From the NCBI RefSeq assembly GCF_003967015.1, contig NZ_AP017560.1, positions 3,222,048 to 3,286,047 of the forward strand: DNA of 64,000 bases, read 5' to 3'. The notes below the pieces were generated by a model. The model ran no database searches. It was not told the origin of the DNA and saw only the letters and a list, made by a program, of their open reading frames with translations. The stretch comes from Pseudanabaena sp. ABRG5-3. GTDB lineage: Bacteria; Cyanobacteriota; Cyanobacteriia; Pseudanabaenales; Pseudanabaenaceae. The translations under genes were made by a program, and so were the position numbers. Positions 1-64,000 of this stretch are shown here, one piece after another; the first letter of the stretch is position 1; the number at the start of each line of letters is the position of its first letter.

Positions 1-2583
1 TCAGATCTCGCAATCGAAGAGAAGAAAGACCGTCAAGGTAACACTAGTTATGTAGCTCGTGGTGAAAAAGGTCGGGTTTGGGTCTTGGCTGGTGAAGTTT
101 ATAATCTGCCCCCTGGTGCTGAACCAACTGTCAAGAATGAACAGCAAGTCGTTGAAGGTGATGTTTTAGCCGAAACTCGTTTGATTACTGAGCATGGTGG
201 TGTTGTGCGTCTGAGCGAAGAAGACAGCCGCCATAACCGTGAGGTGGAAATTATTACCGCTTCGGTAGTACTTGATCAGGCGATTGTAAAGGAAGAGAGC
301 TATCAAGGTCGTGAGCATTATATTCTCGAAACCCAAGGTGGTCAAAGCTTCTCCCTCAAGGCTTCCCCCGGAACTAAGCTGACCAATAATCAGGTGGTTG
401 CAGAACTAATTGATGATACTTACCACACCAAGAGTGGCGGTATTATCAAATTTGCGGGTGTGGAAGTTGCCAAGCGCAGCAAAGGTAAACAGGGCTATGA
501 AGTTGTCAAGGGTGGCACATTGCTCTGGGTTCCTGAAGAAACCCATGAGGTCAACAAAGATGCTTCGTTGTTGATGGTCGAAGAAAACCAATTCATCGAG
601 GCTGGTACTGAAGTTGTTAAAGATATCTTCAGCCAAACCGCAGGCGTTGTTGAAGTCTTCCAAAAGAACGATATTTTGCGCGAAATCGTGATTAAACCAG
701 GGGATTTACACTTGGTTGACGATCCTCAAACGGCGATGCAAAAGAATGGTTCTTTGGCTTACCCTGGCACAGAAATTATGCCCGGATTGACCTCTCCTGA
801 ATTGCGCTATGTCGAATATTTGGATTCGACTGAAGGTCCTGCATTACTCTTGCGTCCTGTGGAAGAGTATCAAGTGCCTGATGTACCTACGGTTCCTAGT
901 CAAGAATCAGTCAACCAAGAAGGTCGTTCCATCGGTTTGCGGGCTGTGCAACGGATTCCCTACAAGGATGGCGATCGCGTGAAGGCGATCGATAGCGTTG
1001 AGCTACTCAAAACCCAATTGTTGCTAGAAGTTGATACCGACGCGCCCCAATTGGCAGCCGATATCGAGTTTATCCCTAACGACAAAGACCCTGGTAGCTT
1101 GCGTTTGCAACTGGTAATTCTCGAATCTTTAGTAATTCGTCAAGATACCTCTGGCGATCCTGCCCATAGTAATTCGCGGACTCGTCTGCTCGTAAATGAT
1201 GGCGATCGCATTGAACCCGGTGCAGTTGTGGCTCGTACTGAAATCCTTTGCAAACGTGCAGGACAGATTCGCGGTATTCGTCAAGGATCGGAAGTAGTCC
1301 GTCGCTTACTCGTAGTGACTGAAGCTGATTGCATCACCACTGAATGTCCTAGCCCCAGCGTCCAACCTGGCGATTTACTCAGAGCAGGTGATGAAATTGG
1401 CGCAGGTGTCATTACCGAAGAATCAGGTCAAGTCCTCAAAGTTGAAGATGGCAAGGTCGTCTTCCGTATCGGTCGTCCTTACCTCGTCTCCCCCGGTGCA
1501 TTGCTACAAATCCATGATGCTGACCTCGTCCAACGGGGTGACAACATCGCGCTACTGGTATTTGAGCGGGCAAAAACAGGGGACATTATCCAAGGTCTAC
1601 CTCGGATTGAAGAACTGCTCGAAGCCCGTAAGCCTAAGGAAATGTGCGTACTTGCCCGTACCTCAGGTACTGCCCAAGTTACCTACGATTCTGATGATAA
1701 TCCTGAAGTCAAGATCCTTGGTGATGATGGCACATTGGATGATGACTATTCCTTCAATGCTGGTCAGAGTGTGATTATCTCCGATGGTCAAAAGGTACTA
1801 GCAGGCGAAGCGATTACCGATGGTCCCGCGAATCCCCATGACATTCTCGACATTTACTTCCATGCCTATAAGGAATCCCTTGGCGTGCGCCAAGCAGCGC
1901 TCCTTGGTTTACAGAAGGTACAAGAGTTCTTGATGAACGAAGTCCAATCGGTATACCAATCTCAGGGTGTAGACATTTCCGATAAGCACATTGAAGTTAT
2001 CGTCAAGCAGATGACCTCCAAGGTACGCATCGAGGATGGTGGCGACACTACTCGTTTACCTGGGGAACTTGTAGAACTCCATCAAGTTGAACAAATCAAC
2101 GAAGCAATGGAAATTACAGGTGGCGCACCTGCGGACTACACGCCTGTGTTGATGGGTATTACCAAGGCAAGTTTGAACACCGACAGCTTTATCTCGGCAG
2201 CGAGTTTCCAAGAAACCACTCGTGTTCTCACCGAGGCAGCGATCGAAGGTAAGTCTGACTGGTTGCGTGGTCTTAAGGAAAACGTCATTATCGGTCGTCT
2301 GATTCCTGCGGGTACAGGCTTCAATGCTTACGATACTCCAATCGTCGATGTGGATACTGGCTATGAGCCAGATCTCGGCTATGACGAAGAAGCAGATGAT
2401 GTGATCATTGATGACAATACTGCCCGTAATTATCAAATCATTGAGCCTCGCATCGAGCCAATCCGTGTCATTGATAAGCCTCGCAGTCGTCGCAGCTTTG
2501 ATGATGAGCTAGTGGATGATGATGTGGAATTCGATGATGATGACGAAGAAGATGATGACGATGATTTTGATGATGAAGACTAA
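1..2583 (+). CDS. rpoC2: RNA polymerase subunit beta'' (RpoC2), 3' part
   Basis: The reading frame is open from base 1, so the gene begins upstream of the window; about 860 C-terminal codons are present. It encodes the C-terminal portion of the split beta' subunit found in cyanobacteria and plastids, carrying the large lineage-specific insertion (beta-barrel-hybrid repeats, seen as recurring 'GDxxxxG' segments) and then the conserved end of beta' (around [19 protein letters not shown] and the [20 protein letters not shown] segment). The protein ends in a very acidic tail, almost only Asp and Glu over the last 27 residues. A 52-bp palindrome directly after the stop codon is the likely terminator of the rpoB-rpoC1-rpoC2 operon. 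Confidence 0.97.
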
Positions 2584-2586
2584 CTA

Positions 2587-2638
2587 AGCACATAAAGGAA
2601 AGAGGAGCGCGATCGCGCTCCTCTTTCCTTTATGTGCT
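2587..2638. terminator. Perfect 52-bp palindrome after rpoC2
   Basis: Two 26-base arms pair without mismatch and without a loop; the centre is GCGCGATCGCGC, which contains a HIP1 octamer. It starts four bases after the rpoC2 stop codon. There is no long T run, so termination is inferred from position and stem strength. Confidence 0.7.
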
Positions 2639-2682
2639 GTATATCTTATAACAAGAGTTAGTATCAATATGCGTTAAACAAT

Positions 2683-3588
2683 ATGCGTTTCATTAATCCT
2701 AAAACTGATTTTGCTTTCAAAAAAATATTTGGTTCTGAACAAAGCCACGATATTCTGATTAGCTTTCTCAATGCCATGCTTTATGATGGCAACGATACGA
2801 TTACAGCGATCGAAATCCTTAATCCCTATCTTGCACCTCGTATCCGTGGGATCAAAGATACCTATCTAGATGTTAAAGCGACGATCAATAACACTACGAA
2901 TGTGATTATTGAAATGCAGGTATTAAATGTAGAAGGATTTGAAAAACGAATTCTCTATAATGCGGCTAAAACCTATTCAAATCAGCTTGAGGTTGGCGAA
3001 GATTATACGGATCTTGAACCTGTAATCGCCCTTACTATCACTGATTTTCCAATGTTCCCAGAACTAAATCAGCTTATCTCTCGCTTTATTCTTAAAGAAA
3101 AGACCTATCTCACTGACTATCCCATCTATGATATCGAATTAGTATTTATTGAACTGCCAAATTTTCGTAAACAGTTAGAAGAGCTAGAAACTCTAACGGA
3201 CAAATGGCTATATTTTCTAAAAACTGCCAAAAAGCTAGAGATTGTGCCTCCCGTGATGGGTTCTGTCCCCGCTATTCAAAAAGCCTTTGAAATTGCCAAT
3301 CAAGCAAATCTTACCCGTGAAGAGTTAGATGACCTTGAGCATCATGAAATATTTATCTATGATCAACGCAATGCTATCAAAAAAGCCGTAAAACAAGGTC
3401 TACAACAAGGTTTAGAGCAGGGTCTACAACAAGGCTTAGAGCAAGGCTTAGAGCAAGGCTTAGAGCAGGGTGAGCTTAAAGCAAAGCTAGCCATTGCCAA
3501 ACAATTACTAGCAGTTCTAGACGATGAGGCAATTATTCAAGCTACAGGACTTAGTTTGGAACAGATCACTGCACTGAGAAATAAGTAG
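2683..3588 (+). CDS. Rpn family PD-(D/E)XK nuclease / putative transposase
   Basis: 301 residues. The N-terminus (INPKTDFAFKKIFGSE) and the D...VIIEMQ segment near residues 65-85 are typical of the PDDEXK_2 / Rpn (recombination-promoting nuclease) family, DNA endonucleases related to YhgA that are abundant and multicopy in cyanobacteria. Residues 238-264 are a low-complexity chain of QGLQ/QGLE units, usual for this family and probably coiled-coil. It is transcribed alone between rpoC2 and purS. Its biological role in cyanobacteria is unknown; a domesticated mobile gene is the usual reading. The ATG start precedes the conserved MRFINPKTDFAFKK beginning. Confidence 0.85.
   Translation: MRFINPKTDFAFKKIFGSEQSHDILISFLNAMLYDGNDTITAIEILNPYLAPRIRGIKDTYLDVKATINNTTNVIIEMQVLNVEGFEKRILYNAAKTYSNQLEVGEDYTDLEPVIALTITDFPMFPELNQLISRFILKEKTYLTDYPIYDIELVFIELPNFRKQLEELETLTDKWLYFLKTAKKLEIVPPVMGSVPAIQKAFEIANQANLTREELDDLEHHEIFIYDQRNAIKKAVKQGLQQGLEQGLQQGLEQGLEQGLEQGELKAKLAIAKQLLAVLDDEAIIQATGLSLEQITALRNK
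3394..3474 (+). repeat. 12-bp tandem repeat inside the Rpn-type gene
   Basis: Six full units and one partial unit of the form CAAGGYYTASAR encode QGLQ/QGLE. The last units are almost identical at DNA level, which suggests copy-number change by slippage. The unit is 12 bp, so gain or loss keeps the frame. Confidence 0.85.
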
Positions 3589-3687
3589 AGCTTTGCAATT
3601 TACGATATGATCGATCGCATTGACTGCTTATATATTCAGTTATAAGCGATTGCCTCTAAACATTTGCCAGATCATTAACTCCCCAGC

Positions 3688-3939
3688 ATGAAGTATCAAG
3701 CCCGTATATTTGTCACCTTACGTCCATCGGTTCTCGACCCCGCAGGCACGGCTGTGCAGTCGGCACTCAAGCAAATGGACTATCACGTTGACTCCGTTCG
3801 CATCGGTAAGTATGTGGAAATTGTTCTTGATGCTGATAATGAAGCTGAAGCATCTCAGAAATTGGATGAAGCTGCGGACAAACTGTTGGCAAATCCTGTC
3901 ATCGAGAATTATCGCGTTGAATTAACCCCGATCGCCTAG
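3688..3939 (+). CDS. purS: Phosphoribosylformylglycinamidine synthase subunit PurS
   Basis: 83 residues, the usual length. PurS is the small structural subunit that joins PurQ and PurL in the four-step-later purine enzyme FGAM synthase and helps carry ammonia between them. Family hallmarks are the start KYQARIFVTLRPSVLDPAGTA and the central VRIGKYVEIVLDA. It lies 24 bp upstream of purQ on the same strand, as in other bacteria with the three-part enzyme; purL is not in the window. Confidence 0.96.
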   Translation: MKYQARIFVTLRPSVLDPAGTAVQSALKQMDYHVDSVRIGKYVEIVLDADNEAEASQKLDEAADKLLANPVIENYRVELTPIA

Positions 3940-3963
3940 GAATTAATAACAGGAATTGACAAT

Positions 3964-4662
3964 ATGAAATTTGGTATTCTCGTCTTCCCTGGTTCTAATT
4001 GCGATCGCGATGTTGCCACGGTTACTAGCGGAATTCTGCAACAGCCCACGCGATTAATCTGGCATAGCGACACCGATATTAGCGATTGTGATGTAATCGT
4101 TGTTCCGGGGGGATTTAGCTACGGTGATTACCTGCGCTGTGGGGCGATCGCTAGATTTGCGCCTGTCATGAAATCTCTGCAAGAACATGCCGCTAAAGGA
4201 AAATATGTTCTTGGTATTTGTAATGGATTCCAGATTTTAACCGAGTCAGGCTTATTGCAAGGCGCATTGGTTAGAAACCGTGATTTGCACTTTATTTGCG
4301 ATCGCGCCCCTTTGCGCGTTGAGCGCAATGATTTAGCTTTCACCAAGAAATATCAAAAGCAACAGGTAATCTCTTTACCGATCGCTCATGGTGAAGGTTG
4401 TTATTTCGCTGATGATGATACCCTCAAGGAACTCGAAGACAATCATCAAGTTGTATTCCGTTATAGCGATGCGATCGGCAATATCACCGATGAAGCTAAT
4501 CCTAACGGCTCAATATCCAACATTGCAGGTATTTGTAATAAGCAAGGTAACGTTCTGGGAATGATGCCCCATCCTGAACGTGCTGCTGAAGGAATTTTGG
4601 GCGGTACTGATGGTAAGGCTTTATTTGAAGGACTGCTTGAAGGGTTGTTAGTCAATGCCTAG
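3964..4662 (+). CDS. purQ: Phosphoribosylformylglycinamidine synthase subunit PurQ (glutaminase)
   Basis: 232 residues. Class I glutamine amidotransferase that releases ammonia from glutamine for FGAM synthesis in the purine pathway. The start KFGILVFPGSNCDRD is diagnostic; the nucleophile is Cys86 in LGICNGFQIL and the His/Glu pair lies in MMPHPERA near residues 203-205. It follows purS closely and its last 8 bases overlap the next gene (sixA), so the three genes are probably co-transcribed. Confidence 0.97.
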   Translation: MKFGILVFPGSNCDRDVATVTSGILQQPTRLIWHSDTDISDCDVIVVPGGFSYGDYLRCGAIARFAPVMKSLQEHAAKGKYVLGICNGFQILTESGLLQGALVRNRDLHFICDRAPLRVERNDLAFTKKYQKQQVISLPIAHGEGCYFADDDTLKELEDNHQVVFRYSDAIGNITDEANPNGSISNIAGICNKQGNVLGMMPHPERAAEGILGGTDGKALFEGLLEGLLVNA

Positions 4663-5158
4663 CCTCTATTTAATCCGTCATGGCATTGCTGAAGATCGCG
4701 AGAATTACGAGGATGATACTCTGCGTCCTCTCACTGATGAGGGGCGGAAGAAAACCAAGCAAGTTGCCAAGCGTCTCTATGATTTAGGCTTGCGCTTTGA
4801 TCTATTGCAAACTAGCCCACTAGTTCGTGCTCAGCAAACCGCTGAGATATTTACTAATGTCTTTAATAGTCCTGTGCAGCAATCCTCTGAACTTGCCCCC
4901 GAAGGAAGTTTTGAAACATGGCTTCAGTGGGCTACAGAATGGCTCAGTCAACATCCCCAACCTGCAAGGGCATCTCTAGGGATAATTGGTCATGAACCTG
5001 ACTTAACTACGTGGGCAGAAACCTTGATCTGGGGAAAGTCGAAGGGAGCATTGGTATTAAAAAAGGCTGGCATTATTGGTTTAGTGATACCAGAAGCTCA
5101 ACCTTGGACAGCCAACGGAATTCTCTTTTTATCGATTCCACCCAAGCTACTCATATAA
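4655..5158 (+). CDS. sixA: SixA-type phosphohistidine phosphatase
   Basis: 167 residues. Histidine phosphatase superfamily with the short SixA layout: the catalytic RHG motif at residues 8-10 (LYLIRHGIAED), an Arg in LVRAQQTAEIF and the second His in IIGHEPDL. SixA removes phosphate from phosphohistidine, classically on HPt domains; the cyanobacterial target is unknown. The ATG lies inside the end of purQ (8-bp overlap), which suggests translational coupling with purine genes, although no functional link is known. Confidence 0.88.
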   Translation: MPSLYLIRHGIAEDRENYEDDTLRPLTDEGRKKTKQVAKRLYDLGLRFDLLQTSPLVRAQQTAEIFTNVFNSPVQQSSELAPEGSFETWLQWATEWLSQHPQPARASLGIIGHEPDLTTWAETLIWGKSKGALVLKKAGIIGLVIPEAQPWTANGILFLSIPPKLLI

Positions 5159-5190
5159 AAAAGAAGCAGTGCAATACACCGCTTCTTTTT
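5158..5190 (+). terminator. Hairpin at the sixA stop codon
   Basis: Arms of 14 bases with one mismatch around a five-base loop; the right arm ends in a T run. Fits a rho-independent terminator for purS-purQ-sixA. Confidence 0.75.
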
Positions 5191-5204
5191 ATTTAAGATC
5201 GAAC

Positions 5205-5249
5205 AAAAACCATTAAAAGTGTTGCTTCGCAACACTTTTAATGGTTTTT
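5205..5249. terminator. 21-bp perfect hairpin between sixA and rpe
   Basis: Perfect 21-base arms with loop TTC, A-rich and T-rich outer ends on both strands, placed between two convergent genes. Probably serves rpe on the minus strand and backs up the sixA terminator. Confidence 0.8.
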
Positions 5250-5260
5250 ATGGTTTGAAT

Positions 5261-5950
5261 TTATGCTGTTACCAAATCAGGACGCTTACTGTTGCGGATA
5301 CCATCGATCGCTTTAGCATAGTCAGGGGCATTAAATACCGCCGAACCAGCAACGATAGCATTAGCACCAGCTTCTAGAACCTGCCAAGTATTATTTGCCT
5401 TCAGACCACCATCAACTTCGATCCAAGGATCAAGTCCGCGATCGTCACACATTTGACGCAACTTCGCAATCTTAGGAATGACGTTAGGAATAAAGCTCTG
5501 ACCACCAAATCCAGGGTTAACGCTCATGATCAAGACCAAATCACACAAGTCGAGAACATATTCAATGAAGCTCAAAGGTGTGGAAGGATTGAGGGATACA
5601 CCCGCTAGTTTACCAAGTTCTTTGATTTGGCAAAGATTACGATGTAAGTGAGGACAAGCGGTATGCTCTGCATGAACGGTGATGATATCTGCACCAGCTT
5701 TAGCAAAATCAGGTACATATCTCTCTGGCTCAGCAATCATCAAATGCACATCTAAAATTTTGGTGGTTACAGGACGGATTGCCGACACAACCAATGGACC
5801 AATGGTGATATTTGGAACGAAACGACCATCCATCACATCAACGTGAATCCAATCCGCACCCGCCGCATCAACTGCACGAATGTCGTCACCCAAACGGCTA
5901 AAGTCAGCAGAAAGGATCGAGGGAGAAATAACTGTGGACTTCTTAGGCAT
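5261..5950 (-). CDS. rpe: Ribulose-phosphate 3-epimerase
   Basis: 229 residues. Interconverts ribulose-5-phosphate and xylulose-5-phosphate in the Calvin cycle and the pentose phosphate pathway. Motifs of the TIM-barrel family are clear: [28 protein letters not shown] (metal-binding His and Asp), [10 protein letters not shown] and EVDGGLK (catalytic Asp and phosphate binding). It is a single gene that runs convergent to sixA, with a long hairpin after its stop codon. Confidence 0.97.
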
Positions 5951-6140
5951 ATGATTTACGGGGGGCTTAGCTTTACAAAGATCTAAAAAACAGCAGAAAA
6001 GTGTAGTTTTGACTACATCCTTATGTTAATTATTAATTAAATTTAGCAGTTTTGAACGCAACGATGACAATTAAAATTAAGATTCTGTGACTACATAGTG
6101 TTATACAGCGTTATATGGCAATACAAGTTTTGCTTACTAT

Positions 6141-6179
6141 AAATATGAGTAGTGGTACGAAGCACCGCTACTCATATTT
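6141..6179. repeat. Intergenic hairpin between rpe and ycf34
   Basis: 16-base arms (one mismatch) around a seven-base loop containing ACGAAGC. It lies in the 583-bp divergent gap between rpe and ycf34. It is not at a gene end, so it may be a remnant of a repeat element rather than a terminator. Confidence 0.6.
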
Positions 6180-6222
6180 GGAATTATTTGGAGGTAGCAA
6201 CAATTCATAGGCTGTATATGAT

Positions 6223-6319
6223 TGATATAGCAATCCTAAATGGTTTGTGGAAGCGCACCCCTTTGGGGTACGCTTCCACAAACCCAAAAATCTACAAATG
6301 ATTTAGGATTGCTATATCA
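6223..6319. repeat. Miniature element family B, copy 1
   Basis: A 97-bp element with perfect 19-base inverted ends (TGATATAGCAATCCTAAAT and its complement) and an inner hairpin of about 19 bp (GGTTTGTGGAAGCGYACCCC type). Further copies occur near 34.1 kb and 60.9 kb in the opposite orientation. The ends begin with TATAGCAATCC, a very common cyanobacterial repeat; the TA at the edges hints at a Tc1/mariner- or IS630-type parent, which is inference. Confidence 0.8.
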
Positions 6320-6533
6320 AGGAATGTATAAAAGTATTTAATTGCTGCTTCTCAAAGTTTTTTAATACTTAGAAAGACATCCATTTTTTTATATTTGTGG
6401 CAGTTTTTCTTGGCATTTGCATCTTTTTTCTTTTTATTCTCTCTCATATTATTTTAGGTTTGCTGTATAGACTTTTAGTAAACACCTCAAGGATTTTTTG
6501 TTAGGATAGCCCTATGAATTAGGTATAACTGCC

Positions 6534-6785
6534 ATGTGTATCTGCGTCAATTGCACCTATGTCGATCGCTGCATAACCTACCACTCAGTCGAAGCTTTAC
6601 ATCTGCAACCCCATTTAACCGATCATCCAGACTTTGAGGCAATTTCTCCCACAATTAATGTGAATATCCGTACAGAATCTACTGAAGATATTCAAATGGA
6701 ATGGGATGTTGTTGGTTGTGAAAGTTTTGTCTCCGAAATGGGAAAATGGATCAAATTGCGCCCTGGTGAACTTGTTCCCACTTAG
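6534..6785 (+). CDS. ycf34: Ycf34 iron-sulfur protein
   Basis: 83 residues. The start MCICVNCTYVDRCITYH with its Cys cluster, a further Cys in VVGCESF and the C-terminal GKWIKLRPGELVP are those of Ycf34, a small protein of cyanobacteria and red-lineage plastids reported to bind an iron-sulfur cluster and to affect photosynthetic electron transport. It is monocistronic with a strong hairpin 12 bp after the stop codon. Confidence 0.9.
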   Translation: MCICVNCTYVDRCITYHSVEALHLQPHLTDHPDFEAISPTINVNIRTESTEDIQMEWDVVGCESFVSEMGKWIKLRPGELVPT

Positions 6786-6797
6786 GCATTACGTAGC

Positions 6798-6850
6798 AAA
6801 CCCAAATTATTGAGCTGCGCGCTTAGTGGGCAGCTCAATAATTTGGGTTT
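6798..6850 (+). terminator. 21-bp perfect hairpin after ycf34
   Basis: Perfect 21-base arms starting AAACCCAAATTATTGAGCTG around an 11-base loop, followed by GTTTTC. Likely the ycf34 terminator. Confidence 0.8.
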
Positions 6851-6961
6851 GTTTTCTGAGCTACTTACCAAGATTTATACTGAGAGATGCGGCTTCATGC
6901 TTGCATCTTTTTTGGATCAGCCATCAAGAGATTTAACGCCTAAGCGACAAGTTAGGAATCC

Positions 6962-7930
6962 ATGCCCCAAACGATCAAACCATTTTTACTAAGTGTTTTA
7001 CTAGGAATATCTTTTAGCGATTACTTCATTCCCAATTTCAAAAATATTGATCACAAAGATCAGATTCTTGTCACGGCAAAAAATACACAGGATGAGCTTA
7101 AATCTCCATCTCCTAACTCATCCCCAAGTTTTTCTCCAGAATCTTCTGCCGAAAAACTAGAATATCAGCGATTGATGCAAGTATTAGACGATCGCCAATT
7201 ATCGAAATTATCATTTAGTGAAGTTATTCAAACCATTTCTGCACAATTTATTGGGACAAGCTATCGTGAAGGATTATTAGATCAAGGGGAATCTGAAAAG
7301 CTATTTGTCTCGCTTACAGAATTTGACTGTGTGCTATTTGTGGAGACAGTTTTAGCATTCTCACGCAATTTACTGACAGCGAATCCCTCCTATGAGAACT
7401 TTGTCCAGAATATTCAAGAAGTTCGTTATGAGGACGGTAAGCTAGATGGCTATTGCAGTCGTTTACATTATTTCTCGGAATGGATACGCGATAATCAGAA
7501 GCGAGGTATTGTGAGCGATCGCACCGAGGAACTAGGGGGCATTCCGCTTAACAAGACCCTAAATTTTATGAGTAGTCATTGGCAAAAATATCCTCGCCTC
7601 AAAAATAGCAAAGCCAATTATCAATGTATTTTGGCGATGGAAAAGCGAATGGAATTAGAAATGCGATCGCAGCCATTGCGATATATTCCATCTCGTAAAA
7701 TCCATTCCATCTATCCCTTATTAAAATCTGGCGATATTATTGCTGTAGTCACGGATCTCAAAGGTTTAGATACCACCCATACAGGATTAGTCTATCTCAC
7801 TGCCAAAGATACAAGTTTTATCCATGCCTCACCATCAGGCAAAGTGAAAATCGCTCCTGATTTACAGCGTTATGTCGAGCGAGTTGATCATGCGATCGGC
7901 ATCATGGTAGTCCGTCCAATTAATCCTTAA
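6962..7930 (+). CDS. DUF1460 protein (amidase-like, exported)
   Basis: 322 residues. An N-terminal hydrophobic stretch (PFLLSVLLGISFS) looks like a signal peptide or anchor, followed by a Ser/Pro-rich linker (residues 45-65). The rest matches DUF1460, an NlpC/P60-like fold annotated as N-acetylmuramoyl-L-alanine amidase-like: QFIGTSYREGLLDQGESEKL, then the probable nucleophile Cys123 in EFDCVLFVE and a later catalytic-type His in DTTHTGLVYL. A role in cell wall peptide processing in the periplasm is inferred from the family. It is followed by a strong shared terminator. Confidence 0.82.
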   Translation: MPQTIKPFLLSVLLGISFSDYFIPNFKNIDHKDQILVTAKNTQDELKSPSPNSSPSFSPESSAEKLEYQRLMQVLDDRQLSKLSFSEVIQTISAQFIGTSYREGLLDQGESEKLFVSLTEFDCVLFVETVLAFSRNLLTANPSYENFVQNIQEVRYEDGKLDGYCSRLHYFSEWIRDNQKRGIVSDRTEELGGIPLNKTLNFMSSHWQKYPRLKNSKANYQCILAMEKRMELEMRSQPLRYIPSRKIHSIYPLLKSGDIIAVVTDLKGLDTTHTGLVYLTAKDTSFIHASPSGKVKIAPDLQRYVERVDHAIGIMVVRPINP

Positions 7931-7933
7931 ATC

Positions 7934-7966
7934 AAAAAAGGAACGTGCTATGCACGTTCCTTTTTT
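7934..7966. terminator. Bidirectional hairpin between DUF1460 gene and prmA
   Basis: Perfect 15-base arms, loop TAT, with six A on one side and six T on the other. It is placed between convergent stop codons and touches the prmA stop, so it can terminate both transcripts. Confidence 0.88.
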
Positions 7967-8885
7967 AATATTCTGATCGCCTAATTGTTAGACAAGCCCA
8001 TTCCTGACGCTTCCAGAAAGTTGCGACCACCCACTTATGAGCATCAAGGGCATCGGCAACCTTGGGTACTTGCTCGATCAAAATCCCACTCAAAATCCCC
8101 CAGCCATTTTCACCGACCAGCTTATCGAAATAGGGAACCATATCAACAATGATGTCGGCAAGGATATTGCAGGTAAAACCATTGGCAGGAGCAGGCATAT
8201 TTGCAATCAAATCTTGAATACTGCCTTCCTGTACCCAGATTTTTTCCTCAGGGATGTCATTGAGTTGACGATTGTGATTGGTCGCCTTGATTGCCAAAAT
8301 ATCGTTATCGATCGCATAGGTTTGGCTAGCACCAATTAACAAAGCACCGATACTGAGAATCCCTGAACCACAACCCACATCAGCAACCACGATATTATCC
8401 TCAGGCTTTGCCCCCCAAAGACGCATTTCTAAAGCTTCTAAACATAACTGTGTCGTTGCATGAGCGCCAGTACCAAAGGCACTCCCTGGATCAAGCCGTA
8501 AGATCTTGCGATCGCTATCTGTTGGTGGGTCAATCCAAGCAGGATAAATCACCAACATATCGCCAATTTCCTGCGGACTCCAATGTTGCTTCCAACTCGA
8601 TGACCAGTCCTCATCATTAATGACAGTCCACTGAGTCATCGGTGCTTCGTAATTGCAGGCGATCGCATCTTGTTTGAGCCATAGAGCCAGAGCTGCTAAG
8701 TCCAAAACAGTTCCCTTCTCCATTGGCAAGTAACTATTCACACGGATCTGCCCATCTTTTTTATGAGTTACCATACCTTGGCAACCAAAATTTTGTAGTC
8801 GCCAAAAAATTTGCTCTTCTAAAGATTGTTCAGCGAGGACTTGGATTTCCCACCAGTTATTGATGATGATGCTCGAAGGTGACAT
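7965..8885 (-). CDS. prmA: Ribosomal protein L11 methyltransferase
   Basis: 306 residues. SAM-dependent enzyme that trimethylates lysines of ribosomal protein L11. N-terminal targeting domain starts WWEIQVLAEQSLEEQIFWRL; the methyltransferase core has DPGSAFGTGAHATT, the SAM-binding VADVGCGSGILSIGA and the NILADIIVDM motif. It lies 118 bp downstream of the DUF4346 gene on the same strand, and an operon is possible. Confidence 0.95.
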   Translation of the reverse strand: MSPSSIIINNWWEIQVLAEQSLEEQIFWRLQNFGCQGMVTHKKDGQIRVNSYLPMEKGTVLDLAALALWLKQDAIACNYEAPMTQWTVINDEDWSSSWKQHWSPQEIGDMLVIYPAWIDPPTDSDRKILRLDPGSAFGTGAHATTQLCLEALEMRLWGAKPEDNIVVADVGCGSGILSIGALLIGASQTYAIDNDILAIKATNHNRQLNDIPEEKIWVQEGSIQDLIANMPAPANGFTCNILADIIVDMVPYFDKLVGENGWGILSGILIEQVPKVADALDAHKWVVATFWKRQEWACLTIRRSEY

Positions 8886-9003
8886 CTGGCGCTTATGACT
8901 AATGTAGTTATGACTATTTTATGACTATGAGTATATTTATAGGATTACGAGACCTCGCGGCAAGCGCCGTTCATCGTAAGTATTTATCTTGCTCAAGTCT
9001 TGA

Positions 9004-9405
9004 TCAGTCTTGGATATATTCTTGCTGCTGCAACAACGCTAATTCTGCACGTTGTGCTTCTCGTCCTAAATACGCTGCATGGTCGAACAGTGTAACAGGA
9101 CAAAGCTGGGTTTTCTCAAAAATTTCTACACAGAGTTCCTTGGCCGTTCTACCTGTAAACAATTGCACGGCTTGGCGGTTGACCTTGCCTTTAGCAGGAA
9201 TTGGTTTACCAGTTTCAGGATCAACTGCTAAACCTTGTTCATTTATGAAATTGCTATAGTGTTTCGCACAAATTAGGTTTTTTTGGCGATCAACATAAAT
9301 AATAAAGTAGCCACTGGGATCGAGAGCTAGCGATCGCTTAGATAATTCATCGTCAATTTGATGGATTTGTTGAGCAAGTACATCCGTTTCCACAATCAGA
9401 TTCAT
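9004..9405 (-). CDS. DUF4346 family protein
   Basis: 133 residues. The pattern of an N-terminal LDPSGYFIIYVDRQKNLICAKHYSN and the central DPETGKPIPAKGK corresponds, as far as I recognise, to DUF4346, a short domain conserved in cyanobacteria and related to a domain of methanogen methyltransferase proteins. No catalytic residues can be named. It is divergent from the kinase gene at 9546 and is followed by prmA. Function unknown; the family call is from memory. Confidence 0.7.
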   Translation of the reverse strand: MNLIVETDVLAQQIHQIDDELSKRSLALDPSGYFIIYVDRQKNLICAKHYSNFINEQGLAVDPETGKPIPAKGKVNRQAVQLFTGRTAKELCVEIFEKTQLCPVTLFDHAAYLGREAQRAELALLQQQEYIQD

Positions 9406-9499
9406 TCACTTTGAAACTTGAAAATATTTTGTCTAGATCCCCATGATACGACTTAATATAGCTATTTATAAATATGAGATGCTTCCTGACATATCCTTG

Positions 9500-9532
9500 C
9501 CCATAACTAGCCCATAATTAGCTCATAACTAG
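9500..9532 (+). repeat. Three 11-bp tandem units upstream of a kinase gene
   Basis: CCCATAACTAG, CCCATAATTAG and CTCATAACTAG follow each other and end 13 bp before the kinase start codon. They lie in the probable 5' untranslated or promoter region. Confidence 0.8.
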
Positions 9533-9545
9533 AGAGACGATCGCC

Positions 9546-11282
9546 ATGCCAGCCAAAGTACTCGATGGACGTTACAAACTGATCAAAAAGCTCGGCGCAG
9601 GAGGTTTCGGGCAGGCTTTCATCGCTAGAGACATGCGCCGTCCCGGTTCCCCCCCCTGTGTAGTCAAGCAACTCAAACCCGCAAGTGACGATCCGACTTT
9701 TATCCGTGAGGCTAGACGATTATTTAACACTGAGGCAGAAACTCTCGAAAAACTCGGTAAGCATGATCAAATTCCCCAGTTGCTTGCCTATTTTGAAGAA
9801 GATAAGCAATTTTTCTTAGTTCAAGAATTTGTCGAAGGGCGATCGCTCCATGAAGAATTAAAAGCCCCCTTACCTGAAGTATCCGATCTTGATAATCAAA
9901 CTCAAGAAAAGATTCTAGAGGAACTACAAAATATTGATGCACCAATTAGAGACAAGCAACTTGGCGAAGTTGAAGTACTCAAAATCTTGAAAGATGTCCT
10001 AGAAGTTTTAGAGTTTGTGCATTCTGAAGGAGTCATTCACCGCGATATTAAGCCAGATAATTTAATTCGCCGCAAAAAAGACCAAAAAATCGTCCTCATT
10101 GACTTTGGCGCAGTACGAGCCATGCAGGATGCGAATACCCAACTGGTTGCTAATGAGAAAGGGGAATCTCGATTTACCGTAACCATTGGAACCCCCGGCT
10201 ATATGCCCAGTGAGCAATGTGCAGGTAGACCAAATTATAGTAGTGATATTTATGCGTTAGGGATGGTAGCAATCAAGGCGCTCACAGGTTATGCACCTAC
10301 CGACTTACCCACCGATCCTGCGACAGGAGAATTAGTGTGGCGGGACAAAGCCAGAGTCAGTAATGGCTTAGCTATGGTTTTAACCAGAATGGTTCGCTAT
10401 CACTATACTCAACGCTATCAGTCTGTCCGAGAGGTCAAACAAGGTATTACCACCTTTGCAACGATGACCGAAGTTGAACGCCAAGCCACCACAAGCAAGC
10501 TCGTTAGATCAACAATTTTAACGGAGTCAAGTCGGTTAACCACTTCTCAGTCTAATGCTAAGTCCACAGATCGCTCACCAAGCCGAAGATCAGTAGCTGC
10601 ATCTTCTTCGTCTAGCTCCAACTCAGGAGTTCTATTTCTATTTGGAGGACTGCTGGCAGTGGTAGCCGTAATTGCAGCTTTTGCACTGCCTGCGATGATG
10701 CGGAGTAATCAGCCATCAGTAATTGTCAATAATCAGCCATCTTCTGCAAAACCGATCGCTACTGAAGAACCTTCTACTCAAACCCCTAAGACAACTTCTA
10801 GTGAACCGATTAATCAAGCAATCAATCTAGAAGTAAATAAAGAATTGACAATTCCCAAAACCATATTTGGCAGTGCCGTTCACACCTACAGGATTCAAGC
10901 CAAGTCTGGACAGGTTCTTAGCAGCACAGTTGCAGGTAATGGAGTATTAATCACAGTTTTTAATGCTCAAGGTATTATTCTGCCTGATGCCTCTAATGTT
11001 TTGAGTGCAAATGTGCCGATCGCCATAGATGGTGAGTATACAGTTCAGGTAAAGGAGCTAGGAGGCAATGTAGAAGTTCCCTATCAGCTAACTCTTGGAC
11101 TAAAAGATACTGCAAGTTCTACGACACCAACACCTTTAACGACTCCACCATCGGGTCTACCAACCCCAACCGCAGGAACACCCACACCGCCAACGCCACC
11201 AACCACAGGAACACCGACTACTCCCTCACCAACGCCAACCCCACCTCCCCCACAAATTGAAATCAAAGTTAGAAATAGATAA
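9546..11282 (+). CDS. Receptor-like Ser/Thr protein kinase with extracytoplasmic domain
   Basis: 578 residues. Hanks-type kinase domain in residues 10-300: Gly-rich loop LGAGGFG (16-22), catalytic Lys41 in CVVKQLK, HRDIKPDN near 164, DFGAV near 186 and GTPGYMPSEQ. A Ser-rich linker leads to one membrane helix at about 361-384 (LFLFGGLLAVVAVIAAFALP). Outside the membrane is a beta-rich domain (about 425-520) similar to bacterial pre-peptidase C-terminal (PPC) domains, then a Pro/Thr-rich tail. This layout is common among cyanobacterial Spk kinases. The ligand and substrates are unknown. Confidence 0.92.
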   Translation: MPAKVLDGRYKLIKKLGAGGFGQAFIARDMRRPGSPPCVVKQLKPASDDPTFIREARRLFNTEAETLEKLGKHDQIPQLLAYFEEDKQFFLVQEFVEGRSLHEELKAPLPEVSDLDNQTQEKILEELQNIDAPIRDKQLGEVEVLKILKDVLEVLEFVHSEGVIHRDIKPDNLIRRKKDQKIVLIDFGAVRAMQDANTQLVANEKGESRFTVTIGTPGYMPSEQCAGRPNYSSDIYALGMVAIKALTGYAPTDLPTDPATGELVWRDKARVSNGLAMVLTRMVRYHYTQRYQSVREVKQGITTFATMTEVERQATTSKLVRSTILTESSRLTTSQSNAKSTDRSPSRRSVAASSSSSSNSGVLFLFGGLLAVVAVIAAFALPAMMRSNQPSVIVNNQPSSAKPIATEEPSTQTPKTTSSEPINQAINLEVNKELTIPKTIFGSAVHTYRIQAKSGQVLSSTVAGNGVLITVFNAQGIILPDASNVLSANVPIAIDGEYTVQVKELGGNVEVPYQLTLGLKDTASSTTPTPLTTPPSGLPTPTAGTPTPPTPPTTGTPTTPSPTPTPPPPQIEIKVRNR

Positions 11283-11294
11283 TTACGCATCGGA

Positions 11295-11329
11295 TAGATG
11301 TGGTGCGGGCAAAGCCCACGCCACATCTA
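11295..11329 (+). terminator. Hairpin after the kinase gene
   Basis: 16-base arms with two mismatches (TAGATGTGGYGYGGGC) around loop AAA, 12 bp after the stop codon. Probable terminator without a T run. A second weaker hairpin (11379-11409, ACAGAAAAGG arms with a T-rich end) follows and reaches to just before the next gene. Confidence 0.6.
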
Positions 11330-11421
11330 CCCGAAACCTAGTAAATTCGTTAGCATTGCGTAAGTCCCAATAGATAAAAACAGAAAAGGCACAAAGTACC
11401 TTTTCTGTTTCATGGAGTTAC

Positions 11422-12237
11422 ATGAAAATATATGGAATTGATTTTACAAGCGCTCCTAGTAAAACGAAGGCAATCGTCTTAGCAGAGTCTTGGATAGAAG
11501 TAGATATTTTACATATTGAGAAGTTCCATCGCTTTATCGACTTTTGCTCTTTTATGGAATTCCTAAGGCGATCGCCTATTTGGATAGCAGGAGTTGATTT
11601 TCCCCTCGGACAACCGCGTAAATTAATAGAAAATTTGCAATGGGGGAAGACTTGGGCAGAATATGTCCAGATCGTCGGGCAAATGTCCAAGGCTGAATTT
11701 GTAGCAACTTTAAATCAATACCGCCAAGACCGAGCCATTGGCGATCGCGAACATTTGCGACGCACGGACAAACTCACAGGGGCAATTAGTCCCATGAAAG
11801 TCTATGGTGTACCAGTGGGCAAGATGTTTTTTGCAGGCGCACCAAGAATGCTAGCAGCAGGATTTAGCATTTTGCCCTGTCACCCTACCAACGATCCGCG
11901 CATCATCCTTGAGGTTTATCCTGCCATCATCGCCAGAAGTCTCATTGGGAAACACAGCTATAAATCTGACGAAAAGCGTAAACAAACCACAGAGATGCAG
12001 CTTTTACGTCAAGAAATGATTAACCAAGTGCGATCGCCTAGTCTCCGAGAGGCATACAGCTTTGGTGTCAATATCAACGATGTTCTCGCCTCCAAATGTA
12101 TTCAAGATGCTTCTGGCGATACCATAGATGCGCTATTTGCAGCCATTCAAACCGCATGGACATTTCGACAACCCAATTATGGAATTCCCAAAACCTGTGA
12201 TCGCCTTGAGGGATGGATTTGCGGAAAGCTGATTTGA
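11422..12237 (+). CDS. DUF429 protein (RNase H-like fold)
   Basis: 271 residues. The start KIYGIDFTSAPSK, the WIAGVDFPLGQP segment, the ILEVYPAIIARSLIG motif and the C-terminal DTIDALFAAIQTAW are family features of DUF429, predicted to have an RNase H-like nuclease fold with conserved acidic residues (Asp7, the Asp of GVDFPLG, Glu of LEVYP, Asp of DTIDAL). The substrate is unknown. It stands alone; a hairpin overlaps its stop codon. Confidence 0.82.
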   Translation: MKIYGIDFTSAPSKTKAIVLAESWIEVDILHIEKFHRFIDFCSFMEFLRRSPIWIAGVDFPLGQPRKLIENLQWGKTWAEYVQIVGQMSKAEFVATLNQYRQDRAIGDREHLRRTDKLTGAISPMKVYGVPVGKMFFAGAPRMLAAGFSILPCHPTNDPRIILEVYPAIIARSLIGKHSYKSDEKRKQTTEMQLLRQEMINQVRSPSLREAYSFGVNINDVLASKCIQDASGDTIDALFAAIQTAWTFRQPNYGIPKTCDRLEGWICGKLI

Positions 12238-12270
12238 GAGAGTAAGTCCCAAGGGGACTCACTCTCAAAT
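12232..12270. terminator. Hairpin between convergent DUF429 and HepT-like genes
   Basis: Imperfect inverted repeat of ATTTGAGAGAGTAAGTCC, spanning the DUF429 stop and ending at the stop of the minus-strand gene. Likely bidirectional. Confidence 0.65.
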
Positions 12271-12271
12271 C

Positions 12272-12652
12272 CTATAAATTTGCGATCGCTTTTTTCATTT
12301 GTGCCTTAATAAAAGGTACATCCTGCTGAGTTAACTTCCATAAAGTATTCAGATCAACTTCTAAATAACCAAACATCAAGCTATCACCGACACTAGTTAA
12401 GCTCCGCCAATTAATTTGGGGATATCGATCCATAAAACTAATCGGCAACCGTCTTGCCGTCGCTCCGATAATACTGATCGCTCTTTCCACGGCAAAGATT
12501 GTCTTTTGATCGCGACTAAACTCTAAAAAATCTATCCCCGCTACAAACGACTCAGTTGCAGTAAGCGCTTCTAAAATATCGTGTATCTGAACTTCAAGAC
12601 GATGGTTATTGTCATCTATTTCAGCAGGAATACTCACTTCACTGGTTCCCAT
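12272..12652 (-). CDS. HepT-like (DUF86) protein lacking the RNase motif
   Basis: 126 residues. The body matches HepT/DUF86 toxins: DILEAL, FLEFSRDQKTIFAVERAISIIGA, LP....YPQINWRSL and LEVDLNTLW. In active HepT the helix after W(R/K)xI carries R(X4)HXY; here the segment is SVGDSLMFGYLEVD, so the Arg is Gly89 and the His is Phe94, with only Tyr96 kept. The usual partner, the MntA nucleotidyltransferase, is not adjacent. The gene starts 22 bp after cobA on the same strand. It is probably an inactive or repurposed HepT homologue. Confidence 0.8.
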   Translation of the reverse strand: MGTSEVSIPAEIDDNNHRLEVQIHDILEALTATESFVAGIDFLEFSRDQKTIFAVERAISIIGATARRLPISFMDRYPQINWRSLTSVGDSLMFGYLEVDLNTLWKLTQQDVPFIKAQMKKAIANL

Positions 12653-12674
12653 TAGCTTTTTTCCCTTAAAAAGA

Positions 12675-13478
12675 TTAGTTTAACATTTGGGTGCAATTGC
12701 GGAAATTGACAATATTGCCTATAACGGCGATCGCAGGTGGAGCAAACATTGATTCCTGCACCAATCCGACAATGTTACCCAAACAGCCAATCAATTCCGA
12801 CTGATCGGCGCGTGTCCCCTGTCTGATTAAGGCTACAGGTGTTGATTCTGGCAAACCTGCTAATTCTAATTTGGTGACGATTTCCCCTAAATTATGCAGC
12901 CCCATATATATCACAATCGTTTCCGCCGCCTGTGCGATCGCTGTCCATTGCACCTGTGGGCGATATTTCCCTGCGGATTCATGCCCAGTGACAAAAATCA
13001 CCGACGAGCTAAAATCGCGATGGGTCAGGGGAATCCCTGCATAGGCTGGAGCTGCTATCCCTGAAGTAATTCCCGGCACAACTTCCACCGAGATCCCTGC
13101 GGCTCGCAAATCCGCCAATTCTTCACCACCACGCCCAAAAATAAACGGATCGCCCCCTTTCAAACGTACAACCATTGCATGTTCCTGAGCCTTTTCGATC
13201 AATAGCTGGGTGGTTTCCTCCTGCAAAAGCGAATGATTACCGCGCCGCTTCCCTGCATGGATTTTTTCGGCGATCGGATTAATCATGGCAAGAATTTCGT
13301 CACTGACTAAGGCATCGTACAGCACCACATCGCAGGTTTCTAATAGTGCCTTGCCCTTGAGAGTCATTAAGCCTGCATCTCCAGGACCTGCACCTACCAA
13401 ATACACCTTACCCATAACAGGTTGGTGCAAATCTTCTCGTAAATCCTGTTGATTTGTATCTACATCTGTATTTGTCAT
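12675..13478 (-). CDS. cobA: Uroporphyrinogen-III C-methyltransferase
   Basis: 267 residues. Makes precorrin-2 (dihydrosirohydrochlorin) from uroporphyrinogen III with two SAM, the branch to siroheme and cobalamin. Motifs: VYLVGAGPGDAGLMTLKG, LYDALVS, VVRLKGGDPFIFGRGGEE, VVPGITSGIAAPAYAGIPLTHR (shown here only as a family landmark), and VIYMG. Within this window its product could feed both sir (siroheme) and the cobalamin genes cobD and cobQ. A HepT-like gene follows after 22 bp. Confidence 0.96.
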   Translation of the reverse strand: MTNTDVDTNQQDLREDLHQPVMGKVYLVGAGPGDAGLMTLKGKALLETCDVVLYDALVSDEILAMINPIAEKIHAGKRRGNHSLLQEETTQLLIEKAQEHAMVVRLKGGDPFIFGRGGEELADLRAAGISVEVVPGITSGIAAPAYAGIPLTHRDFSSSVIFVTGHESAGKYRPQVQWTAIAQAAETIVIYMGLHNLGEIVTKLELAGLPESTPVALIRQGTRADQSELIGCLGNIVGLVQESMFAPPAIAVIGNIVNFRNCTQMLN

Positions 13479-13695
13479 TCGTTATGAAAACCTTAGTATC
13501 TCAGCCAGCATCTAAGCCAAATATTGCAAGGCGATCGCATCACCATTTTCCTCATGTATTCTAATTGTATTAAGTTGAGACGCAGCCATCTTGTTAAGCC
13601 CAATCAAGGAGAAATTAGGGAACCTAAAGGAACATTTATATGCTCAAAAATCTTCTTGAAATGTAACGAGTACAACGAATCAAAATGAGGCAGGC

Positions 13696-14901
13696 GTGAA
13701 TCTTCTTACCGACTTTACCAAAGCAAATCTTACCAAATCTAGCCTAGAAGGAATCAACCTCAAGGGGGCAGATCTTAAGCGCGTGAATCTCAGTAACGCC
13801 AAACTTGCAGACTCAATGCTTGCGAAAGCAAATCTGGCAGGGGCCTTTCTGCATGAAACCGATCTCAGTCGCGCCAATCTAGTCGAAGCTAATCTCACAG
13901 AAGCCAATCTCACTTCTGCGCTTTTAATCAGTGCAGACCTCCAACGAGCTTGCCTAAATGATGCTTATTTAGTGGCAGCAAATCTCAATAGCGCCAATCT
14001 GACGAGCGCTTCTTTAATCAATGCTGACCTCAGTCTTGCCTCTTTAACTGGAGCCTGTCTCAATGGCGCAAATCTAAGTCAGGCTAAGCTCAATGGCACA
14101 TTTTTTATCGAGTCGAATTTGCTAGGAGCTGATCTCAGTAGCTCTGACTTTACGGGCGCACTAATGATTAAGGCAAATCTCAGTGGCGCAAATCTGAGTC
14201 AAGCCAGCTTGATGAATGTTGATTTGACAGAAGCGAATCTTACGGGAGCTGAACTCCATGGAGTCGATCTTAGTGGTGCGATTCTCAATGAAGCGAATCT
14301 CAATGCTGTCGATCTAGTTCATGCGAATTTGAGTGGCGGCTCCTTGAGTCGAGCGAATTTAGGCTGGGCAAATTTGCAGGGTACAAACTTAGAAAAAGCC
14401 AATCTCATTGGTTCCGACCTGAGCTGGGCAAATTTAAACGAAACCAATCTCATCGAAGCCGATTTGAGCTGGACAAATCTCACGGGTGCATTTTTGATGA
14501 AGGCAAACCTCAGTGGTGCAAATCTGAATGGGGTAAATCTTTCTAATGCCAATCTCAGTGGTGCAAATCTCAGTGGTGCAAATTTGATGGGCGCAAATTT
14601 AAGTGGAGCAGATCTCAGTAATGTCGATCTGCGCGGTGCGTATTTAATTCGCACCAATTTGCATAATGCAATTTTGAATGAAGCTAATTTGACGGGCGCA
14701 AATCTTGATGAAGCAGTATTAAACGGAGCCAGTTTAAACCGAGCGAATCTCAATCGAGCCAATCTCACCAGAGCCAGCTTGACAGGTGCAAATCTTAAGG
14801 GAGCTTTTATGCTGTGGACAAATTTAAAAGGGGCTTTCATGTTATGGACAAATTTAGATGGCGCAAACATGACAGGCGCAATTTTGCCAACAGATAAATA
14901 A
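13696..14901 (+). CDS. Pentapeptide repeat protein 1
   Basis: About 401 residues, made almost entirely of A(N/D)LXX pentapeptides that form a right-handed quadrilateral beta-helix. No other domain or signal peptide is visible. The start is uncertain: GTG at 13696 is the only usual start in the open stretch after a stop at 13657, and GAGG lies very close upstream. The DNA shows a 15-bp periodicity (AATCTCAGTGGTGCA type). Function is unknown for most cyanobacterial members. It is directly followed by a paralogue. Confidence 0.85.
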   Translation: MNLLTDFTKANLTKSSLEGINLKGADLKRVNLSNAKLADSMLAKANLAGAFLHETDLSRANLVEANLTEANLTSALLISADLQRACLNDAYLVAANLNSANLTSASLINADLSLASLTGACLNGANLSQAKLNGTFFIESNLLGADLSSSDFTGALMIKANLSGANLSQASLMNVDLTEANLTGAELHGVDLSGAILNEANLNAVDLVHANLSGGSLSRANLGWANLQGTNLEKANLIGSDLSWANLNETNLIEADLSWTNLTGAFLMKANLSGANLNGVNLSNANLSGANLSGANLMGANLSGADLSNVDLRGAYLIRTNLHNAILNEANLTGANLDEAVLNGASLNRANLNRANLTRASLTGANLKGAFMLWTNLKGAFMLWTNLDGANMTGAILPTDK

Positions 14902-14947
14902 ATCCTTGCGAGAAGCTGAATCAACAAAAACATGGTGTGAAAGAGTA

Positions 14948-15844
14948 ATGAAAGCTAGAGAACTTGTCGATCGCTATAACAAGGGCTTTCGAGATTTTAG
15001 TGAAATCAATCTCAGTGGTGAAAATCTCAGTGGTGCAGGATTAACAGCGATCGCCCTCAATAACGCCGATCTCAGTGAAACGAACCTATCGGCAACCACT
15101 TTAAATGAAGCAAATTTATATGGCGCAAAGCTAAATGCGGCAGTTCTATATCGAGCAAGTCTAAGTGATGCAAATCTCTGTGAGGCAGATCTAAATGGTG
15201 CTAGTCTGATTAAGGCTGATTTGCATGGTGCTAGGTTAGAAAGGACTAATCTCAAAGATGCTGACCTCACTGGCGCTAATCTAAATGCTGTGAGTCTTGT
15301 AAATTCGGACTTAACAGGAGCAAATTTAAGTTGTGTATCTCTAGTCGGAGCTAACCTAGAAGGCGCAAATCTCACCGAAGCATTTTTGAAAGGAGCAAAT
15401 CTAGATGGGGCAAAACTAAACGGTGCAAATCTTCAAGGCGCTAATTTGAGTGGGGCAAGCTTTAGTGAAGCTAATCTTAGTCAGGCAAATCTTTCCGCAT
15501 CTGATCTTTCCCATGCGAATTTGTATGCTGCCAATCTCAGTGATGCTTTATTGTCCAAAACTGATCTCAGTGGGGCAAATCTAAGTAGTGCCAATCTTAA
15601 TGAGGCAAATCTACAGGAAGCCGACCTCAATGGGGCTTTTTTGATTGATGCTCAGTTAGGTAGAGCGCGTCTAGATGGCGCAAATCTTAGTAAATCCAAT
15701 TGCTATAAAGCCGATTTTAAAGGTGCATCTTTACTAAGAACTAACCTCAATGGCACAAATTTAAATTGCACAGATTTTTCTAATGCTTCTCTGCAAGGCA
15801 TTGATGGTGAAAACAATCACCGTCCAGAGTATGCAAAGGACTAA
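14948..15844 (+). CDS. Pentapeptide repeat protein 2
   Basis: 298 residues if started at ATG 14948, preceded by GAAAGAG; an upstream TTG at 14906 is possible but less likely. The N-terminal cap MKARELVDRYNKGFRDF is typical of cyanobacterial pentapeptide proteins and precedes the first repeat. The rest is A(D/N)LXX repeats, ending in a short polar tail. It lies 46 bp after the first pentapeptide gene and is probably in the same transcript as the result of a duplication. Confidence 0.85.
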   Translation: MKARELVDRYNKGFRDFSEINLSGENLSGAGLTAIALNNADLSETNLSATTLNEANLYGAKLNAAVLYRASLSDANLCEADLNGASLIKADLHGARLERTNLKDADLTGANLNAVSLVNSDLTGANLSCVSLVGANLEGANLTEAFLKGANLDGAKLNGANLQGANLSGASFSEANLSQANLSASDLSHANLYAANLSDALLSKTDLSGANLSSANLNEANLQEADLNGAFLIDAQLGRARLDGANLSKSNCYKADFKGASLLRTNLNGTNLNCTDFSNASLQGIDGENNHRPEYAKD

Positions 15845-16037
15845 ATGAATTATGTAGAGTTAGTTAAGTTACGCCATTTGTCGTAGAAACCGCAATGGTA
15901 TGTAGATACGTCTGATCTAGAGAGAGAAAACCATAAACAGCGATCGCTCTATAGATGGTGATCTAGAACTTAGGATAGGTACGCCAATCCTAAACCAAAG
16001 ATCCTGCCATCTTTTAAATAACTAGTAGGAATGAAAC

Positions 16038-16796
16038 ATGAACGCAGTCATTACAAATCAAGAACTCCCAAAATATAAACGCATTTTATTAAAACTCAGT
16101 GGCGAGGCGCTCATGGGCGATCGCAGTTTTGGTATTGATCCTGAAGTTGTCCAAAATATTGCTTTACAGGTTGCCGAAATTGTTCGTGATGGCATTGAGG
16201 TAGCAATCGTTGTTGGCGGCGGTAATATCTTTCGGGGTATTAATGGTGCAGATAAGGGTATGGATCGCGCTACGGCTGATTACATTGGCATGATTGCCAC
16301 CGTGATGAATGCCCTAACTTTACAAGATGCCTTTGAGCATTTGGATGATCCGATTCCCACCAGAGTAATGTCAGCGATCGCCATGCAGGAAATCGCTGAG
16401 CCATATATCCGCCGCCGTGCTATTCGCCACCTTGAAAACAATCGGGTGGTTATTTTTGGCGCAGGCTCAGGTAATCCCTATTTCACCACTGACACAACCG
16501 CCGCTTTACGGGGAGCTGAAATTAATGCCGATGTCATCCTGAAGGCAACCAAGGTCGATGGTATTTATGACAGCGACCCCAAGAAAAATCCTAATGCAAA
16601 ACGCTTTCAATCCGTCAGTTTTGACCATGCTCTGATCAATGATCTGCGCGTTATGGATGCCACAGCTTTCGCACTTTGCAAAGAAAATGGCATCCCAATT
16701 ATTGTGTTTGATCTCGGTGTAACAGGTAACATTCGTCGCGTCGTCATGGGAGAATCGATTGGTACTTATGTTGGAGGTTCCTGTGAAGTTAACTGA
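16038..16796 (+). CDS. pyrH: UMP kinase
   Basis: 252 residues. Hexameric enzyme that phosphorylates UMP to UDP in pyrimidine synthesis. Motifs of the amino acid kinase fold: [22 protein letters not shown], the [18 protein letters not shown] segment, TRVMSA and [14 protein letters not shown]. Its last 14 bases overlap the start of frr, which is the usual bacterial neighbour. Confidence 0.97.
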
Positions 16797-17331
16797 TGTT
16801 GAGGCGCGAATGCAGAAAGCTGTAGAAGCGACCCAGCACAATTTTAATAGTGTGCGAACGGGGCGTGCTAATGCTTCGCTGTTAGATCGGATTACGGTGG
16901 AATATTATGGTGCAGAAACGCATCTCAAGGCTTTGGCAAATATTTCTTCGCCTGATGCAACCACCTTGCAAATTCAACCCTTTGATCGTTCAACCATGCG
17001 GGCGATTGAAAAAGCCATTTCTGAGTCTGATATTGGGCTTACCCCTAATAATGACGGCACAAGCATTCGCTTAAATATTCCACCTTTAACTACTGAGCGT
17101 CGTAAAGAGTTGGTGAAGATGGTGGCTAAGCTTGCCGAAGAAGGCAAAGTTGCAATTCGGAATGTACGTCGGGATGCGATCGATTCAATTCGCAAGCTAG
17201 AAAAGGCAAAAGAAATTTCTGAGGATGATTCTAAAAGTCAACAAGAGCAAGTAGATAAGTTAACGGAAAAATTCGTTAAAACTATCGATAAGGTAACTGT
17301 CGAAAAAGAAAAAGAAATTTCCACAATCTAA
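16783..17331 (+). CDS. frr: Ribosome recycling factor
   Basis: 182 residues from GTG 16783, the usual family length; GGAGG at 16773-16777 is well spaced for this start, so the longer in-frame ATG at 16759 is rejected. It splits post-termination ribosomes together with EF-G. Hallmarks: [41 protein letters not shown] and the C-terminal [13 protein letters not shown]. It overlaps pyrH by 14 bp, pointing to coupled translation. Confidence 0.96.
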
Positions 17332-17334
17332 AAC

Positions 17335-17361
17335 AAAAAGCGGCGCAATGTGCCGCTTTTT
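17335..17361 (+). terminator. Rho-independent terminator after frr
   Basis: AAAAAGCGGC and GCCGCTTTTT pair around a seven-base loop, followed by more T. It starts four bases after the stop codon. Confidence 0.88.
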
Positions 17362-17480
17362 GTTTTTTATAAAACTTTAGACTGAATATTCTTGATGTGA
17401 CAGCGATCGCATATTTTTGCGCTTAAGATCACATCAGTATAGATTAGCGATCGCTTTCTAAAAGTTGGTAGCAATAGATA

Positions 17481-17762
17481 ATGAAAGCTGTAGAGTTTCA
17501 AAGGGTAAAGTCAATGCTCCTCGACTCACTAGACCAAGCTAGCTCAATTATCATTAACACCATTTTTGGGAAAGAAAAGGCAATTGTCTTTCTAGGTAAA
17601 ACCTTTGTCGATCACCAAGTTTATGACAATCTCAATGAAGCGATCGCAGAGTGTAAAGCAGATTTAGCCTTAGGCGTAGAAGTATTAATCGCCCCTGACG
17701 ATACAAATCATTTTCGCGTTTGGATATCAATTCCTGAAGAGATGATTTTGCAATCCGCCTAA
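17481..17762 (+). CDS. Hypothetical small protein
   Basis: 93 residues, not recognised. The sequence has no signal peptide or membrane segment; it is a mixed alpha/beta protein with a regular pattern (IVFLGKTFVDHQVYDNL and EVLIAPDDTNHFRVWISIP). It is preceded by a HIP1-containing gap of 150 bp and has no clear operon partner. The 198-bp gap after it holds only a short GC-rich hairpin (about 17811-17831). Confidence 0.6.
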   Translation: MKAVEFQRVKSMLLDSLDQASSIIINTIFGKEKAIVFLGKTFVDHQVYDNLNEAIAECKADLALGVEVLIAPDDTNHFRVWISIPEEMILQSA

Positions 17763-17960
17763 ACCTTATTTACAAGACAAAATAGATAAAAAGCAATCTT
17801 AAATTAACTACCCCGCCGCAAGCGGACGGGGTATAGAAAATGTTTTGCTTGCACACATTGTTTAGCATTGCAATTTCTATCTTTCGCCGCAGAGCGTCGG
17901 GGAATTTACCCTAAGAGATTAAATAAATAAATGATCGCTTTTTTATAACAATTAATTCAC

Positions 17961-18989
17961 CTATCTATTTTGTTGTTCACACTCCCAAAGTGCATAAATC
18001 CAATGAGGAATATGATATAAGATATTTGAATTTTCAGATTCAGATGGGTATGGAGTGCGATCGCCATAAAACTTGCCAATTTCTAAAATCAGACTATCTC
18101 GCAAAGCTTGTTCACTTGATACTTGATATTGGTGGGTAATAGTAATTTTTTTGTCCATCTTATTTTCCCAATAAGGTTTAGCTTTACCAATAGTCAGCAA
18201 ACAGTCAATAAGCTTTCTTTTTGCTGCCGAATCACTTGTAGATATATATTGATTGAAAGATTCAAGCCACATTTCAGATAATTCTTCTGGATTATTTGCA
18301 GGATTTTCAAAACAAGACGAGATCCGTTTAAATGCGCGATGGAAATATATTTTTAGATCTCCATTTTTTAAATACTCGTGCTCTATTGGTAAATCCTTGG
18401 CTATTTGTTGATATATATCATCAGCAATCAAAGTATCTTGATCCCAATACAATGTATATTCACTCTCTGCTTGTAGATGGGATATTAAATCTGGCTCTAA
18501 AAAATAAGATTCTTTGTGACTCCAGCCAGTAACTAAGATATGTGAGTCCCAAATAGCTTCTTTACACACTTGATAGTTTTTATAAGTTGCATAGTATAAA
18601 TCCTCAATATCTGAATATTGATCGCAAAAATCTAATAATGGACATGGTTGTAAATCTAAATCAACCAGTGCAAAAAGCTTTTCTGGATTGAGATAAGAAT
18701 TTTCTGGATCACTGTTGTGAATTTCCCTTAACTGGGCATAGACTGATAAAACTGAGCTTCGCCCCCCGCAAGGTATAAACTTAGGCTGCTTTCGACTCCA
18801 CCACTTTGGAATAGTTGATTTCCAAAAGTTCGCATCGGGAATACGTTCAAGTTTACTAATTTGTTGTGGATTATATAAGTTTTCAAAAGTTGGATTGCCT
18901 TCACACAAAACAACAACATAGTTAAGAATATCGCGCCTTTTGATGATTTTAGAGCAAAATTTTTCTTGCTCTTGTTCAGTAAAAGTCAT
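17961..18989 (-). CDS. TOPRIM-like (DUF4435-like) protein, partner of an ATPase
   Basis: 342 residues. The sequence shows a TOPRIM-like set: Glu30 in VVVLCEG, a Gly-rich turn FIPCGGRSSVLSVYAQL, the acidic pair Asp110 and Asp112 in LFALVDLDLQ, and ILVTGWSHKESYFLE with Glu160, which resembles the 'ysiEnyl' region of DUF4435. It starts four bases after the stop codon of the ATPase gene, so the two are surely co-expressed. In PARIS (AriA ATPase plus AriB DUF4435/TOPRIM nuclease) and in OLD-type systems this order and pairing serve antiphage defence. Assignment to a particular system is inference; I cannot run a profile search. Confidence 0.65.
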   Translation of the reverse strand: MTFTEQEQEKFCSKIIKRRDILNYVVVLCEGNPTFENLYNPQQISKLERIPDANFWKSTIPKWWSRKQPKFIPCGGRSSVLSVYAQLREIHNSDPENSYLNPEKLFALVDLDLQPCPLLDFCDQYSDIEDLYYATYKNYQVCKEAIWDSHILVTGWSHKESYFLEPDLISHLQAESEYTLYWDQDTLIADDIYQQIAKDLPIEHEYLKNGDLKIYFHRAFKRISSCFENPANNPEELSEMWLESFNQYISTSDSAAKRKLIDCLLTIGKAKPYWENKMDKKITITHQYQVSSEQALRDSLILEIGKFYGDRTPYPSESENSNILYHIPHWIYALWECEQQNR

Positions 18990-18993
18990 AAAT

Positions 18994-20379
18994 TTACTTG
19001 TTCAAAATCGGTTGACTCATTTTTGGTGCTAACTCTTTTACATGTCGTGGCGTTAGAGCTTCACATAAATAAAATGAATGAGTCGCAAGAATATATTGAT
19101 TATCACCCCATTCTTGTAAATCTTTGACGATTTGATATTGCCAATCTGGATGTAATCCGTTTTCAATTTCATCAATTAAAACAATAGAATTCGTTGCTTT
19201 ATTATGTCGAATCCACGAATATAAGCAGACCCTCTTAAGTTCACCATGACTTAACTCACCTAAACTTAGTTCTTTATAGTTTTTATCGTCAATATAGTAT
19301 CGAATTGTTAATCCGTCACATTCAGAAGTAGGCAAGATTTCTTTATTACCTCCAAGGATAAATTTCAACTCTTTTGTTAAATCAGAAAAGCTATTACCAT
19401 AATAACCATACTGAATCATAGATTTAGCATCTTCTTCAAGTGCGGTTTTAAAAGCAGCTATTATTTCATTAACAGCAAAAGCATTGAAATTATACAAGTT
19501 TCCAATTTCCAACCTAGCTTTTTCTAAAGTTATTTCATAGCTTTTGTCACTATTGAACATATCTCCAATATTTGCATTACTTAGAAAAATATATGGCTGT
19601 GTAGTTTGACCTGCTAAAAAAATTTGCTTAGATAGGTTAACTAGAAGATTATGTGATTCTATAAAAGAATGATGATTAATTGTGCAACAAAGACTAAAGC
19701 GACGTGACTCACTATTACCTGAATTAATATCCATAGAACATATAAATTCTAGATTTGCTTCTCTTAATGCTTGGTAGCAAACTTCTTCTGATATATTTTC
19801 TAACTGTTCTTCAGCCACTCTAATTTGCTTGTCGATACTTTCCAAGATTGGTCTAATTTTCTTTTGCCTCTCTATTCGCTCATTTGCTGGAGGAATACTA
19901 CGGTAAGAGTTGTCTACAACAAAGTTTGCCTCTAAAAGCTGTAAGTGTTTTTCTTTGTCTAAATTTAAAGAATTTATCTTGGCTTTTAATGATTTTGCTA
20001 AAGAAATCAAATCAATTACAGTACCAATAGAAATATTTTCTATGTTCTCTTGATCTTGCAACCCTGCTGGATAAAGTAGATAAGAGATTGAAATAATTTT
20101 ATTCTTATCCATCAATTCAATATCAATGATTTGATGAATTTTTTCTTCTAAGTTCTCTAGGGAACTTTTCATATGCTGAATAGCATTGGTTATAAATTTA
20201 TGTAAGTTAGGATGTGGCGCACAATGTAAAAGCGTAAAAACAAGTTGTAATAATGTACTTTTCCCACCACCATTCTCACTACCGATCGCAAAAACTTGTG
20301 GATATAAATCTGGTTCAAAAGTTAGTGAAACATCTTTCAAATGACGATAGTTATGGACGTGAACCTTGAGTAATTTCAT
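18994..20379 (-). CDS. ABC/RecF-type AAA ATPase of a two-gene defence-like unit
   Basis: 461 residues. The N-terminus (KLLKVHVHNYRHLKDVSLTF) and Walker A GSENGGGKST (33-42) are RecF/OLD-like. The centre (about 65-200) is Lys/Glu-rich and probably coiled-coil. A signature-like motif LSLGELSHGELKR, Walker B with D-loop VLIDEIENGLHPDW and the H-loop ATHSFY follow. The protein thus has a complete ABC-type ATPase head. It is AT-richer than its neighbours and almost free of HIP1 sites, a hint of transfer. It has its own promoter space after the petA terminator and leads into the TOPRIM-like gene. Confidence 0.8.
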   Translation of the reverse strand: MKLLKVHVHNYRHLKDVSLTFEPDLYPQVFAIGSENGGGKSTLLQLVFTLLHCAPHPNLHKFITNAIQHMKSSLENLEEKIHQIIDIELMDKNKIISISYLLYPAGLQDQENIENISIGTVIDLISLAKSLKAKINSLNLDKEKHLQLLEANFVVDNSYRSIPPANERIERQKKIRPILESIDKQIRVAEEQLENISEEVCYQALREANLEFICSMDINSGNSESRRFSLCCTINHHSFIESHNLLVNLSKQIFLAGQTTQPYIFLSNANIGDMFNSDKSYEITLEKARLEIGNLYNFNAFAVNEIIAAFKTALEEDAKSMIQYGYYGNSFSDLTKELKFILGGNKEILPTSECDGLTIRYYIDDKNYKELSLGELSHGELKRVCLYSWIRHNKATNSIVLIDEIENGLHPDWQYQIVKDLQEWGDNQYILATHSFYLCEALTPRHVKELAPKMSQPILNK

Positions 20380-20437
20380 TGCAAAACCTAAATACTAAAG
20401 TTGTCAACATTCTAACTAAAATATAGACAAACAAAAT

Positions 20438-20464
20438 AAAAAAGCACCCAATGGGTGCTTTTTT
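20438..20464. terminator. Terminator of petC-petA
   Basis: Perfect 12-base arms (AAAAAAGCACCC / GGGTGCTTTTTT) with loop AAT, 19 bp after the petA stop codon on the minus strand. It separates petA from the downstream ATPase gene. Confidence 0.88.
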
Positions 20465-20482
20465 GTTGAAATGTAATGTAAT

Positions 20483-21466
20483 TTAGAAGTTCATTTCTAC
20501 AGCTTGAACTTTTTCGACCTGCTTCTTCTTCAATACCAACAGAATTTGAGTAACGATTACTGCGGCGAAGAATGCTAGTAAACCTTGAATGCGGCGAGGG
20601 TCTTGAAGCACGATTTCACCATCATGCTGACCAAAACCACCAACGTTAGGATTAGTAGTTAGAGGTGCACCCACCTTAACTTCACTACCAGGCTCAACAA
20701 CTAGCTCAGCACCAGCAGGAACCTTCTCAACAGCGATGCTGCCATCGGTAGTTTGGATGGAAATTTCATAACCACCATAGATACCTTCATCTTCATTAGG
20801 AGCGATCGGGCTAATTTGAGTAACTAGACCAGAAACAGAAGAAGTATATTCGTTGTTATTGCTCTTTTCACCAGTGGGGTAAACTTGACCGCGACCACGG
20901 TTACCACCAGCGTATACAGAATACTTCAAGAAGTGGATATTCTTGTCTGTTGCAGGGTCAGGAGAGAGGACAGGGAAAACAATTTCGGAATACTCATCAC
21001 CAGAGATAGGACCGACAAGAACGATATTTTCTTGGTCATCGCTATAGGGTTGGTAATAGATATCTTTAGTCTTTTCCTTTAGTTCTTCAGATAAGCGCTC
21101 TTCAGGAGCAATCTTGAAACCTTCAGGCAATACTAAAACTGCACCAATATTCAAACCTGTTTTGCTACCATCAGCAGCTACTTGCTGTTTGGAGTGGTCA
21201 TAGGGAACTTTGACTACTGCTTCAAATACGGAATCGGGCTTAACAGATTGAGGTAACTCTAACTCAATTCCTTTTTTCGCTAAGTGACAGTTAGCACAGA
21301 CAATTTTGCCAGTTGCTTCACGAGGAGTTTTGTAAGCTTCTTGGGCAAAGTAGGGATAGGCAAAAGCAGACTGGTTATTCAGTCCAAATAACAAAGTCAA
21401 GCTGGTGAGGACGCATAGGCTAACTCCGACAAGCAGACGTTTAGCACGGGATAAAGCTTTTTTCAT
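20483..21466 (-). CDS. petA: Cytochrome f
   Basis: 327 residues from the ATG at 21466 ([11 protein letters not shown]); the longer open frame upstream overlaps petC and lacks a signal. A Sec signal ends at about Ala36, giving a mature start YPYFAQEAY, where the N-terminal Tyr is the axial haem ligand. The covalent haem motif CANCH is at 57-61. A C-terminal membrane anchor ([21 protein letters not shown]) holds it in the thylakoid membrane. It is the c-type cytochrome of the b6f complex, passing electrons from the Rieske protein to plastocyanin or cytochrome c6. It lies 53 bp after petC. Confidence 0.98.
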
Positions 21467-21519
21467 GTATGAGTTCAAATGTGATTTAAATACCGATTGC
21501 AAAGAGTTCTGGCAAACTA

Positions 21520-22059
21520 CTAAGACCACCAAGGAGCTTCATTGGTGCGGAAGTCAGTTTCCGTCCAAGTGCTAAATTGTACAACGTCATCCTCAACTGT
21601 GGCATGGGCAAGGGCAAGGGACAGAGGCGCAGGACCACGGACAACTTTGCCTTCGTTGTTGTACTGAGAGCCATGACAAGGACAAATAAACTTGTTCTCG
21701 GCAGCATTCCAAGGTACAACGCAACCAAGGTGAGTACAGACTGCATTTAATCCGTAGGAAGCAATTTCTCTATTTTCAGTAACAACAATGTAGGTGGGGT
21801 CGCCCTTAAGTCCTTGAGCAAGCTCACGTTCACCAGGTTGATGACTTGCCAAGAAAGCCGAAGCAATAATATCTTTGCCCAAGGCATCTTTAGCAGATAC
21901 ACCACCGCCAGCGCCACCACGAGATGGAGGTACAAAATATGCCAAGAATGGGTAGGCAGCACCAAGGGTGGTTACGGCAGCAGACCCCCCTAAAACTAGG
22001 TTTAGAAATCGACGACGACCAATGCTAGGAACATCGGCGGATGCAGAAGCTTGACTCAT
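21520..22059 (-). CDS. petC: Cytochrome b6f Rieske iron-sulfur protein
   Basis: 179 residues. An N-terminal twin-Arg-like GRRRFLN plus one membrane helix (residues 20-45) are followed by a Gly-rich hinge (GGAGGG). The 2Fe-2S ligands are in CTHLGC (Cys108, His110) and CPCHGSQ (Cys126, His129), with Cys113 and Cys128 forming the disulfide. It oxidises plastoquinol in the b6f complex and delivers electrons to cytochrome f. It is first in the petC-petA operon. Confidence 0.98.
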
Positions 22060-22373
22060 AAATTTGAATTAACGTTGAAGAACGATTTAGCTGAGAAATA
22101 TTACGTTTTATATATCAATCTTTACCATGATATCGACAATCTTTGGACATCTCTCTAGATGTTTTGCAACGAAATGTTAAGCAATGCGATCGCGATGATC
22201 CGAAAACCCTAAAAGTAATGGAATAGAGGCAGTTTGCTTCACTATTTTTGATTTTTAGCCTAGTGATTGTCGTACCATCATTTCAGGAAATATCATTAAA
22301 TTTAACAGGAGTTAGATAACCGCCTTGTTCAAGCGCACGAAGAAAGCAGTTGTTGAGGCTTGAAGTTGCTCGT

Positions 22374-24131
22374 ATGAATGCAAAAGCTACCTCACAGTTC
22401 TCTAAATATCGGATTTTAGGCTTAGTTGGCAGAGGTCAATTCGGGAAAGTTTTGTGTGCGCGTATACGAGATACGGGAAATTTGGTTGCCCTTAAGGAAC
22501 TGGAAAACAAGCGGTTTCCTACGAGCAAACTATTAAGAGAGTTACGATTTCTATTGACCCTACAACATGAAAATATTGTGTCTTGTACGGCATTGGTGCA
22601 TCACCTCAATTACCGTTATTTGGTGATGGACTATTGCGAGGGTGGAACTCTCCGAGATTTGATGAACTATCCCAAGGCATTATCGGTACAGCAATGCTTT
22701 GATTTAGTTAATGATATTTTGCTGGGTTTAGAACATGCCCATACCGCCAATATTATTCATTGTGATATCAAGCCTGAAAATGTCCTATTAAAGATTACTG
22801 CCAAGGGTTGGAAGGCAAAGATCTCTGATTTTGGGATTGCCCGTCTTAGTCAAGAAATTGGCTCTGATGGTAGTAATACAGGTTCCCCTGGTTATATGGC
22901 TCCTGAACGATTTTATGGTCAATTTTCAGAAGGGTCAGATCTTTATGCGGTGGGCATTATTTTGTATGAGCTGTTAGTTGGTAAGCGACCTTTTTCAGGG
23001 ATGCCCACTGAGCTAATGAACGCCCATTTAAATCAAAGGGTACTTGTTCCTGATAGTTTGCCCCGATCTCTACAAGCAGTAATTGCGCGATCGCTAGAAA
23101 AACTACCTAAGCGCCGATATACATCAGCCCAAGAGATGCGTTTAGATCTGTTAGCAGCTATTAATTCTGAAGATTTTAGTCAAATGAATTTTGGTCAGTT
23201 TAAATCAGGATCTGGTATCGAAAGTTGTACAACAGTTCTGTTTTCTCAACATACAAATAATTTTGATCAGAAAGATATGTCTGAGAGGATTGTAGGCTTA
23301 GTGGGGGCAGGTAAAGCGCGTTTTTATAGCACATCAAGTTTGCATTTACGTTGGCATAGCCTCAACCTTGATCAAGAAGAGCTAATTGCGAAATCTGAAC
23401 ACCAAATTGAGGAGATTATCTTTACGAAAAAATCTTTATTTGCTCTGACAAAGCGATCGCTTTATCAGTTTGTACAGGGTAAACCCAAATCTTTATATCA
23501 ATCTACCCAGCCCTTTAAATGGACGGTTTCACCCCATGGCGATTGGTTTGCAATCTCCACAGGCAAGCAGCTTGAAATTAGAAATCTTGTCTATGGCAGG
23601 GCAATGCGTTTGGAGTTTGCGACTAGAGACTTAAGCTGCATTATTGCCTTTGATCAGCATCATCTAGTTGCGATCGCCAATAAACCAGAAACTAATGAAA
23701 GTCGCGCGATCATCATTTCTCGTCGTTGCAATATTATGTATCGTCTGGCTTTGCCTATACCGATCGAGTCAGGTATCGCCACTTTTACTAGCGATCGCGT
23801 ACTTTTACGAGAAGCAGGCAATAGTCAAAATCTTTATTTGCTCGATCTCAAACCCTATCGTTTAGTGCGAATACCACTAGAGTATGAAGTCCTTTTGATG
23901 GCAGCTACGCCTTGGGGCTATACGATTACGGCTAATTACAATGCTTATCAAACAATTTTAATGTTGCTAGATTTACGCGGCAATAATATTAGCAACTTAA
24001 TCATTGATGGTGAAGTTACAGCGATCGCGCCGATTGATATTAATTTAGTGGCGATCGCCACTAGCGACATCTCTGGTTACAAGCTTCAGGTGATTAATCT
24101 CAAAAAGTTAGCTATAGATCTAGTCTTTTAA
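22374..24131 (+). CDS. Ser/Thr protein kinase with C-terminal sensor-like region
   Basis: 585 residues from the ATG at 22374 (a TTG at 22350 is the only alternative). The kinase domain covers about 10-270: LVGRGQFG (17-24), Lys41 in ALKEL, HCDIKPEN near 129 (HRD changed to HCD), DFGIA near 152 and GSPGYMAPE. Lys and Asp of the catalytic core are kept, so activity is likely. Residues 300-585 have no membrane helix and show repeated short beta-strand patterns (for example LHLRWHSLNLD, WFAISTGKQLEIRNL) that suggest a propeller-like domain; this is inference. It is divergent from petC. Confidence 0.88.
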   Translation: MNAKATSQFSKYRILGLVGRGQFGKVLCARIRDTGNLVALKELENKRFPTSKLLRELRFLLTLQHENIVSCTALVHHLNYRYLVMDYCEGGTLRDLMNYPKALSVQQCFDLVNDILLGLEHAHTANIIHCDIKPENVLLKITAKGWKAKISDFGIARLSQEIGSDGSNTGSPGYMAPERFYGQFSEGSDLYAVGIILYELLVGKRPFSGMPTELMNAHLNQRVLVPDSLPRSLQAVIARSLEKLPKRRYTSAQEMRLDLLAAINSEDFSQMNFGQFKSGSGIESCTTVLFSQHTNNFDQKDMSERIVGLVGAGKARFYSTSSLHLRWHSLNLDQEELIAKSEHQIEEIIFTKKSLFALTKRSLYQFVQGKPKSLYQSTQPFKWTVSPHGDWFAISTGKQLEIRNLVYGRAMRLEFATRDLSCIIAFDQHHLVAIANKPETNESRAIIISRRCNIMYRLALPIPIESGIATFTSDRVLLREAGNSQNLYLLDLKPYRLVRIPLEYEVLLMAATPWGYTITANYNAYQTILMLLDLRGNNISNLIIDGEVTAIAPIDINLVAIATSDISGYKLQVINLKKLAIDLVF

Positions 24132-24137
24132 AACCAT

Positions 24138-24178
24138 ATTTTATTAAAAGTTTTGCTTAGCAAAACTTTTAATAAAAT
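24138..24178. terminator. Hairpin after the second kinase
   Basis: Perfect 19-base A/T-rich arms with loop TTA, just after the kinase stop codon and between convergent genes. Confidence 0.75.
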
Positions 24179-24215
24179 AAGAACAAAAGGGACGCAATGC
24201 GTCCCTTTTGTTCTT
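24179..24215. terminator. Terminator between kinase and rne
   Basis: Perfect 17-base arms (AAGAACAAAAGGGACGC) with loop AAT, immediately beside the previous hairpin and eight bases from the rne stop codon. Both strands end in T-rich sequence, so it fits rne as well. Confidence 0.82.
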
Positions 24216-24223
24216 GTTTTTAT

Positions 24224-26440
24224 TTAAGCTTGTGAAGCGGAAGAACGCTTACGGCGTGATGCTTCGGGCGATTGAATTGGGACAAATTCTTTAGAGTTAT
24301 CTAACAAGTCAGTTCTTGAATCTGCATCTGATTCAGTATCAACAGATTCAACTGGTTGCGCCCGATTGACTTTCAAAATCACCCCATTAGGATTAGTAAT
24401 GCCATTACTAATATTTGCGCTCGATGATTCACTAATCGCAACCTCAGATATTGCTGCCACAGTTTCTGTCTCAGCCACATCATCAGAATCAAGAGCAAGA
24501 GAGTTTTCGGTGACTAATTCATTAGCTTCGACAATAGGACTAGATTTGATGGCATTTGCAATTCTAGGAGCTTGCCCCGGTAAAGCAACAGTGACAATCA
24601 CATTACGAGGATCTTTGACTTCGTGATCAACTAATACTAAGGGAGAAACGCCGAGCAAGGAATATACATCCTGCTCTTCCTCGGTCATCTCTACTACAAC
24701 GACTTCTGGGGGCTCCACAACCTTAGTACGTAATTCCCGTTTATTAGGACGTTCGGGGATATTCTCCACCGTTGCGATTGGGCTTGGCTCAACCACCTCA
24801 ACTAATTCTTCGACAGGTTCAGCAATGTGCTTGGTTTGGGCAATGCTCGGTAAGGAGATCTTACTAGGCACTGCTCGCTCAATAATTTCGCGATCGCGTT
24901 CGATGCGTGGCTCAAAACGTGGCTCAACCCGAGGTTCAAAGCGTGCCTCAACTCGCGATCGCACATCCACAGGTGCAACCTTTTCCACCTCACGCAACTC
25001 ACGAGGATCCTTATTGAGTAACGTCCGCTTGCTTCGTCTCCGCAAATTGCCCCGTTCTTGATAGCTTGGATGGTTAACCAAATTTGGCTCCAGTCCACCA
25101 CCCAACTCCGAATCCCCATCCTCATACTCAGAAGTAAAGTCGAGTTGGTTAGACTGCTTCGATTCCCAAGTCCGTGAAGTCGAGTCTACGGGCTGACCTG
25201 CGGCTTCCCCAGGTAAGTGCATCAAATGTCCAAGACCACCACAGGTCGAGCAGGGACGACCAAATAATTCATAAATGCTCTGACCTTGGCGCTTACGGGT
25301 CAGCTCAACCAATCCTAGTTCCGTCAACTGCGCGATCTGCGGACGTGACTTATCCGATCGCAAAGCCTTATTAAAGTATTCCAGCAGTTGCAATTGATCG
25401 CGGCGAGTGTCCATATCAATGAAGTCCACCACGATCACACCCGCAATATTTCGCAAGCGAATCTGACGGGCAATCTCTACAGCCGCTTCACAGTTTGTCC
25501 AAAGTACTGTCTCGCGGGAGGTTTGGGACTTTGTAAAGGATCCAGAGTTAACGTCAATGACAGTTAATGCTTCGGTTGGCTCAATGATGACATAGCCACC
25601 ACTAGGCAGATCGACGCGGGGCTTCAACGCCTCACGGATACCTGCATTGACGCGGAAATATTCCAAAATGGGGGTGCGTTCACGATGATGATCGAGTAGC
25701 AGCCCACTAGGAATTTTGCCATCGCCCCAGTTGAGTAAATGCTGCTTAATGCGGCGTAAACCATCACTAGAGTCGGTGACAATCCGATTTACCTCAGTGC
25801 TATAGAGGTCACGCAGTACCCGTTGGACAAAATCCCTTTCGCGATCGAGCAGGGTTGGCTGGCGCGTAGTTGCCACATCCTGCTGAATGCCTTCCCACTG
25901 ACGTTGCAAATTATCAAGATCTTCAATAATCTGCTCCTCAGGCATCCCATCCGCCTCAGTCCGCACTAAAATGCCCATGCCCGCAGGCTTGACCAAAATC
26001 GCCAGCGCCCGCAGACGATTACGCTCAGCCTCACTGCGAATGCGTCGGGAGAGGTTCACACCGCGACCAAAGGGCAGTAGCACCACATAACGACCGGGTA
26101 GCGAAATATTTCCCGTCAAACGGGGACCTTTATTACCCGTTGGCTCTTTCATTACCTGCACCAACACACGCTGTTGCGGTACGACCAGATCGCTGATTGA
26201 ACCTGACGATCGCCGCATTTTTAAAGGACCAAGGTCAGTAATGTGAATAAACCCATTGCGATCGCCATCGCCAATATTTACAAATGCCGCATCAATACTA
26301 GTTAAAACATTTTCGACAACGCCCAAGTAAACATCCCCAACTTGGTGAGTTCCTGCGGCAACAACAATTTCTTCAATTTGATCTTCACTAAATACGGCAG
26401 CAATTCGATACTGCTCGGCAATAATTATTTGCTTTGGCAT
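24224..26440 (-). CDS. rne: Ribonuclease E (cyanobacterial type)
   Basis: 738 residues. Endoribonuclease for mRNA decay and rRNA/tRNA processing. The S1 domain lies at about 30-120 (GDVYLGVVENVL...AAFVNIG), the DNase I-like catalytic Asp residues are in VIDVNSGSF near 294 and VVDFIDMD near 335, and the zinc-link CSTCGG is near 395. The C-terminal half is low-complexity with Glu/Val/Arg repeats and ends in SRRKRSSASQA, which recalls the Arg-rich end that binds PNPase in cyanobacterial RNase E, although it is less basic. An AU-rich leader lies upstream. Confidence 0.95.
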   Translation of the reverse strand: MPKQIIIAEQYRIAAVFSEDQIEEIVVAAGTHQVGDVYLGVVENVLTSIDAAFVNIGDGDRNGFIHITDLGPLKMRRSSGSISDLVVPQQRVLVQVMKEPTGNKGPRLTGNISLPGRYVVLLPFGRGVNLSRRIRSEAERNRLRALAILVKPAGMGILVRTEADGMPEEQIIEDLDNLQRQWEGIQQDVATTRQPTLLDRERDFVQRVLRDLYSTEVNRIVTDSSDGLRRIKQHLLNWGDGKIPSGLLLDHHRERTPILEYFRVNAGIREALKPRVDLPSGGYVIIEPTEALTVIDVNSGSFTKSQTSRETVLWTNCEAAVEIARQIRLRNIAGVIVVDFIDMDTRRDQLQLLEYFNKALRSDKSRPQIAQLTELGLVELTRKRQGQSIYELFGRPCSTCGGLGHLMHLPGEAAGQPVDSTSRTWESKQSNQLDFTSEYEDGDSELGGGLEPNLVNHPSYQERGNLRRRSKRTLLNKDPRELREVEKVAPVDVRSRVEARFEPRVEPRFEPRIERDREIIERAVPSKISLPSIAQTKHIAEPVEELVEVVEPSPIATVENIPERPNKRELRTKVVEPPEVVVVEMTEEEQDVYSLLGVSPLVLVDHEVKDPRNVIVTVALPGQAPRIANAIKSSPIVEANELVTENSLALDSDDVAETETVAAISEVAISESSSANISNGITNPNGVILKVNRAQPVESVDTESDADSRTDLLDNSKEFVPIQSPEASRRKRSSASQA

Positions 26441-27244
26441 TCAATTTCCTCAGAATTTCTTCGATTCAAAAGAGCCAGTCTAAGAACCTATCTGAAAAAT
26501 ATTTTTTTACACAAACTTTTAGAAAAATGTTTAGAAAAATATTTTCAGACCCCTGATCAAAAACCTCAAAGAGTCATAGGGGGCTTTAACACAGAACATA
26601 CCAATAACGAAAGCAAGAAAAAAATTTCGATTACAAATAGCCCTTATCGTCAACTTAATACTTAGCTATGTACCGAAGCTCGTATTGGTTGATTTGTCTG
26701 CTCTGACATCACGATAGTTGAGACATGTTGATTTGTTCGGAATGGTTTAGATACCAAAAACTATGATGCTCACAGCTTTTAAATAAATTAGTTTCTATAC
26801 GAAATAGGTAGGTTTTACTATCTACTTTGTGTAAAAACTAGATTTTAAAAATCTTACAGATTAGCGACTCTAAGCTTTGCTTATCATCATTAATCTGAGC
26901 GAGCAATACTCATGGCAATACTTATGGCAATGCAGTATGAATATAGTTATTGGAAAGATTGGTGGGGTTTCGTTAAAAGCTAAGGTTATTTCTTAGACTG
27001 ACTTTTATTAAACTATCTAGAAGGTGCTTACACCATTTGCCTACAGCATTCAGCCTATAGGTAAAACAGCGTACTTGATGATTCAAGTTTATGATTATGG
27101 TAGGTAAGCTTGATTGCTTAACTAACAGCTAGATGCACTTTAGCTAGATGCACTTTAGCTAGCAGCTACCTTAAGCCTATCGTAGTATTATAGCGCAGCA
27201 TTGAGCGTTACTATTTCTTAATAGTGTTTTAATATTAGGTAGTT
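26441..27244. other. 804-bp divergent gap upstream of rne
   Basis: No convincing gene is seen. Close to rne it holds an A/T-rich inverted repeat (26492-26508 with 26533-26547), which would lie in the rne leader RNA. Near the other end a 15-bp unit, (C/T)AGCTAGATGCACTT, is repeated in tandem at 27126-27155. The rest shows no clear structure to me. Confidence 0.6.
26492..26547 (-). promoter_or_regulatory. rne: AU-rich stem in the rne leader
   Basis: CTGAAAAATATTTTT-like arms pair around a short A/T-rich loop 50-105 bases upstream of the rne start codon. RNase E autoregulates through its AU-rich 5' leader in other bacteria, including cyanobacteria; the same role here is inference. Confidence 0.4.
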
Positions 27245-28651
27245 GTGTTGGCTATCTGGTTGTCCCAACTATCCAACTTTAAAAATGAAGATGAGGGTAA
27301 GGTTCTGAGTACGCGAGTAGTTATCGTCCGTCACGGCGAAAGTAATTTCAATATCCTGAGCAAAATCCAAGGACGGGGCAATTACGATCGCCCAGAATTG
27401 CAGTCTGTATTAACTGACAAGGGTAAGCATCAAGCTAAACTCGCAGGTAGAGCTTTAGCCAACTTAGGTATTGATGTTGCCTATGCCAGCCCTCTAGTTC
27501 GCGCTCAGCACACTGCTCAGATCATTCTTTCTGAAAATTTTCAGCCACCAGTCTTAAATACTACTGAGGGCTTGCTCGAAATCGACCTCACTGAGTGGGA
27601 ATCGATGATTGCGAGTGATGTCAAAGAGCAATTTCCTGAAAAATATCATTTTTGGCAAAATGAGCCAGAAAAATTTCAACTAGGCGATCGCTACCCCATT
27701 CTTGATCTGTTCGAGCAAGCCAAGGCCCTGTGGGCAGAAATCTTGCCTAAGCATGAAGATAAAACCATATTACTGGTGGGGCATAGTGGCATTAATCGAG
27801 CGCTAATCTGCTCAGCGATCGGCATCCCCGTCAGTCTTTATCACAATATCCACCAAGTCAACTGCGCGATCAGCGTCCTCAATTTCCAAGGTTCAAGCAT
27901 TAACGAAGGTGTCCAGCTAGAGTCACTGAACCTCGTCAGCCATCTCCAAGATCTCACTGAATCACCATTGCCCCCGCTCAAGAAAAACAACAATGGACCA
28001 CGTCTCTTGCTAGTACGTCATGGTGAAACTGAGTGGAATCGCCAAAAACGCTTCCAAGGACAAATTGATGTCCCCCTCAATAATAATGGTCATGCTCAGG
28101 CAAGACTCGCTAGTGAATTTCTCGCCAAAGTCAAAATCGACAAGGCTTTCAGCAGTCCAATGCTCCGTCCCAAGGATACGGCGCTAGAAATTTTAAGTAA
28201 GCATCCCAATATCAAACTTGAGCTATTTGACGAACTCAAAGAAATTTCTCATGGTCTCTGGGAAGGTAAATTTGAGCATGAAATCGAAGCCGAATTTGCA
28301 GGTCAGCTAGCCTTCTGGCAATCTCAGCCCGAAACTGTACAAATGCCTGAAGGAGAGAATTTACAGCAGGTGTGGGATCGTGTCGCCGTAATTTGGCAAA
28401 AAATTGTGGAGTCAGTACCCGCAGGAGAAACGGCTCTAGTTGTCGCCCATGATGCTGTGAATAAGGCAATTCTTTGTTTATTATTTGGCTTTACACCAGA
28501 ACAATTTTGGATCTTTAAGCAAGGTAATGGCGGCGTAAGTGTAATTGACTATCCTCAAGGCGCACAGGGTAAACCAGTTTTACAGTCTTGCAATATCACC
28601 ACCCATCTCTCTGAAGGCATTCTCGATCGCACAGCCGCAGGAGCTTTGTAA
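27245..28651 (+). CDS. Two-domain histidine phosphatase (phosphoglycerate mutase-like)
   Basis: 468 residues with two histidine phosphatase domains in tandem. Domain 1 starts VVIVRHGESNFN (about 25-215) with its second His in LLVGHSGINRA; domain 2 starts LLLVRHGETEWN (about 252-450) with ALVVAHDAVNKA. Both catalytic His pairs are present, so both halves may be active. Double-domain proteins of this type are conserved in cyanobacteria, but the substrate is not established (phosphoglycerate mutase, phosphoserine or sugar phosphatase are all annotated). The start is uncertain: GTG at 27245 is the first, and TTG at 27248 or 27260 is possible. Confidence 0.85.
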   Translation: MLAIWLSQLSNFKNEDEGKVLSTRVVIVRHGESNFNILSKIQGRGNYDRPELQSVLTDKGKHQAKLAGRALANLGIDVAYASPLVRAQHTAQIILSENFQPPVLNTTEGLLEIDLTEWESMIASDVKEQFPEKYHFWQNEPEKFQLGDRYPILDLFEQAKALWAEILPKHEDKTILLVGHSGINRALICSAIGIPVSLYHNIHQVNCAISVLNFQGSSINEGVQLESLNLVSHLQDLTESPLPPLKKNNNGPRLLLVRHGETEWNRQKRFQGQIDVPLNNNGHAQARLASEFLAKVKIDKAFSSPMLRPKDTALEILSKHPNIKLELFDELKEISHGLWEGKFEHEIEAEFAGQLAFWQSQPETVQMPEGENLQQVWDRVAVIWQKIVESVPAGETALVVAHDAVNKAILCLLFGFTPEQFWIFKQGNGGVSVIDYPQGAQGKPVLQSCNITTHLSEGILDRTAAGAL

Positions 28652-28676
28652 GTTCAAGTAAATTAATCAAGAACTA

Positions 28677-28715
28677 GATTTTTGGTGGCGCGGCTTCGCC
28701 GCGCCACCAAAAATC
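28677..28715 (+). terminator. 18-bp perfect hairpin after the double phosphatase
   Basis: GATTTTTGGTGGCGCGGC pairs with its complement around loop TTC. It lies 26 bp after the stop codon; no T run follows, so termination is inferred. Confidence 0.65.
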
Positions 28716-28821
28716 GGGTCTCTACCCCATTTGCTTCAGCCCTTAAGAGAGACGCATTTTCTGCTAATTTGGTGTAAAGGATTTATTTTGGTATTTTGTT
28801 TTAGTACTTGGAGTTAAAAAA

Positions 28822-29010
28822 ATGACTATCTTATTTCAGCTTTTATTAGCTGCATTTGTGCTGTTTTCCTTCGTTTTGGTGATTGGCGTACCCGTCGCAT
28901 ATGCATCTCCTAGCTCTTGGAACCAAACCAAGCCCCTCTTGTTTCTTGGCTCCCTAATTTGGGTAGCTTTTGTCATCGTGATCGGCATCTTAAATTCTTT
29001 TGTAGCTTAA
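28822..29010 (+). CDS. psbZ: Photosystem II protein PsbZ
   Basis: 62 residues with two membrane helices ([22 protein letters not shown] and [18 protein letters not shown], each shown partly), the typical size. PsbZ (Ycf9) sits at the edge of the photosystem II core near CP43 and helps its association with other complexes. The loop [10 protein letters not shown] is the family signature. It is followed by ribH, a gene order seen in other cyanobacteria, with a hairpin between them. Confidence 0.96.
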
Positions 29011-29017
29011 TCAATAG

Positions 29018-29046
29018 TTTGATGGAGCGCTAAGCGCTCCATCAAA
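29018..29046 (+). terminator. Hairpin after psbZ
   Basis: Perfect 13-base arms TTTGATGGAGCGC with loop TAA, eight bases after the stop codon. Confidence 0.75.
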
Positions 29047-29086
29047 TCCTTAAATTTTTTATTTTTGACTTTACATAATCAACTCT

Positions 29087-29575
29087 ATGGCAGTTTTTGA
29101 AGGTAGCTTTACCAATACTGATAGTTTGCGTTTTGCGATCGTGGTTGCTCGGTTTAATGACCTGATCGTTGGTAAGCTCCTCCAAGGATGTCAAGATTCA
29201 TTATTACGCCATGGCGTTGATGTCTCCGAAAATGGCAGCCAAGTTGACTATGCATGGGTTCCGGGCAGTCTGGAAATATCCATGGTGGCAAAGGAATTGG
29301 CTCTTTCGGGACGCTATGATGCGATTATTTGCTTAGGTGCGGTCATTCGTGGCGATACGCCTCACTTTGACTATGTATCCAATGAAGTTTCTAAGGGTGT
29401 TGCTGCCGCCTCTTTTCAAACAGGTGTGCCAATTATTTTTGGGGTATTGACTACTGACACGATGCAGCAAGCTCTCGAACGCGCTGGCATCAAGAGCAAT
29501 AAGGGTTGGGAATTTGGCATGGGTGCGATCGAGATGGCTAACCTTATGCGCCAAATTCGTAGTAAAGCTGCTTAA
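29087..29575 (+). CDS. ribH: 6,7-dimethyl-8-ribityllumazine synthase
   Basis: 162 residues. Condenses the ribityl-aminopyrimidine with dihydroxybutanone phosphate in the next-to-last step of riboflavin synthesis; it assembles into capsids or pentamers. Motifs: [34 protein letters not shown] (with catalytic His), and [16 protein letters not shown]. It lies 76 bp after psbZ. Confidence 0.97.
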
Positions 29576-29577
29576 AG

Positions 29578-29616
29578 GTTTAAAGAGGGGGGCGCTTCGC
29601 GCCCCCCTCTTTAAAC
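29578..29616. terminator. Bidirectional hairpin between ribH and the Rrf2 gene
   Basis: Perfect 18-base arms GTTTAAAGAGGGGGGCGC with loop TTC, placed two bases after ribH and reaching into the end of the convergent Rrf2 gene. Confidence 0.82.
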
Positions 29617-30054
29617 TATAAATCCAGCGCTTTGTCCTTGGGAGGCTTGCCAACTGCGGGCATCGTAATATAAATCTTCTAAACAAATTCCATAGAGTGC
29701 ATCCTTGAGCTTGCGATCGAGTCTTTGCCAGAGAGCAAATGTCACCCAGTCGGAGGCTAGTTTTTCCTGTGGCTTTAATCTGGGTAAGGGGTGGGTATCC
29801 TCACCGACAGCAGATAATATTTCACCGAGAGAGATATCTTTTGGCGATCGCTTCAATTTATAGCCCCCCTGCACGCCCCGCACTGACTCCACTAAATCCG
29901 CTTGGCGTAGCGCTACTAAAATTTTTTCTAAATATGGAGCAGGGATTGATTGGCGATCGCTAATTTCTTTTACAGAGGCAGGCTTACGCTTTGCCCAAAC
30001 CACCAGATCGAGCATCGCCTTCACACTGTAATGACCTTTTCTGGTTAGTTTCAT
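29611..30054 (-). CDS. Rrf2 family transcriptional regulator
   Basis: 147 residues. Winged-helix Rrf2 N-terminus MKLTRKGHYSVKAMLDL, DNA-recognition part SIPAPYLEKILVALRQADLV and wing VRGVQGGYKL are all present. The three Cys that bind an iron-sulfur cluster in IscR or NsrR are missing: only one Cys (in YGICLEDL) is seen. Cyanobacterial Rrf2 members have been linked to photosystem gene control and redox response; the target here is unknown. A 47-codon membrane protein gene lies 63 bp upstream on the same strand. Confidence 0.88.
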   Translation of the reverse strand: MKLTRKGHYSVKAMLDLVVWAKRKPASVKEISDRQSIPAPYLEKILVALRQADLVESVRGVQGGYKLKRSPKDISLGEILSAVGEDTHPLPRLKPQEKLASDWVTFALWQRLDRKLKDALYGICLEDLYYDARSWQASQGQSAGFIV

Positions 30055-30117
30055 GATTTGTAACCTATGGCGAACAAGAGGCTTAAGCCCCTTGTCTATG
30101 CTCAGTACTGATGACCT

Positions 30118-30261
30118 TTAAAAAAGAAAAGACAAATCAACGGGAGCAGGTAACATCTCACCGCCGCGCCAATCTAGTATCTGTACCAAAATCAAATAGC
30201 CTAAACCTAAAATCACGGCGATAACGCCTGTAAGTACGGATATCCACTGCGATCGCTGCAT
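30118..30261 (-). CDS. Small membrane protein, 47 residues
   Basis: The frame from ATG 30261 gives MQRSQWISVLTGVIAVILGL followed by GYLILVQILDWRGGEMLPAP and a short tail. It has one clear membrane helix (about 8-30) and a polar end with RGGEMLPAP. It resembles short conserved cyanobacterial proteins with a helix followed by LDLRGEMIPAP, which I recall but cannot confirm. It starts with a HIP1 site in its coding sequence and precedes the Rrf2 gene, so both may share a transcript. Confidence 0.65.
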   Translation of the reverse strand: MQRSQWISVLTGVIAVILGLGYLILVQILDWRGGEMLPAPVDLSFLF

Positions 30262-30370
30262 AAGTAAATTTAAGTAAAAGAATTAAGTAAAAAATCTAAG
30301 AAAATCTATGAATTATCAAAAACACACAAACTAACTGCTATTATCCCTCTTGAAATATCTTTCTGTTTAT

Positions 30371-30427
30371 ATTTATAGAGATTAGGATAATTTCTACTAA
30401 GCAAAAATTATCCTAATCTCTATAAAT
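30371..30427. repeat. 23-bp perfect inverted repeat upstream of the sigma gene
   Basis: Arms start ATTTATAGAGATTAGGATAA and pair perfectly over 23 bases around an 11-base loop. It lies in the divergent gap between the small membrane protein gene and sigG, about 130 bp before the sigma start. It is not at a gene end, so it may be regulatory or a repeat remnant. Confidence 0.7.
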
Positions 30428-30557
30428 GCAGACAAGCTCTATTTTGATAGGAACAAACTTTTCTCTTACTTCGTCCTGACACTTGAGCATAGAGATACAG
30501 ATTATTTAAGTCTGGTAGATCTACTGCTGATTAAAGTCCAGTAGGAGCGATTGATTG

Positions 30558-31217
30558 ATGAGTTACAGCCTATCTTGGTCAACCAGCATCGGAGGGTACA
30601 CGCCCTCCAACTCCGTGTCCGTTGATAAGCTCCCCATCGTTGAATTGGTACAACTGTGCCAGCAGGAAGCGCAGCCGAAAAGGTCTGCGTTTGCAGAACT
30701 TATGCGACGTAATCAATCCTACGTCGATCAGGTTTTGTATAAGCTCGCTCCCGATTGGCAAGATCGCGCCGACCTCGCTCAAGAGGTATGGTTGCGTGTC
30801 TATAAAAATATCAAGCGTTTGCAAGAACCCGAAAAATTTCGTGGTTGGCTAAGTCGCATTGCCACCAACTTGTTTTATGACGAGTTGCGTAAACGGAAAA
30901 GGGTAGGTAGCTCCGTATCCCTTGATGCACCGTTTATGTCTGGTGATGGCGATGAGATGTCTTGGGACTTGCCTAGCTCAGCCCCTAGCCCAATAGATAA
31001 TATGTCCACGCAGGAGTTCTACGAACAACTCCGCCAAGCTATTACTGACTTGCCTGCTAGCTTCCGAGAAACCATAGTTTTGAGGGAGATTCAAGGCTTG
31101 TCCTATGAAGAGATTTCGGAACTAACAGGTGTATCGCTTGGTACAGTAAAATCACGTATAGCTAGAGCAAGATTGAAGCTCCAAGCGCAATTACAACCCT
31201 ATTTGTCTAGTATGTAA
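30558..31217 (+). CDS. sigG: ECF sigma factor (SigG-like)
   Basis: 219 residues from ATG 30558, with AGGAG 11 bases upstream. Sigma region 2 is at about 50-115 (YVDQVLYKLAPDWQDRADLAQEVWLRVYKN region, then FRGWLSRIATNLFYDELRKR) and region 4 at 155-210 (LPASFRETIVLREIQGLSYEEISELTG, GTVKSRIARARLKL; each shown in part). This is the group 4 (ECF) sigma factor of cyanobacteria, SigG in Synechocystis, associated with envelope or stress response. The next gene encodes its probable anti-sigma factor, and an HtrA protease gene follows, a combination that parallels sigmaE-type envelope stress regulons. Confidence 0.88.
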   Translation: MSYSLSWSTSIGGYTPSNSVSVDKLPIVELVQLCQQEAQPKRSAFAELMRRNQSYVDQVLYKLAPDWQDRADLAQEVWLRVYKNIKRLQEPEKFRGWLSRIATNLFYDELRKRKRVGSSVSLDAPFMSGDGDEMSWDLPSSAPSPIDNMSTQEFYEQLRQAITDLPASFRETIVLREIQGLSYEEISELTGVSLGTVKSRIARARLKLQAQLQPYLSSM

Positions 31218-31234
31218 GGGGGTGTATTTAAGTT

Positions 31235-31723
31235 ATGAGTGCTAACCAAATTTCTAATAATTCTATGACTACTCCAGATGAGCGCTTTGAGTTGCTCAGT
31301 GCTTATATAGATGGTGAAGTAACCGAGACGGAAGAGCAACTCGTCGAGCAATGGCTATCGGACGATGTTGATTTTCGTCGTCTATATCATCAGCAAATCA
31401 ATCTGAGACAATCACTAATTGACTTACCAGTGCCAGTAGCAGCAAATTCGTCTGCGAAGAAAGAAACTGAAGTCATGATTGATCGCGTATTTGCAGAAAT
31501 TGACAAGCGATCACAGCGCCGCAAATGGAAACTTGCAAGTATTGGTATATCTGTAGCGGCTGTCGTTGGTGTATTTGGTTCATTATTTACCTTCAATTCA
31601 TCCCCACAGTTTAGCCCTGTTTCTAATAGCGTCAAGGCTCCCACCTCAGTTGCTGAGGAACCTGTGTTAATTGCTATGGAGGAGCCATTAGTACCGTTAC
31701 CGAAGTCAATGAACACAAAGTAA
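31235..31723 (+). CDS. Putative anti-sigma factor
   Basis: 162 residues. N-terminal segment FELLSAYIDGEVTETEEQLVEQWL is the anti-sigma 'mucA/rseA/zinc-finger-like' helix bundle start; the His-x3-Cys-x2-Cys zinc motif of ZAS proteins is absent. One membrane helix follows (about 98-118, WKLASIGISVAAVVGVFGSLF), with a periplasmic-side tail rich in Pro, Val and Glu. It begins 17 bp after the sigma gene, so it is surely co-transcribed and likely sequesters the sigma factor at the membrane. Confidence 0.82.
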   Translation: MSANQISNNSMTTPDERFELLSAYIDGEVTETEEQLVEQWLSDDVDFRRLYHQQINLRQSLIDLPVPVAANSSAKKETEVMIDRVFAEIDKRSQRRKWKLASIGISVAAVVGVFGSLFTFNSSPQFSPVSNSVKAPTSVAEEPVLIAMEEPLVPLPKSMNTK

Positions 31724-31726
31724 TTC

Positions 31727-31753
31727 AAAAAAGCGTGCTAAGCACGCTTTTTT
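31727..31753 (+). terminator. Terminator after the anti-sigma gene
   Basis: AAAAAAGCGTGC and GCACGCTTTTTT pair perfectly around loop TAA, four bases after the stop codon. Confidence 0.9.
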
Positions 31754-31859
31754 GCTCTTTGTTTTGATCTTTTATTGACGGTTTTCCGTCTAAACCCAGA
31801 GAGTTAAATCATCAAAAAAATTTTGTAGAATCTAAATATTATTGGTCGCGGAAATAGCT

Positions 31860-33092
31860 ATGAGAGACTCGAATAAAAAATCTCGTTACAGGCAACCTTT
31901 GATCTATGCTTCGATGCTGCTGCTAGGTGTGATTTTAGGTGCATGGGCAGTTGTATCGGGAGTGCGATCGCCAAATACGACAGCCATTACCCCTTTACCT
32001 CAAGTTGCCTCAGTATCACCTGCGATCGCTCAAGATAGCGATAAGGCAAAATCCATCTCTGTTCCTCGCAATTATGTTGTTGATGCGGTGAATCGAACAG
32101 GTCCCGCCGTGGTCAGAATTAACGCATCCCGCACCGTAGCCAACAATCAGCAAATTCCTGACGCATTTTTAGAAGATCCCATGTTTCGTCAGTTCTTTGG
32201 TGATCAACTGCAACGGATGCCTAGGGAACGGGTTGAGCGGGGCACTGGCTCAGGCTTCATCATCAACAAAGAAGGCGATATTATCACCAATGCCCATGTT
32301 GTCAGTGGAGCCGATAAAGTAACCGTTATCCTCAAAGATGGTCGTCAAATTGAGGGTAAGGTGATTGGCAGCGATGAACTTACTGATGTTGCGGTTATCC
32401 AAGTTAAATCGGACAATCTACCCACTGTCAGCATCGGGAGCTCAGCAAGTTTACAGACCGGAGATTGGGCGATCGCGATCGGTAATCCCCTCGGTCTCGA
32501 CAATACAGTAACTGCGGGTATTGTCAGTGCGATCGGGCGCAAGAGTGGACAAATCGGTGTAGATAAGCGCGTTAGTTTTATTCAAACCGATGCCGCAATT
32601 AACCCCGGAAACTCTGGTGGTCCTTTGCTTAACCAAAACGGCGAAGTCATTGGTGTCAATACTGCTATCATTCAAGGTGCACAGGGATTAGGTTTTGCAA
32701 TTCCCATTGAAACTGCTCAACGCATCGCCAAGCAACTGATCCAAAATGGCAAGGTCAGCCGTGCTTATTTAGGTATCCAAATGGTAACAGTTGATCCAAA
32801 TGTCAAGAAACGAGTCAATCAAGACTCTGATCTAGGTATTCAAATCTCTGAAGATAAAGGCGTATTGATTACTAGAGTAGTCGATGATTCTCCTGCGGCA
32901 AAAGCAGGTGCTAAGCGTGGAGATGTAATCGTCAAGTTTGATAATCAAGATATCTTGACGGCAGATCAAGTCACACAACTAGTAGAAGATCGGGCTGTTG
33001 GCGACAAAATTCGCATGGAAGTTAAACGGAATGGTCAAACCGTAGCTTTAAATGTAGAAACCGCCCAATTCCCTCAAAAGTTCCCTAATTAA
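31860..33092 (+). CDS. HtrA/Deg family serine protease
   Basis: 410 residues from ATG 31860 (a TTG at 31842 in the same frame is less likely). A membrane or signal segment (about 15-38) is followed by a trypsin-like domain with the triad His146 (TNAHVV), Asp176 (TDVAVI) and Ser252 (GNSGGP), then one PDZ domain (about 310-400, with YLGIQM and GDVIVKFDNQ). It corresponds to the HtrA/HhoA/HhoB group of cyanobacterial periplasmic or thylakoid proteases that degrade damaged proteins. It follows the ECF sigma operon after 136 bp. Confidence 0.94.
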   Translation: MRDSNKKSRYRQPLIYASMLLLGVILGAWAVVSGVRSPNTTAITPLPQVASVSPAIAQDSDKAKSISVPRNYVVDAVNRTGPAVVRINASRTVANNQQIPDAFLEDPMFRQFFGDQLQRMPRERVERGTGSGFIINKEGDIITNAHVVSGADKVTVILKDGRQIEGKVIGSDELTDVAVIQVKSDNLPTVSIGSSASLQTGDWAIAIGNPLGLDNTVTAGIVSAIGRKSGQIGVDKRVSFIQTDAAINPGNSGGPLLNQNGEVIGVNTAIIQGAQGLGFAIPIETAQRIAKQLIQNGKVSRAYLGIQMVTVDPNVKKRVNQDSDLGIQISEDKGVLITRVVDDSPAAKAGAKRGDVIVKFDNQDILTADQVTQLVEDRAVGDKIRMEVKRNGQTVALNVETAQFPQKFPN

Positions 33093-33127
33093 AAGAAAGC
33101 GGTGCAAAGCACCGCTTTCTTTTAATT
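33087..33127. terminator. Bidirectional hairpin after the HtrA gene
   Basis: Perfect 19-base arms AATTAAAAGAAAGCGGTGC with loop AAA, covering the HtrA stop codon and ending just before the stop of the convergent gene. Confidence 0.85.
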
Positions 33128-33128
33128 A

Positions 33129-33863
33129 CTATTTACTTGCTCTGGCATTTACACATTCACGCAATTTGTCACGTGCCATCAGCCCACTATGCCATTCGAC
33201 CTTGGCAACTGACTTGCCCCCGATCTCAATATCAAATCTTTCAACATCCTTCATCGCATCTAAAGCTGCTTCAATGGTCGGCACGGCAAATGAAATTGCA
33301 CCATAGGTATCACCAGGTAGTATGTAGTTAAATACTTTCACAGTTTGTGGTGATCCATCAGATTGCGAGAGCGTTGCCCTGATGGTTTCCATATTCTCAG
33401 GACGTGGAATATCTTGCCCCCAAAATGTCAGGAGTGCACCTTTGTAATCTCCTCCTGGTCCCGATATTCTAACTAGCCCATCTTTCTTCCAAAAAAAGGC
33501 TGTGCAATATTCTCCTGGGGCTGCGTTATTGGCGCTCTGAAAGAAATCCCAGCCACCATTGTGATATCTCTGAAATCTTGGATCTTTGGTAAGCTTATCA
33601 ACTTTTTCTGCGGATAATGCGACAAGCTTCATGATGCCAACTGCTTGATTGATCTTCCCCTGCATTGGATCATAGCGACGCTCTGGAGGTCTTATCCTTT
33701 CTCCTTCGTTTGACATTGTTCTTCCCCAAGGAGAGCCATTGGTGAGATATTGGCAGAAATTGATTTCGGGACATGCCTGTGCTGATTCACCAAGAGACAG
33801 AGCCAAGGATACAGTAGCGCTCCAAAATATGAACCGTATCAAGTCGATTCGCGGCATTTGCAA
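33129..33863 (-). CDS. Secreted protein of unknown function
   Basis: 244 residues. A Sec-type signal is clear (FIFWSATVSLALSLGESAQA, cleavage probably after AQA), leaving a mature protein with few Cys (CPEINFCQYL near the start and one Cys in GEYCTAFFW). No family is recognised. A central segment (GEYCTAFFWKKDGLVRISGP) and GDTYGAISFAVP suggest a compact beta-rich domain. It is monocistronic. I cannot assign a function. Confidence 0.75.
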   Translation of the reverse strand: MQMPRIDLIRFIFWSATVSLALSLGESAQACPEINFCQYLTNGSPWGRTMSNEGERIRPPERRYDPMQGKINQAVGIMKLVALSAEKVDKLTKDPRFQRYHNGGWDFFQSANNAAPGEYCTAFFWKKDGLVRISGPGGDYKGALLTFWGQDIPRPENMETIRATLSQSDGSPQTVKVFNYILPGDTYGAISFAVPTIEAALDAMKDVERFDIEIGGKSVAKVEWHSGLMARDKLRECVNARASK

Positions 33864-34074
33864 TCTCCTAAATTTAGATATTTATATTAGAGTTACGGAT
33901 GTCATAGCATGGACGACGCGATGCACAATCCATCCTAACTATGTTTGATTTTTTTATGACCCTCAGACTTCTTAGCAATCATGAAGTTTGACTACATATT
34001 TGACGAAGGTATTAGATGTAAAGTTTCTGTCTAATTTTCACTACATGTAGAGTTCCCAAGTACATAACTCATAT

Positions 34075-34167
34075 GCTTGCTATCCTAAACCATTGGTAGA
34101 TTTTTAGATTTGTGGAAGCACACCCCTTCGGGGTGCGTTTCCACGAACCATTTAGGATTGCTATATA
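34075..34167. repeat. Miniature element family B, copy 2
   Basis: Same design as the copy at 6223 but in reverse orientation: left end GCTTGCTATCCTAAACCATT is decayed, then GGTAGATTTTTAGATTTGTG and an inner hairpin GGAAGCACACCCC/GGGGTGCGTTTCC, then the intact right end CCATTTAGGATTGCTATATA. It occupies most of the 414-bp gap between the secreted protein gene and the next membrane protein gene; the remainder of that gap shows nothing I can name. Confidence 0.75.
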
Positions 34168-34277
34168 TAGCGCTTTTCAAGCAAGTGAGGTGTAGAAATT
34201 TCACAGGAAACAACCTCATACTTCACTAGACTGGGAAAAGCTATAAGAATAGTTAAGAACTTATTGAGAGCATTCCT

Positions 34278-35048
34278 ATGAGTAAATTTATTGGTTGGCT
34301 TGGTGCTTTGCTATTGATATTTTTAGCGGGATTTGGACTAACTCAATGGCTAAACTTACCCTTTGGCAATTTCATCGATTGGGTAATTGGGGCAAGTATT
34401 TTTGTATGGTTAATCATCATTGTCACAGTGCCTTGGAATCTTTACTTTCAATCCAAAGCCGTTCTCAATCAAGCTACTATTTCGCAAGAGCGTGGCATCA
34501 ATATTGATGAAAAACAACTGCCCTATGTCCGATCGCTAGCAAAACGAGCGCTGGGATTAGCTCTGGGATTACATATAATTTCAGCGATCGCTCTATATGT
34601 TTTGGCATCAAGTGGCGTGGGAACAGTGGGCTATGTCGGCGCGATCGCAGCTTTATTACTAACGGTTTTGCGTCCTGCCATAAGTGCCTACGAGTATATA
34701 TCGCAACGTTTAAGGTCAATTTCGCAGCAAATTGAGTATCCTCGCGAAGATATTACGGAATTGCGCCAGCGTTTTGCGAATTTAGAAAACTCAGTCCGCC
34801 AAATTAACGATGAATTACTCAGCAAAGAAAATCCCTATTCATGGCTGTCGAAATATGAGCAGTTTGCCGATGAGACACGCAAGGACTTATCAAAATTAGG
34901 GGCAAATATTGAAGACTTACGCGCAACCAATGATCGTGAGCATGAGCGTCTAGTGCGGGAGTCTCGACAGGCGATCGCCCAGCTCAGTACTGACAGCCAA
35001 TTTTTAGAACATGTTCGTGAAATTATTCGTTTCTTCAAAAGTGCTTAA
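34278..35048 (+). CDS. Membrane protein with C-terminal coiled coil
   Basis: 256 residues, not assigned to a named family. Four hydrophobic segments are visible (about 5-25, 35-57, 90-112 and 117-135), followed by a long polar helix rich in Glu, Arg and Gln (about 140-256: ELRQRFANLENSVRQINDEL and LSKLGANIEDLRATND), which is a likely cytoplasmic coiled coil. It resembles conserved cyanobacterial membrane proteins without known role. It is monocistronic. Confidence 0.72.
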   Translation: MSKFIGWLGALLLIFLAGFGLTQWLNLPFGNFIDWVIGASIFVWLIIIVTVPWNLYFQSKAVLNQATISQERGINIDEKQLPYVRSLAKRALGLALGLHIISAIALYVLASSGVGTVGYVGAIAALLLTVLRPAISAYEYISQRLRSISQQIEYPREDITELRQRFANLENSVRQINDELLSKENPYSWLSKYEQFADETRKDLSKLGANIEDLRATNDREHERLVRESRQAIAQLSTDSQFLEHVREIIRFFKSA

Positions 35049-35175
35049 ATCCCGCAAAATAGCTTAGCCTGTTGTAATTGAAATTTTGTTATGCATAGAT
35101 AACGTGAAATTCGCAAAAGCGTTATTTCATAAAAAGTTTGCGTGTTATAAACTCTAGAATGTATCGACTGCTCCT

Positions 35176-36318
35176 ATGATTGATCAAGAAGAGATGAATT
35201 TACAAGATTCGACTGTAGTTGAAGGTAGTCAATTTGAGCATTCTCTGGTGGTTAAAGATCCCGAAGGTATACAGGGAATCTTGCTAGATGATCGATTTTA
35301 TAAGATTGGTAGATCGCCTAAAAATGATATTGTGCTGCGATCTCAGCTAGTATCTCGCGAACATGCAACTTTAACGGGGATATTAACCGATCCTCCTTTA
35401 TTTCAAATGTTTCGACTTAGTGATGGCGATCTCGAAACAGGAAAAAGTACAAATGGGTTACATATCAATGGTGAACGCCGTGATAATTGGGTATTAATGC
35501 ACGGCGATGAAATTGTATTCAGTAGCGATAGTGCCGCCTACTATCGAATTGAGCCAGAACCACCCTATGTAAATGGCAAAATCGATATTTTTTTGAATAG
35601 TTTAAAAAAACTAGCTAAGACTTATATTAAAGCTAGAAATTATACAAATGCGGCGGAGGGAGCGCTCCAGCAAATTTTAGTTTTAACAGAACAGTTTTAT
35701 GGCAAAGACCATCCCACTGTCGCAAATTGCTTAATTGATCTAGCTATATTTTATTATTCACAAAATAACTTTACCAAAGCTGAACCTTTATTTTTACAAG
35801 CAATCTCTTTACGACAAAAGGTTCTTGGGACAGAACATCTGGATGTCGCCAGTGTGATGTTCGATTTGGCAGCAATTTATAATGCTCAAAATCTACATAC
35901 AAAAGCTGAGTCAATATTTTTACAAGCTCTAGAAATTAAGCAGAAATTATTAGGCGATCATCATCCAGAAATTGCTACCCATATGCTTGATCTCGCCGCT
36001 ATTTACTATGCTCAAAAGCGCTATCAAGAAGTCAAAAATCTCTATGAAAAAGCATTGAAAATTCATAGGCGATCGCTTGCTAATGACCATCCTAATATTA
36101 TTAACATTCAAAAAAAGCTAGCTAATATTAAGAAAAAGCTACGTCCTGCTTGGCTATCGTGGCAAGTCTTAGTTCCTACAGCTTTGATATTAATTACTGG
36201 TGGCGCTATTGCCTATACCTTTATTGCCCCAAAAGCGGATATTACCTGTGTTAAGGTTTTACCCGATGGCAAAACCCAATCCATATCTGCTGAAGAATGT
36301 CGCCAAATCAGTAAGTAA
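35176..36318 (+). CDS. FHA domain protein with TPR repeats and one membrane helix
   Basis: 380 residues. FHA domain at about 32-120 with the phosphothreonine-binding pattern GRSPKNDIVL...SREHATL...NGLHINGE. Residues 130-315 hold kinesin-light-chain-type TPR units of 42 residues (for example NFTKAEPLFLQAISLRQKVL, HTKAESIFLQALEIKQKLLG). A membrane helix at about 330-350 is followed by a short tail. It probably reads Ser/Thr kinase output; two such kinases are in this window. Its last 60 bp overlap the 3' end of the convergent cobD gene. Confidence 0.87.
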   Translation: MIDQEEMNLQDSTVVEGSQFEHSLVVKDPEGIQGILLDDRFYKIGRSPKNDIVLRSQLVSREHATLTGILTDPPLFQMFRLSDGDLETGKSTNGLHINGERRDNWVLMHGDEIVFSSDSAAYYRIEPEPPYVNGKIDIFLNSLKKLAKTYIKARNYTNAAEGALQQILVLTEQFYGKDHPTVANCLIDLAIFYYSQNNFTKAEPLFLQAISLRQKVLGTEHLDVASVMFDLAAIYNAQNLHTKAESIFLQALEIKQKLLGDHHPEIATHMLDLAAIYYAQKRYQEVKNLYEKALKIHRRSLANDHPNIINIQKKLANIKKKLRPAWLSWQVLVPTALILITGGAIAYTFIAPKADITCVKVLPDGKTQSISAEECRQISK

Positions 36319-37320
36319 ATTAGTAAATAGAGTTACGATTAAGATCGCCAAACTAAGCCACAACAAAAAACAAATGCGTGTCAAGTTAAGCGCCTGCTGA
36401 ATTTTGTCTGGAGCGATCGCATTAATTGCATCCCCTAATAAAGGTTTGTACTTGATGACACCTCGATAAAGATTTTCGCCGCCTAATTGCACTTGCAAGA
36501 TTGCTGCATACACACATTCACTCCAGCCAGAATTGGGGCTAGGGTCTTGATTGGCATCGCGTTGGCAAACTCTCCAAACAGCAAGGGGCTTGCCTGAAAT
36601 TAGGGCTAAGGTGATTACCGTGAGGCGACAGGGTAGCCAAGTCAACACATCATCGGTTTTGGCGCTAAACCACCCCAAATCACTATAGGGAACTTCGCGA
36701 TAGCCCACCATTGAGTCAAGGGTGCTAGATGCTTTGTAGGCGATCGCAAGGACAACACCACTATAGGGAAACAAGAAGGAACCAATCAAGGCATAAAACA
36801 AGGGCGACGTTACAGCATCGATCGCATTTTCGGTGACAGTTTCCAAGACAGCGCGTAAAATCTCTAATTCTGATAAGTCCGCCGTATCACGCCCCACATA
36901 GCGACTGAGTTCTTGTCGAGCCTGCTCAAGATTTCCTGTTTGCAATACTTTTAAAACGGATTCTGCGGCATCGCGAAGACTACGCCCCGCAAAACATGAG
37001 GCTAATAAAATACTGGATAGGGCGATCGCTAATAATGGGTGAACTTGGGAAGCAATGATTAGCATCAGCCAAGTTACTGCCCCACTTCCTAAAACCATAC
37101 TGATACCTAAGACAAATCCCGCAATTCTCATCATCAATGGCGAAAATCGAGGAATCCGCTTATGAGTAGCAGCATCTTCCATGATTATCAAATTAGTAAA
37201 TTGGGCAATCATCCAACCCATGACCTGTACAGGATGTAACCAATTAACAGGATCACCAATTAAGCGATCGAGAATTGCCGCAAAAATTAAAATCAGAAAA
37301 TTAGGAGATAGTTCTAGCAC
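36259..37320 (-). CDS. cobD: Adenosylcobinamide-phosphate synthase (CobD/CbiB)
   Basis: 353 residues. Integral membrane enzyme that attaches the aminopropanol arm to cobyric acid. Family motifs: LDRLIGDPVNWLHPVQVMGW (start), YVGRDTADLSELEILRAVLE region, ENAIDAVTSPLFYALIG, YKASSTLDSMVGYR and the NPSPNSGWSE-like DPSPNSGWSECVYAAI. Five or more hydrophobic segments. It is divergent from cobQ, 69 bp apart, so the two successive steps of cobalamin synthesis share a promoter region. The C-terminal 19 codons overlap the FHA gene on the other strand. Confidence 0.93.
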   Translation of the reverse strand: MLELSPNFLILIFAAILDRLIGDPVNWLHPVQVMGWMIAQFTNLIIMEDAATHKRIPRFSPLMMRIAGFVLGISMVLGSGAVTWLMLIIASQVHPLLAIALSSILLASCFAGRSLRDAAESVLKVLQTGNLEQARQELSRYVGRDTADLSELEILRAVLETVTENAIDAVTSPLFYALIGSFLFPYSGVVLAIAYKASSTLDSMVGYREVPYSDLGWFSAKTDDVLTWLPCRLTVITLALISGKPLAVWRVCQRDANQDPSPNSGWSECVYAAILQVQLGGENLYRGVIKYKPLLGDAINAIAPDKIQQALNLTRICFLLWLSLAILIVTLFTNLLTDLATFFSRYGLGFAIG

Positions 37321-37389
37321 TAAAAGTCAATGATAGGTTAGGGTAGACGGTGCAAAGCGTTGCCTATCCTAACTTATCGTAATAATCCT

Positions 37390-38877
37390 ATGAAAGCCAT
37401 CTCTGTTTTAGGAACTTCATCGAATGCTGGTAAAAGCTGGATGGTGACAGCGTTAGGGGCATGGTTACGACGCAATGGCGTAAAGGTTGCGCCCTTTAAA
37501 GCCCAAAATATGTCGAATAATTCCTATGTAACTTTGGAAGGAGGAGAAATTGGTCGAGCGCAGGCAGTTCAAGCGATCGCCTGTGGGATGCGTCCCATCG
37601 CCGAAATGAATCCGATTCTCTTAAAACCATCGGGGAATGGAACTTCACAATTAGTTTTATTAGGAGAAGCCCGTCAACATATCGCCGCCGTTGATTATTA
37701 TCGACATATCGAAACTCTTTGGGAAACTGTGCGCGACACTCTCGAATTTTGGCGTGATCGCTGTGATGTTTTGTTGCTAGAAGGTGCAGGCAGCCCCGTA
37801 GAGCTAAATCTCATGCAGCGTGATCTCGTAAACTTACGACCAATTGTATATTTGCAAGGAAGATGGCTATTGGTTGGCGATATTGAAAAAGGAGGTGTAT
37901 TCGCGCAGGTTATTGGTACGCATCATTTGATTCCTCAACCTGCGAAGGAATTAGGATTAGGGTTTATTGTCAATAAATTTCGAGGGGATTTGCGCCTTTT
38001 TAGTGACGCAGAGAAACATTTTCGTGAGCATATACCACACTTTCCCTATTTGGGTGTACTTCCCTATGCCACAGACCTCCAGCCTGAGAGTGAAGATAGT
38101 CTCTGTAGTGAAGCCGAATCTAAGGGGAAAGGAGCAAAAATTGCATGGATAAGATTTCCCCATTTATCCAATTCTCAAGATAGTCAACCTTGGCAATTGG
38201 ATGTAGGAATTGAAACGGTTTGGGTCAAAACTGTTTCAGAATTAGAAAATGTGCGGATTATTATTCTCCCCGGGAGCAAAAATACTCTAAACGATTTGCA
38301 ATGGTTGCGAACTACGGGACTAGATAAAGCAATTCTCAATGCTCACCAACAGGGCATACCGATAGTCGGCATTTGTGGTGGCTATCAGATGTTAGGCAAA
38401 TATCTATGCGATCGCGAAGGTATTGCTGGCACATCAGGGGAAGTCGCAGGGCTAGGGCTGTTACCAATTAGTACAGAATTTCTCGCATCAAAGCAGGTGC
38501 GTCAAGTACAAGCGATCTGGAAATCAGCACAATCTATTAACCAATGGATGGCTTATGAAATCCATATGGGCGTAACGAAATTAATTGATGGAATAGAATC
38601 TCATCAGGTACAGCCTTTACTGCAAGTTCTACAAACAGATGGCGATCGCGAATATTACGATGAAGGGATAAAAGGCGATCGCGTTTGGGGCAGTTATTTA
38701 CATGGTCTCTTTGAGTCAGCTCATGCGCGTCAAGCCTTAGCTCAATTAGCTAACATCCCTAAATATCAACCTGCTGCCATCCTTTGGAAAGACTATCAAC
38801 AAAATCTCTATAACAATATGGCAGATTTAATAGAAGCACATCTAGATCTCACCTCGATTTATCGTTATCTAGACTAA
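37390..38877 (+). CDS. cobQ: Cobyric acid synthase
   Basis: 495 residues from ATG 37390, which begins the conserved KAISVLGTSSNAGKSW; the longer frame upstream is not conserved in type. It amidates four carboxyl groups of adenosylcobyrinic diamide with glutamine and ATP. The N-terminal P-loop dethiobiotin-synthetase-like domain (GTSSNAGKS at 7-15, PFKAQNMSNNS) is followed by a class I glutaminase-like domain with Cys in VGICGGYQMLG and His in WGSYLHGLFE. It is divergent from cobD. Confidence 0.96.
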   Translation: MKAISVLGTSSNAGKSWMVTALGAWLRRNGVKVAPFKAQNMSNNSYVTLEGGEIGRAQAVQAIACGMRPIAEMNPILLKPSGNGTSQLVLLGEARQHIAAVDYYRHIETLWETVRDTLEFWRDRCDVLLLEGAGSPVELNLMQRDLVNLRPIVYLQGRWLLVGDIEKGGVFAQVIGTHHLIPQPAKELGLGFIVNKFRGDLRLFSDAEKHFREHIPHFPYLGVLPYATDLQPESEDSLCSEAESKGKGAKIAWIRFPHLSNSQDSQPWQLDVGIETVWVKTVSELENVRIIILPGSKNTLNDLQWLRTTGLDKAILNAHQQGIPIVGICGGYQMLGKYLCDREGIAGTSGEVAGLGLLPISTEFLASKQVRQVQAIWKSAQSINQWMAYEIHMGVTKLIDGIESHQVQPLLQVLQTDGDREYYDEGIKGDRVWGSYLHGLFESAHARQALAQLANIPKYQPAAILWKDYQQNLYNNMADLIEAHLDLTSIYRYLD

Positions 38878-38907
38878 ATAGGAGCGGCACTTTGTGCCGC
38901 TCCTATT
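38877..38907. terminator. Bidirectional hairpin between cobQ and a small gene
   Basis: Perfect 14-base arms AATAGGAGCGGCAC with loop TTT, starting at the cobQ stop codon and ending four bases before the stop of the convergent small gene. Confidence 0.82.
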
Positions 38908-38910
38908 GCA

Positions 38911-39171
38911 CTAAGATTGTGGCTTGCCACCAATATCGCCATCGCCGTCAATATCACGACCAGTAGCCGACTCTAAAGCATCAATGGCTTTGCCAGTAGA
39001 GTCTTTAGCGATCGCACCAACATCGGTATTTAAGACATCGGTGACTTTTTTGACATTTTCTTCACCAACAACTTTCTCAACTTGATCCTTCAGTCCTTCA
39101 GATAGTTCACTAGCCTTTTGCTGTAAACCACTAACGAATCCACCAAGACCTGAATTTTGCTCTGCACTCAT
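38911..39171 (-). CDS. Small protein with Asp-rich C-terminal loop
   Basis: 86 residues from the ATG at 39171 (SAEQNSGLGGFVSGL); the longer frame upstream runs through a repeat element and is rejected. Amphipathic helices (QQKASELSEGLKDQVEKVVG, NVKKVTDVLNTD) are followed by GRDIDGDGDIGGKP, whose D-x-D-G-D-x-x-G spacing resembles an EF-hand calcium loop. No family is recognised. It is downstream of a family A element and monocistronic. Confidence 0.65.
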   Translation of the reverse strand: MSAEQNSGLGGFVSGLQQKASELSEGLKDQVEKVVGEENVKKVTDVLNTDVGAIAKDSTGKAIDALESATGRDIDGDGDIGGKPQS

Positions 39172-39292
39172 TTTGATTGACTCTGTAGAGAGTTCTGATT
39201 GGCTTGCTCTTGAATTATACTCACGTAATTCCCAAAAACATGTTTTTTGCAATACTCTGTAAGAAGACTGTAAGAAGATTATTCTAACCATA

Positions 39293-39397
39293 ACGCGAGT
39301 TCGGGATAATTTAAAACGGGCTTTGAGAGAGGGTTTGCTACGCAAACCCTCTCTCAAAGCCCGTTTTAAAATTTGCCAGCTTAACCCGAACTGACGT
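39293..39397. mobile_element. Miniature element family A, copy 1 (105 bp)
   Basis: Inverted ends ACGCGAGTTCGGGATAA and TTAACCCGAACTGACGT (17 bases, three mismatches) surround a 22-bp perfect hairpin beginning CGGGCTTTGAGAGAGGGTTT. The 8-bp direct repeat TAACCATA flanks it on both sides (39285-39292 and 39398-39405), as expected of a target duplication. Copies of 145 bp lie at 43062 and 48354. There is no coding capacity, so a transposase would have to act in trans. Confidence 0.85.
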
Positions 39398-39461
39398 TAA
39401 CCATAATTTAGCCAGTTACGACACTAAGCAACGTAACGGGCTAAATTATGAGTTCAGCATC

Positions 39462-40307
39462 CTAGAAATCACCATAGTCAACTTGAAGACAAGTTAAACC
39501 CAAATCACGCCAGAGTCTAACGACTTGATCACGATCATCTAGCACAAAAGCCACATTGTACTTATCAAGAATAAATTCATCATAAATTTCCTTCTTCACA
39601 ATGCTATCTTTTCGCAAATCACCAGATTTTCGCATATAGATACAATCAAAAGAGATATTATGTTTCTCTAACCAAGCTAAGGTTTGTGGTTTAAATTTAT
39701 CCTCTCGTCCCGATACAAATAGGATTGCCTTACCTGAAGTTTGCAAAATAGAACGCACTGGCTCATTGACGATATCTTTCTCACAATTAGCGGCATCGTA
39801 GGGACTGCGATCGCCGATCAAAGCCAGTGTTCCATCTAAATCACAGATAATTGCATCAGCAAGAGTAGGATTATAAGGTGGTTTCGGCGCTCTTGGTGGA
39901 GCAATGAATTGGTTGTACATGTCACGGATTACTTTCTCGCCCACGGAGTTCGTTCGCTTCAAGTCCCTCTCGATGCAAGTCTCTAGCGACACATGGCGAA
40001 AGTCTACTATTTCTAGTACCGCTAAACCCTTAATTAGCTCTCGAATTCTAGCTTCATGCTTAGGAGCAAGGTGGGTATTATCAACGATCACATGCTTCCC
40101 ATTTTCTAGAGCAGCTTTAATAATCGAGTCTTGAATATCTAGGACAAACTTCTCATTCCCTTTAGAAAAATAAGAATTATCCAGCATGGCGCGAAGTTCA
40201 TCTTTATTCACTCGTTTAATGCTATTAGGAGACTTCTCAACTTTATTCTTTGCCCATGTAGATTTGCCTGAAGCGGGTAGACCAATTGTGAAATAAACTG
40301 TCAGCAT
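39462..40307 (-). CDS. T4 Pnkp-like polynucleotide 5'-kinase/3'-phosphatase
   Basis: 281 residues, close to the 301 of phage T4 Pnkp. The N-terminal kinase has the P-loop GLPASGKST (9-17), RVNKDELR with Asp36 as likely general base, and a lid Arg in KRTNSVGEKVIRDMY. The C-terminal HAD phosphatase has CDLDGTLA (Asp156, Asp158), FVSGRE, RKDSIVKKEI and DDRDQVV, ending QVDYGDF as T4 Pnkp ends QVASGDF. It heals broken RNA ends (5'-OH to phosphate, 2',3'-cyclic phosphate to OH) for a ligase. The Rnl1-type ligase gene lies 60 bp upstream on the same strand, making an RNA repair unit. Confidence 0.92.
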   Translation of the reverse strand: MLTVYFTIGLPASGKSTWAKNKVEKSPNSIKRVNKDELRAMLDNSYFSKGNEKFVLDIQDSIIKAALENGKHVIVDNTHLAPKHEARIRELIKGLAVLEIVDFRHVSLETCIERDLKRTNSVGEKVIRDMYNQFIAPPRAPKPPYNPTLADAIICDLDGTLALIGDRSPYDAANCEKDIVNEPVRSILQTSGKAILFVSGREDKFKPQTLAWLEKHNISFDCIYMRKSGDLRKDSIVKKEIYDEFILDKYNVAFVLDDRDQVVRLWRDLGLTCLQVDYGDF

Positions 40308-40334
40308 TGTTTTGTAATCTCTAAATTGAACACA

Positions 40335-40372
40335 TTAAAGATAGGTGGCGCGAAGCGTCACCTATCTTTAAT
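40335..40372 (-). repeat. Intercistronic hairpin between ligase and Pnkp genes
   Basis: 16-base arms TTAAAGATAGGTGRCG (one mismatch) around a six-base loop; one arm covers the ligase stop codon. It could act as a partial terminator or RNA processing site inside the unit. Confidence 0.65.
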
Positions 40373-41417
40373 TCTCATCATCCATAAAAGGCTTTTCATG
40401 GGCAGGTTTAATCGTGCGCCAAATGTAGTCACTATAATCTTTACCATCTAGTAGAGAAAATAAAATCGTGTGATTTTGGCAAGTGAGAATATGTTTTGCC
40501 ATTTCTTTGCGATCGCGACGATCTACAACTGCGATAATCCTCTCAAAGTCAGCCTTAGCATTCTCCTCAATTTGCTGATATTGAGCAAGGAGAGAAGCTT
40601 TGGTTTCCTTGACCCAGTTGTAAAATTCATCGGGAACTCGCTCTAAAATATCTTCAAAGGGAGTCTGATCGCGCAGCATTTCCCAAATCACCTTACTAGT
40701 TACTTGAGTCAAGACACGATGTAATTTCACATAATCAGCGAACTTGAACTTCAGTCGCAGTCCACTCCCAAAGCGAATCACAAATCCCTCTTGATTCTGT
40801 TCATTAAGACTAGCGATCGCCTCTAAATCTTTTAAGCCATCATATTTTTTAGCGATGGGAAACCCCAAATGAGAAAATGCTTCGATGGGATGTTCTCGAC
40901 CTGAGGCAGTTTCAATTACGGCTAATAGTACCAAAGCTTCATATGTACCATAATCGACCACAATCCGATTAGCAGGATAGATAATCTCAAACAAATAAGT
41001 TAGCGATTTATCTAATAATGGAATTGCATCGGAATAAAGAGATTGAAATATTTTATTCGCTTTATCTGCTTGATCAGAATTAAAACTACCCCTAGAAGCA
41101 ATGTAGGGCTGATCTTGATACCAATAGAGAATCCCTAAGGAGCCATCTAGCTTTTCATAAACGTCAAAAGGCTCTGCTGGTAGAGATTCCTTATATTCTT
41201 GAAGGTTAAAAAACTTTGGTAAAGGTCGAGCAGCGATCGCACCATCACGATCTAAGATCAAACCTCGACATTGCATTGTTTCGGGAGTCCACAGGCGATC
41301 ATACTGAGCTTTAGCCGTGTAATTATAGATAAAGAGTTCACCACTAGGATGAGGACGCTTGGTGATATATCCTTCTGCAACTAATTGATCGGTTTTTTCC
41401 AAGTCGATAGCACTCAT
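40368..41417 (-). CDS. T4 Rnl1-like RNA ligase
   Basis: 349 residues (T4 Rnl1 has 374). Nucleotidyltransferase motif I is EKLDGSL with the adenylated Lys89; motif Ia is SRGSFNSDQ near 108; motif III is YLFEIIYPANRIVVDY (141-156); motif IV is EGFVIRF (210-216); motif V is LKFKFADYVKLH (222-233). The order and wording follow T4 RNA ligase 1 (for example T4 NFEFVAPTNRIV), which reseals tRNA cleaved in the anticodon loop. A C-terminal all-helical domain (about 240-349) takes the place of the T4 tRNA-specificity domain. It precedes the Pnkp-like gene and is divergent from a response regulator gene. Confidence 0.92.
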   Translation of the reverse strand: MSAIDLEKTDQLVAEGYITKRPHPSGELFIYNYTAKAQYDRLWTPETMQCRGLILDRDGAIAARPLPKFFNLQEYKESLPAEPFDVYEKLDGSLGILYWYQDQPYIASRGSFNSDQADKANKIFQSLYSDAIPLLDKSLTYLFEIIYPANRIVVDYGTYEALVLLAVIETASGREHPIEAFSHLGFPIAKKYDGLKDLEAIASLNEQNQEGFVIRFGSGLRLKFKFADYVKLHRVLTQVTSKVIWEMLRDQTPFEDILERVPDEFYNWVKETKASLLAQYQQIEENAKADFERIIAVVDRRDRKEMAKHILTCQNHTILFSLLDGKDYSDYIWRTIKPAHEKPFMDDEN

Positions 41418-41440
41418 TCTCTTTCCTCTAGATTATAGGA

Positions 41441-41531
41441 GTTTTCAAATGAGTATGTACTCATTTGAAAACCAAAAATCAATCACAGCAAGGTTTTGGA
41501 GTTTTCATCTTGCCGCAGGCAAGATGAAAAC
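41441..41531. repeat. Two perfect hairpins upstream of the RNA ligase gene
   Basis: GTTTTCAAATGAGTA pairs over 15 bases (41441-41472), and GTTTTCATCTTGCC pairs over 14 bases (41501-41531) with loop GCA. They lie in the 283-bp divergent gap between the ligase and the response regulator gene, where promoters of both must also be. Confidence 0.65.
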
Positions 41532-41700
41532 CGCTATACTTCAGTTACTAGCGATCGCTAGTATAGCAATTCGTTTGTTTTACGGACTATAGAAAATTGA
41601 AAGACCGCAATGCGTACCACCTCTCAATTTACTTAACCAAAGTGACGACAGCTATATATAATCTAAGACAAACAAACTAAATTGAGAGAAATTTAGAATT

Positions 41701-42357
41701 ATGACTGTGGCAGAAGCATCGAAACCTCTGAGAGTTCTAATTGTTGAAGATGATCCATTGATCCAACTTGGCTTAGAACAATCCCTCTCTCAAGCACCAA
41801 ATATCACAGTGATCGGCATCGCAGAGGATGGTTATATCGGTGTGAGAATGGCGCAGGAATTAATACCTGACATTATTGTGATGGATATTGGATTGCCAAG
41901 GCTAGATGGAATTTCTGCAACTCAAAAAATTAAGACTAGTCTACCGAATGTGCATATTGTGATGCTCAGCTCACATACCGATGACACAGAAGTAATTGCA
42001 GCCCTCTCCAGTGGTGCTGATGCCTATTGTGTCAAAGGTACAAATACAGAAAGCCTTTTAGCTGCTTTTGCGGCGGCAAAGGATGGTGCAACTTACCTCG
42101 ATCCTCAAATTGCTCGCAAAGTGATGGATCATCTCAAGCCACCCATCCAAGCTGAGAATACTTCCCATTTATCCCAAAGAGAACTAGAAGTACTGAAACT
42201 AATCGTTGAAGGGAAAAGTAACCCTGAGATTGCCAAACAACTTTACCTCAGTCCTAATACGATTAAAACCCATGTACGTGGCATCATGAACAAGCTTTCT
42301 GTAGATGATCGCGTACAGGCAGCCGTTATTGCTTTACGATCAGGACTAGTCAGTTAA
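41701..42357 (+). CDS. NarL/FixJ family response regulator
   Basis: 218 residues. Receiver domain (about 10-125) with EDD near 18-20, the phosphorylation Asp in VMDIGLPRLDG, Ser in MLSSHTDD and Lys in YCVKGT. A LuxR-type helix-turn-helix (about 150-210) has LSQRELEVLKLIVEGKSNPE and LSPNTIKTHVRGIMNKL. It binds DNA after phosphorylation by an unknown histidine kinase; none is adjacent. It is divergent from the RNA repair unit. Confidence 0.92.
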   Translation: MTVAEASKPLRVLIVEDDPLIQLGLEQSLSQAPNITVIGIAEDGYIGVRMAQELIPDIIVMDIGLPRLDGISATQKIKTSLPNVHIVMLSSHTDDTEVIAALSSGADAYCVKGTNTESLLAAFAAAKDGATYLDPQIARKVMDHLKPPIQAENTSHLSQRELEVLKLIVEGKSNPEIAKQLYLSPNTIKTHVRGIMNKLSVDDRVQAAVIALRSGLVS

Positions 42358-42446
42358 AGTAAATTTTTCTTACTATTCATACTTTCTCGCTTTTTTACTG
42401 ACAGTTGCTACCCAGAGATATATAGCTGCCAAGTGTATCACGACGA

Positions 42447-42499
42447 AAACCCCAAAAGAGAGTTGCGGTGCGAAGCACTGCAACTCTCTTTTGGGGTTT
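42447..42499. repeat. 24-bp hairpin between response regulator and next gene
   Basis: Arms start AAACCCCAAAAGAGAGTTGC, pairing over 24 bases with one mismatch, loop CGAAG. It lies 90 bp after the response regulator stop codon and may be its terminator. Confidence 0.65.
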
Positions 42500-42561
42500 G
42501 ATTTTGTCCTAACATGACTGGCGAGAGATATAATAGGCAATAAATTAAGCTGATAAACACT

Positions 42562-43011
42562 GTGGCGCATACCTTTTTAGTTCAACCTGGAAAATGGACT
42601 CTTGAAGGCAACTGGATAGAGAGAGACTCACTGCCTATTGAGATCAAAGGTAGAACTTTAGTAGGTTGGTCGAGGGATAATTTCTGGTTTACGATGGTCA
42701 CGAAGTTGACATTTCCTAATAGCGATCGCGAAGAGATGACCATGGCTTATAAAGGTCGAATTGACTCCGATGAGCGCCGTTTTACCTATGTAGTTGATGA
42801 TAGCTCTCTGGGCAAAGTAGAAGGCGAAGGCATAATTGGGCCAGATTCAATAATTCAACGCTATTGGGTCATGGGCGATAAAAAAATGCGTACGGGCTTT
42901 CAAACACTTTATCGTCGTGATAGTAATGTTTATTCTCTAGCTAGCGGCATTATTGCAGGACAAAATCTTGAAAGCACCATGGAAGCAGTCCTAACCCGTG
43001 TTGAATCCTAA
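42562..43011 (+). CDS. Conserved cyanobacterial-type hypothetical protein
   Basis: 149 residues from GTG 42562. The sequence HTFLVQPGKWTLEGNWIERD, NFWFTMVTKLTF and DSIIQRYWVMGDKKMRTGFQ suggests a small beta-barrel of lipocalin type, but I cannot name a family. No signal peptide or membrane helix is seen. It is monocistronic, with a terminator right after the stop codon. Confidence 0.65.
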   Translation: MAHTFLVQPGKWTLEGNWIERDSLPIEIKGRTLVGWSRDNFWFTMVTKLTFPNSDREEMTMAYKGRIDSDERRFTYVVDDSSLGKVEGEGIIGPDSIIQRYWVMGDKKMRTGFQTLYRRDSNVYSLASGIIAGQNLESTMEAVLTRVES

Positions 43012-43015
43012 ATAA

Positions 43016-43043
43016 GTGAAGCGCCCCCTAGGGGCGCTTTACT
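43016..43043 (+). terminator. Terminator after the 149-residue protein gene
   Basis: AAGCGCCCC and GGGGCGCTT pair around loop CTA, with further pairing outside. It lies a few bases after the stop codon. Confidence 0.8.
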
Positions 43044-43061
43044 CATTTAAACTACTAACTA

Positions 43062-43206
43062 AAGCGAGTTCGTGATAATTTGAAACGGTCTTTGAGAGAG
43101 GGTTTGCTACGCAAACCCTCTCTCAAAGACCAAAAGTAAAAGCCTTGCTACGCAAGGCTTTTACTTTTGGTCTTTTAACATTTGCCAGCTTAACCCGAAC
43201 TGACGT
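43062..43206. mobile_element. Miniature element family A, copy 2 (145 bp)
   Basis: Ends AAGCGAGTTCGTGATAA and TTAACCCGAACTGACGT. It contains the same CTTTGAGAGAGGGTTTGC hairpin as copy 1 plus a second hairpin, AAAAGTAAAAGCCTTGC with its complement. TAACTA lies directly outside both ends (43056-43061 and 43207-43212), a shorter or decayed target duplication. It ends nine bases from the stop codon of the protease gene. Confidence 0.82.
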
Positions 43207-43214
43207 TAACTAGC

Positions 43215-44480
43215 TTAACGAGAGCTTACATTTTTCAGTTCGCTAGAGAGTATGTCGATCGCCTTGGCAAATTGTGGATCAGCAGTCGTTCCGACCAGAT
43301 CACGATTTTTATTGAGTTTTTCGAGATCTTCCTTAGTTAACTCAACTACACGATCAGGCACAATGCCCATGTGGTTGATGTCACGCCCACTAGGGGTGTA
43401 ATACTTGGCGATCGTCACCGCCATACCTGAGCCATCGCTCAAGGAATGTACTGACTGTACTAGCCCCTTGCCAAAGGTTTTCGTACCGACAATGACTGCC
43501 CTCTTGTTATCCTGTAAAGCGCCCGACAAGATTTCACTAGCACTTGCCGAGCCGCCATCAACCAAAACAACTAGTGGCTTGTTGGTCAGAGATTGACGAT
43601 TAGCAGTGAGACGCTCATTTTCACCCTTGCGATCAATTGTCGAAACAATAGTGGCATTATCAAGCCACATTCTGGCAATTTCCGCACTGGAATAGAGCAA
43701 ACCACCAGGATTGGAGCGCAAATCTAGGACAAAGCCCACTGCACCTTTACTGATATGGTCTTGGATTGCCTTACGCATATCACTTGCTGCATTTGCATTA
43801 AACTGGCGCAGGCTGATATAGCCAACTTTACCGATATTGGTATCGCGCAACTCAGCCTTGACTGGGTGAATTTCAATCTTGGCTCGTTCTAGCTCAATAT
43901 CAAATTGGCGATCGCCACGTTTGATCCCCAACTTGACCTTTGTGCCAGCAGGTCCACGAATTAGCGCCACGGCTTGGTTAATGTCCATGCCATCTGTGGA
44001 CTTATTGGCGATCGAAGTAATGATGTCCTTAGTTAAAACTCCAGCACGAGCTGCGGGTGAATCTTCGATGGGTGCAACTACCGTTAATTGCTTAGTTGCA
44101 TCATCCATACCCAGTTGAATGCCGACCCCTGTAAGCTCCCCCGAAGTGTCGATTTGCATACTCTTAAACTGTTCAGGATCCATAAAACGGGTGTATGGAT
44201 CATCAAGCAGTTTGAGCATTTCCCGAACTGAACGATATGCCTCAGCCTTGGATGCGTAGTCACGATTTTCGACATATTGCCGTCTAACTTGCCGCCAGTC
44301 TACTTTATTAAAAGAGCCATCGACATATTCCCGATTAATAAGCTGCCAAGCTTCGTCAACGATTTCTTTGGGACTATCCCGAAATGCGGCGATGCTAGGA
44401 TTTGCTAGCTGAAAACCAACAACCGCGACAGCCGCCGCTAATGCTGCTGTTGTACCAAGTACAAGTCCGCCTTTTGCCAT
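43215..44480 (-). CDS. ctp: Carboxyl-terminal processing protease (S41)
   Basis: 421 residues. N-terminal signal or anchor (LVLGTTAALAAAVAVVGFQL), a helical region with VDEAWQLINREYVDG, a PDZ domain (about 105-190, GVGIQLG...AGVLTKDII) and the S41 catalytic part with Ser in GGSASASEIL and Lys in TFGKGLVQ. Such periplasmic or lumenal proteases include CtpA, which trims the D1 protein of photosystem II; which of CtpA/B/C this is cannot be settled by eye. A family A element sits directly after its stop codon. Confidence 0.93.
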   Translation of the reverse strand: MAKGGLVLGTTAALAAAVAVVGFQLANPSIAAFRDSPKEIVDEAWQLINREYVDGSFNKVDWRQVRRQYVENRDYASKAEAYRSVREMLKLLDDPYTRFMDPEQFKSMQIDTSGELTGVGIQLGMDDATKQLTVVAPIEDSPAARAGVLTKDIITSIANKSTDGMDINQAVALIRGPAGTKVKLGIKRGDRQFDIELERAKIEIHPVKAELRDTNIGKVGYISLRQFNANAASDMRKAIQDHISKGAVGFVLDLRSNPGGLLYSSAEIARMWLDNATIVSTIDRKGENERLTANRQSLTNKPLVVLVDGGSASASEILSGALQDNKRAVIVGTKTFGKGLVQSVHSLSDGSGMAVTIAKYYTPSGRDINHMGIVPDRVVELTKEDLEKLNKNRDLVGTTADPQFAKAIDILSSELKNVSSR

Positions 44481-44675
44481 GTCAACTTCCTGAAAAGTTA
44501 TGTGAGTGAGGAATGCGAGATTTTAAAATTACACCAACTCTAGCACAGGAGTTTTTCAGCGTGTGATGAAATTCACAAAAGGAATAAGAATTACTACGTT
44601 TTGGTCTTTAGAGATTTTGTCTTCTGGGGTATTTAAGCAGTAATTACCAGTTTTTGTCGCTTCTAAGTTGTGAAT

Positions 44676-44689
44676 GTAACTTCTAATAC
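44676..44689 (+). promoter_or_regulatory. NtcA binding site upstream of amt copy 1
   Basis: GTAACTTCTAATAC fits the NtcA consensus GTA-N8-TAC exactly. It is 186 bp before the chosen start codon. A weak -10-like TGAAAT lies 22-23 bp downstream, the spacing used at NtcA-activated promoters. Confidence 0.7.
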
Positions 44690-44874
44690 AAATCGATGCC
44701 TTATAAGTTGATGAAATCATTCTTGAATAAATTCTCTATGGTAACTATAACAAATGAGTAATGAGCACCATTAGTTTTTAGCTTTCAGTCATGGAATGCT
44801 CTTGGAAACGGTGCTTACCCAACTCATGTCGCCTTATTGTGATGACAAGAAAACTTTGTGAAAGGATTGAGTCT

Positions 44875-46464
44875 GTGATCAAAAAATTTCTACTGAGTGC
44901 GTTGCTAGTCTTGTGGTTAGTGAGTTTCCCCTTTACAGGTCAGACTTGGGCGCAAGCAACCACTTCTCCTTCTCCTACAGCTAGCCCCACGGAAACCACT
45001 TCTCCTACAGCTACTGCTTCTCCTAGCCCTACGGCTACTGCTTCTCCTAGCGCTTCTCCTTCCCCCAATGCAGCCCCAGCAGGTGATGTTGTCACTTTAA
45101 GCAAGGAGCAAAAAGAAGCGCTTGATAAGCTTTTAGCTCCTGCTCCTCCTGCTTCACCAATAAATTCAGGTGACACAGCATTTATGTTGGTTGCGGCTGC
45201 CCTTGTATTGCTGATGACTCCAGGGCTAGCATTTTTCTATGGCGGCTTAGTCCGTACCCGCAACGTACTAAACACGATGATGATGAGCTTACTGCTCATG
45301 GCTGTAGTCGGTGTCACTTGGGTACTCTGGGGATATAGCCTCGCCTTTGATGTAACTGCTGAAGTAGCTAAGGGTACTTTTGGGCAGGGAATAGAAAAGT
45401 TTATTGGCGGACTTGATTGGGTATTTCTCAATGGAGTCAAGTTTGATGCACCTGATCCTGTTGGCTATGCAGGCACAATTCCCCATGCAGTGTTTATGGT
45501 TTACCAGATGATGTTTGCGATCATCACACCAGCTCTGATTTCTGGGGCGATCGTCGAGCGCATGAGCTTCAAAGCTTATTTCTGGTTTATTTTACTTTGG
45601 TCTAGCTTGGTTTATGCTCCCCTTGCCCATATGGTATGGGGAAGAGGATTCTTGCAAGAACTCGGAGCTTTAGACTTTGCTGGTGGAACAGTTGTTCATA
45701 TCAGTTCGGGTGTTGCTGCTGTAGTAGCTGTTTTGGTGGTTGGCTCTCGTAAAGACTTTGCAACTAGACCACATACTCCACACAACGTGCCATACGTTCT
45801 TTTAGGAATTGGGCTTCTGTGGTTTGGATGGTTTGGCTTTAATGCTGGTAGCGCTCTGGCGGCTGGACCACTTGCGGCCGTTGCATTTGTGGCAACTACT
45901 GTCTCCACTTCAGCTGGTGGTCTTACATGGCTATTAGTTGAATGGGTATTACGTGGTAAGCCAACTGCTGTCGGTATTGCTAGTGGATTTTTAGCTGGAT
46001 TAGTTGGAATTACACCTGCGGCAGGTTTTGTAACTCCCATTGGTGCAATTTTAATTGGCTCAATTACATCTGTGTGCTGTTTCATTGCTGTGAGTTTGCG
46101 TGCAAAATTCAAGTTTGATGATTCCCTTGATACTTTCTCTGTGCATGGTGTTGGTGGAACTGTTGGAGCAATGTTAACGGGTGTATTTGCAACAAAAGCT
46201 GCTTTTGGCGGAGAAGCTAGTCTTGGACTTTTAGATGGCAATCCTGGTCTAATTTGGAAGCAATTTGAAGGTGTTGCTGTTACCTATGTGTTTGCAGCGA
46301 TCGCCACATTTATTATTCTTCAAGTCTTAAAACTATTTATGGACTTGAGAGTCGCACCTTCGATCGAAGAGCAGGGCATCGATTTGCCTGTGCATGGTGA
46401 AGAAGGTTATGGTAGCGACTTTGGTTCTGGCGTATTTGTTAGCTCAAAGTCCGCTGAAGGCTAA
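44875..46464 (+). CDS. amt: Ammonium transporter with Ser/Thr/Pro-rich N-terminal extension
   Basis: 529 residues from GTG 44875, which directly starts a signal peptide (IKKFLLSALLVLWLVSF) and has AAGGA about ten bases upstream; longer frames from 44791 or 44842 place a hydrophilic segment before the signal. After the signal comes a linker of SPSPTAS-type repeats (about 28-70) and a segment KEQKEALDKLL, then the 11-helix Amt core from about residue 100. The twin His are in TVVHISSG and FSVHGVGG. It conducts ammonium into the cell under nitrogen limitation. The next gene is a second amt. Confidence 0.93.
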   Translation: MIKKFLLSALLVLWLVSFPFTGQTWAQATTSPSPTASPTETTSPTATASPSPTATASPSASPSPNAAPAGDVVTLSKEQKEALDKLLAPAPPASPINSGDTAFMLVAAALVLLMTPGLAFFYGGLVRTRNVLNTMMMSLLLMAVVGVTWVLWGYSLAFDVTAEVAKGTFGQGIEKFIGGLDWVFLNGVKFDAPDPVGYAGTIPHAVFMVYQMMFAIITPALISGAIVERMSFKAYFWFILLWSSLVYAPLAHMVWGRGFLQELGALDFAGGTVVHISSGVAAVVAVLVVGSRKDFATRPHTPHNVPYVLLGIGLLWFGWFGFNAGSALAAGPLAAVAFVATTVSTSAGGLTWLLVEWVLRGKPTAVGIASGFLAGLVGITPAAGFVTPIGAILIGSITSVCCFIAVSLRAKFKFDDSLDTFSVHGVGGTVGAMLTGVFATKAAFGGEASLGLLDGNPGLIWKQFEGVAVTYVFAAIATFIILQVLKLFMDLRVAPSIEEQGIDLPVHGEEGYGSDFGSGVFVSSKSAEG

Positions 46465-46491
46465 GATTTTTCCTAAAAATAATCTCATAAA

Positions 46492-46526
46492 CATTAACGG
46501 GAAGCTCTACGAGCTTCCCGTTAATG
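46492..46526 (+). terminator. Hairpin after amt copy 1
   Basis: Perfect 16-base arms CATTAACGGGAAGCTC with loop TAC, 27 bp after the stop codon. Confidence 0.78.
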
Positions 46527-46633
46527 CAAAAAGGATAGAAGATCCATCAGGTAACATACGATTTCTTCTATGCTTTCCATAGTTTTTTTTCGTTGCTATT
46601 TTTGGCTTGGAAATAATTGTTAGAGTCCAAAAT

Positions 46634-46647
46634 GTATGTGTTTATAC
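46634..46647 (+). promoter_or_regulatory. NtcA binding site upstream of amt copy 2
   Basis: GTATGTGTTTATAC is an exact GTA-N8-TAC box, 97 bp before the start codon. A weak -10-like TGTCAT lies 23 bp downstream. Confidence 0.72.
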
Positions 46648-46744
46648 AAAGTATACATACTTGAATCTGGTGTCATGAAAGTAATTAATCTTTGCATTCT
46701 TTTTATTTGCATCGGTACATTACTTCGCTGAGGAGAGTTTTAGG

Positions 46745-48247
46745 GTGTTGGTTTATAAAACAAATCAAAAAAGGGGACTTAAAAGTTCAGTCAATTGGAC
46801 TGCTTGTATTCCCCTTGCAGCAATTATCGGTGTTTTTTGGGTGTATGCAGCTACGGCTCAAACTGCTACACCTACTCCTGAGCCTTTAACTGCTGAGAAA
46901 GTTAAAGAAAGTGTCGATGCTCTCAAAGTTGGATTGGATACTCTTTGGGTTGTAGTTGCAGCTTTCCTCGTTTTTTTTATGAATGCTGGTTTTGCTTTGG
47001 TTGAATCTGGATTTTGTCGTCGCAAAAATACGGTTAACATCCTCACCAAAAATTTAATTGTATTTGCGATCGCTACCATTGCTTACTGGGCAGTTGGTTT
47101 CGGCTTTATGTATGGTGACAGTGGTGGCAATCTCTTTATTGGGCTGAAAGGATTTTTCTTAAGTGGTGCTGACAATAGCCCTGCAACTCTTGATGCTTAT
47201 AAAGGTGATTTCCCTGGACTTAACTGGACAGGTGTACCACTAGAAGCGAAGTTTTTATTCCAGTTAGTGTTTGCCGCAACTGCGGCAACTATTGTCTCAG
47301 GTGCAGTAGCTGAGCGAATTAAGTTCCTTGCCTTCATGCTCTTTAGCTTTATTTTAGTTGCTGTGTCCTATCCCATCACAGGACATTGGATTTGGGGCGG
47401 AGGATGGCTATCCAAAGTTGGTTTTTATGATTTTGCTGGTTCGACAGTAGTTCATTCATCTGGCGGCTGGGCAGCACTTATTGGTGCTGCATTACTTGGC
47501 TCACGTTTTGGCAGATATGGTGAAGATGGCAAAAACCGTGCTATCCCTGGTCATAGTATGAGTCTGGCAACTCTAGGCTGTTTAATTCTTTGGTTAGGGT
47601 GGTTTGGGTTTAACCCCGGTTCAACTATGACGGCTGATGGTCGCTTAATTGCCCATATTGCATTGACTACAAATATGGGTGCTTCCGCAGGTGGAATTGC
47701 GGCAACAATTGTAGCTTGGTTATATCTTGGCAAGCCTGACTTATCTATGATCGTTAACGGTATTTTGGCTGGATTAGTCTCGGTAACTGCTCCTTGTGCT
47801 TGGATTACTTTACCTAGTGCGATCATTATTGGTGCGATCGGTGGAACTATCGTTGTGTTTGCAGTTGGATTCTTCGACAAGCTTAAGATTGATGATCCTG
47901 TAGGTGCGACTTCAGTTCACTTAGTTTGCGGTATCTGGGGAACTATCTCGGTCGGACTATTTGCAGTTGGTCAAAAAACAGATATTGGCGGCGGTTACAT
48001 TCTCCAAGCGGGGGCAGGTCCCAAAGCTGGCTTATTCTTCGGTGGTGGCTTTGATCAACTCCTATATCAGCTACTAGGAGTCGTCTCTGTTGGTGGTTTT
48101 ACCGTTGCATTTAGTTTCATTGCTTGGTATGTAATTTCCTTGATTACAGGTGGAATTCGGGTTGAAACAGAAGAAGAATTCAAGGGACTTGATATATCTG
48201 AACATGGCATGGAAGCTTATTCTGGTTTTGTAAAAGAAAGCGAATAA
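46745..48247 (+). CDS. amt: Ammonium transporter, second copy
   Basis: 500 residues from GTG 46745, with GAGGAG eight bases upstream. A first hydrophobic segment (CIPLAAIIGVFWVYAATA) is probably a signal peptide, then TPTPEPLTAEKVKESVDAL and the Amt core beginning LDTLWVVVAAFLVFFMNAGF. Twin His are in TVVHSSGG and TSVHLVCG. Its core is clearly different from the first copy, so the pair is not a recent duplication. Both genes have their own NtcA box and terminator and are therefore separate transcription units. Confidence 0.95.
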   Translation: MLVYKTNQKRGLKSSVNWTACIPLAAIIGVFWVYAATAQTATPTPEPLTAEKVKESVDALKVGLDTLWVVVAAFLVFFMNAGFALVESGFCRRKNTVNILTKNLIVFAIATIAYWAVGFGFMYGDSGGNLFIGLKGFFLSGADNSPATLDAYKGDFPGLNWTGVPLEAKFLFQLVFAATAATIVSGAVAERIKFLAFMLFSFILVAVSYPITGHWIWGGGWLSKVGFYDFAGSTVVHSSGGWAALIGAALLGSRFGRYGEDGKNRAIPGHSMSLATLGCLILWLGWFGFNPGSTMTADGRLIAHIALTTNMGASAGGIAATIVAWLYLGKPDLSMIVNGILAGLVSVTAPCAWITLPSAIIIGAIGGTIVVFAVGFFDKLKIDDPVGATSVHLVCGIWGTISVGLFAVGQKTDIGGGYILQAGAGPKAGLFFGGGFDQLLYQLLGVVSVGGFTVAFSFIAWYVISLITGGIRVETEEEFKGLDISEHGMEAYSGFVKESE

Positions 48248-48264
48248 TTTTTTCTAAGATATCG

Positions 48265-48303
48265 AAATTTTGATGGTGCGCCGAATCCGCACCATCAAAA
48301 TTT
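48265..48303 (+). terminator. Hairpin after amt copy 2
   Basis: 16-base perfect arms AAATTTTGATGGTGCG with a seven-base loop, 18 bp after the stop codon. Confidence 0.78.
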
Positions 48304-48353
48304 TAGTTCTTCATTAAATTGCAGAATCCTAAAGGCGATCGCCTTTATCTTTA

Positions 48354-48498
48354 ACGCGAGTTCGGGATAATTTGAAACGGGCTTTGAGAGAGGGTTTGCT
48401 AAGCAAACCCTCTCTCAAAGCCCAAAAGTAAAAGCCTTGCATAGCAAGGCTTTTACTTTTGGGCTTTTAAAATTTGGCAACTTAACCCGAACTGACGT
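48354..48498. mobile_element. Miniature element family A, copy 3 (145 bp)
   Basis: Ends ACGCGAGTTCGGGATAA and TTAACCCGAACTGACGT, same two internal hairpins as copy 2. The 8-bp direct repeat TATCTTTA flanks it (48346-48353 and 48499-48506). It lies between amt copy 2 and sir. Confidence 0.86.
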
Positions 48499-48613
48499 TA
48501 TCTTTAGAGACTTGGATTTCTTTTTGTAAAGTTCATCCGAATTCCGATAGGATTATCGGGGTATAATTGTGGGGCAAAGAAATTAAAAATTTATCAGTTT
48601 CGATAGTTGAACC

Positions 48614-50539
48614 ATGACAAACAATCTGATCAATGCTGGAAAAGTATCTAAGGTTGAAGTCCTTAAACAAAAAAGTGACTTTTTGCGGGGACCAATCAAT
48701 ACAGAGTTAAATGATGGCAACCCGTTTTTCAGTCAGGATGGCATTCAGATCCTTAAATTTCATGGTTCTTATCAACAAAAAGATCGGGATTTAGAAAAAG
48801 CAAAGGCAAAAGGTGAAGAAGCCCAATACAGCATGATGTTGCGGACTCGTAGCCCTGGGGGATTGATCCCTTGGCAGTTGTATGTCGCTTTGGATAAATT
48901 AAGCGATCGCTATGGCAATCACACTTTACGCGCCACGACTAGACAGGGCTTTCAGCTTCACGGCATTCTCAAGGAAAATCTCAAGGCAGTGATCGTTGAT
49001 ATCACTAAAAATATGGGATCGACCGTGGGTGCTTGCGGCGACATTAATCGTAACGTGATGGCTCCACCTGCCCCATTTAAAAATAAGCCTGAATATGACT
49101 ATGCGCGGGAATATGCAGTTAAACTTGCCGACCTTCTAGCACCACAGGCCGGAGCCTACTACGATATTTGGCTTGATGGTGAAGTTGCGGTAACAGCATC
49201 GGAAGCTCCTGATGTCACTGAAGCAAGAAAGCGTCAAGGTGCAGGAACCGCAAAAACCAACATCAGTGATATTGAGCCAATCTATGGCACACAGTATTTA
49301 CCCCGCAAATTTAAAATTGCGATCGCCGTTGCTGGTGATAACTCCGTTGATCTCTATACCAATGATTTGTCATTAGTCGTGATTACCAATGCGGCTAATG
49401 AGTTAGAAGGATTTAATGTTTATGTTGGTGGTGGTTTAGGTCGCGCCCATAATAATGATGCGACGATTGTACGTATTGCTGACAGTATTGGTTTTGTCCC
49501 TGTTGCCCAAGTTTACGATCTGGTGAAGGCGATTGTTGCTTTGCAACGTGACTATGGCGATCGCCACAACCGTCGTCACTCCCGCTTCAAATATATTTTG
49601 GAAGAATGGGGCGTTGAGAAATTCAAGCAAGTTTTGTTGGAGTATTATCCAACAAAACTTGCAGATCCCCGTGAATTGCCTCCTTTCAAATATCAGGATT
49701 ATCTCGGTTGGCATGAGCAGGGTGATGGCAAGTATTTTGTTGGTGTCTCCATTGAGAGTGGTCGCGTACTCGATCACGAAGGCTTGCAACTAAAAACTGC
49801 CTTGCGCGAAATTAGCGAAAAATTCCACCATGATTTTGTCTTGACCCCTAATCAGAATTTACTGATTACCGAAATTGCTGCCGATGAAAAAGAAGAGATC
49901 CAGAAAATCCTCGATCGCTGCGGTATTTTAGCGCCTGACCAGATCGATACCTTGGTGCGTTACTCGATGGCTTGTCCTGCATTCCCAACTTGTGGATTAG
50001 CGATCGCAGAGTCAGAACGTGCGTTACCTGATATTTTGGCAAGAATTCGCAAATTGTTAGTGCGTTTAGGTTTGGAAGATGAAACCTTTGTCACACGCAT
50101 CACAGGTTGTCCCAATGGTTGCGCCCGTCCCTACATGGCAGAGCTTGCCTTTGTTGGTAGTGCTGTGGATGAATATCAGGTTTGGCTAGGTGGTAGTTTT
50201 AATTCCACTCGTTTAGCTCAGCCCTATGTGCAGCGTCTCCATATTAATAATCTAGAGAAAGGTTTAGAACCTCTTTTCTTCTATTTCAAGAAGGATCGCG
50301 TAGAAGATGAAAGCTTTGGTGATTTTTGCGATCGCAAAGGCATCGAGGATCTTCGCCAATTTGCAGAAACCTATGTATCGGAACTGCCCGAAGAAAAAGC
50401 CAAAGGTAAGCGCCGCGATGTTCGCCATCGTGTCACTCTTTCTGCTAAGTCCTTTGAGCTTCTCAAAAAAGCAGTCGAAGAGCAAGGTTCATCGATGAAG
50501 GATATTGTGGAAGCGGCTCTGGAGAAATATTTGGCTTAA
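48614..50539 (+). CDS. sir: Ferredoxin-dependent sulfite reductase
   Basis: 641 residues. Reduces sulfite to sulfide with six electrons from ferredoxin in sulfate assimilation, using siroheme and a 4Fe-4S cluster. Siroheme-binding Arg residues lie in LRATTRQGFQLHG; cluster Cys are in MACPAFPTCGLA and GCPNGCARPY. Nitrite reductase is excluded by overall length and the start typical of Sir. After the usual end, the last 40 residues (RRDVRHRVTLSAKSFELLKK ...) look like a ribbon-helix-helix-type extension. Siroheme supply is linked to cobA elsewhere in the window. Confidence 0.94.
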   Translation: MTNNLINAGKVSKVEVLKQKSDFLRGPINTELNDGNPFFSQDGIQILKFHGSYQQKDRDLEKAKAKGEEAQYSMMLRTRSPGGLIPWQLYVALDKLSDRYGNHTLRATTRQGFQLHGILKENLKAVIVDITKNMGSTVGACGDINRNVMAPPAPFKNKPEYDYAREYAVKLADLLAPQAGAYYDIWLDGEVAVTASEAPDVTEARKRQGAGTAKTNISDIEPIYGTQYLPRKFKIAIAVAGDNSVDLYTNDLSLVVITNAANELEGFNVYVGGGLGRAHNNDATIVRIADSIGFVPVAQVYDLVKAIVALQRDYGDRHNRRHSRFKYILEEWGVEKFKQVLLEYYPTKLADPRELPPFKYQDYLGWHEQGDGKYFVGVSIESGRVLDHEGLQLKTALREISEKFHHDFVLTPNQNLLITEIAADEKEEIQKILDRCGILAPDQIDTLVRYSMACPAFPTCGLAIAESERALPDILARIRKLLVRLGLEDETFVTRITGCPNGCARPYMAELAFVGSAVDEYQVWLGGSFNSTRLAQPYVQRLHINNLEKGLEPLFFYFKKDRVEDESFGDFCDRKGIEDLRQFAETYVSELPEEKAKGKRRDVRHRVTLSAKSFELLKKAVEEQGSSMKDIVEAALEKYLA

Positions 50540-50634
50540 GGTGTAGTTGCTGATTGTAATACTAGCAAAGCGATCGCCTTTCTCATCTGAGCTAAGGCTC
50601 TTGCGGATAAAAAATGTCCTACCAAAGTTATCTA

Positions 50635-50678
50635 GCTTCGACTTCGCTCAGCTAAAGTTGGCTGAGCGAAGTCGAAGC
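50635..50678. repeat. Hairpin with GCTTCGACTTCGCTCAGC arms
   Basis: Perfect 18-base arms around TAAAGTTG in the 193-bp gap between sir and the convergent Uma2 gene. This palindrome type is widespread in cyanobacterial genomes. Confidence 0.75.
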
Positions 50679-50732
50679 CATAGGTACTTTAATTAATAGC
50701 AAGTCCCTAACTAAAAGCGCGATCACCTGAGT

Positions 50733-51386
50733 TCAGTTTAATTGCTGCGAAAACCAGATCGCCGCTTCTGTATTAGTTTTTGTGTCTAGCATTGCCATTG
50801 TTTTTTCTAGCAAGGCGATCGCTAGATTCGGTAATACTTGAGAGATTTCGCATTGCTGATAGACACTTGATTCATCTAATCGAAATGCAAAAATACGTGC
50901 TGCCATTACATCAATTACCCAATATTCTCCAATTCCCAAACTTGCATAAAGGCGCTTCTTTTCGTCTAAATCGATCGCCAAAGTCGTGTCTGCAATCTCA
51001 CCAACTAAATCGGGTGATCGCCATTGGTCGAGATTAATAAACCGTGATTCTCCTGCTTTCCAAGTGGGAATATTTTCACCAACATACACGACAATATCAG
51101 GTGCAACTGCTCGAATTCCTTTTTTTTCCATCTGACAGCCGCCAAAGGTACTTAATTTGCGATCGGGAAATTTGGCGGCCAAAATATACAAAACAAATGC
51201 AAATAAATCGCCAAATTTAGAATGATTAATACCTTCTGCGCCCATTTCTACCCACAAATGATTATTTTCAAAAAATAACTTACAGCGATCGCTATTCTTA
51301 TCATCGCGTAGTGCTTCATAGTCTTCCCAATTTGCTTCTTGCCACGTTTGTTGCAGTTGTCGATTGGGTTTGGTTGCTACAATCAT
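50733..51386 (-). CDS. Uma2 family (DUF820) endonuclease-like protein
   Basis: 217 residues from ATG 51386, with AAGGAG ten bases upstream; a longer start at 51407 is possible. PD-(D/E)XK-like Uma2 fold: HSKFGDLFAFVLYI, VAPDIVVYVGE (catalytic Asp), SPDLVGEIADTT with the E-x-x-D/T pattern, and DEKKRLYASLGIGEYWVID. These proteins are multicopy in cyanobacteria; their biological role is unknown. A degraded relative lies just upstream. Confidence 0.88.
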   Translation of the reverse strand: MIVATKPNRQLQQTWQEANWEDYEALRDDKNSDRCKLFFENNHLWVEMGAEGINHSKFGDLFAFVLYILAAKFPDRKLSTFGGCQMEKKGIRAVAPDIVVYVGENIPTWKAGESRFINLDQWRSPDLVGEIADTTLAIDLDEKKRLYASLGIGEYWVIDVMAARIFAFRLDESSVYQQCEISQVLPNLAIALLEKTMAMLDTKTNTEAAIWFSQQLN

Positions 51387-51471
51387 TTTTTTGATGCTCC
51401 TTATCAAACTAAGTTTGGATATATTGACACAGTTCTAGAAAAGCTCATTCCAAGCGAAAATAACTTCTCCA

Positions 51472-51570
51472 TTAATTAATTAATTCGAGGCGATCGCTTG
51501 GCTGTAATATCCCTAGTTCGATGATCTGGTGGTATTCGGCGATCGTAAAGTGCTTGGTTTGACCTAGCAT
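51472..51570 (-). pseudogene. Remnant of a second Uma2 gene
   Basis: The minus strand from ATG 51570 reads MLGQTKHFTIAEYHQIIELG followed by ILQPSDRLELIN and a stop codon. This is the normal beginning of a Uma2 protein (F-T-x-x-E-Y ... DR-x-ELI-N-G), cut right where GEI would follow. The frame is open back to ATG 51636. Only about 32 of some 190 codons remain. The intact Uma2 gene follows downstream. Confidence 0.65.
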
Positions 51571-51797
51571 GGAGCGCACCTCTTTGTTTTGTATCAGCCT
51601 TCTCAATTTAAAATATAGCGTTTTTTGATCAGCCATATCGATTTGTCAATACTGACCCAGATCCCCAACTTTTTTATGGCTGACAAAATCTATGAAAAGT
51701 CGGAGATCTCAATTTCTTACTTTTCCCCACAGCTTAGTCCAAATGCGGCGGAACCAATCAAAGATTTTCTGAAAGAGATTTTTGTGGTAATTCTTGA

Positions 51798-53672
51798 CTA
51801 TGTGACAAAGCCTAACTCTTCATATATTTGTCTTGCAGAGTTCAAAGCATCTATGGACTCTTTTCTGCGGTCGCTTTTTTTGAGGGAAATTCCTAAGTTG
51901 TAAAGAGAATCTGCCTCACTATGGCGATCTCCGATTTCTCTATAAGTTTCCAGAGCTTGATGCTGAGATTGAATCGATTGCTGGATCTGTCCTATAGAAG
52001 CATAAGCACTACCTAGATTCATAAGAGAGTTTGCCTTACCATGTCGATCACCAATTTCTCCACAAATTTCTAGTTGCTGCTGATAAAACTGAATTGCCTG
52101 ATGATGATGCCCCAGCGAAAAGTAAGCATTGCCTAGATTGCCGAGAGAATCCGCTTCACCATGTCGATTCCCGATTTCTCTAGCAATTTCCAGAGATTGC
52201 TGATGAAACTGAATAGCTTGCTGGTACTGTCCTAATGATCTGTAAGCATCGCCTAGATTGTTTAAAGTATTTCCTTCACCATTATGATCGTCGATTTTTC
52301 TAAAAATTTCTAGAGACTGTTGATAAAACTGAATAGCTTGCTGGTACTGTCCTAGGGATTTGTAAGCAACTCCTAGATTCATTAGAGCATTTGCTTTACC
52401 ATTGCGATCACCAATTTCTTTACAAATTTCCAGAGACTGCTGATAAAACTGAATAGCTTGCTGGTACTGTCCTATTGAACCGTAAGCATTCCCTAAACTG
52501 TTGAGAGAATTTGCTTCACCGTTGCGATCTCCGATTTCTCTATCAATTTCTAGAGATTGCTGATGAAAATTAATCGCTTGCTGGTACTGTCCTAGAGAAA
52601 AGTATGCGTTGCCTAGATTACCCAGAGAATTTGCTTCACCATTGCGATCTCCAATTTCTCTTTTAATTTCCAGAGACTGCTGATGAAAATTAATCGCTTG
52701 CTGGTACTGTCCTAGTGAACGGTAAACAACCCCTAGATTGCCAAGAGAATCTGCTTCACCATTGCGATCTCCAATTTCTCTATCAATTTCCAGAGACTGC
52801 TGATGAAAATTAATCGCTTGCTGGTACTGTCCTAGTGAAAAGTAAGCATTGCCTAGATTGCCAAGAGAATTTGCTTCACCATTGCGATCGACTATTTTTC
52901 TAGATATTTCCAATGCTTGCTGATAAAATTCAATGGCTCGATTAAACTCACTCAAACTATAGTAAGCATTTCCTAATTCAATTAAAATATTGATCTGACT
53001 GGTAGCATTGCGATTAGATTCTGGATCAGAGCCAGAGGGTTTAGCTTCCATTAAGAGACGATGCAATAGATCAATGCGTTCTTGCTTTTCAGGTTTGATA
53101 TAACTGCCACGAACACGACCTGAATCAAATATTTTTGCTTCTGCCAACTCCCTTGCTTCCTGCGTAGTTTGAAACTTAAACACCCCCGATCGCCATGCCC
53201 AAAAATCCCCTGCAAACTGAGCAAACCGAGTAATCGCATAGTCAGGCAACACAAACAGCACAGGATACGGCACATACTTGATATAGGCATCCCGCACAAA
53301 ATTGAGATCCACCAAAAATTTAGGATAGTCACCCACTACCCCGATCGCATTTTCCAAACCCCGCAACACCAAAATTAACTTCTTCCCCTCCTGTCGCGGC
53401 AACACCGCCAAACGCTGCCTCAACTCATCCAACAAATAGCGCAACTCAGGATCATTAAACTCCCAATCCACAATCTGCAACTCCGCCCACTCAGGATCAG
53501 CCGCAATCTCCTCATTCAGCGCCGCCACCAACGCCACCCCATCCTGCCAAAAATTACATTCCGCAAGAGCAACCGTAAACCCATCCGACAAATCCAACAA
53601 AGACAACAATTCCTGAATCTCTTGACGATTCACCACCGCAAAATCAGGCTTATCTGTAGTTTCACTATCCAT
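51798..53672 (-). CDS. TPR protein with degenerate NTPase-like N-terminus
   Basis: 624 residues. Residues 1-195 resemble a STAND-type NTPase core that lacks a Walker A (ALAECNFWQDG stands at its place) but keeps a Walker B-like KKLILVLRGLENA and PVLFVLPDYAITRFA. Residues 225-620 are ten TPR units of 40 residues with nearly identical wording (NSLGNLGNAYFSLGQYQQAI, EIGDRNGEA), encoded by 120-bp DNA repeats. The AAA ATPase gene upstream on the same strand (gap 254 bp) probably supplies the missing ATPase. The set may be a split sensor-type NTPase; this is inference. Confidence 0.82.
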   Translation of the reverse strand: MDSETTDKPDFAVVNRQEIQELLSLLDLSDGFTVALAECNFWQDGVALVAALNEEIAADPEWAELQIVDWEFNDPELRYLLDELRQRLAVLPRQEGKKLILVLRGLENAIGVVGDYPKFLVDLNFVRDAYIKYVPYPVLFVLPDYAITRFAQFAGDFWAWRSGVFKFQTTQEARELAEAKIFDSGRVRGSYIKPEKQERIDLLHRLLMEAKPSGSDPESNRNATSQINILIELGNAYYSLSEFNRAIEFYQQALEISRKIVDRNGEANSLGNLGNAYFSLGQYQQAINFHQQSLEIDREIGDRNGEADSLGNLGVVYRSLGQYQQAINFHQQSLEIKREIGDRNGEANSLGNLGNAYFSLGQYQQAINFHQQSLEIDREIGDRNGEANSLNSLGNAYGSIGQYQQAIQFYQQSLEICKEIGDRNGKANALMNLGVAYKSLGQYQQAIQFYQQSLEIFRKIDDHNGEGNTLNNLGDAYRSLGQYQQAIQFHQQSLEIAREIGNRHGEADSLGNLGNAYFSLGHHHQAIQFYQQQLEICGEIGDRHGKANSLMNLGSAYASIGQIQQSIQSQHQALETYREIGDRHSEADSLYNLGISLKKSDRRKESIDALNSARQIYEELGFVT

Positions 53673-53729
53673 TCTTTTCGACCATTGTGAAGGGTGCTAG
53701 GTTCTATCTACGTTTTGCTTTATCTAAGT

Positions 53730-53895
53730 CCCCTAAATCCCCCAATTCTGGGGACTTTGAAAGAATTTTATTTTCTTGTTCCCCCAGAATTGGGGGCTAG
53801 GGGGCAATTAATTGTTGTCTTGACTAGTTAAGATCCCCGACTTTTTTTGTGAATTTACAAATTGTCTTTGCTTGCTTAGAAAAAGTCGGGGATCT
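53730..53895. repeat. Two long inverted repeats between ATPase and TPR genes
   Basis: CCCCTAAATCCCCCAATTCT pairs with a copy at 53781-53803, and AGATCCCCGACTTTTT pairs with 53880-53895. A decayed version of the second pattern is at 51659-51700, beyond the other end of the TPR gene. Both motifs are common cyanobacterial intergenic repeats. Confidence 0.7.
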
Positions 53896-53926
53896 GTGCA
53901 TTTACAGGTTTCTTTTGATGACCTAA

Positions 53927-55294
53927 TTACGGATTTTTAGCTCTATAATCCTCCAAAGCTCTTTGGAATAAACGACTTCTAATCACCACTGGATTAGGAT
54001 AATTCCATCGACTTCGACCATTATATTCAAACACCGAAATATTAAATAACATCAATTGACCCATCTCATCTCTGGGTGCATCTTTACTTAGATAAATTTG
54101 TACTAAAACTGGATAATGCTCAGTTGGGATTAGCCTTTCAAAAGTAAATTGCAATTGATTAATCGAATAATTTACATCCTCTAAATTAACCTTAGAACGA
54201 CGATTAGTTCTTGCGTGTTGAATTGCACCGCGCACCAGTTGCATGACCTGACGCACATGACCACCACTATATTTTGCTAATTCTAACAACTCATTACGTG
54301 ACTCAAAAATAGCATCCACTTGTAATCGCTTCTCAATTAAACTAGCGACCGCATCCAATCCATTTTGATTATATTCAAGTTCAACATTGCCAATACTAGG
54401 ATCATAATTGTAAATATTGATCATAGGAATTACATGGAAATTCTCAAAGAAATTACTAGCATTCTTTGGTGAATAAACCACAGAAATAGGCGCAGTATAA
54501 ACAACTGTACATTCTAAGCTCTTGAGAAACTTGGCATTATCAATAAATAATTTTTCCGCCACAGCCGAAGGACATTTATCCAATCCATCAAAAACGATCA
54601 AAAATCCTTTGCAATTTGGAAACTTACGTCGCCATTTTTTTAGCCCATCATTTAATAATAAATTAATGTCAAATTTTAATCTTGAAATGTCTTGAGTTAA
54701 AGTTTGTCTAATTACTCGCTTGCGCTTATCAGAACCTTTAATTTGAGCCAAAAGTTTAACTAATAATTTCGCCAAAAAAGGCGGTACAAATGGAATCTCT
54801 GACTGCAAAGTTAACTCACCTTGCATTGAAACCGATTTTTCTACAGATTCTTCTGTTTCCTCGATAACCTCTTTAAACCAATCTTCAAAGTTTTTGAATA
54901 GTTGTGCATCAAACTTCAAACCTTCTTTTCGCAGTTCAAATTCGATCCATTTAATCGCCAATAAATAAATTTCAGTATACTCAAAATCATTAGGATCAGC
55001 ATCGACCTCAATGTCAACATACATGACCTTATAGTCAGCTTCCCATTGTTTTTGAATATGATTTAGCTCTGTACTCTTACCGCCGCCACGATGCCCTGTA
55101 AATAAAATTGTGCAAAAATCTTCTGCCTGTTGATCTTCTAAAATTTGGCTAATAGCAGAAATTGCATTATTTTTGCGTGTCCCTGACAGATCGACATAAT
55201 ACTGCTCAAGAGCCAAGTCTTTAAGCGGAACCACATCGCAAACACGATAGGCATCCTTGAGATTATCGGCTAATGGATAAGATGAAGTTGTCAT
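53927..55294 (-). CDS. AAA ATPase (STAND/KAP-like), partner of the TPR protein
   Basis: 455 residues. Walker A GHRGGGKST (67-75), Walker B LIVFDGLDK near 225, and a sensor-type region TVVYTAPISVVY. A Glu-rich stretch (EDWFKEVIEETEESVEKSV) is inserted after the first beta strands. The C-terminal third (YSGGHVRQVMQLVRGAIQHA) looks like the helical lid of Orc/Cdc6- or STAND-like ATPases. No membrane helix is certain. It lies 254 bp upstream of the TPR gene in the same direction, with inverted repeats between them. Function unknown. Confidence 0.78.
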   Translation of the reverse strand: MTTSSYPLADNLKDAYRVCDVVPLKDLALEQYYVDLSGTRKNNAISAISQILEDQQAEDFCTILFTGHRGGGKSTELNHIQKQWEADYKVMYVDIEVDADPNDFEYTEIYLLAIKWIEFELRKEGLKFDAQLFKNFEDWFKEVIEETEESVEKSVSMQGELTLQSEIPFVPPFLAKLLVKLLAQIKGSDKRKRVIRQTLTQDISRLKFDINLLLNDGLKKWRRKFPNCKGFLIVFDGLDKCPSAVAEKLFIDNAKFLKSLECTVVYTAPISVVYSPKNASNFFENFHVIPMINIYNYDPSIGNVELEYNQNGLDAVASLIEKRLQVDAIFESRNELLELAKYSGGHVRQVMQLVRGAIQHARTNRRSKVNLEDVNYSINQLQFTFERLIPTEHYPVLVQIYLSKDAPRDEMGQLMLFNISVFEYNGRSRWNYPNPVVIRSRLFQRALEDYRAKNP

Positions 55295-55418
55295 AGTGTT
55301 GATAATTTATAGCAAAGCGCTCACTAATTATCGCAAATTTATATAACTAGGCTTTAAACTTAGCACTGAAATATAGCAAGTAAACACAAATCGAGATCGC
55401 CAAAAGCCTAAAATTTTA

Positions 55419-56858
55419 ATGAATCAATACTCAACTCCATTATTAGAAGCGGCGCGGCGATATCTTGATATCAATCACGCGCCGTTTTACATGCCCGGAC
55501 ATAAACGCGGTCAAGGAATCGATCGCGAATTTATGGCACTTATGGGCGAAACCATGTTTCGTCTTGATCTGCCCGAACTTCCAGAACTAGAAGAAGCCGT
55601 TAATGAAGCAGAACTGTTAGCATCAGCAGCATACGGCAGCGATCGCGCATGGTTTCTCACCAATGGCTCTACCTGTGGCATACAGGCGATGCTTTTGGCG
55701 ACCTGTGGGCAGGGGGACAAGGTGTTAATTGGGCGCAATTGTCATAAAGCAGCGATCGCAGGTTTAGTTCTCAATGGCGCGACTCCTATTTATTTGCCAA
55801 CGGATTATTTACCAGAATTTGATTTAGATTTAGGCGTAAGCCCTGCAACCTTAGAATCCTTTTTACATCAACATCCTGACGCGAAAGCTGTACTTTTGGT
55901 CAGTCCTAATTATTTTGGTGTTTGTGGTGATCTAGAAAAAATGGCAGCGATCGCCCATTCTTTTAATATTCCCTTACTGGTCGATGCGGCTCATGGCGCA
56001 CATTTAGGGTTTCATCCCGATCTTCCCATTTCCGCATTGCAAGCAGGAGCCGATCTCGTCGTACAATCTACCCACAAAGTTGCAGGAAGTCTAACCCAGT
56101 CTTCCATTTTGCATTTACAAGGCGATCGCATTACTCCCGAACAGGTGGATCGAGCTTTACAAATACTGCGATCCAGTAGTCCCAATCTATTGCTGTTAAT
56201 TTCCCTAGATGTAGCGCGGCGACAAATGGCGACAAATGGCAAAGAGTTATTAAGTGAGCCCTTACGCTTAGCAAAAGAAGCGCGATCGCGTCTAGAGCAA
56301 ATTTCTAACTTACGAACCTTTAGCCAGATAGAAGTTCCCATGCTCGATCCCACTCGCTTAACAGTTTTAGTTGATCACTTAGGAATTACAGGATTTGAAG
56401 CTGATGTCTGGTTACATTCTCAACTGGATGTTATGGCAGAAATGCCAACGCTTAATCAATTAGTATTCATCCTTAGCCTCGGCAATACTCAAGCAGATAT
56501 CGATCGCTTAATTTTTGCGTTCCAACAAATTGCTCAGGACACTCAGAACACTCAGAATGAAAGAAAAAAGAAAAAAGAAAAATTAATTACGAATTACGAA
56601 TTACGAGTTACGAATTACCAATCGAACCTAACTCCTCGTGAAGCCTATTTTGCAAAAAGCGATCGCCTCCCCCTAGAGCAAGCGATCGGACGAATTAGTG
56701 CGGAATCTCTCTGTCCCTATCCCCCCGGCATTCCCTTAATTTGTATAGGCGAGGAAATTACAGCCGAAGTGGTGGAGATGTTGCAATGTATTTTGCGATC
56801 GGGCGGCATCATCAATGGTGCGAGTGATGAAAGCCTAGAAACAATTCTTGTCATATAA
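55419..56858 (+). CDS. Orn/Lys/Arg decarboxylase family PLP enzyme
   Basis: 479 residues. Starts with the family hallmark YLDINHAPFYMPGHKRGQG; the PLP Lys is in STHKVAGSLTQSS, the cofactor Asp in LVDAAHGAHLGF, and NGSTCGIQAM is the phosphate-binding turn. The C-terminal domain includes PYPPGIPLICIGE. Substrate (arginine, lysine or ornithine) cannot be read from sequence; polyamine synthesis is likely. Between the two domains, about residues 385-402 (ERKKKKEKLITNYELRVTN) are encoded by a 7-bp tandem repeat insertion that keeps the frame. Confidence 0.9.
   Translation: MNQYSTPLLEAARRYLDINHAPFYMPGHKRGQGIDREFMALMGETMFRLDLPELPELEEAVNEAELLASAAYGSDRAWFLTNGSTCGIQAMLLATCGQGDKVLIGRNCHKAAIAGLVLNGATPIYLPTDYLPEFDLDLGVSPATLESFLHQHPDAKAVLLVSPNYFGVCGDLEKMAAIAHSFNIPLLVDAAHGAHLGFHPDLPISALQAGADLVVQSTHKVAGSLTQSSILHLQGDRITPEQVDRALQILRSSSPNLLLLISLDVARRQMATNGKELLSEPLRLAKEARSRLEQISNLRTFSQIEVPMLDPTRLTVLVDHLGITGFEADVWLHSQLDVMAEMPTLNQLVFILSLGNTQADIDRLIFAFQQIAQDTQNTQNERKKKKEKLITNYELRVTNYQSNLTPREAYFAKSDRLPLEQAIGRISAESLCPYPPGIPLICIGEEITAEVVEMLQCILRSGGIINGASDESLETILVI
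56585..56619 (+). repeat. 7-bp tandem repeat inside the decarboxylase gene
   Basis: AATTACG, AATTACG, AATTACG, AGTTACG, AATTACC follow in tandem. This is the short tandemly repeated repeat type usual between genes in cyanobacteria, here inside a reading frame. A pure A/G run and a duplicated ACTCAGAA lie just before it. Confidence 0.85.
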
Positions 56859-56889
56859 ATATGGGTCGCGCTAAGCGCGACCCATATTT
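56857..56889. terminator. Bidirectional hairpin after the decarboxylase gene
   Basis: Perfect 15-base arms AAATATGGGTCGCGC with loop TAA. It spans both convergent stop codons. Confidence 0.82.
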
Positions 56890-57373
56890 AGTTACCAACC
56901 TTTGGTGATGGCGTTGTTGTTTGTGGCTGTGCTGTTACCTTTGGAGTAGCGGCTGGAGTCACAGCCTGTGGTGGTGTAGTTGCAGCAGGTGCAGGAGCTA
57001 CCGCAGGCGGTTGTGTGATCGTCACAGGAGGAAGATTAATCTCCACCGTAGGAGTAGGCTGTGGTGTTGCAGGACTAACCTCTCTAATAGTGGTGTTATT
57101 TCGTTCGATCACCGTTGACTTATTCTCTTTCACCGTATCAGTTGCACTAGGAATTAAGACGGGTGTGGGGGTTGGGCGAGTGTTGAGGAAATAGGCGATC
57201 GCCCCTGCGCCAACCGCTAAGCCAAGCAAAACAATAATTACTACGCCAGCCATACTACTATCATTAGTCACTCTAGTAGTACGCTGTTCAGAAACTCTAC
57301 TTCCATTTACAGAATTATTGGGAAGTGATGTCACTTTTTTGGATGTAATTTCTCTTTCAATTTCATCGGGCAT
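56888..57373 (-). CDS. Single-pass membrane protein with Pro/Thr-rich tail
   Basis: 161 residues. Polar cytoplasmic N-terminus (1-40), one membrane helix (about 42-64, GVVIIVLLGLAVGAGAIAYF), then an extracytoplasmic tail of about 95 residues rich in Pro, Thr, Val and Ala (PPVTITQPPAVAPAPAATTP). No family assigned; such tails are typical of surface-exposed or wall-associated spacers. Confidence 0.7.
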   Translation of the reverse strand: MPDEIEREITSKKVTSLPNNSVNGSRVSEQRTTRVTNDSSMAGVVIIVLLGLAVGAGAIAYFLNTRPTPTPVLIPSATDTVKENKSTVIERNNTTIREVSPATPQPTPTVEINLPPVTITQPPAVAPAPAATTPPQAVTPAATPKVTAQPQTTTPSPKVGN

Positions 57374-57430
57374 GATAATTAATCCTTCATATAGGAATTG
57401 ATATTCAAGAAATTTAGGAATTACACAATA

Positions 57431-57479
57431 GCCCTGTAATAAATTACGGGCTGAAAGCTTAAACCCGTTGAAACGGGTT
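57431..57479. repeat. GCCCGTAAT / AACCCGTTGAAACGGGTT repeat
   Basis: Two adjacent small palindromes in the 285-bp gap between two minus-strand genes, a motif seen widely between cyanobacterial genes. Confidence 0.7.
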
Positions 57480-57581
57480 GAGCATAGAAGTTCTTGAGTC
57501 TGTTTTAGCTTTGAGCCAAGAACTTGAGTTCTTGGTCATTTGCGTAAGTCCTAAGTAGCTGGGCACAATTAAAAACCAGAA

Positions 57582-57624
57582 CCAAAACCTGTGGCGCACG
57601 CGCAGCGTGCGCCACAGGTTTTGG
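57582..57624. terminator. 20-bp perfect hairpin after glsB-like gene
   Basis: CCAAAACCTGTGGCGCACGC pairs perfectly with loop GCA, 35 bp after the stop codon of the minus-strand YeaQ-like gene. Terminator role inferred. Confidence 0.7.
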
Positions 57625-57658
57625 GGTTTTATATTTAATTGCGACCTACTTATATCTA

Positions 57659-57904
57659 TTAAGCTGACTTGATTAGGCGTAGACCAAATAACAGCACAAC
57701 TGCACCAATGGTGGCGACAATCAAACTGCCCAGTAATCCACCACCACTAGATAGCCCCAAAGCACTAAATATAAAACCACCAAGTAATGCGCCAATTACG
57801 CCAACAATGATGTCTCCCAGTAGCCCGAAACCGCCACCTTTAACCAGTTGACCCGCTAGCCAGCCAGCAGCTAAACCGATCAAAATAAACCAAATAAAAC
57901 TCAT
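57659..57904 (-). CDS. GlsB/YeaQ/YmgE family membrane protein
   Basis: 81 residues. Three hydrophobic Gly-rich helices (FIWFILIGLAAGWLAGQLVK, GDIIVGVIGALLGGFIFSAL, LIVATIGAVVLLFGLRL), the transglycosylase-associated protein pattern. Members are induced by general stress in other bacteria; function unknown. It follows two CsbD genes in the same direction, suggesting a stress cluster. Confidence 0.9.
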   Translation of the reverse strand: MSFIWFILIGLAAGWLAGQLVKGGGFGLLGDIIVGVIGALLGGFIFSALGLSSGGGLLGSLIVATIGAVVLLFGLRLIKSA

Positions 57905-57928
57905 ATAATTCCTTCCTGATTTAGAAAC

Positions 57929-58390
57929 TTATTCAAACAATTCTTGGACTTTATCTTTCGCATCTTCTAGCAAGTTGCGAGTCTTAGATTCCACTTGCTT
58001 ACCTTTGCCAATGATTTGATCTTTGCGATCGCCTGTGACATTGCCGATCACTTCTTGAGCCTTACCTTCAAGATCTTTCGCACCAGCTTTTACTCGTTCT
58101 GGGAGTTTTACACTGTCTTTAACATCTTCAGCCGCATTACGAACATCTGCTTCAGCTTGTTTAGCTTTGCCAATGATTTGATCTTTAGCGTTACCTGTGA
58201 CATTACCGATCGCTTCTTGAGTTTTACCTTCAAGATCTTTTACGCCTGCTTTCACTCTCTCTATCGAAGCGATCGGAGTAAATGAATTTGCTGCCCAACC
58301 TTTATTAATAGGTAGCCCAAAGACGATGACAGATGATAAGAATAGAATGCAGCCGATAGTTAATAAGGATCTGTAAATCTGTGAAATCAT
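57929..58390 (-). CDS. Exported protein with two CsbD-like domains
   Basis: 153 residues from ATG 58390; the longer frame adds a charged segment before the signal. A signal peptide (SLLTIGCILFLSSVIVFGLP, cleavage probably near GWAA) precedes two CsbD-like units (about 48-95 and 101-148) with the wording ERVKAGxKDLEGKxQExIGN and QIIGKxKQxExxxRN. CsbD proteins are stress-induced and usually cytoplasmic; a signal peptide and two units are unusual. It lies 24 bp upstream of the YeaQ-like gene. Confidence 0.82.
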   Translation of the reverse strand: MISQIYRSLLTIGCILFLSSVIVFGLPINKGWAANSFTPIASIERVKAGVKDLEGKTQEAIGNVTGNAKDQIIGKAKQAEADVRNAAEDVKDSVKLPERVKAGAKDLEGKAQEVIGNVTGDRKDQIIGKGKQVESKTRNLLEDAKDKVQELFE

Positions 58391-58601
58391 TTTAGATATC
58401 CTAAAGTTTATCGAGGGTAAATTTTGTTTTGATGTGACTAAGAATCTATAAATAAAGATATACAAAATAGAATTCTTTTAAAGAGAATCAAAATAAAATT
58501 AAAAAACAAGATAAATACTTGAGCAATCCAATCAAATAAAATCAAATTACTCAAATATTTTTCAAGGCTACTTAGCAATTAAATATGTAGAAATTAACTA
58601 T

Positions 58602-58817
58602 TTAATCGGTAGCTTCTTTAGCTTTTTTCTTGATATCATGCACTACATCTTTAGCCTTATCCTTTATATCTTCTGCGATATTGCGAATATGGGCTTCAGC
58701 CTGCTTAGCTTGACCTTCAATTTGTTTATCATTGTCACCAGTGACATTACCTACAGCCTCTTCAAATGTACCTTCAATATCCTTGGCAGCAGCTTTAGCA
58801 CGTTCTTGCAAACTCAT
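58602..58817 (-). CDS. CsbD family stress protein
   Basis: 71 residues. Single CsbD-like domain (ERAKAAAKDIEGTFEEAVGN, QIEGQAKQAEAHIRNIAEDI) with a Lys-rich C-terminus. CsbD of Bacillus belongs to the sigmaB general stress regulon; biochemical role unknown. It precedes the exported CsbD gene in the same direction, 211 bp away. Confidence 0.9.
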   Translation of the reverse strand: MSLQERAKAAAKDIEGTFEEAVGNVTGDNDKQIEGQAKQAEAHIRNIAEDIKDKAKDVVHDIKKKAKEATD

Positions 58818-59293
58818 AATAAATGCTCTCTATTTGTGTTGTTATTCGACGAAACGTTATAAAAGCTAAAATCGAATTTACAACTTCTTTTCTAACATCT
58901 TCATTATTATTTATTTAATTAAATTATTCATCCGTCCCAAGACATAAGATATGGATATATGTCGAAGATGCTGATTAACAAATAAACAAAGTTGCAATTT
59001 GATTTGTTTGTGTGATATGTATTGTTTGATAAATAAAAAATAAAAAACTATCTACTTAAATAGTCTTTATTGCCATTGAAGCTCAAATAAAAATCTAAAC
59101 CGAGATTTGTATTTTTATATTGTGCTTTTTATAAAAGATCATTTTTTGTCGAAAATTAATCTCTTTGATTTTTTATTCACCCGACTATCTTGATCGGGAG
59201 GTGATTGATTTATTGAATGAGTTGATGAATTACGACACAAAATGTAACAAAGAGAAATTTGTCAAGTCAAAACCCTTATTAAGGAACTAAACG
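58818..59293. other. 476-bp A/T-rich divergent gap
   Basis: The gap between the CsbD gene and the amylase gene is strongly A/T-rich and should hold both promoters. I see no gene, clear repeat or known operator in it. Confidence 0.5.
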
Positions 59294-60775
59294 ATGTCTC
59301 ATCAAAACGGTGTCATGATGCAGTACTTTCACTGGTATCTGCCAGATGACGGTAGTCTGTGGAACCAAGTAGCGGAGAAGGCTGAAGACTTAGCCAAGGT
59401 TGGTATTACATCTCTATGGTTGCCCCCAGCCTACAAAGGAAAATCAGGTGGTCTAGATGTGGGCTATGGTGTTTATGATCTATTTGATCTGGGTGAGTTC
59501 GATCAAAAAGGCTCGATCAGAACGAAATATGGCACAAAAGATGAATACGTTCAGGCGATTAAACTAGCGCAACAAGCAGGACTTAGTATTTATGCTGATG
59601 TGGTTCTTAATCACAAAATGGGAGCCGATCGCTCGGAAGAGGTGGAAGCCACACCGATGAGTATGGACGATCGCAATCAGGCGATCGGTGATTATCAAAC
59701 CATCCAAGCTTGGACTCACTTCACCTTTGAAGGACGTAAAGGCAAATATTCCAAAATGGAATGGCATTGGTGGCATTTTGATGCGATCGATTACAATGCC
59801 TACAACGAAGGAGAAGACGCGGTCTATTTACTCAAAGGCAAATCCTTTGACAAAAATGTTGACCTTGAGAAAGGCAACTTCGATTATTTAATGGGCTGTG
59901 ACCTTGACATCCAGAACTCAGAAGTACAAGGCGAACTCAAATACTGGGGAGAATGGAACTATGATCTGACCAATGTTGATGGCTTCCGCTTTGATGCGGT
60001 TAAGCATGTTTCTGCACACTTCTTTCAGGAATGGCTAGAACATATGCGGAACTATGCCAAGCGCGATCTATTTGCCGTCGGCGAATATTGGTCTTATGAA
60101 ATGGAAGCTTTGCATAATTTCATCGATGTTACCAATGGCACAGTTAGTCTATTTGATGTACCTTTGCATCAAAATTTTCATGTTGCGAGCCAATCGCGAG
60201 AAGACTATGACCTTAGCCAAATCTTTGAAAATACATTAGTTAAATATCAGCCATCTCTGGCAGTCACCTTTGTCGATAATCATGACTCCCAACCATTGCA
60301 GTCCTTAGAGTCAATTGTTGAGGCTTGGTTTAAACCTCTTGCCTATGCGCTGATTTTGTTGCGCCAAGAGGGATATCCTTGCATTTTTGCTGCCGATTAC
60401 TATGGCGCACATTATCAGGATTATGGCAAAGATGGCAATGAATATGAAATTTGGATCGATAGTCATCAATGGCTACTTGATCAGTTTCTATCAGTACGCC
60501 AAAACTATGCCTATGGTCAGCAGCTTGATTATTTTGACCATCCCAATACCATCGGCTGGACAAGACTAGGAGATGATGAGCATCAGGGAGGGATGGCAGT
60601 GGTATTAAGTAATGCTGAGGAAGGAAGAAAATGGATGGAAATTGGTCAGCCTAATTGCACCTATATCGATATCACTAAGCAGATAGAGCACCCAATCACT
60701 ACGAATGATGATGGCTGGGCAGAATTTTGTTGCAATGGTGGTTCTGTTTCAGTTTGGATTAAGACCACAAAGTAG
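59294..60775 (+). CDS. Alpha-amylase (GH13)
   Basis: 493 residues, without a signal peptide, so cytoplasmic. The start GVMMQYFHWYLPDDGSLW and YADVVLNHKMGAD are those of the GH13_5 group of bacterial liquefying-type amylases. Catalytic residues: nucleophile Asp234 (GFRFDAVKH), acid/base Glu264 (VGEYW) and Asp331 (VDNHDSQ). It likely cleaves glycogen-derived alpha-1,4-glucans inside the cell. ORF position after an A/T-rich gap, with AAGGA 8-12 bases before the ATG. Confidence 0.94.
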   Translation: MSHQNGVMMQYFHWYLPDDGSLWNQVAEKAEDLAKVGITSLWLPPAYKGKSGGLDVGYGVYDLFDLGEFDQKGSIRTKYGTKDEYVQAIKLAQQAGLSIYADVVLNHKMGADRSEEVEATPMSMDDRNQAIGDYQTIQAWTHFTFEGRKGKYSKMEWHWWHFDAIDYNAYNEGEDAVYLLKGKSFDKNVDLEKGNFDYLMGCDLDIQNSEVQGELKYWGEWNYDLTNVDGFRFDAVKHVSAHFFQEWLEHMRNYAKRDLFAVGEYWSYEMEALHNFIDVTNGTVSLFDVPLHQNFHVASQSREDYDLSQIFENTLVKYQPSLAVTFVDNHDSQPLQSLESIVEAWFKPLAYALILLRQEGYPCIFAADYYGAHYQDYGKDGNEYEIWIDSHQWLLDQFLSVRQNYAYGQQLDYFDHPNTIGWTRLGDDEHQGGMAVVLSNAEEGRKWMEIGQPNCTYIDITKQIEHPITTNDDGWAEFCCNGGSVSVWIKTTK

Positions 60776-60809
60776 AGTTGCGTCACTTTGCGCCACAACT
60801 CTACTTTGT
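60767..60809 (+). terminator. Hairpin across the amylase stop codon
   Basis: ACAAAGTAGAGTTG pairs over 14 bases around a 15-base loop, followed by CTTTTAG. A further perfect 14-bp hairpin (60845-60875, TTTGAAATCGCGGC) follows. Confidence 0.75.
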
Positions 60810-60931
60810 CTTTTAGTTTGTTAGATAACACGCTGAATTACACATTTGAAATCGCGGCTAAGCCGCGATTTCAAAAATTTATCTATACTACTATCATTTG
60901 TAGATTTTTAGGTTTGTGGAAGTGCAACCCT

Positions 60932-62140
60932 CAGGGCAACCGCATAAAAAAGTGAATAAAATTGGGAGAAAATAACAAAAGTAAAACAGCAATGAATAAC
61001 CCTATCGAAGTCAGTTTGCTAAGACACTTTGAAGGAGTAGAAGACCCGAGAGATAATCGAGGGAAAGAGCATAACTTGCTAGACATAATCGTAATCGCAA
61101 TTTGCGCGGTGATTAGTGGGGGAGAAAACTAGGAAGACATAGCGCTATTTGGAGCATCAAAACAAGAATGGCTGGGGAGATTTCTTCAATTACCGAATGG
61201 GATACCCTGTGATGACACATTTGCAAGAGTGTTTGCGCGACTGAACCCGCAACAGATGCAAAATAGCTTCATCAGTTGGGTGAAATCAGTAAGTCAAGTA
61301 CTGAAAGGAGAGGTAGTAGCCATCGATGGCAAAACCTTGAGACACTCCTACGACCGAGGTGCAGACAAAGGCGCAATTCACATGGTGAGTGCATGGGCAA
61401 GCGCAAATCGGTTGGTATTAGGTCAATGCAAAGTCGATGAAAAATCCAACGAAATCACCGCCATACCAGAGTTATTAAAGCTGTTAGAAATTAATGGTTG
61501 TATTGTGACGATTGACGCAATGGGCTGTCAGAAAGAAATAGCCAGCCAAATCATAGAACAAGGAGCCGATTATGTATTAGCACTCAAAGGTAATCAGGGA
61601 GGACTGTTTGATGATGTGCAGTGGTTATTTGAGCAAGCTATAAACACTGATTTTGTGGATGTAGACCATGACTTTTGCCAGTCCATAGATAAAGGACACG
61701 GGCGTTTAGAAATTCGGCGTTGTTGGACTTTATCTAACTTGGATTACCTGACTCAATTACCTCTATGGTCTCGTTTACAAACTATTGCCTTAGTTCAAAG
61801 TGAACGCAGAATCAATGAGAAAGTCTCTACTGAAAATCGCTACTACATTTCTAGCTTGCCTTCCAATGCAACCGTTATTGCTGAGGCTGTTCGTACTCAT
61901 TGGTCGATTGAAAATTCATTGCATTGGGTTTTGGATGTATCTTTTCACGAAGATGCTTCCCGTATTCGCAAAGATCATTCTCCTGAAAATATGGCGATGC
62001 TGCGTCACTTTGCTCTTAATCTCTTAAGTCGCGATAAGTCTTCTAGGTTCAGTATGCGGGCGAAACGTAATAAGGCGGCTTGGGATCTGCCTTATCTAAT
62101 TCATCTCCTTAACCTTTGACTGTTTTATGCGGTTGCCCTA
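60932..62140 (+). mobile_element. ISAs1-family insertion sequence (1209 bp)
   Basis: Inverted ends CAGGGCAACCGCATAAAA (left) and TAGGGCAACCGCATAAAA (right, complement) differ only in the first base. The 10-bp direct repeat GTGCAACCCT flanks both sides (60922-60931, 62141-62150), within the 8-10 bp usual for the ISAs1 family. One transposase frame fills the element. The target was a family B miniature element. Confidence 0.92.
60992..62119 (+). pseudogene. ISAs1-family transposase with an internal amber codon
   Basis: The frame from ATG 60992 runs 375 codons to the TAA at 62117-62119 but codon 47 (61130-61132) is TAG, in the context ISGGEN*EDIALFG, where relatives have Trp (TGG). One base change explains it. 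The rest is intact: VVAIDGKTLRHSYDR (first DDE Asp), VTIDAMGCQKEIA (second Asp), HGRLEIRRCW and SIENSLHWVLDVSFHEDASR (Glu region). A shortened product could only start at GTG 61229, inside the N-terminal domain. Transposition by this copy alone is unlikely. Confidence 0.88.
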
Positions 62141-62222
62141 GTGCAACCCTTCGGGTTGCGCTTCCACAAACCATTTAGGATTGCGATATGACACAATGGG
62201 CTGAAATCAATTCACAAAATTT

Positions 62223-62777
62223 ATGTCTGATCTCGTACCTGCAACAATTTTGCAAAACCGTCTCAGCTATCAAGGTCGTAAGTTCTCTTTTCATACCGAT
62301 CGCATTAAGTTACCTAATGGCGTTATCGGGGAATATTCTTATATCAAACACCCCGGGGCAGGAATGGCGGTTCCTGTCAATGCCGATGGCAAGTTTGTCT
62401 TAGTAAAGCAATATCGATTTGCAATTCAGCGCTACTTATTAGAATTTCCTGCGGGAACTTTAGAAGTAGGCGAAAATCATGATGTGACGATTAAGAGGGA
62501 AATTGAAGAAGAGACGGGCTATAGTGCTAGTAAATGGCAATATCTCGGCGGATTCTACATTTGCCCCGGCTATTCCGATGAGATTATCCATGCTTATCTC
62601 GCACAGGATCTCACCAAATTAGAACAACCTCCTGCTCAAGATGAAGATGAAGAGATAGAAGTAGTACTGCTCAGTAGGGAAGAAATCGATAATTTATTGC
62701 GATCGCAGAGTGCAGATACTAGTCTTGATGCTAAATCCATCACCGCATTTCATCTAGCTTTACAAGTTTTAGGATAA
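62223..62777 (+). CDS. Nudix hydrolase (ADP-ribose pyrophosphatase-like)
   Basis: 184 residues. The Nudix box is complete: GTLEVGENHDVTIKREIEEE then TGY (G-x5-E-x7-REUxEExGU). VPVNADGKFVLVKQYRFAIQ and EFPAGTLE are typical of ADP-sugar pyrophosphatases. Acidic stretch AQDEDEEIEVV follows. It begins shortly after the right part of the family B element. Substrate not proven. Confidence 0.9.
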   Translation: MSDLVPATILQNRLSYQGRKFSFHTDRIKLPNGVIGEYSYIKHPGAGMAVPVNADGKFVLVKQYRFAIQRYLLEFPAGTLEVGENHDVTIKREIEEETGYSASKWQYLGGFYICPGYSDEIIHAYLAQDLTKLEQPPAQDEDEEIEVVLLSREEIDNLLRSQSADTSLDAKSITAFHLALQVLG

Positions 62778-62833
62778 GTTTCTGAGTTGTCACCATCGCA
62801 AGGAATAAAGCGACGTATCTCAAAGTTACAAAC

Positions 62834-62926
62834 GTTATATCGCCCACAATGCGGGCGATATAACAAAAGCGACATAGCTCAAAGTTATAAACAACGTTAT
62901 ACCGCCCGCAATGCGGGCGGTATAAC
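62834..62926. repeat. Two related hairpins after the Nudix gene
   Basis: GTTATATCGCCC pairs with GGGCGATATAAC (62834-62864), and GTTATACCGCCCGC pairs over 14 bases (62896-62926). The two units share flanking CAAAGTTA..AAACGTTAT wording, so one arose from the other by duplication. They lie between convergent genes and may also act as terminators. Confidence 0.75.
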
Positions 62927-62975
62927 AAACTGGTTTTGTCTTAAGTTCCCAAAGGTCAAGACAAAATCTAAATTT

Positions 62976-64000
62976 TTAACCTCCACTATTCGGACGAATT
63001 AACACAATCGGCGTTTGCTCGGCGGCATTACCCGCAGGATTCATAATTAAGGCTTGATTGAGTAACTCTTCAGAAGCTCCAGAAGTTGACGCTAAAACCT
63101 TCACCCGACGCAAATCGTTCACATCGACGATCGCAGCTTCGAGTCCCGTACCAGCCTTAATCTCATCAACAACAGATTGAGGATTTTTGGGACCCAGCAC
63201 GATGAATTGATCGTAGGGTGGCAAAGTCCCAGTCACATCGTCGATTAATCTCGCCTGTTCACCAGCCAGCATATAGAATACGCCCGGAACACGGAAGATT
63301 GTCTTAGCGAGAGAACCGATGATGAAGGCGAAAGCGACGCGCCATGCCCCTGACTCATTAATTAGAGATTGCAGACCACATGCCGTGGCAAGACTGGAAG
63401 TACTCTTGAAGTAATAACAGAGTCGTTTCGCTAACCATTGGGGATAAATATCACTGGGATGATAGAAGTTACCCTGCATAATCGCGATTGGGGTTTCGGC
63501 GATCGTCACAATATCTCCCGCTTGAGCATGGCTCATTACATAGCGCTGCATCACATCCACAGGGGTATCACCCGCAGAGAGAATGTGGGTGCGAATGGGT
63601 AATACATCGGCATCAGGAGTGGGTCGCCAACGTTCCCTTTGATTGGCATCAGGAAACTGGAGGGGAATAATGCAATGCTTGACCTTTTCTTCGCGCCCCG
63701 CAGGTCCATAGATTGTGTAATGGACACGCACCCAAGCAGTTTTCAATTCTTCGAGATTTTTGCCACTGATATCAATTTGAATCTCTACACCCGTGCTTTT
63801 ATCGGGAGTAATGATATAGGATTCCCAATAGTTATCGTTACGACTTGCCACATTGGGATGGCGCGATCGCAACTGCACCTGAGTATGAATGCCATCAAGA
63901 CTATCGCTCGATAGCAGGGATAGTTCAGGATTGACTTCGACAAGAAAAACATCAAGCTTGCGAGTTTTGTTCGTCGCCGTTAGCAGCAATTCCAGTCGGT
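62976..64000 (-). CDS. F420-0:gamma-glutamyl ligase-like protein, 5' part missing
   Basis: The frame is open through the right edge of the window, so the start lies beyond base 64000; at least 341 codons are present. The part from about residue 130 matches the F420 ligase (CofE-like) domain: HILSAGDTPVDVMQRYV, GDIVTIAETPIAIMQG and the IIGSLAKTIFRVPGVFYMLA segment. The preceding 130 residues (FLVEVNPELSLLS ... WVRVHYTIYG) form a beta-rich domain. Such proteins are conserved in cyanobacteria, which mostly lack F420 synthesis, so the substrate is unknown. Confidence 0.78.
   Translation of the reverse strand, partial: RLELLLTATNKTRKLDVFLVEVNPELSLLSSDSLDGIHTQVQLRSRHPNVASRNDNYWESYIITPDKSTGVEIQIDISGKNLEELKTAWVRVHYTIYGPAGREEKVKHCIIPLQFPDANQRERWRPTPDADVLPIRTHILSAGDTPVDVMQRYVMSHAQAGDIVTIAETPIAIMQGNFYHPSDIYPQWLAKRLCYYFKSTSSLATACGLQSLINESGAWRVAFAFIIGSLAKTIFRVPGVFYMLAGEQARLIDDVTGTLPPYDQFIVLGPKNPQSVVDEIKAGTGLEAAIVDVNDLRRVKVLASTSGASEELLNQALIMNPAGNAAEQTPIVLIRPNSGG

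What the first reader, a model, noticed from the sequence alone, without database searches (positions are those of the whole stretch)
17961..20379. ATPase plus TOPRIM-like pair: candidate PARIS- or OLD-like antiphage system
Seen: an ABC-type ATPase with all motifs, followed four bases later by a protein with Glu30, Asp110-x-Asp112 and a DUF4435-like HKESYFL segment; the unit is AT-rich, poor in HIP1 sites and inserted right after petA. Known: PARIS is AriA ATPase plus AriB DUF4435/TOPRIM nuclease; OLD and Gabija combine the same activities. Inference: a defence unit, possibly a divergent variant.
Basis: partly seen in the sequence, partly recalled or inferred. Interest (0 to 1): 0.7.

Follow-up and report, generated by a model that had tools for sequence, protein, structure and literature searches.

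The report
Cyanobacterial PARIS-like ATPase–TOPRIM pair
A mobile two-gene unit in a cyanobacterium looks like an antiviral alarm: one protein resembles known phage sensors and has a sensing middle that seems to be swapped between copies, and its partner is a distant cousin of an enzyme that cuts host RNA to stop phage growth.

Summary
Two minus-strand genes, four bases apart, encode an ABC ATPase (A, 18994-20379) and a 342-aa protein (B, 17961-18989). B is confidently predicted (pLDDT 90) to have a TOPRIM fold nearest AriB of PARIS (Z 10.2 and 9.8), then OLD, retron Eco8 and Gabija chains. Glu30, Asp110, Asp112, Lys159 and Glu160 are invariant in 71 relatives. The pair is not housekeeping: the petA site is empty in all 7 congeners (of 11 opened) where both flanks align; 13 of 26 genomes of the genus and 19 of 386 of the phylum sample carry B. 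B misses the DUF4435 cut-off that defines PARIS in the founding paper, as do its relatives, so it is PARIS-like, not PARIS by that rule. New here: A's middle (about 57-215) is hypervariable between near-constant ends, and in Pseudanabaena sensor type and effector type are uncoupled; copies with 93-94% identical B can share only about 30% of the sensor region. I read it as an abortive-infection system with an exchangeable sensor. Antiphage activity, trigger and nuclease target are inferred, not shown.

The parts
18994..20379 (-). gene A: OLD/AriA-type ABC ATPase, 461 aa; proposed sensor and restrainer
   Evidence: AAA_21 60.2 bits and AAA_15 52.0 bits, over cut-offs; PADLOC PtuA and AriA models; PtuA and AriA chains in PDB by profile; catalytic motifs invariant or nearly so in 73 sequences
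19735..20211 (-). hypervariable middle of A (about residues 57-215), proposed sensor insert
   Evidence: occupancy-weighted mean pairwise identity 0.08-0.13 in the bins from residue 101 to 200, against 0.68-0.75 at residues 1-60 and 0.61-0.76 at 381-460; within-pair contrasts
17961..18989 (-). gene B: AriB-like TOPRIM protein, 342 aa; proposed nuclease effector
   Evidence: model pLDDT 89.7; PARIS chains Z 10.2 and 9.8, OLD 7.2-7.5, retron Eco8 5.0-5.3, GajA-GajB 5.1, next unrelated 3.6; E30, D110, D112, K159, E160 invariant in 71
20435..20467 (-). inverted repeat with T-rich tail behind petA, between petA and A (terminator-like)
   Evidence: a consensus scan, not evidence of function
17800..17925 (.). 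about 125-bp dispersed hairpin-bearing repeat downstream of B, at the insertion border
   Evidence: copies at 87-98% identity elsewhere in this and related genomes; terminator-like hairpin
20483..21532 (-). petA, flank of the insertion
   Evidence: Pfam apocytochrome f
16759..17331 (+). frr, other flank; adjoins petA within about 35 bp in G002
   Evidence: Pfam RRF; empty site L116

Best explanation
The unit is a horizontally acquired, two-gene abortive-infection system of the PARIS / OLD-ABC plus TOPRIM kind. A is the ABC ATPase that holds B silent and carries the sensor: a variable insert between its two conserved ATPase ends recognises a phage-made trigger. B is a metal-dependent TOPRIM nuclease (Glu30, Asp110, Asp112, probably Glu160) that on release cuts host nucleic acid, most likely RNA such as tRNA as AriB does, and stops growth before phage is made. 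Recombination in the conserved ends lets the sensor insert be replaced while the effector is kept. Shown here by computation: pairing, predicted fold, invariant residues, mobility, hypervariability and sensor-effector uncoupling. Inferred: complex formation, trigger, release, target, phage protection and the recombination route.
For: A directly upstream of B on the same strand in 77 of 80 named loci (the 80 are the best of 83 confirmed) and in 14 of 18 B loci of the relatives search, the other 4 being B fragments at a contig start. TOPRIM fold nearest AriB. Invariant acidic residues and ATPase motifs. Empty petA site in the 7 of 11 opened congeners where both flanks align; patchy presence, 13 of 26 in the genus and 19 of 386 in a phylum sample. 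The window copy groups with Desulfobacterales and Crocosphaera copies (100/100), apart from nine other Pseudanabaena copies. Fourfold-site divergence of B is below that of host genes for window/L019: 15/97 against 132/330. Middle of A below 50% identity in 30 of 45 pairs with B at 80% or more. Sensor and effector groups cross-cut. Among 13 loci examined for decay, no broken A with a whole B except at contig ends. A second AAA_15 + DUF3226 pair sits beside one copy (L029).
Against: No assay. Plain Foldseek gave no significant hit; the VIA alignment is a second look at Foldseek's list, at rmsd 5.2-5.3 and 11% identity. B-to-DUF4435 sequence homology is weak (HH probability 12%, E 0.0024), and a profile of B finds no AriB chain in PDB. 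No copy in the phage, plasmid or viral-contig collections. Many copies lie near housekeeping genes (dapL family in 19 loci, leuS family in 10) rather than in obvious defence islands, and neighbours were not scanned systematically. A variable middle is also seen in ordinary cyanobacterial DUF4435-linked ATPases, mostly in more distant pairs. The tree tool warned of long branches and of an unsettled bootstrap.
Confidence: 0.75

Rival explanations
1. It is ordinary PARIS: a normal AriA/AriB pair that profile searches score low because of an insertion after the EG motif. (This overlaps with the best explanation in mechanism and differs on membership.)
For: PARIS chains are the best structural matches; the weak DUF4435 match and the HH match cover the AriB-like D52 and CGG segment.
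Against: None of 71 members can reach the DUF4435 cut-off, as the best E-value is 0.0038; only 1 of 71 matches PADLOC AriB, at E 0.031; two cyanobacterial DUF4435 branches match each other at 95% HH probability but B matches them at 12% and 0.5%.
Confidence: 0.3
2. A two-component OLD-like DNA nuclease that degrades invading phage or plasmid DNA rather than host RNA.
For: OLD and GajA-GajB chains are among the next structural matches; A matches PtuA, AriA and MAD3 models alike.
Against: PARIS chains, whose effector is an RNase, match better than OLD; genes are split as in PARIS; no helicase or other DNA-processing gene beside it.
Confidence: 0.15
3. A toxin-antitoxin-like selfish module with no antiviral role, maintained by addiction.
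For: B broken with A kept in several copies, including this genome's second copy with an IS630-type element in B; the reverse not seen among 13 loci examined.
Against: Variability concentrated in A's insert, and its exchange, point to recognition of a changing partner; no plasmid copy was found.
Confidence: 0.12
4. A regulated host function (RNA processing or stress) inherited near dapL, leuS or petA.
For: 19 loci carry the dapL gene family and 10 the leuS family near the pair.
Against: Absent from 367 of 386 genomes of a phylum sample; petA site empty in congeners; spread over several phyla.
Confidence: 0.04

Closest known systems
PARIS (AriA + AriB)
   Same: Separate ABC-ATPase gene followed by a TOPRIM gene; best structural matches of B are the AriB-sized chains of PARIS structures; A passes the AAA_15 and AAA_21 cut-offs used to define PARIS (PMC9122126 passages)
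   Different: B misses the DUF4435 cut-off, and the best E-value among 71 members is 0.0038; extra residues between EG and the following D; HKEAYFL where cyanobacterial DUF4435 proteins have SIEN or TDTHDLE; sensor insert of A more variable than in a small cyanobacterial DUF4435 control
OLD class 1 and Gabija (class 2) nucleases
   Same: OLD-type ABC ATPase combined with a TOPRIM domain
   Different: Two genes instead of one fused protein; no UvrD/Rep-like helicase beside it (class definitions from PMC10568477 passages)
Septu / retron PtuA ATPases
   Same: Best ATPase profile matches are PtuA
   Different: Partner is a TOPRIM protein, not an HNH nuclease; no reverse transcriptase among the flanking genes scanned
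AAA_15 + DUF3226 pairs
   Same: ATPase followed by a second small protein; one such pair lies beside a copy of this system (L029)
   Different: Different partner family

Membership tests
PARIS (rule of Rousset et al. 2022) | AAA_15 at 32 bits or AAA_21 at 27 bits | tested here: met
   52.0 and 60.2 bits; rule read in PMC9122126 passages
PARIS (rule of Rousset et al. 2022) | adjacent DUF4435 protein at 27 bits | tested here: not met
   16.8 bits (E 0.0061) for the window protein; best DUF4435 E-value among 71 members 0.0038, so none can reach 27 bits (scores of the single members were not printed)
PARIS | effector with TOPRIM fold like AriB and acidic catalytic residues | tested here: met
   Z 10.2 to 8ux9_A (306 residues) and 9.8 to 8v46_D (305 residues); that these chains are AriB is inferred from length, AriA being 464 residues; E30, D110, D112, E160 invariant
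PARIS | A holds B inactive in a complex (AriA hexamer) and releases it on a phage trigger such as Ocr | not testable with these tools
   needs biochemistry; description from PMC11455837 (whole text) and PMC12409363 (passages)
PARIS | effector cleaves host tRNA-Lys | not testable with these tools
   needs an assay
OLD class 1 | ATPase and TOPRIM fused in a single stand-alone gene | tested here: not met
   two ORFs
Gabija | GajB UvrD/Rep-like helicase gene beside the OLD gene | tested here: not met
   neighbours scanned are petA, petC, frr, an amino-acid-kinase gene (pyrH by recall), pentapeptide-repeat, protein-kinase and RNase E/G genes, and a 93-aa ORF without Pfam match
[quoted passage not shown]
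   no RT among the neighbouring ORFs scanned; no Rfam family over its gathering score in 17300-20600
Septu | HNH nuclease PtuB partner | tested here: not met
   partner B has no HNH profile match and a predicted TOPRIM fold

The most novel reading that the evidence does not exclude
A widespread, so far unannotated branch of PARIS-like immunity in which the ATPase works as an interchangeable antigen receptor: recombination in its conserved ends swaps the whole sensor insert between chromosomal sites and species while the TOPRIM effector stays, much as HsdS recognition domains are shuffled in type I restriction (comparison recalled). In Pseudanabaena the insert of L027 is kin to those of L021 and L023 at another site, while its effector is kin to that of L026, whose insert is of another type.
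Probability: 0.55. Interest if true: 0.72.

Novelty: new variant of a known kind. Interest (0 to 1): 0.55.

Why it matters
Profile libraries did not name the effector (Pfam and PADLOC tried on 71 members, NCBIfam on the window protein, PHROGs on two members), so the family is likely uncounted in surveys of cyanobacteria, methanotrophs and large sulfur bacteria. Natural pairs with nearly the same effector and different sensor inserts are a ready-made experiment: exchanging only the insert would test directly whether that part of the ATPase sets what phage signal is recognised, an open question for OLD-ABC defence systems.

Tried and rejected
HIP1 scarcity as a sign of foreign origin: not unusual. 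Sequence routes to AriB: phmmer of B against PDB found nothing; a 71-member profile found three chance-like hits at E 0.16-0.23; a profile of seven cyanobacterial DUF4435 proteins also found no PDB chain, so failure of this route is not informative. Plain Foldseek with both models gave no significant match in PDB, nor the second model in viral models. The first, shallow model (14 sequences, pLDDT 70) already ranked a PARIS chain first at Z 7.2, with OLD at 7.1; the deeper model replaced it. Retron or other RNA part: no Rfam match over gathering score. Phage, plasmid and viral-contig copies: none. A recurrent third gene: the neighbour families that I looked up were housekeeping genes (dapL, leuS, ilvC, typA, mrdA); several other recurrent families were not looked up, so no third component is proposed but none is excluded. 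I considered that leuS adjacency hints at tRNA-Leu as target and dropped it, as dapL is a commoner neighbour. A list of 115 neighbour ORFs was prepared but not scanned; instead 10 proteins chosen by eye were, so enrichment of defence genes nearby is untested. Structure of A was not predicted (both jobs went to B).

Papers: read whole PMC11455837; passages only of PMC9122126, PMC12409363, PMC12839542, PMC10568477, PMC12409349; not held PMC11464382 and PMC11479591 (nothing seen). Searches for prior description (listings only beyond the papers named) showed none of this family or of sensor exchange in PARIS-type ATPases; the library lacks most subscription papers, and the survey of ABC-ATPase conflict systems cited in PMC12839542 was not read and may include it.

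Full report
Observation. A passes AAA_21 (60.2 bits) and AAA_15 (52.0 bits) in Pfam; B has only a sub-threshold DUF4435 match (16.8 of 27 bits, residues 52-99). In PADLOC, A matches PtuA, AriA, HEC-01A and MAD3 models among 102 families, and B matches nothing. The unit has 32.4% GC against 42.1% for the window; the only equally low windows overlap it (7 of 1232). The HIP1 count is not unusual (288 of 1232 windows are as low).

Fold of B. With an alignment of 71 sequences AlphaFold2 gave mean pLDDT 89.7. Foldseek alone was not significant, but among its 1000 top chains VIA-align ranked PARIS chains first (8ux9_A Z 10.2, 218 residues, rmsd 5.3; 8v46_D Z 9.8, 222 residues, rmsd 5.2), then OLD C-terminal regions (7.5, 7.2, 7.2), retron Eco8 (5.3, 5.0) and GajA-GajB (5.1); the first unrelated chain has Z 3.6. 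That 8ux9_A and 8v46_D are AriB follows from their length (306 and 305 residues; AriA has 464). The first eight rows are thus all OLD/PARIS-type proteins; the tool notes that Z under 8 alone may mean only a common arrangement, so the weight lies on the two PARIS rows and the gap below. Across the 71 sequences L28, E30, G31, D52, D110, D112, Y136, T154, G155, K159, E160, Y162, F163, R222, K271, W274 and H326 are invariant.

Relation to DUF4435. Known DUF4435 proteins of cyanobacteria read EG-x-x-D...CGG...DRDF...YSIEN, or EG-x-x-D...VDADF...TDTHDLE. B reads EG, then about 20 extra residues, then PDANFW...CGG...VDLD...HKE. Matching D52 to the D of EGxxD and E160 to the E of SIEN is my reading of the motifs; the HH alignment supports only the D52-CGG part (probability 12%, E 0.0024). 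The two DUF4435 branches match each other at 95%, so B is the outlier. Among 71 members 6 match DUF4435 at E up to 1, the best at 0.0038, which cannot be 27 bits (the window protein's 16.8 bits is E 0.0061); 1 of 71 matches PADLOC AriB, at E 0.031. By the founding rule (AAA_15 or AAA_21 plus DUF4435 at 27 bits; PMC9122126, passages) the pair is not PARIS and would be missed. For scale, true DUF4435 proteins pass the cut-off in 33 of 292 genomes of a phylum sample, not in this genome.

Pairing. One genome-collection scan confirmed 83 stretches and kept the best 80 as loci; A lies directly upstream on the same strand in 77. L107 and L108 are two views of one palindromic contig, and some loci are the same contigs as in the search below. 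The three others are L112 (contig start), L115 (B frameshifted, A present) and L075 (most of A and the first 30 or so residues of B lost). In the separate search of 194 genomes, 14 of 18 B loci have A; the other four are B fragments at a contig start. By the record titles, 24 of the 80 loci are not labelled cyanobacteria (Methylococcales, Thiotrichaceae/Beggiatoa, Desulfobacterales, Planctomycetota, Chloroflexaceae, Bacteroidota, one 'bacterium').

Mobility. I call the genus Pseudanabaena because contigs of G019, G020 and others have the lengths of records so named (one congener's record is titled Phormidium tenue). In the genus 13 of 26 genomes carry B (genus size). In a phylum sample 19 of 386 do at E 1e-10. 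I took the petA region of 11 of the 25 other congeners with a petA match. In 7, both the frr side and the petA side align and nothing of 17961-20379 lies between; in the other 4 only the petA side aligns; in none does any of the unit align. G002, whose flanks are 96-97% identical to the window, joins the frr side to the petA side within about 35 bp. G013 and G005 keep the neighbouring 93-aa ORF but not the pair. In the tree of 73 B proteins the window copy groups with L019, a Desulfobacterales copy and three Crocosphaera copies (100/100), apart from nine other Pseudanabaena copies (100/100), one of them this genome's second copy; the tool warned of long branches and an unsettled bootstrap. Plain identities agree: 48% to the Desulfobacterales copy, 37-40% to Crocosphaera, 31-34% to the other congeners. 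Between window and G019 the fourfold sites of petA, pyrH and frr differ at 132 of 330 and those of B at 15 of 97 (Fisher p 5e-6), and the pair lies at different places in these two genomes (behind petA; behind a proline/glutamate-semialdehyde dehydrogenase-type gene). I read this as recent horizontal transfer.

Hypervariable sensor region. Over 73 members, A is conserved at residues 1-60 (occupancy-weighted mean pairwise identity 0.68-0.75) and 381-460 (0.61-0.76) but not at 101-200 (0.08-0.13); A ORFs range from 357 to 562 aa as called. In 45 pairs with B at least 80% identical, A's first 56 residues are always at least 85% identical, while the middle is below 50% in 30 and above in 15; the 15 include three pairs of near-identical Methylococcales copies. 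Many pairs share members, so they are not independent. For window/L019: B 92%, A residues 1-56 95%, middle 44%, end 91%. At the leuS site, the ten pairs among L021-L025 show fourfold divergence of 0.31-0.43 in leuS, 0.10-0.19 in B, and 0.27-0.77 in the last 100 residues of A; L028, whose B is divergent (fourfold 0.49-0.56), shows that B's codons are not themselves frozen. Adjacent genes thus have different histories.

Sensor and effector are uncoupled. By pairwise alignment of nine copies, sensor inserts of L021, L023 and L027 form one type (58-73% identical) and those of L022, L025, L026 and L035 another (44-51%), L024 and L028 standing apart. Effectors of L021-L025 form one type (89-94%) and those of L026 and L027 another (86%). 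So L027 has the sensor type of L021/L023 with the effector type of L026, whose own sensor is of the other type. L021-L025 and L028 lie by leuS (named on L021), and L026, L027 and L035 by ilvC (named on L026 and L035; L027 by its like sequence). All 36 pairs of inserts are still recognisably homologous over at least part (BLASTP E 2e-11 or better), so this is exchange of alleles of one domain, not of unrelated domains. I made no formal recombination test.

Control. Among 30 cyanobacterial DUF4435 loci fetched, my script recognised both genes in 13; of 25 pairs with effectors over 50% identical, the 4 with effectors at 80% or more keep the ATPase middle (one has a single 30-column dip to 0.33), whereas more distant pairs dip in the same area. 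So a variable middle is a general trait of these ATPases and the form here is stronger; the control is small.

Decay. In 13 loci examined (chosen mostly because the ORF scan was odd), B is interrupted, frameshifted or internally deleted with A kept in L035 (an IS630-type element), L106, L109, L115 and L086 (second copy), and probably in L113, where A is seen in part; both are damaged in L075, L107 and L110; none has a damaged A with a whole B except at contig ends (L047, L112). This fits an effector that is harmful without A, but several are metagenome assemblies where frameshifts can be errors, and for E. coli PARIS deletion of ariA was reported non-toxic (PMC9122126, passages).

Mechanism. 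For PARIS, AriA hexamers hold AriB; a phage trigger such as Ocr releases AriB, which dimerises and cuts tRNA-Lys, stopping growth (PMC12409363 passages; PMC11455837 whole text). The most likely working of this pair is the same in outline, with A's insert as the part that reads the trigger. Steps after the fold and the motifs are inference. Confidence: TOPRIM fold about 0.93; PARIS-like abortive infection about 0.75; RNA rather than DNA target about 0.6; exchangeable sensor about 0.55.

Novelty. New variant of a known kind: the architecture is known; the effector branch reaches no DUF4435 cut-off and no NCBIfam cut-off for the window protein, matches PADLOC only weakly and PHROGs not at all for the two members tried; the uncoupling of sensor and effector was not described in what I could search.

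Noticed in passing
L035:7662-11108 (G000:C1, about 1502.6-1506.1 kb): The window's own genome has a second, divergent copy of the pair at the ilvC site; its B gene is interrupted by an IS630-type element, with the C-terminal piece left behind it.
   Followed up: partly
window 17800-17925: About 125-bp hairpin-bearing dispersed repeat at the border of the insertion; near-full copies at 87-98% identity elsewhere in this and related genomes, and its first hairpin alone in many more places. By eye, no transposase ORF beside the three copies opened.
   Followed up: partly
window 17481-17762: 93-aa ORF without Pfam match; relatives in 24 of 26 genomes of the genus, often several copies per genome.
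   Followed up: no
L029:5928-7719: A second ATPase pair (AAA_15 + DUF3226) upstream of one copy of the system.
   Followed up: no
L021, L022, L025 between leuS and A; L023, L024, L028, L030 same place: The spot between leuS and A holds a ParE/RHH toxin-antitoxin pair in some genomes and a DUF29 protein in others (families named on L021 and L023 only).
   Followed up: no
L073, L076, L092 and L021-L025: Copies from separate branches of the B tree (Nostocales and Pseudanabaena) both lie behind leuS, within about 2 kb, suggesting a recurrent landing site.
   Followed up: no
L043, L050, L062, L070 and others (19 loci with the family): In filamentous cyanobacteria the pair often lies a few hundred bases behind dapL, LL-diaminopimelate aminotransferase (named on L043).
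   Followed up: no
L131, L132, L134: Cyanobacterial DUF4435 pairs with the opposite pattern: ATPases 96-97% identical while effectors are 80-84% identical.
   Followed up: no
window 13696-15844: Two consecutive pentapeptide-repeat proteins.
   Followed up: no
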